NCBI GenBank assembly: GCA_016180705.1
Contig: JACPAU010000131.1
Span: 1-10,881 of the forward strand
From: Candidatus Methylomirabilota bacterium
Lineage (GTDB): Bacteria; Methylomirabilota; Methylomirabilia; Methylomirabilales; JACPAU01
Length of the DNA: 10,881 nucleotides
Direction: 5' to 3'
Positions within the stretch are counted from its first letter, which is position 1; the number at the start of each line of letters is the position of its first letter. Made by a program: the position numbers and the translations under genes. Positions 1 through 10,881 of this stretch are shown here, in pieces. Below the pieces are notes generated by a model. The model did not search any database and was not told where the DNA came from. It was given only the letters and a program-made list of their open reading frames with translations.

Positions 1-27
1 CCCCGGGCCCCCGTAGCGGAGGGGGGG

Positions 28-72
28 CCCATCGGCTCTTGGCCGATGGGGGGAACCACGGGAGGGTTCCCC
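28..72 (-). other. Tandem GC hairpins downstream of the ABC permease gene
   Basis: Two perfect stem-loops lie side by side after the last gene of the efflux operon. One has a 9-bp stem (28-36 with 42-50) and a 5-nt loop. The other has an 8-bp stem (50-57 with 65-72) and a 7-nt loop. They share only base 50. Read on the minus strand they follow the permease stop codon by about 65 nt. Neither is followed by a T tract on that strand; the downstream bases are a C run. They are therefore not classical intrinsic terminators, but could protect the 3' end of the mRNA or assist factor-dependent termination. Their position suggests that the operon ends here and that no second permease gene follows directly. 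Confidence 0.5.
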
Positions 73-75
73 AGG

Positions 76-141
76 GGGGCCGGGGGCCGGGGCGGCGCCA
101 GGACCCGGACGGTGTCACGTTCATTCCGCCGTTCGTATTAG
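76..141. repeat. Direct repeat copy A, left flank of the efflux operon
   Basis: This 66-bp stretch recurs in the same orientation at 4108-4179. It begins with the same G4-C2-G5-C2-G4 pattern and runs through GGACCCGGACGGTGTCAC to GTATTAG. There are four substitutions over 66 aligned bases, and a GCGCCG-type 6-bp unit is duplicated in the other copy. On the minus strand the repeat begins exactly at the last base of the final permease codon, so it supplies that gene's TAA stop (138-140). Similarity stops abruptly upstream of that point. No inverted ends or transposase are visible, so this does not look like an insertion-sequence end. Whether it is a recombination junction or a dispersed intergenic repeat cannot be told from one window. 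Confidence 0.85.
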
Positions 142-1259
142 GCCGCGATGACCTTCTTCCCGAAGCGCTTGGCGGCCAGCAGCAGGAGCAGGAGCCCCAT
201 CCCCACCAGCACCAGCGCGTCCGGCCACAGGTGCACGAGCCCGGCCCCGCGCAGGATGATGCCCCGCGTGATGTTGACGAAGTAGGTCGCGGGCACCCCG
301 AAGCTCAGCAGGTAGAAGGGCAGGGGCATGGTCTCCCTCGGGAAGATGTACCCGGAGAAAAAGATGGTGGGGAGCATCGTCATGAGCGCGAGCTGCATCG
401 CCTCCGCCTGGGAGCGGGCCTTCGTGGAAATCAACATGCCCAGGGAGAGCGCCACGAACAGGTACGGGACGGACAGCGCCAGGAGCAGCAGAACGTTCCC
501 GTGGATCGGGACCTGGAAGACGGTCCGCATGAAGAACACGATGGCGCACAGCTCCAGGAACCCGATCCCCAGGTAGGGCACGATCTTCCCCAGCACAAGG
601 CCCAGCGGGCGGACCGGCGTCACGAACAGTTGCTCGAGCGTCCCCCGTTCCCTCTCCCGAACGATGGAGAAGGCGGTGAGAAAGGTGGTGACGAACAAGA
701 GCAGCACGGCCATCAGTCCCGGCAGGAAGAAGTTCGGCGAGCGTGAGTCCGGGTTGAAGAGGAGCTTGGGCCGGACCTCCACCGGCAGGCGCTCCCCCGG
801 CGGCAGCAGGCGCCGGAGCGACTCGTCCAGGCCGATGGCACCGGAGACGTTCAGGGCCTGCGCCGCCACCGAGGAGTCGGACCCGTCGATCAGGACGAGC
901 ACCTGGGCGGTCCCGCGGTCGAGCAGCCGGTCCGAGTAGTCCACCGGGATCTTCACCCCCACCCGCGCCGACCCCCCGACGATCGCCTCGTTCAACTCGC
1001 GATCCGAGCGAACGTAACCCACCACCCGGAAGGTGTCGGTATTGCGCAGCCGGTCCACCAGTTCCCGCCCCTCCCGCCGCCCGTCCTCGTCGTAGACCAC
1101 CGTCTTGATCTGGCGAACGTTGGTGTCGATCGCGAAGCCCAGGATGACCAGCTGGAGGATCGGGACGATGAGCGCGAAGAGCAGCGCCATCGTGTCGCGA
1201 CGGATGTGGAGGGCTTCCTTATAGAGGACGGCGCCGAATCCCCGGAGCAGGTCACGCAT
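138..1259 (-). CDS. ABC-2 type transporter permease (YbhS/YbhR-like)
   Basis: This 373-residue protein has the ABC-2 exporter permease layout: a cytoplasmic N-terminus, membrane segment 1 at about 24-44, a large extracytoplasmic domain at about 45-175, then membrane segments at about 179-200, 220-244, 255-278, 288-306 and 347-364. Directly after segment 2 is RERERGTLEQL (201-211), the conserved coupling-loop motif of this family. The ATG overlaps the end of the ATPase gene by 8 nt, so translation is probably coupled. It should form the membrane channel of the exporter with the upstream ATPase and HlyD protein. E. coli YbhGFSR carries two permease genes; here only one is seen, so a homodimer is inferred. 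The substrate is unknown; drugs or other hydrophobic compounds are likely by family analogy. The TAA stop lies inside direct repeat copy A. Confidence 0.92.
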   Translation of the reverse strand: MRDLLRGFGAVLYKEALHIRRDTMALLFALIVPILQLVILGFAIDTNVRQIKTVVYDEDGRREGRELVDRLRNTDTFRVVGYVRSDRELNEAIVGGSARVGVKIPVDYSDRLLDRGTAQVLVLIDGSDSSVAAQALNVSGAIGLDESLRRLLPPGERLPVEVRPKLLFNPDSRSPNFFLPGLMAVLLLFVTTFLTAFSIVRERERGTLEQLFVTPVRPLGLVLGKIVPYLGIGFLELCAIVFFMRTVFQVPIHGNVLLLLALSVPYLFVALSLGMLISTKARSQAEAMQLALMTMLPTIFFSGYIFPRETMPLPFYLLSFGVPATYFVNITRGIILRGAGLVHLWPDALVLVGMGLLLLLLAAKRFGKKVIAA

Positions 1260-2208
1260 GGGCCTCCTCCCGCTCCGCCTGGCGCCTGGTGCTCAGCTCC
1301 ACGAAGACGTCCTCGAGGCTGGGGGCCAGGGGACGGATCCCGGCGATCGCGACCCCCCGCCGCGCCAGCTCGGACTCGAGCCTGGCCGGGTCCAGGGCCT
1401 CGTCCACCAGGGCGTGGATCGCCTGGCCGAAGATCGTGGCGCTGCGGATCCCCGGCACCTCCCGCGCCAGCCGCAGCGCCCGGGTGAGCGCCGGAGCGGT
1501 GATCTCCAGCCGACGCGTCCCGGGCCGGTTGACCTCGGGCAGGGCCTTCAGCGCATCCGGCGTCCCGTCGGCGATCAGCCGCGAGAAGTAGATGTAGGCC
1601 ACATGGCTGCAACGCTCGGCCTCGTCCATGTAGTGCGTGGTGACAAAGAAGGTGATCCCCTGCCCCGACAGCTCGAAGAGCAGGTCCCAGAGTTCGCGCC
1701 GGGCCACCGGGTCGATCCCGGCGGTCGGTTCGTCCAGGAAGAGGATCTTGGGTTCGTGGAGCATGGCGCAGGCCAGTGCCAGGCGCTGCTTGAAACCCCC
1801 GGAGAGCTTGCCGGCCTGCCGTCCGAGGAAGGGCGAGAGCCCGTTGAGGGCGGCCACAGCCTCCAGCCGCTCGCGCAGGCGAGCAGGCGTGAGGCCGTAG
1901 ATCCGCCCATAGAACTGGAGGTTCTCGGCCACCGTCAGGTCGTCGTAGAGGCTGAACTGTTGCGACATGTAGCCGATCCGCTCGCGGACCCGCTCGGCGT
2001 CCGTGCGCACGTCCAGCCCGTCCACCCAGGCGTCGCCCGCGGTGATGGGCAGGAGGCCGGTCAGCATCTTGATGACCGTGGTCTTGCCGCTGCCGTTGGG
2101 CCCCAGGAAGCCGAAGACCTCCCCCGGCTCCACGCGCAGGTTCACCCGATCCACGGCGGTGAAGTCGCCGAAGCGGCGGGTCAGGTTCTCGGTCCGGATG
2201 GCAGCCAT
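1252..2208 (-). CDS. ABC transporter ATP-binding protein (multidrug exporter type)
   Basis: This 318-residue cytoplasmic ATPase contains one complete nucleotide-binding domain: Walker A GPNGSGKT (36-43), Q-loop MSQQ (81-84), signature LSGGF (135-139), Walker B ILFLDE (155-160) and the switch histidine H182 in TTHYMDEAE. The region after about 220 is the C-terminal extension common in ABC-2 drug and polyketide exporters, ending in the typical SLEDVFVEL (about 297-305). Length is normal for a single-domain subunit, whereas E. coli YbhF has two fused domains. The gene starts one base after the HlyD stop and its 3' end overlaps the permease gene by 8 nt. It should power the adjacent permease as a homodimer. 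All catalytic motifs appear intact. Confidence 0.95.
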   Translation of the reverse strand: MAAIRTENLTRRFGDFTAVDRVNLRVEPGEVFGFLGPNGSGKTTVIKMLTGLLPITAGDAWVDGLDVRTDAERVRERIGYMSQQFSLYDDLTVAENLQFYGRIYGLTPARLRERLEAVAALNGLSPFLGRQAGKLSGGFKQRLALACAMLHEPKILFLDEPTAGIDPVARRELWDLLFELSGQGITFFVTTHYMDEAERCSHVAYIYFSRLIADGTPDALKALPEVNRPGTRRLEITAPALTRALRLAREVPGIRSATIFGQAIHALVDEALDPARLESELARRGVAIAGIRPLAPSLEDVFVELSTRRQAEREEAHA

Positions 2209-2209
2209 C

Positions 2210-3346
2210 TCAGGGCTCGAGGAGTCTCACGTCCGCGGCCATGCCGGCCCGGATGCGCTGCTCCCGGTCATGAAGGCGCAGCTTCACGCCGAAGACCTGA
2301 TGGATGCGCTCCTCCCGCGTCTGGACGTTGCGGGGGAGGAACTCCGCCTTCTGGTTGATCTGCTCGACCTCGGCGGGGAAGACCTGGTCCGGGAAGGAGT
2401 CCACCCGCACCTCGGCCCGCTGCCCCAGGCGCACGCGGCCGATGCGGGTCTCCGGGATGTAGATGCGGACGTAGAGCTGGTCCCGCTCGAGCAGCGTCGC
2501 CACGGGGGTGTTGGGCGGAAGCAGGTCCCCCGGGCGGACATCCAGCACCTCCACCACCGCGGGCGCGGGGGCCAGAACCTGCCGCTCGCGGTGGCGGGCC
2601 TGCGCCTCGCGTAGCGCCCCCTCCGTTCGGGCCACCTCCGCCCGCGCCGCCGCCACCTCCTCGACCCGGAAGCCGCGCTCGATCCGCTCGCGCACCGCCT
2701 CGGCCTGGTCGTAGCGCGCCTGCGCCGCCGCCACCTCTTCGACGCGGAAGCCGCGCTCCAACTCGGTGAACCGCTGCTCGGCGCTCTGGAGCCGCGCGAC
2801 CGCCATTTTCCAGATGGCCTCGGCGTCGTCCCGTTCCTGCCGCGAGACCGCCCCCTCGGCTGCCAGCTGCTCCGCCCGCCGGTACGTGCGCTCGGCGTTG
2901 ACCGCGTCGGCCTGCGCCCGCTCCACGTCGGCCCGGGCCTGCGCGACCTGCTCCTGCCGGTAGCCGGTCCTGGCCTCTTCCAGTTCGGCCCGCGCCCGGG
3001 CGGCGTTCGCGCGGGCTTCCGCGATCTCCTCCGGTCGGTAGCCGCGCTCCAGCTTCTGGAGGTTTGCCCGGGCCTCCGCCACGGCCGCCCGCGCCTGCTC
3101 CACCACTGCCAGCAGCTCCTCGTCCTCGAAGGTCACCAGGGGGTCCCCGGCCGCCACCTGGTCCCCCTCCCGGACGTGCACCGCGAGGACGCGCCCGCCG
3201 ACCTTCGACCCCACGGAGATGTTGCGGGCCTCGACCGTCCCCGAGCCCTCCAGTCCCCCGTCGCGGCCGAAGGCCCCCAGGTAGATCCCCACAACTGCCG
3301 CCACCGCGGTGACCGCCGCCAGCGCGGCGAGCCATCTCCACTTCAT
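2210..3346 (-). CDS. HlyD/YbhG-type periplasmic adaptor (membrane-fusion protein)
   Basis: I place the start at 3346, giving 378 residues that begin MKWRWLAALAAV, because this ATG overlaps the tetR stop by 4 nt (ATGA). The frame stays open upstream only inside tetR. Residues 4-24 form a signal-anchor helix. Residues about 34-75 are the first half of a biotinyl-lipoyl-like domain (GTVEARNISVGSKVGGRV, then VREGDQVAAGDPL). Residues 80-255 form a long charged coiled-coil hairpin, and the second lipoyl half follows (VLDVRPGDLLPPNTPV, 266-282) with a beta-barrel ending at 378. Four copies of an RGFRVEEVAAARA-like segment occur at 101, 127, 198 and 224. It should link the ABC permease to an outer-membrane channel or extend substrate passage through the periplasm. 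No outer-membrane factor gene is in the window. Confidence 0.93.
   Translation of the reverse strand: MKWRWLAALAAVTAVAAVVGIYLGAFGRDGGLEGSGTVEARNISVGSKVGGRVLAVHVREGDQVAAGDPLVTFEDEELLAVVEQARAAVAEARANLQKLERGYRPEEIAEARANAARARAELEEARTGYRQEQVAQARADVERAQADAVNAERTYRRAEQLAAEGAVSRQERDDAEAIWKMAVARLQSAEQRFTELERGFRVEEVAAAQARYDQAEAVRERIERGFRVEEVAAARAEVARTEGALREAQARHRERQVLAPAPAVVEVLDVRPGDLLPPNTPVATLLERDQLYVRIYIPETRIGRVRLGQRAEVRVDSFPDQVFPAEVEQINQKAEFLPRNVQTREERIHQVFGVKLRLHDREQRIRAGMAADVRLLEP
2644..2758. repeat. Internal near-identical 37-bp repeat within the adaptor coiled coil
   Basis: Bases 2644-2680 and 2722-2758 match at 35 of 37 positions and are exactly 78 bp apart, that is 26 residues in frame. They encode the RGFRVEEVAAA(R/Q)A segments at residues 198-210 and 224-236 of the adaptor. 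Two more diverged protein-level copies (residues 101-113 and 127-139) are also 26 residues apart, in the other arm of the coiled-coil hairpin. The pattern indicates duplication within the coiled coil, lengthening both arms together. Confidence 0.85.
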
Positions 3347-3987
3347 GCGCGGGTCCTCCTGGCGGCGATGCCGGACCAGAACAGGTCGAAGGTCGCATCC
3401 AGCCGCCCGTCCAGCCGGGAGGGCGGGTGCAGGACCCACAGGAGGATGGCGCCGAAGAAGGCCTGCTGGAACAGGCGCGCCAGCTCGGCCGGGTCGCGGT
3501 CGCGGCGCACCTCCCCCCGATCCTGCCCGTAGGCGAGCAGGCGCGCGAGCAGCCGCCGGCCGCGCCCCAGGTTGCGCCGCATCACCTGGCGGACCGGCTC
3601 CCTGGACAGGTTGGCGACCAACAGGCTCCGCACCAGCGTCGGGCTCCGCCCCGGCTCCTCCGCCAGGGCGGACATGAGCCGGCGCAGCGCGTCCCGCACC
3701 GGCACCTCTCCCGCGCGGGGCGCGGCCACGGCCGCCTGCACCTTCGCCAGCTGCATCTCGCCGAAACCGGCCAGGACGTGCTCCTTGCTGGGGAAGTAGT
3801 TGAAGAACGTGCCCTTCCCCACGTCGGCGGCCTCGGTGATCTGCTCGACCGTGGTGGCGAAGACCCCCTGCCGGGCGAAGAGGCCGAGGGCCGCCCGGAG
3901 AATCCGGGCGCGGGTCTCGGCCCGGCGGCGGGCGCGGCGACCCGGGCCGGGGGCACGCGTCCGACCAGCAGGGGCGGGGAGTGACAT
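3343..3987 (-). CDS. TetR/AcrR-family transcriptional regulator of the efflux operon
   Basis: I choose the ATG at 3987 (214 residues, MSLPAPAG) over the one at 3999, because GGAG at 3994-3997 sits 6 nt before it while the upstream ATG has no clear ribosome-binding site. After a basic N-terminal tail, residues about 24-70 are the TetR DNA-binding domain: RARILRAALGLFARQG, TTVEQITEAADVGKGT as the helix-turn-helix, then the hallmark FFNYFPSKEHVL. The remaining 145 residues are the variable helical ligand-binding and dimer domain. The stop overlaps the adaptor start by 4 nt, so the regulator is the first gene of the operon it probably represses. The arrangement regulator-adaptor-ATPase-permease resembles E. 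coli cecR-ybhGFSR. The ligand cannot be inferred. Confidence 0.93.
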   Translation of the reverse strand: MSLPAPAGRTRAPGPGRRARRRAETRARILRAALGLFARQGVFATTVEQITEAADVGKGTFFNYFPSKEHVLAGFGEMQLAKVQAAVAAPRAGEVPVRDALRRLMSALAEEPGRSPTLVRSLLVANLSREPVRQVMRRNLGRGRRLLARLLAYGQDRGEVRRDRDPAELARLFQQAFFGAILLWVLHPPSRLDGRLDATFDLFWSGIAARRTRA

Positions 3988-4001
3988 CAGGGTCTCCATA
4001 A

Positions 4002-4033
4002 GTGACCTATACTCATGTATGACCCTAGGTCAC
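4002..4033. promoter_or_regulatory. 32-bp dyad, probable TetR-type operator
   Basis: The perfect inverted repeat GTGACCTA (4002-4009) and TAGGTCAC (4026-4033) is separated by 16 bp. Inside it TCAT (4013-4016) and ATGA (4019-4022) form a second inverted repeat with the same centre (4017.5), so 12 of 16 symmetric pairs match. The same bases also read as two 13-bp TGACC...TCA sites at 4003-4015 and 4020-4032, 17 bp centre to centre, as expected for two repressor dimers. The dyad covers the probable -10 and start site and ends 14 bp before the chosen start codon. Binding by the adjacent TetR-family protein is inferred from position and symmetry only. Confidence 0.7.
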
Positions 4034-4050
4034 GTACACGGCCCTGTCAA
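4022..4050 (-). promoter_or_regulatory. Probable promoter of the tetR-efflux operon
   Basis: On the minus strand a perfect TTGACA -35 (4045-4050) is followed after 17 bp by TAGGGT (4022-4027), a weak -10 with three of six consensus bases. Transcription would start near 4015, giving a leader of about 28 nt before the regulator start at 3987. The -10 and start site lie within the dyad, which fits repression by occlusion. Confidence 0.5.
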
Positions 4051-4228
4051 GGAGAATCTTTGCCGGGACCCCAAGAGGCTCGGGAGGAAGGGAGGCGGAA
4101 TGCGGACGGGGCCGGGGGCCGGGGCGGCGCCGGCGCCAGGACCCGGACGGTGTCACTTTCGTTCTGCCGTTTGTATTAGTGGTGCGCGTCGTGCCGGCGG
4201 GAGAGGAGGGTGGGCCCGGAGGTACTCC
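4034..4228. other. Non-coding spacer between efflux and SUF operons
   Basis: Between the tetR promoter and the 3' end of the SUF operon I see no credible gene. The spacer holds the -35 of the efflux promoter, a purine-rich stretch (4070-4106) and direct repeat copy B. No hairpin with a T tract follows the SUF operon on the minus strand, so read-through from SUF toward the efflux operon cannot be excluded. Confidence 0.6.
4108..4179. repeat. Direct repeat copy B, right flank of the efflux operon
   Basis: This 72-bp copy matches 76-141 with four substitutions plus a 6-bp tandem duplication that turns GGCGCC into GGCGCCGGCGCC (4126-4137). It ends with the same GTATTAG and is in the same orientation. 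It lies 49 bp downstream of the SufT-like gene, so on the minus strand both copies sit at the 3' side of a gene. The 4-kb segment between the copies contains precisely the efflux operon and its control region. Confidence 0.85.
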
Positions 4229-4555
4229 TCACAGCATGCCCAGTTCCAGCTTCGCCGCCTCGGACATCCGGCTCGGGTCCCAGGGCGGCTCCCACACCAC
4301 GTCCACCTGCACGTCCGTCACGCCGGGGACGGCCTGGACCTTGTCCCGCACCTCGCCCGGCAGGGAGCCGGCCGCCGGGCAGTTGGGCGAGGTGAGGGTC
4401 ATCCGGACGCCCACCGCCCCGGAAGGTTCCACCTTGACCTCGTAGATGAGGCCGAGCTCGTAGATGTTCACGGGGATCTCCGGATCGTAGCAGGTCCGGA
4501 GGACCTCGAGCACCTGGGCCTCCAGGTGCGCGCTGTTCATGTTCGTGATGTCCAT
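4229..4555 (-). CDS. sufT: MIP18/DUF59-family Fe-S assembly protein (SufT-like)
   Basis: This 108-residue protein consists of one MIP18 (DUF59) domain. It shows YDPEIPVNIYELGLIYEV (23-40), LTSPNCPAAGSLP (54-66) with the conserved cysteine C59, and the C-terminal VVWEPPWDPSRMSEAAKLELG (86-106) characteristic of the SUF-associated subgroup. Family members help mature Fe-S proteins, and the conserved cysteine is thought to contribute to cluster handling. The start at 4555 has GGAG 5 nt upstream; a second ATG at 4540 lacks a comparable site. It is the last gene of the SUF operon, 25 nt after sufU, which supports a role in cluster assembly or transfer. PaaD, the phenylacetate relative, is excluded by the context. 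Confidence 0.9.
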   Translation of the reverse strand: MDITNMNSAHLEAQVLEVLRTCYDPEIPVNIYELGLIYEVKVEPSGAVGVRMTLTSPNCPAAGSLPGEVRDKVQAVPGVTDVQVDVVWEPPWDPSRMSEAAKLELGML

Positions 4556-4580
4556 GGGGACTCCGTACCGGCCGCGCGGC

Positions 4581-5033
4581 CTATTCCGTGGAAACCTTCT
4601 GCCCCTTCCCCTCCAATGCCGCCCGCAGGGTGTGCCAGGGGAGCGTCGCGCACTTGACCCGGATGGGGAACTCCCGCACCCCGGAAAAGGCCGCCAGCTT
4701 CCCGAGCGCGCGCGGGTCCCCGGCCGCCTCCCTCTCCGTGGTAACCATCTTGTGGAAGGCGTGGAAGAGGTCCTCGGCTTCTGCCCGCGTCTTGCCCTTC
4801 ACGCTGCTCGTCATCAGGGAGGCTGCCGCCCGGGAGATCGCACAGCCCGAGCCCTGAAAGCCGATGTCGCCGATCACGTCGTCCTGGATCTGGACGTAGA
4901 GGGTGATCTGGTCGCCGCACAGCGGGTTGTGGCCCTCCGCCGTCCGGTTCGCCCCCTCGAGCCGGCGAAAGTTGCGCGGGTTCTTGTTGTGGTCGAGGAT
5001 CACCTGCTGGTAGAGCTCGCGGAGGTCCGACAT
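4581..5033 (-). CDS. sufU: SufU, zinc-dependent sulfurtransferase partner of SufS
   Basis: This 150-residue NifU/IscU-fold protein is of the SufU type. C39 and D41 in NPLCGD, C64 in GSGCAISRAA and C128 in RVKCATLPWHT match in spacing the three cysteines and aspartate that bind zinc in B. subtilis SufU. The roughly 20-residue segment between the second and third cysteines that separates SufU from scaffold IscU is present. SufU accepts persulfide sulfur from SufS and passes it to the assembly complex. Its ATG shares one base with the sufS stop (TGATG), so translation is probably coupled. No sufE gene is present, consistent with the SufS-SufU pairing. Confidence 0.94.
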   Translation of the reverse strand: MSDLRELYQQVILDHNKNPRNFRRLEGANRTAEGHNPLCGDQITLYVQIQDDVIGDIGFQGSGCAISRAAASLMTSSVKGKTRAEAEDLFHAFHKMVTTEREAAGDPRALGKLAAFSGVREFPIRVKCATLPWHTLRAALEGKGQKVSTE

Positions 5034-6304
5034 CAGGCGAACGTCTCCCGGACCTTGTGGAGCCCCGCCACGAGGGCATCGATCTCCGCCCGGGTGTTGT
5101 AGAAGGCCAGGGACGCCCGGGCGGTGGCCGGCACGCCGAACCGCTGGAGCACCGGCTGGGCGCAGTGATGGCCCGTCCGGATCGCGATGCCCTCCTGGTC
5201 GAGGATGGTGCCGACGTCGTGCGCGTGGACGCCCTTCACCACGAAGGAGAGGATCCCCGTCTTCTCCTTCGCCGTGCCGATGAGGCGGATCCCCGGGACC
5301 GCGCCCACGCGCTCCGTCGCGTAGGCCAGCAACCCGTGCTCGTACGCGGCGATCCGTTCCAGGCCGATGCCGGTCAGGTACCCGATCGCGGCGCCGAGGC
5401 CGATGCCGCCGGCGATGTGCGGGGTCCCGGCCTCGAACTTGAACGGGATCACGTTGTAGAGGGTCTTCTCGAAGCTCACCGAGAGGATCATGTCCCCGCC
5501 GCCCTGGTACGGCGGCATGGCCTCGAGAAGGGGGGCCTTGCCGTACAGGACGCCGATCCCGGTGGGGCCGTAGGCCTTGTGCCCCGAGAAGGCGTAGAAA
5601 TCGCAGTCCAGCGCGCGGACGTCCACAGGAAGGCGGGGCGCCGCCTGGGCCCCGTCCAGGAGGACGGGGACGCCGCGGCCGTGGGCCAGCTCGACGATCC
5701 GCCGGACCGGGGTGATGGTCCCGAGCGCGTTCGAGACGTGGACCATCGCGACGAACCTCGTCCGGGGGCCCAGCAGCCGCTCGTACTCCTCCAGGACCAG
5801 CTCCCCCGCGTCGTTGATCGGCACGACGCGCAAAACCGCCCCCGTCTGCTCGCAGACGATCTGCCAGGGGACGATGTTGGAGTGGTGCTCCATGGCGGAG
5901 ATCACGACCTCGTCCCCCGGCTGCAGGCGCGGCCGGGCGTAGCTCTGGGCCACCAGGTTGACCGCTTCGGTCGTGCTGCGGACGAAGACGATCTCCCGGG
6001 GCTCGGCGGCGTTCAGGAAGCGGGCCACCGCGGCCCGCGCCCCTTCGTAGGCCTCCGTCGCCCGCTCGCTCAGGTAGTGGATCCCCCGGTGGATGTTGGC
6101 GTTCTCCGCCCGGTAGTACCGGGTGAGGGTGTCGATCACCACCTGCGGCTTCTGGCTGGTGGCGGCGTTGTCGAGGTAGACGAGGGGCTTCCCGTGGGCC
6201 CGCTCCCGGAGGATCGGGAAGTCCTGGCGGACCCGCTCCACGTCGAACGGGATGGCTGGATCCTGGCGGACTGTCTCTGCGATGGGATGGCCGATGGTGG
6301 TCAT
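5033..6304 (-). CDS. sufS: SufS cysteine desulfurase
   Basis: This 423-residue PLP enzyme removes sulfur from cysteine, leaving alanine and an enzyme persulfide. Visible landmarks are YLDNAATSQKP (43-53), EHHSNIVPW (139-147), D217 in LLDGAQ for the PLP ring nitrogen, the Schiff-base lysine K243 in SGHKAYGPTG, and the catalytic cysteine C381 in RTGHHCAQP on the short loop typical of group II desulfurases. I start at 6304 because its ATG overlaps the sufD stop by 4 nt (ATGA) and GGAGG lies 7 nt upstream; the frame is open for another 71 codons but only inside sufD. It acts with SufU, encoded immediately downstream. Confidence 0.96.
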   Translation of the reverse strand: MTTIGHPIAETVRQDPAIPFDVERVRQDFPILRERAHGKPLVYLDNAATSQKPQVVIDTLTRYYRAENANIHRGIHYLSERATEAYEGARAAVARFLNAAEPREIVFVRSTTEAVNLVAQSYARPRLQPGDEVVISAMEHHSNIVPWQIVCEQTGAVLRVVPINDAGELVLEEYERLLGPRTRFVAMVHVSNALGTITPVRRIVELAHGRGVPVLLDGAQAAPRLPVDVRALDCDFYAFSGHKAYGPTGIGVLYGKAPLLEAMPPYQGGGDMILSVSFEKTLYNVIPFKFEAGTPHIAGGIGLGAAIGYLTGIGLERIAAYEHGLLAYATERVGAVPGIRLIGTAKEKTGILSFVVKGVHAHDVGTILDQEGIAIRTGHHCAQPVLQRFGVPATARASLAFYNTRAEIDALVAGLHKVRETFA

Positions 6305-7644
6305 CGGGCGTCCTCCAACACGTCTCCGTGGGGCAGCCACCGTCTCACGAGCCTTTCGAGGTGCTCGCGGATCGGCTCGACCTTCATCCGCTGCAGGCTC
6401 TCGCCGGCGAAGGCAAAGAGGAGGAGCGCGCGGGCCGCGGCCTCGGCGATGCCGCGCGAGCGCAGGTAAAAGATCGCCTCCGGGTTGATCTGGCCGATGG
6501 TCGCCCCGTGGGTGCACTTCACGTCGTCGGCGTAGATCTCGAGCTGTGGCTTGGTGTCGATCTGCGCCTGCTCCGAGAGGAGCAGGTTCCGGTTGGTCTG
6601 CTTGGCGTCGGTCTTCTGGGCACCCTTGTGGACGATGATCCGCCCGTGGAAGACGCCCCGGGACTGGCCGTCCAGGATGCCGTGGTAGAACTGGCGGCTG
6701 CCGCAGTGCGGGCCCATGTGCTCGACCTTCATGTAGTTGTCCATGTGCTGGCGGCCGGTCGCCAGGTACAGCCCGTTGACCAGGCAGTCGCCCCCCTCCC
6801 CGGCCAGGACCGGGTGGACGTTGTTCCGCACCAGCGCGCCGCCCAGCAGCACCGTGTGGGAGGCGACGCTGCTGCTCCGCCCCTGCTGGCTCCGGAGGGT
6901 CGAGACGTTGAACGCCTGCCGGCCCTCCCGCTCGATCAGGTAGTGGCTCACCACGGCGCTCTCCCCGACCACCAGCTCCGTGACCACGTTCGAGAAGGCC
7001 ACGCCCTCTCCGAGCGAGACGTAGTCCTCCACGATCGTCGCCTGGCTGTCCTCGTCCGCCACGAGCAGGTTGCGCGGGTGGGTCACGAGCGGTACCTTCG
7101 CCCCCGTGGAGACGTACAGGAGGTGGATCGGGGCCTCGACGACCTGCCCCCGGGGGATGCGGACGAACGCCCCGTCCGCCAGGAACGCGGTGTTGAGGGC
7201 GGAGAAGGCGTCGTGGTGGTAGTCGGCGTACCGGGTCAGGTGCGGCTCGAGCAGGCCTCGGTCGGCACGCAGCGCTTCGGCGAGGCTGCCGACCCTCACG
7301 CCCGCCGGGAGGGATCCCGGGGCGGACAGCCCGGGGACATAGCGGCCGTTCACGAAGACGAGCCGGTGGCAGGCGATGCCCGCGAAGGCGAAGGGCGTCA
7401 GCGCCTCCGGCCCCGGCACCGCCCCCCCCTCCCCGGCGAGGCGGAAGGCAGTCCCGGCGATCGGGGCCACGTTGGTGAACCGCCAGTCCTCGTCGCGGGG
7501 CGTCGGGAACCCCAGGTCGGCAAAACGGGCGATCGCCGCCCGGCGGATCGGGTGGAGCCAGGCCCCGCCGTCCCCGGCGGTCGCCTTCTCGAACTGCGCG
7601 AAGGCCTCCAGGTACAGGTTCGTCTGCTGCGCCACCGCGTTCAC
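6301..7644 (-). CDS. sufD: SufD, subunit of the SufBC2D Fe-S scaffold
   Basis: This 447-residue protein starts with GTG at 7644, with GGAGGAG 8 nt upstream. The N-terminal helical part carries RDEDWRFTN (50-58). The middle is the right-handed beta-helix core, and the C-terminal region contains VEHMGPHCGSRQFYHGIL (307-324), QTNRNLLLSEQAQIDTKP (359-376) and YADDVKCTHGATIGQ (371-385). The LEIYADDVKCTHGA block identifies SufD rather than its paralogue SufB, which has HEATVSK-type residues at that place. SufD normally pairs with SufB and a SufC dimer and is needed for iron entry. Here its usual partner gene is only a remnant upstream of sufC. The gap to sufC is 17 nt. Confidence 0.95.
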   Translation of the reverse strand: MNAVAQQTNLYLEAFAQFEKATAGDGGAWLHPIRRAAIARFADLGFPTPRDEDWRFTNVAPIAGTAFRLAGEGGAVPGPEALTPFAFAGIACHRLVFVNGRYVPGLSAPGSLPAGVRVGSLAEALRADRGLLEPHLTRYADYHHDAFSALNTAFLADGAFVRIPRGQVVEAPIHLLYVSTGAKVPLVTHPRNLLVADEDSQATIVEDYVSLGEGVAFSNVVTELVVGESAVVSHYLIEREGRQAFNVSTLRSQQGRSSSVASHTVLLGGALVRNNVHPVLAGEGGDCLVNGLYLATGRQHMDNYMKVEHMGPHCGSRQFYHGILDGQSRGVFHGRIIVHKGAQKTDAKQTNRNLLLSEQAQIDTKPQLEIYADDVKCTHGATIGQINPEAIFYLRSRGIAEAAARALLLFAFAGESLQRMKVEPIREHLERLVRRWLPHGDVLEDAR

Positions 7645-7661
7645 GGGCTCGACTCCTCCGG

Positions 7662-8432
<771 letters not shown>

Positions 8433-8476
8433 GCCTCTCCCTTGTGGTGTGCGAAAGCAAACGCCGGCAGGGCCTG

Positions 8477-8658
8477 CCCGACGCTCCCTTTCAGGCTGAC
8501 GCTGAGGCGCCTCCGGGCCTCCACCGCGAACTTCCTGGGCGGTTCCCGGAGGACCCGCTTACAGAAGCCGTTCAGGATGGGGTTGGCCGCGTCCTCCTTA
8601 ACTCAGCCTCCGCTCGAGGCAGGATGAGGAATTGCTCCTCCCCGACTTTGTCGACCGT
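8477..8658 (-). pseudogene. sufB: sufB remnant (C-terminal about 60 codons, frameshifted)
   Basis: Translating the minus strand upstream of sufC gives two collinear pieces of the SufB C-terminus. From 8658 to 8620 one frame reads TVDKVGEEQFLIL, matching the TVSKIGEEQLFYL block of SufB. From about 8599 to 8477 the next frame reads KEDAANPILNGFCK, then KFAVEARRRLSVSLKGSVG, matching the family tail EEDA...IVNGFCK...EFAVEA..LL...L.GSVG known from E. coli and cyanobacterial SufB. Between them lie a frameshift and a TGA (8603-8605). The distance from EEQ to EDA is 53 nt against about 51 expected, so the two pieces are homologous across the break. Most of the roughly 480-residue protein is absent: upstream at 8775 NDH-2 begins. 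After GSVG, where SufB normally ends, there is a CAG codon rather than a stop. The family comparison is from memory. Confidence 0.82.
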
Positions 8659-8774
8659 TTTAGTATACTATCACGCCAGCTCCACGGCCGTCCAGCGCGG
8701 CTGCGTGGGCCGCCCCGATCCGCCCTGCCGGGCGGCCAGCGACCTCGTCGACGGCCGCCGCCCCCGGTTGGCCC
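8659..8774. other. Spacer between NDH-2 stop and sufB remnant
   Basis: Only the AT-rich patch around 8656-8673 stands out, including the perfect palindrome TAGTATACTA (8661-8670). The rest is GC-rich and shows no gene, no recognisable further sufB sequence and no terminator with a T tract. The deletion that removed most of sufB must have its junction in or near this stretch. Confidence 0.5.
8665..8694 (-). promoter_or_regulatory. Candidate promoter for sufCDSUT inside the sufB junction
   Basis: On the minus strand TGGACG (8689-8694, four of six consensus) lies 18 bp before TAGTAT (8665-8670, four of six), which is preceded by TGA and so could act as an extended -10. Transcription would start near 8658 and carry a leader of about 226 nt containing the sufB remnant. 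The TAGTATACTA palindrome overlapping the -10 could be an operator. No match to a known IscR, SufR or Fur site is claimed. Read-through from the NDH-2 gene is the alternative. Confidence 0.3.
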
Positions 8775-10025
8775 TCACCACTCCAACCTGGCGAGATCCC
8801 GGGGGAAAAAGGCGGCGATGACCCAGTCCAGGGCGACGCGCACCCGATTCTTCCACCCGATCAACTTGGCGAGGAAGACCGACCGCCACAGGAGCCAGGC
8901 CGGCAGGCCGGAGAAGGCCAGCCCGGCGATCTCCCCCACCCCGTCCCCCGTCCCGAGTGAGACCAGGTCCCCCTGGTGGCGGTAGCGGAAGGGCTCCTTG
9001 GGCTTCCCCTGGAGCTCCCGCGCGATGTTCCGGGCGACCGCGCGGGCTTGCTGGACGGCCACCTGGCCCGTCGGCGGCAGGGGCGCCTGGAGTCCCGGAT
9101 CCCAACAGTGCGCGGCATCCCCGATGGCGAACACGCCCGGGAAGGGCGGGACCTGGAGGTGCTCGTCCACCACCACGCGGCCGAGCTTGTCCCGCTCCAC
9201 CGGGAGGGCCTCCACGACCGGATTCGCCTTCACCCCGGCCGTCCAGATCACGGTGGCGGTCGGGAGCACCTCCGCGTCGCCCAGCTCGACCCCCTCGTCG
9301 CGCACCGCCACCGCCGGCGCCTGCAGGCGGACCTCGATCCCCTTGGCCCGGAGCTTCTCCAGACCCAGGGCGGCGAGGCGGTCGCTCACGCAGGGGATGA
9401 CGCGCTGGGTGGCCTCGAGGATCACGACCCGCCCCTCCCCCGGATCAACCCGCGGGTAGGAGCGGGCCAGCGGGCCGCGGATCAGGTCCCAGAGTTCGGT
9501 CGCCAGCTCCACCCCCGTGCAGCCGGCTCCCACCAGGACGAAGGTGAGCAGCCGCCGGCGCCGCTCCGGATCCCGTTCCAGGTCGGCCTGCTCGTACATT
9601 TCCAGGAGGTGATTCCGAAGCCGGACCGCGTCGTGGAGGCTCTTGAAGCTGAACGCCTTCTCCGCCGCCCCGCGGGCGCCGAAGTAGTTCGTCGTGCTTC
9701 CCAGGGCGATCACCAGGGAGTCGTACGCCGCCTCCCCCCGGTCGGTCAGGACCCGCCGGCGGTCCAGCGCGATGGACCGCACCGCCCGCCGCTCGAAGGT
9801 CAGGGGCCGGCGCCGCCGGATGGAGCGGATCGGCCAGACCACGTGGCGGGGCTCGACGCTCCCCGACGTGACCTCGTGGAGCAGGGGGGAGAACAGGTGG
9901 AAGTTCCGCGCGTCGAGGAGGACGATCTCCACCCCCTCCTCCCGCCGGAGCCGCCGCGTGAGCTCCAGGGCCGTGAAGAGCCCGCCGAAGCCCGCCCCGA
10001 GGATGAGGATGCGATGCCCGCTCAT
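8775..10025 (-). CDS. ndh: Type II NADH:quinone oxidoreductase (NDH-2)
   Basis: This 416-residue flavoprotein has two Rossmann folds: the FAD-binding ILGAGFGG (8-15) near the N-terminus and an NADH-binding VLVGAGCTGVELATEL (163-178). WTAGV (261-265) and FAIGDAAHC (309-317) are the usual FAD contacts, and GQVAVQQA (330-337) matches the conserved quinone-site A/GQxAxQQ motif. The C-terminal 45 residues contain tryptophan- and arginine-rich amphipathic helices (about LLWRSVFLAKLIGWKNRVRVALD) typical of the membrane-binding tail. It should pass electrons from NADH to membrane quinone without pumping protons. The ATG has GGAGG 4 nt upstream. The glycine-rich NADH loop has cysteine where proline is common. 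The gene is transcribed toward the sufB remnant and divergently from the gene pair beginning at 10195. Confidence 0.92.
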   Translation of the reverse strand: MSGHRILILGAGFGGLFTALELTRRLRREEGVEIVLLDARNFHLFSPLLHEVTSGSVEPRHVVWPIRSIRRRRPLTFERRAVRSIALDRRRVLTDRGEAAYDSLVIALGSTTNYFGARGAAEKAFSFKSLHDAVRLRNHLLEMYEQADLERDPERRRRLLTFVLVGAGCTGVELATELWDLIRGPLARSYPRVDPGEGRVVILEATQRVIPCVSDRLAALGLEKLRAKGIEVRLQAPAVAVRDEGVELGDAEVLPTATVIWTAGVKANPVVEALPVERDKLGRVVVDEHLQVPPFPGVFAIGDAAHCWDPGLQAPLPPTGQVAVQQARAVARNIARELQGKPKEPFRYRHQGDLVSLGTGDGVGEIAGLAFSGLPAWLLWRSVFLAKLIGWKNRVRVALDWVIAAFFPRDLARLEW

Positions 10026-10085
10026 GGCACCTCCGGGCCGGCCGCCACACCCGCCCGGGCCGGGGCGTGGCGAGGCCCACGATCT

Positions 10086-10114
10086 AGCCTAGGGCCCGCC
10101 CCCCGACCCGTCAA
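10086..10114 (-). promoter_or_regulatory. Candidate promoter of the NDH-2 gene
   Basis: On the minus strand TTGACG (10109-10114) is followed after exactly 17 bp by TAGGCT (10086-10091). The -35 matches five of six consensus bases and the -10 three. The start codon is about 60 nt downstream. The -10 form TAGGCT resembles the TAGGGT proposed for the efflux promoter. Imperfect inverted repeats, TCAAC (10111-10115) with GTTGA (10128-10132), overlap the -35 and could be a regulator site. Confidence 0.4.
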
Positions 10115-10140
10115 CGGGAAACCCGGGGTTGATCTCCCCC

Positions 10141-10170
10141 TTGCCTTTTCCCGGAGACCGACGGTAGAAT
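10141..10170 (+). promoter_or_regulatory. Probable promoter of the plus-strand membrane-protein pair
   Basis: TTGCCT (10141-10146, four of six consensus) and TAGAAT (10165-10170, five of six) are separated by 18 bp. The start codon of the small gene is 24 nt after the -10, leaving a short leader that contains the GGAGG ribosome-binding site. It is back to back with the proposed NDH-2 promoter, 27 bp away. Confidence 0.5.
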
Positions 10171-10194
10171 GCCGCATCCCGCCGGAGGACCCCC

Positions 10195-10362
10195 ATGCAA
10201 AACCTGTGGGCGATCATCAGCGTCCCGGACAACATCCCGATCGTGGCGCTCCTCCTCGCCGTCCTGTTCTTCCTCTACGTGTCCCTCGTCCAGGCCTTCC
10301 GGACCGACCGCCTCATCAAGGAGGGACGGGAGGACGAGATCTACGACGAGATGATCAAGTAG
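10195..10362 (+). CDS. Small single-span membrane protein, function unknown
   Basis: This 55-residue open frame starts with ATG at 10195 behind GGAGG (10184-10188, 6-nt spacing) and ends in TAG. The N-terminus MQNLWAIISVPDNIPIV is followed by a hydrophobic span at about 14-33, then a strongly charged cytoplasmic tail FRTDRLIKEGREDEIYDEMIK. Third codon positions are almost all G or C, as in the neighbours, and the ribosome-binding site is strong, so I regard it as real despite its size. Small proteins with a similar PDNIPIV opening occur, to my recollection, near cytochrome bc-type menaquinol oxidoreductase genes in several bacterial phyla; that link is unverified. The next gene follows after 7 nt, so the two form an operon. 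Confidence 0.8.
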   Translation: MQNLWAIISVPDNIPIVALLLAVLFFLYVSLVQAFRTDRLIKEGREDEIYDEMIK

Positions 10363-10369
10363 GCCGCCC

Positions 10370-10876
10370 ATGTTCACCCTGGTCGCGGTGGCCGTCCTCC
10401 TCGGCTTCGTCCTGATCGGCCTCATCCTCTTCTCGTCCCGCCGGACCCCGGTGGTCATGGAGAAGGACTTCTACCGGGACCGGGGGGCGCCCCCGGCGGG
10501 GATCGGCGGGCTCGCCATGCCCCAGTTCGAGCGCCTCTGCCTGAAGCTCCTCGAGGAGATGGGGCTGGTGGTGGACCGGGTGAGCCGTCCCTCCGAGCGG
10601 GAGCTGGACATCCAGGCCGTGAACCCCCAGCCCGTCACCGGGGGCGACTACCTGGTCCACTGCATCCTGGCGGAGGCGGACGAACCGGTCCACCCGTCCC
10701 GCGTTACGGCGCTGGCGGACACGGTGAAGGGAGAGCGCGCCACCAAGGGGATCCTCATCACGACCGGCTACTTCGCCGAGGAGGTCGCCAAGCGCCTCGA
10801 AGGACCTCCCGTCGAACTGATCAACGGGCAGCGGTTCGCCCAGCTCCTCAGCGAGTTCGGCATCCCCGTCACCTAG
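10370..10876 (+). CDS. Membrane-anchored Mrr-like (restriction endonuclease-fold) protein, probably catalytically inactive
   Basis: This 168-residue protein has an N-terminal membrane helix (3-21), a linker, and from about 50 a domain shaped like the Mrr/DUF2034 PD-(D/E)xK fold: PQFERLCLKLLEEMGLVVDRV, the acidic ELDI (D80), a beta strand YLVHCILAE (94-102), then KGERATKGILITTGYFAEEVAK (110-131) and VELINGQRFAQLL (138-150). Active Mrr proteins have Q-x-K on the strand where this one has H97-C98-I99, so the catalytic lysine appears to be missing. It starts 7 nt after the small membrane protein, with AGTAGG over that gene's stop as a possible ribosome-binding site. A regulatory or DNA-binding role at the membrane is a guess. 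The gene ends 5 bp before the window edge and any following operon genes are unseen. Confidence 0.78.
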   Translation: MFTLVAVAVLLGFVLIGLILFSSRRTPVVMEKDFYRDRGAPPAGIGGLAMPQFERLCLKLLEEMGLVVDRVSRPSERELDIQAVNPQPVTGGDYLVHCILAEADEPVHPSRVTALADTVKGERATKGILITTGYFAEEVAKRLEGPPVELINGQRFAQLLSEFGIPVT

Positions 10877-10881
10877 GGCGT

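Follow-up and report, generated by a model that had tools for sequence, protein, structure and literature searches.

The stretch of DNA analysed here, which we call the window, is an entire 10,881-nucleotide contig (G000:C285) from a draft genome of a Candidatus Methylomirabilota bacterium, a bin that is 63.9% complete and consists of 302 contigs. On its minus strand lie, in this order, an NDH-2-like gene (8775..10025), a space of 342 bases without an intact gene, and a SUF operon composed of sufC, sufD, sufS, sufU and sufT. The name NDH-2 is the label of an earlier note on this DNA and is presumed here; the gene reaches the cut-off of no NCBIfam model, the best being a pyridine nucleotide-disulfide oxidoreductase family at 110 of 310 bits. 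It is also the upstream neighbour in the genomes G002, G006 and G010. The five suf genes are all intact and all score over the cut-off of their models: sufC (7662..8432; TIGR01978, 367.3 bits, cut-off 212.8), sufD (6301..7644; TIGR01981, 286 bits, cut-off 222), a sufS-type cysteine desulfurase (5033..6304; TIGR01979, 592.4 bits, cut-off 475.1), sufU (4581..5033; TIGR01994, 169.4 bits, cut-off 92.5) and sufT, a DUF59 protein (4229..4555; TIGR02945, 148.5 bits, cut-off 143.4). SufB, SufC and SufD act as one complex. The operon holds the sufC ATPase, sufD, the cysteine desulfurase and SufU of a SUF system, and of sufB it holds a 3′ relic only. The SufS protein also scores 701.3 bits against a model for the family 2A encapsulin cargo cysteine desulfurase (cut-off 800), more than its 592.4 bits on the sufS model TIGR01979.

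The sufB relic occupies positions 8478..8653 of the minus strand and represents roughly the last 58 of some 485 codons, with a net frameshift, an in-frame TGA and a lost stop codon. Aligned as DNA with 26 sufB tails, which were collected by script and include that of the congener G003, it scored 75, while the maximum in 1000 first-order Markov shuffles was 17; the best four tails share 128-129 identities with it over 172-175 aligned bases, or about 74% identity with the nearest related tails. The SufB profile TIGR01980 also matches, weakly (8510-8614, minus strand; E 0.0155, 14 bits), covering model positions 412-446 of 448 with one TGA inside, and the DNA alignment is by far the stronger evidence. 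One frame of the relic reads VKEDAANPILNGFCKRVLREPPRKFAVEARRRLSVSLKGSVG (within positions 8608-8477 of the window), in which the end of the SufB protein is legible over 42 residues and which aligns, with a score of 147, to positions 473-516 of the open frame containing SufB in G006 (516 residues). The preceding stretch, DKVGEEQF, sits in a different frame, a TGA stands immediately upstream of VKED, and CAG occupies the position of the stop codon. By alignment, the relic begins downstream of Cys405 and Glu434 in E. coli SufB numbering, which the consulted part of PMC6006206 gives as two critical residues of the E. coli protein; SufB residues are also named in the consulted part of PMC5571166. 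The earlier note had recognised a SufB C-terminus here in two frames, with a frameshift and a TGA, and had made this reading depend on a significant SufB match. The alignment, the profile and the reading of the frames all bear it out, and only the start of the decayed tail needs correction, from 8667 to about 8653.

A second relic, which escaped the earlier note, lies at 8660..8767 on the minus strand and begins 7 bases past the NDH-2 stop codon. It consists of the last 35 codons and the TAA stop of an mrp/apbC gene, found by alignment to the mrp gene of the congener G002 (score 37, against a maximum of 24 in 1000 shuffles). The intact neighbour in G002 is itself ApbC/Mrp-like, with 314.9 bits on NF008669, below the cut-off of 348. 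Two adjacent genes, mrp and sufB, are thus both without their 5′ parts and have both retained their tails. In the protein searches, a 562-residue SufB (P0062) is preceded by a PF01883 (DUF59) domain and an Mrp-like N-terminal piece, and looks as if, in another lineage, an mrp before sufB had lost its middle.

The genes that follow the relics show no such decay. Within the genus, dN/dS is 0.17 for sufC (one pair, to G002), 0.21-0.24 for sufS, 0.17-0.23 for sufU and 0.09-0.15 for sufT (three pairs each), and is highest for sufD, at 0.26-0.39 (three pairs; 0.33 to G002 and 0.39 to G001). All five are intact and under purifying selection, as the earlier note had supposed of their intactness, and the range of 0.09-0.39 contradicts one of the three options it had offered, that the locus is decaying. 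That the entire SUF locus is on its way out while another system takes over is highly unlikely: two neighbouring genes are indeed already fossils, but the five downstream genes are selected, and the only NifU_N protein of G002, a bin 96% complete, is its SufU, and G000 and G001, both partial bins, likewise have none besides SufU.

To place the relics, we compared gene order across 60 genomes, the window's own (G000) and 59 relatives. TIGR01980 finds a match in 34 of them and exceeds its cut-off in 24; the profile also matches sufD below cut-off, and the 34 include genomes that match through sufD alone. Requiring at least 55% identity of sufC left 32 loci, spread over the window's genome and 29 relatives (30 genomes in all), and set aside partial or distant rows, among them G016:C123, with 82 residues and one TAG, and G025:C92, at 37% identity. 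The 3′ end of sufB lies directly upstream of sufC in 29 of the 32 loci, in 27 genomes, with gaps of 29-343 nt, some of these sufB genes being cut at their 5′ side by a contig end. Looking to relatives, as the earlier note advised, places sufB immediately ahead of sufC in 27 of 29 that have a comparable sufC. Three loci depart from this: the window, with its relic, and G002 and G053, with no sufB upstream. With homology to sufB, a broken and truncated frame, and a position that sufB holds in 29 of 32 loci, the stretch has the marks of a pseudogene, and it is confirmed that a decayed sufB C-terminus stands at the site where relatives have sufB. Two genomes, G015 (C7, C12) and G032 (C76, C25), have two suf loci each. 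On the 3.7 kb contig G053:C328 (L230, 322-3649), sufC, sufS and sufU occur without sufB or sufD, behind a regulator that we take to be Rrf2-like; G053 is a bin of the same class as the window's, 95% complete, in which TIGR01980 finds nothing at E values up to 1, and the contig may be contamination of the bin. Two bins of the window's order, G004 and G005 (94% and 92% complete, 1.7-1.8 Mb), lack both a close SufC and any match to sufB or sufD.

In family f4 (G006, G010) the order is NDH-2, sufB, sufC; in G007 an mrp whose product shares 191 of 347 residues with the Mrp of G002 lies ahead of sufB; and in G002 the order is NDH-2, mrp, sufC, with 81 bases separating mrp and sufC. Those 81 bases hold no trace of sufB (best alignment 10, shuffle maximum 13), so that the absence of sufB from the SUF locus, which the earlier note had ascribed to this DNA, is common to the window and G002. 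Pieced together across genomes, these orders point to NDH-2, mrp, sufB, sufC-D-S-U-T as the probable order of the genus ancestor, and the relics of the window fit it.

The same comparison bears on whether the relic is an artefact, whether of an intact sufB collapsed in assembly or of a chimeric contig. The window does come from a draft bin of modest completeness, and sufB frequently sits at contig ends in these bins. Yet collapse cannot produce a relic whose frames are broken and which differs from the G003 tail by 8 nonsynonymous and 8 synonymous changes, and G002 independently shows NDH-2 ahead of sufC and no sufB separating them; we give this explanation very little credence. Just as little goes to the idea that the stretch was kept for a new role, whether as a leader RNA, a promoter region or a short peptide serving sufC. 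The 342-base space must carry or pass transcription, but its frames are broken and the relic has no counterpart in G002. There is also no Rfam match in the stretch ahead of sufC, and no promoter-like or terminator-like site in the 342 bases by a scan for the sigma-70 consensus only.

Is sufB missing from the cell as well as from the operon? Searches of the G000 contigs with TIGR01980 and PF01458 returned only sufD and the relic from this 63.9% complete bin, and no sufB was found anywhere in the 96% complete G002. The congener G003 (bin 95% complete, 9% contamination) gave a different answer. Its contig C362 carries iscS, erpA, nuoB and then 50 residues of a SufB N-terminus running to the contig end, and one end of its contig C34 carries the last 32 residues and stop codon of a SufB, with korA and korB next to it. 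The product of erpA, at 116.3, stays just under the ErpA cut-off of 117 and clears the family model TIGR00049. Since the outgroups G009 and G006 have erpA, nuoB and korA without sufB at this junction, we read the two ends as an insertion; they fit a single sufB placed between nuoB and korA, its middle unassembled, and would then belong to one full-length gene. The tail is constrained, with nonsynonymous divergence of 0.013-0.054 against synonymous divergence of 0.32-0.69 in seven comparisons, and the N-terminal piece is more variable (0.11-0.25 and 0.35-0.70, respectively). Among all 26 tails, that of G003 is also the nearest to the relic of the window (82 of 98 bases), ahead of G025 (76 of 97) and G015 (75 of 95), a kinship for which 98 bases are a short basis.

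The history of this region in G003 may be more complicated. As the korA protein is only 38-42% identical to the outgroup korA proteins, transfer may have reshaped the nuoB-korA stretch, with sufB a foreign copy, and korAB may have been replaced together with the arrival of sufB. Between G003 and G009, whose korA genes stand at the same place (L064 5555-7384 and L098 3642-5435), identity is about 40% for korA, in contrast to 84% for nuoB and 69% for iscS. In a scan of the genome collection for the G003 korA (JAKEHP010000098.1, isolate PMV_7_maxbin.006), the best 80 of 158 relatives had G003 itself at 100% and the next matches at 49-50%, a list from which near records may be missing and G002 is absent. 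Protein searches with the SufB of family f4 and with P0105, each reporting the best 120 of 8000 scored candidates, gave 136 distinct listed matches, none of which exceeds 40 of 50 identities to the G003 N-terminus.

It follows from the contig breaks that the corresponding site is missing from the assemblies of G002 and G000: in G002, contig C116 stops 130 nt past iscS and C32 opens inside korA, and in G000, C243 ends within korA. The four genomes analysed from the genus are all draft bins, each in 240-620 contigs. By manual count, a contig end interrupts sufB in 10 of the 34 genomes that TIGR01980 matches (G003, G007, G013, G016, G019, G022, G028, G030, G032 and G033), which marks it as a gene that assemblers tend to break. 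The 95% complete bin of G003, for its part, lacks sufC, sufD, a SUF-type sufT and any NifU_N protein, as well as orthologues of NDH-2 and of the HlyD-like neighbour. Because cells with such enzymes need Fe-S clusters, we infer that the assemblies of G002 and G003 are each missing pieces.

These observations weigh on the view that sufB is truly gone from the genus and that SufC, SufD, SufS and SufU make clusters on SufU or on SufC2D2 as scaffold. The absence of sufB from G000 and from G002 at 96% completeness speaks for it, as do the purifying selection on sufC, D, S, U and T and the existence of SufC2D2 as a complex in E. coli, described in the consulted part of PMC6006206, where that complex is nevertheless judged probably without physiological significance. 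Against it stand the two sufB ends of G003 with their constrained tail, the unassembled nuoB-korA site in G002 and G000, the frequency with which contig ends cut sufB, and SufD itself. In alignments to SufD and SufB chains, the SufD of the window keeps Cys-Thr-His at E. coli positions 358-360, with the His360 region, and carries Asn at the place of SufB Cys405 and Gly at that of Glu434. It is an ordinary SufD without counterparts of those residues; we rejected it as a substitute, and nothing in its sequence suggests that it replaces SufB. The earlier note's option of a SufD working with another scaffold is weakened accordingly, SufU being the sole NifU_N protein of G002. We consider a true loss of sufB unlikely, and we are more doubtful of the version in which SufC, SufD and SufU build the clusters without SufB and the G003 sufB is foreign or contaminating.

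We instead favour, with a probability of roughly 80%, the reading that sufB was relocated within this uncultured Methylomirabilota genus and left fossils at the SUF operon. The weak point is that no full-length sufB turned up in any genome of the genus, the G003 ends amounting to 50 and 32 residues at two contig ends in a bin with 9% contamination, and that in no single genome of the four are the moved sufB and the SUF operon seen together. The earlier claim that the operon has lost sufB thus holds for the SUF locus, and for the cell the loss is probably only local; its option of a separate sufB is the best supported of the three, on partial ends in a congener and with no second copy in G000. 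Under relocation, the genus ancestor would have carried NDH-2, mrp, sufB, sufC, sufD, sufS, sufU and sufT in that order, and a copy of sufB would have been inserted between nuoB and korA of the iscS-erpA-nuoB-korAB operon. Once the new copy worked, the old one would have become dispensable and been lost separately: in the species of the window, mrp and sufB would each have lost their 5′ side until only the final 35 and 58 codons were left, the sufB piece gaining frameshifts, and in G002 sufB would have gone and mrp been retained. The species of the window would itself have the nuoB-korA copy. SufB supplied by the new site would combine with the SufC and SufD that the SUF operon still makes, giving an ordinary SufBC2D scaffold that SufS and SufU would feed.

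The sufBCDSU-type operons of relatives in the same order resemble the window in their genes, in their order from sufC on and in their upstream neighbours; they differ in that sufB is a fossil in the window and that a congener has its sufB ends in another operon. Plastid-coded sufB is a known case of SufB encoded apart from its partners. It resembles the proposed case in that SufB is made from a place other than theirs, but there the two places are organelle and nucleus, and here both would lie in one bacterial genome. The minimal SMS and SufB2C2 systems, as far as the consulted parts of PMC12442378, PMC12584684 and PMC12192291 describe them, likewise have a SUF-type scaffold of fewer subunits, but they keep SufB without SufD, whereas the operon of the window keeps SufD without SufB. 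In the open-licence literature we found no description of a bacterial sufB relocated or absent in this way; PMC8038749 was set aside as a precedent, the phrase 'located elsewhere' in its consulted part referring to iscS2. If sufB has moved beside iscS, erpA, nuoB and korAB, linkage of sufB to sufC would not be required, and the relocation would put the supply of the scaffold next to genes for Fe-S-rich enzymes. The case also counsels caution: where a metagenome bin lacks an essential gene, that gene may have been relocated to a site that is hard to assemble.
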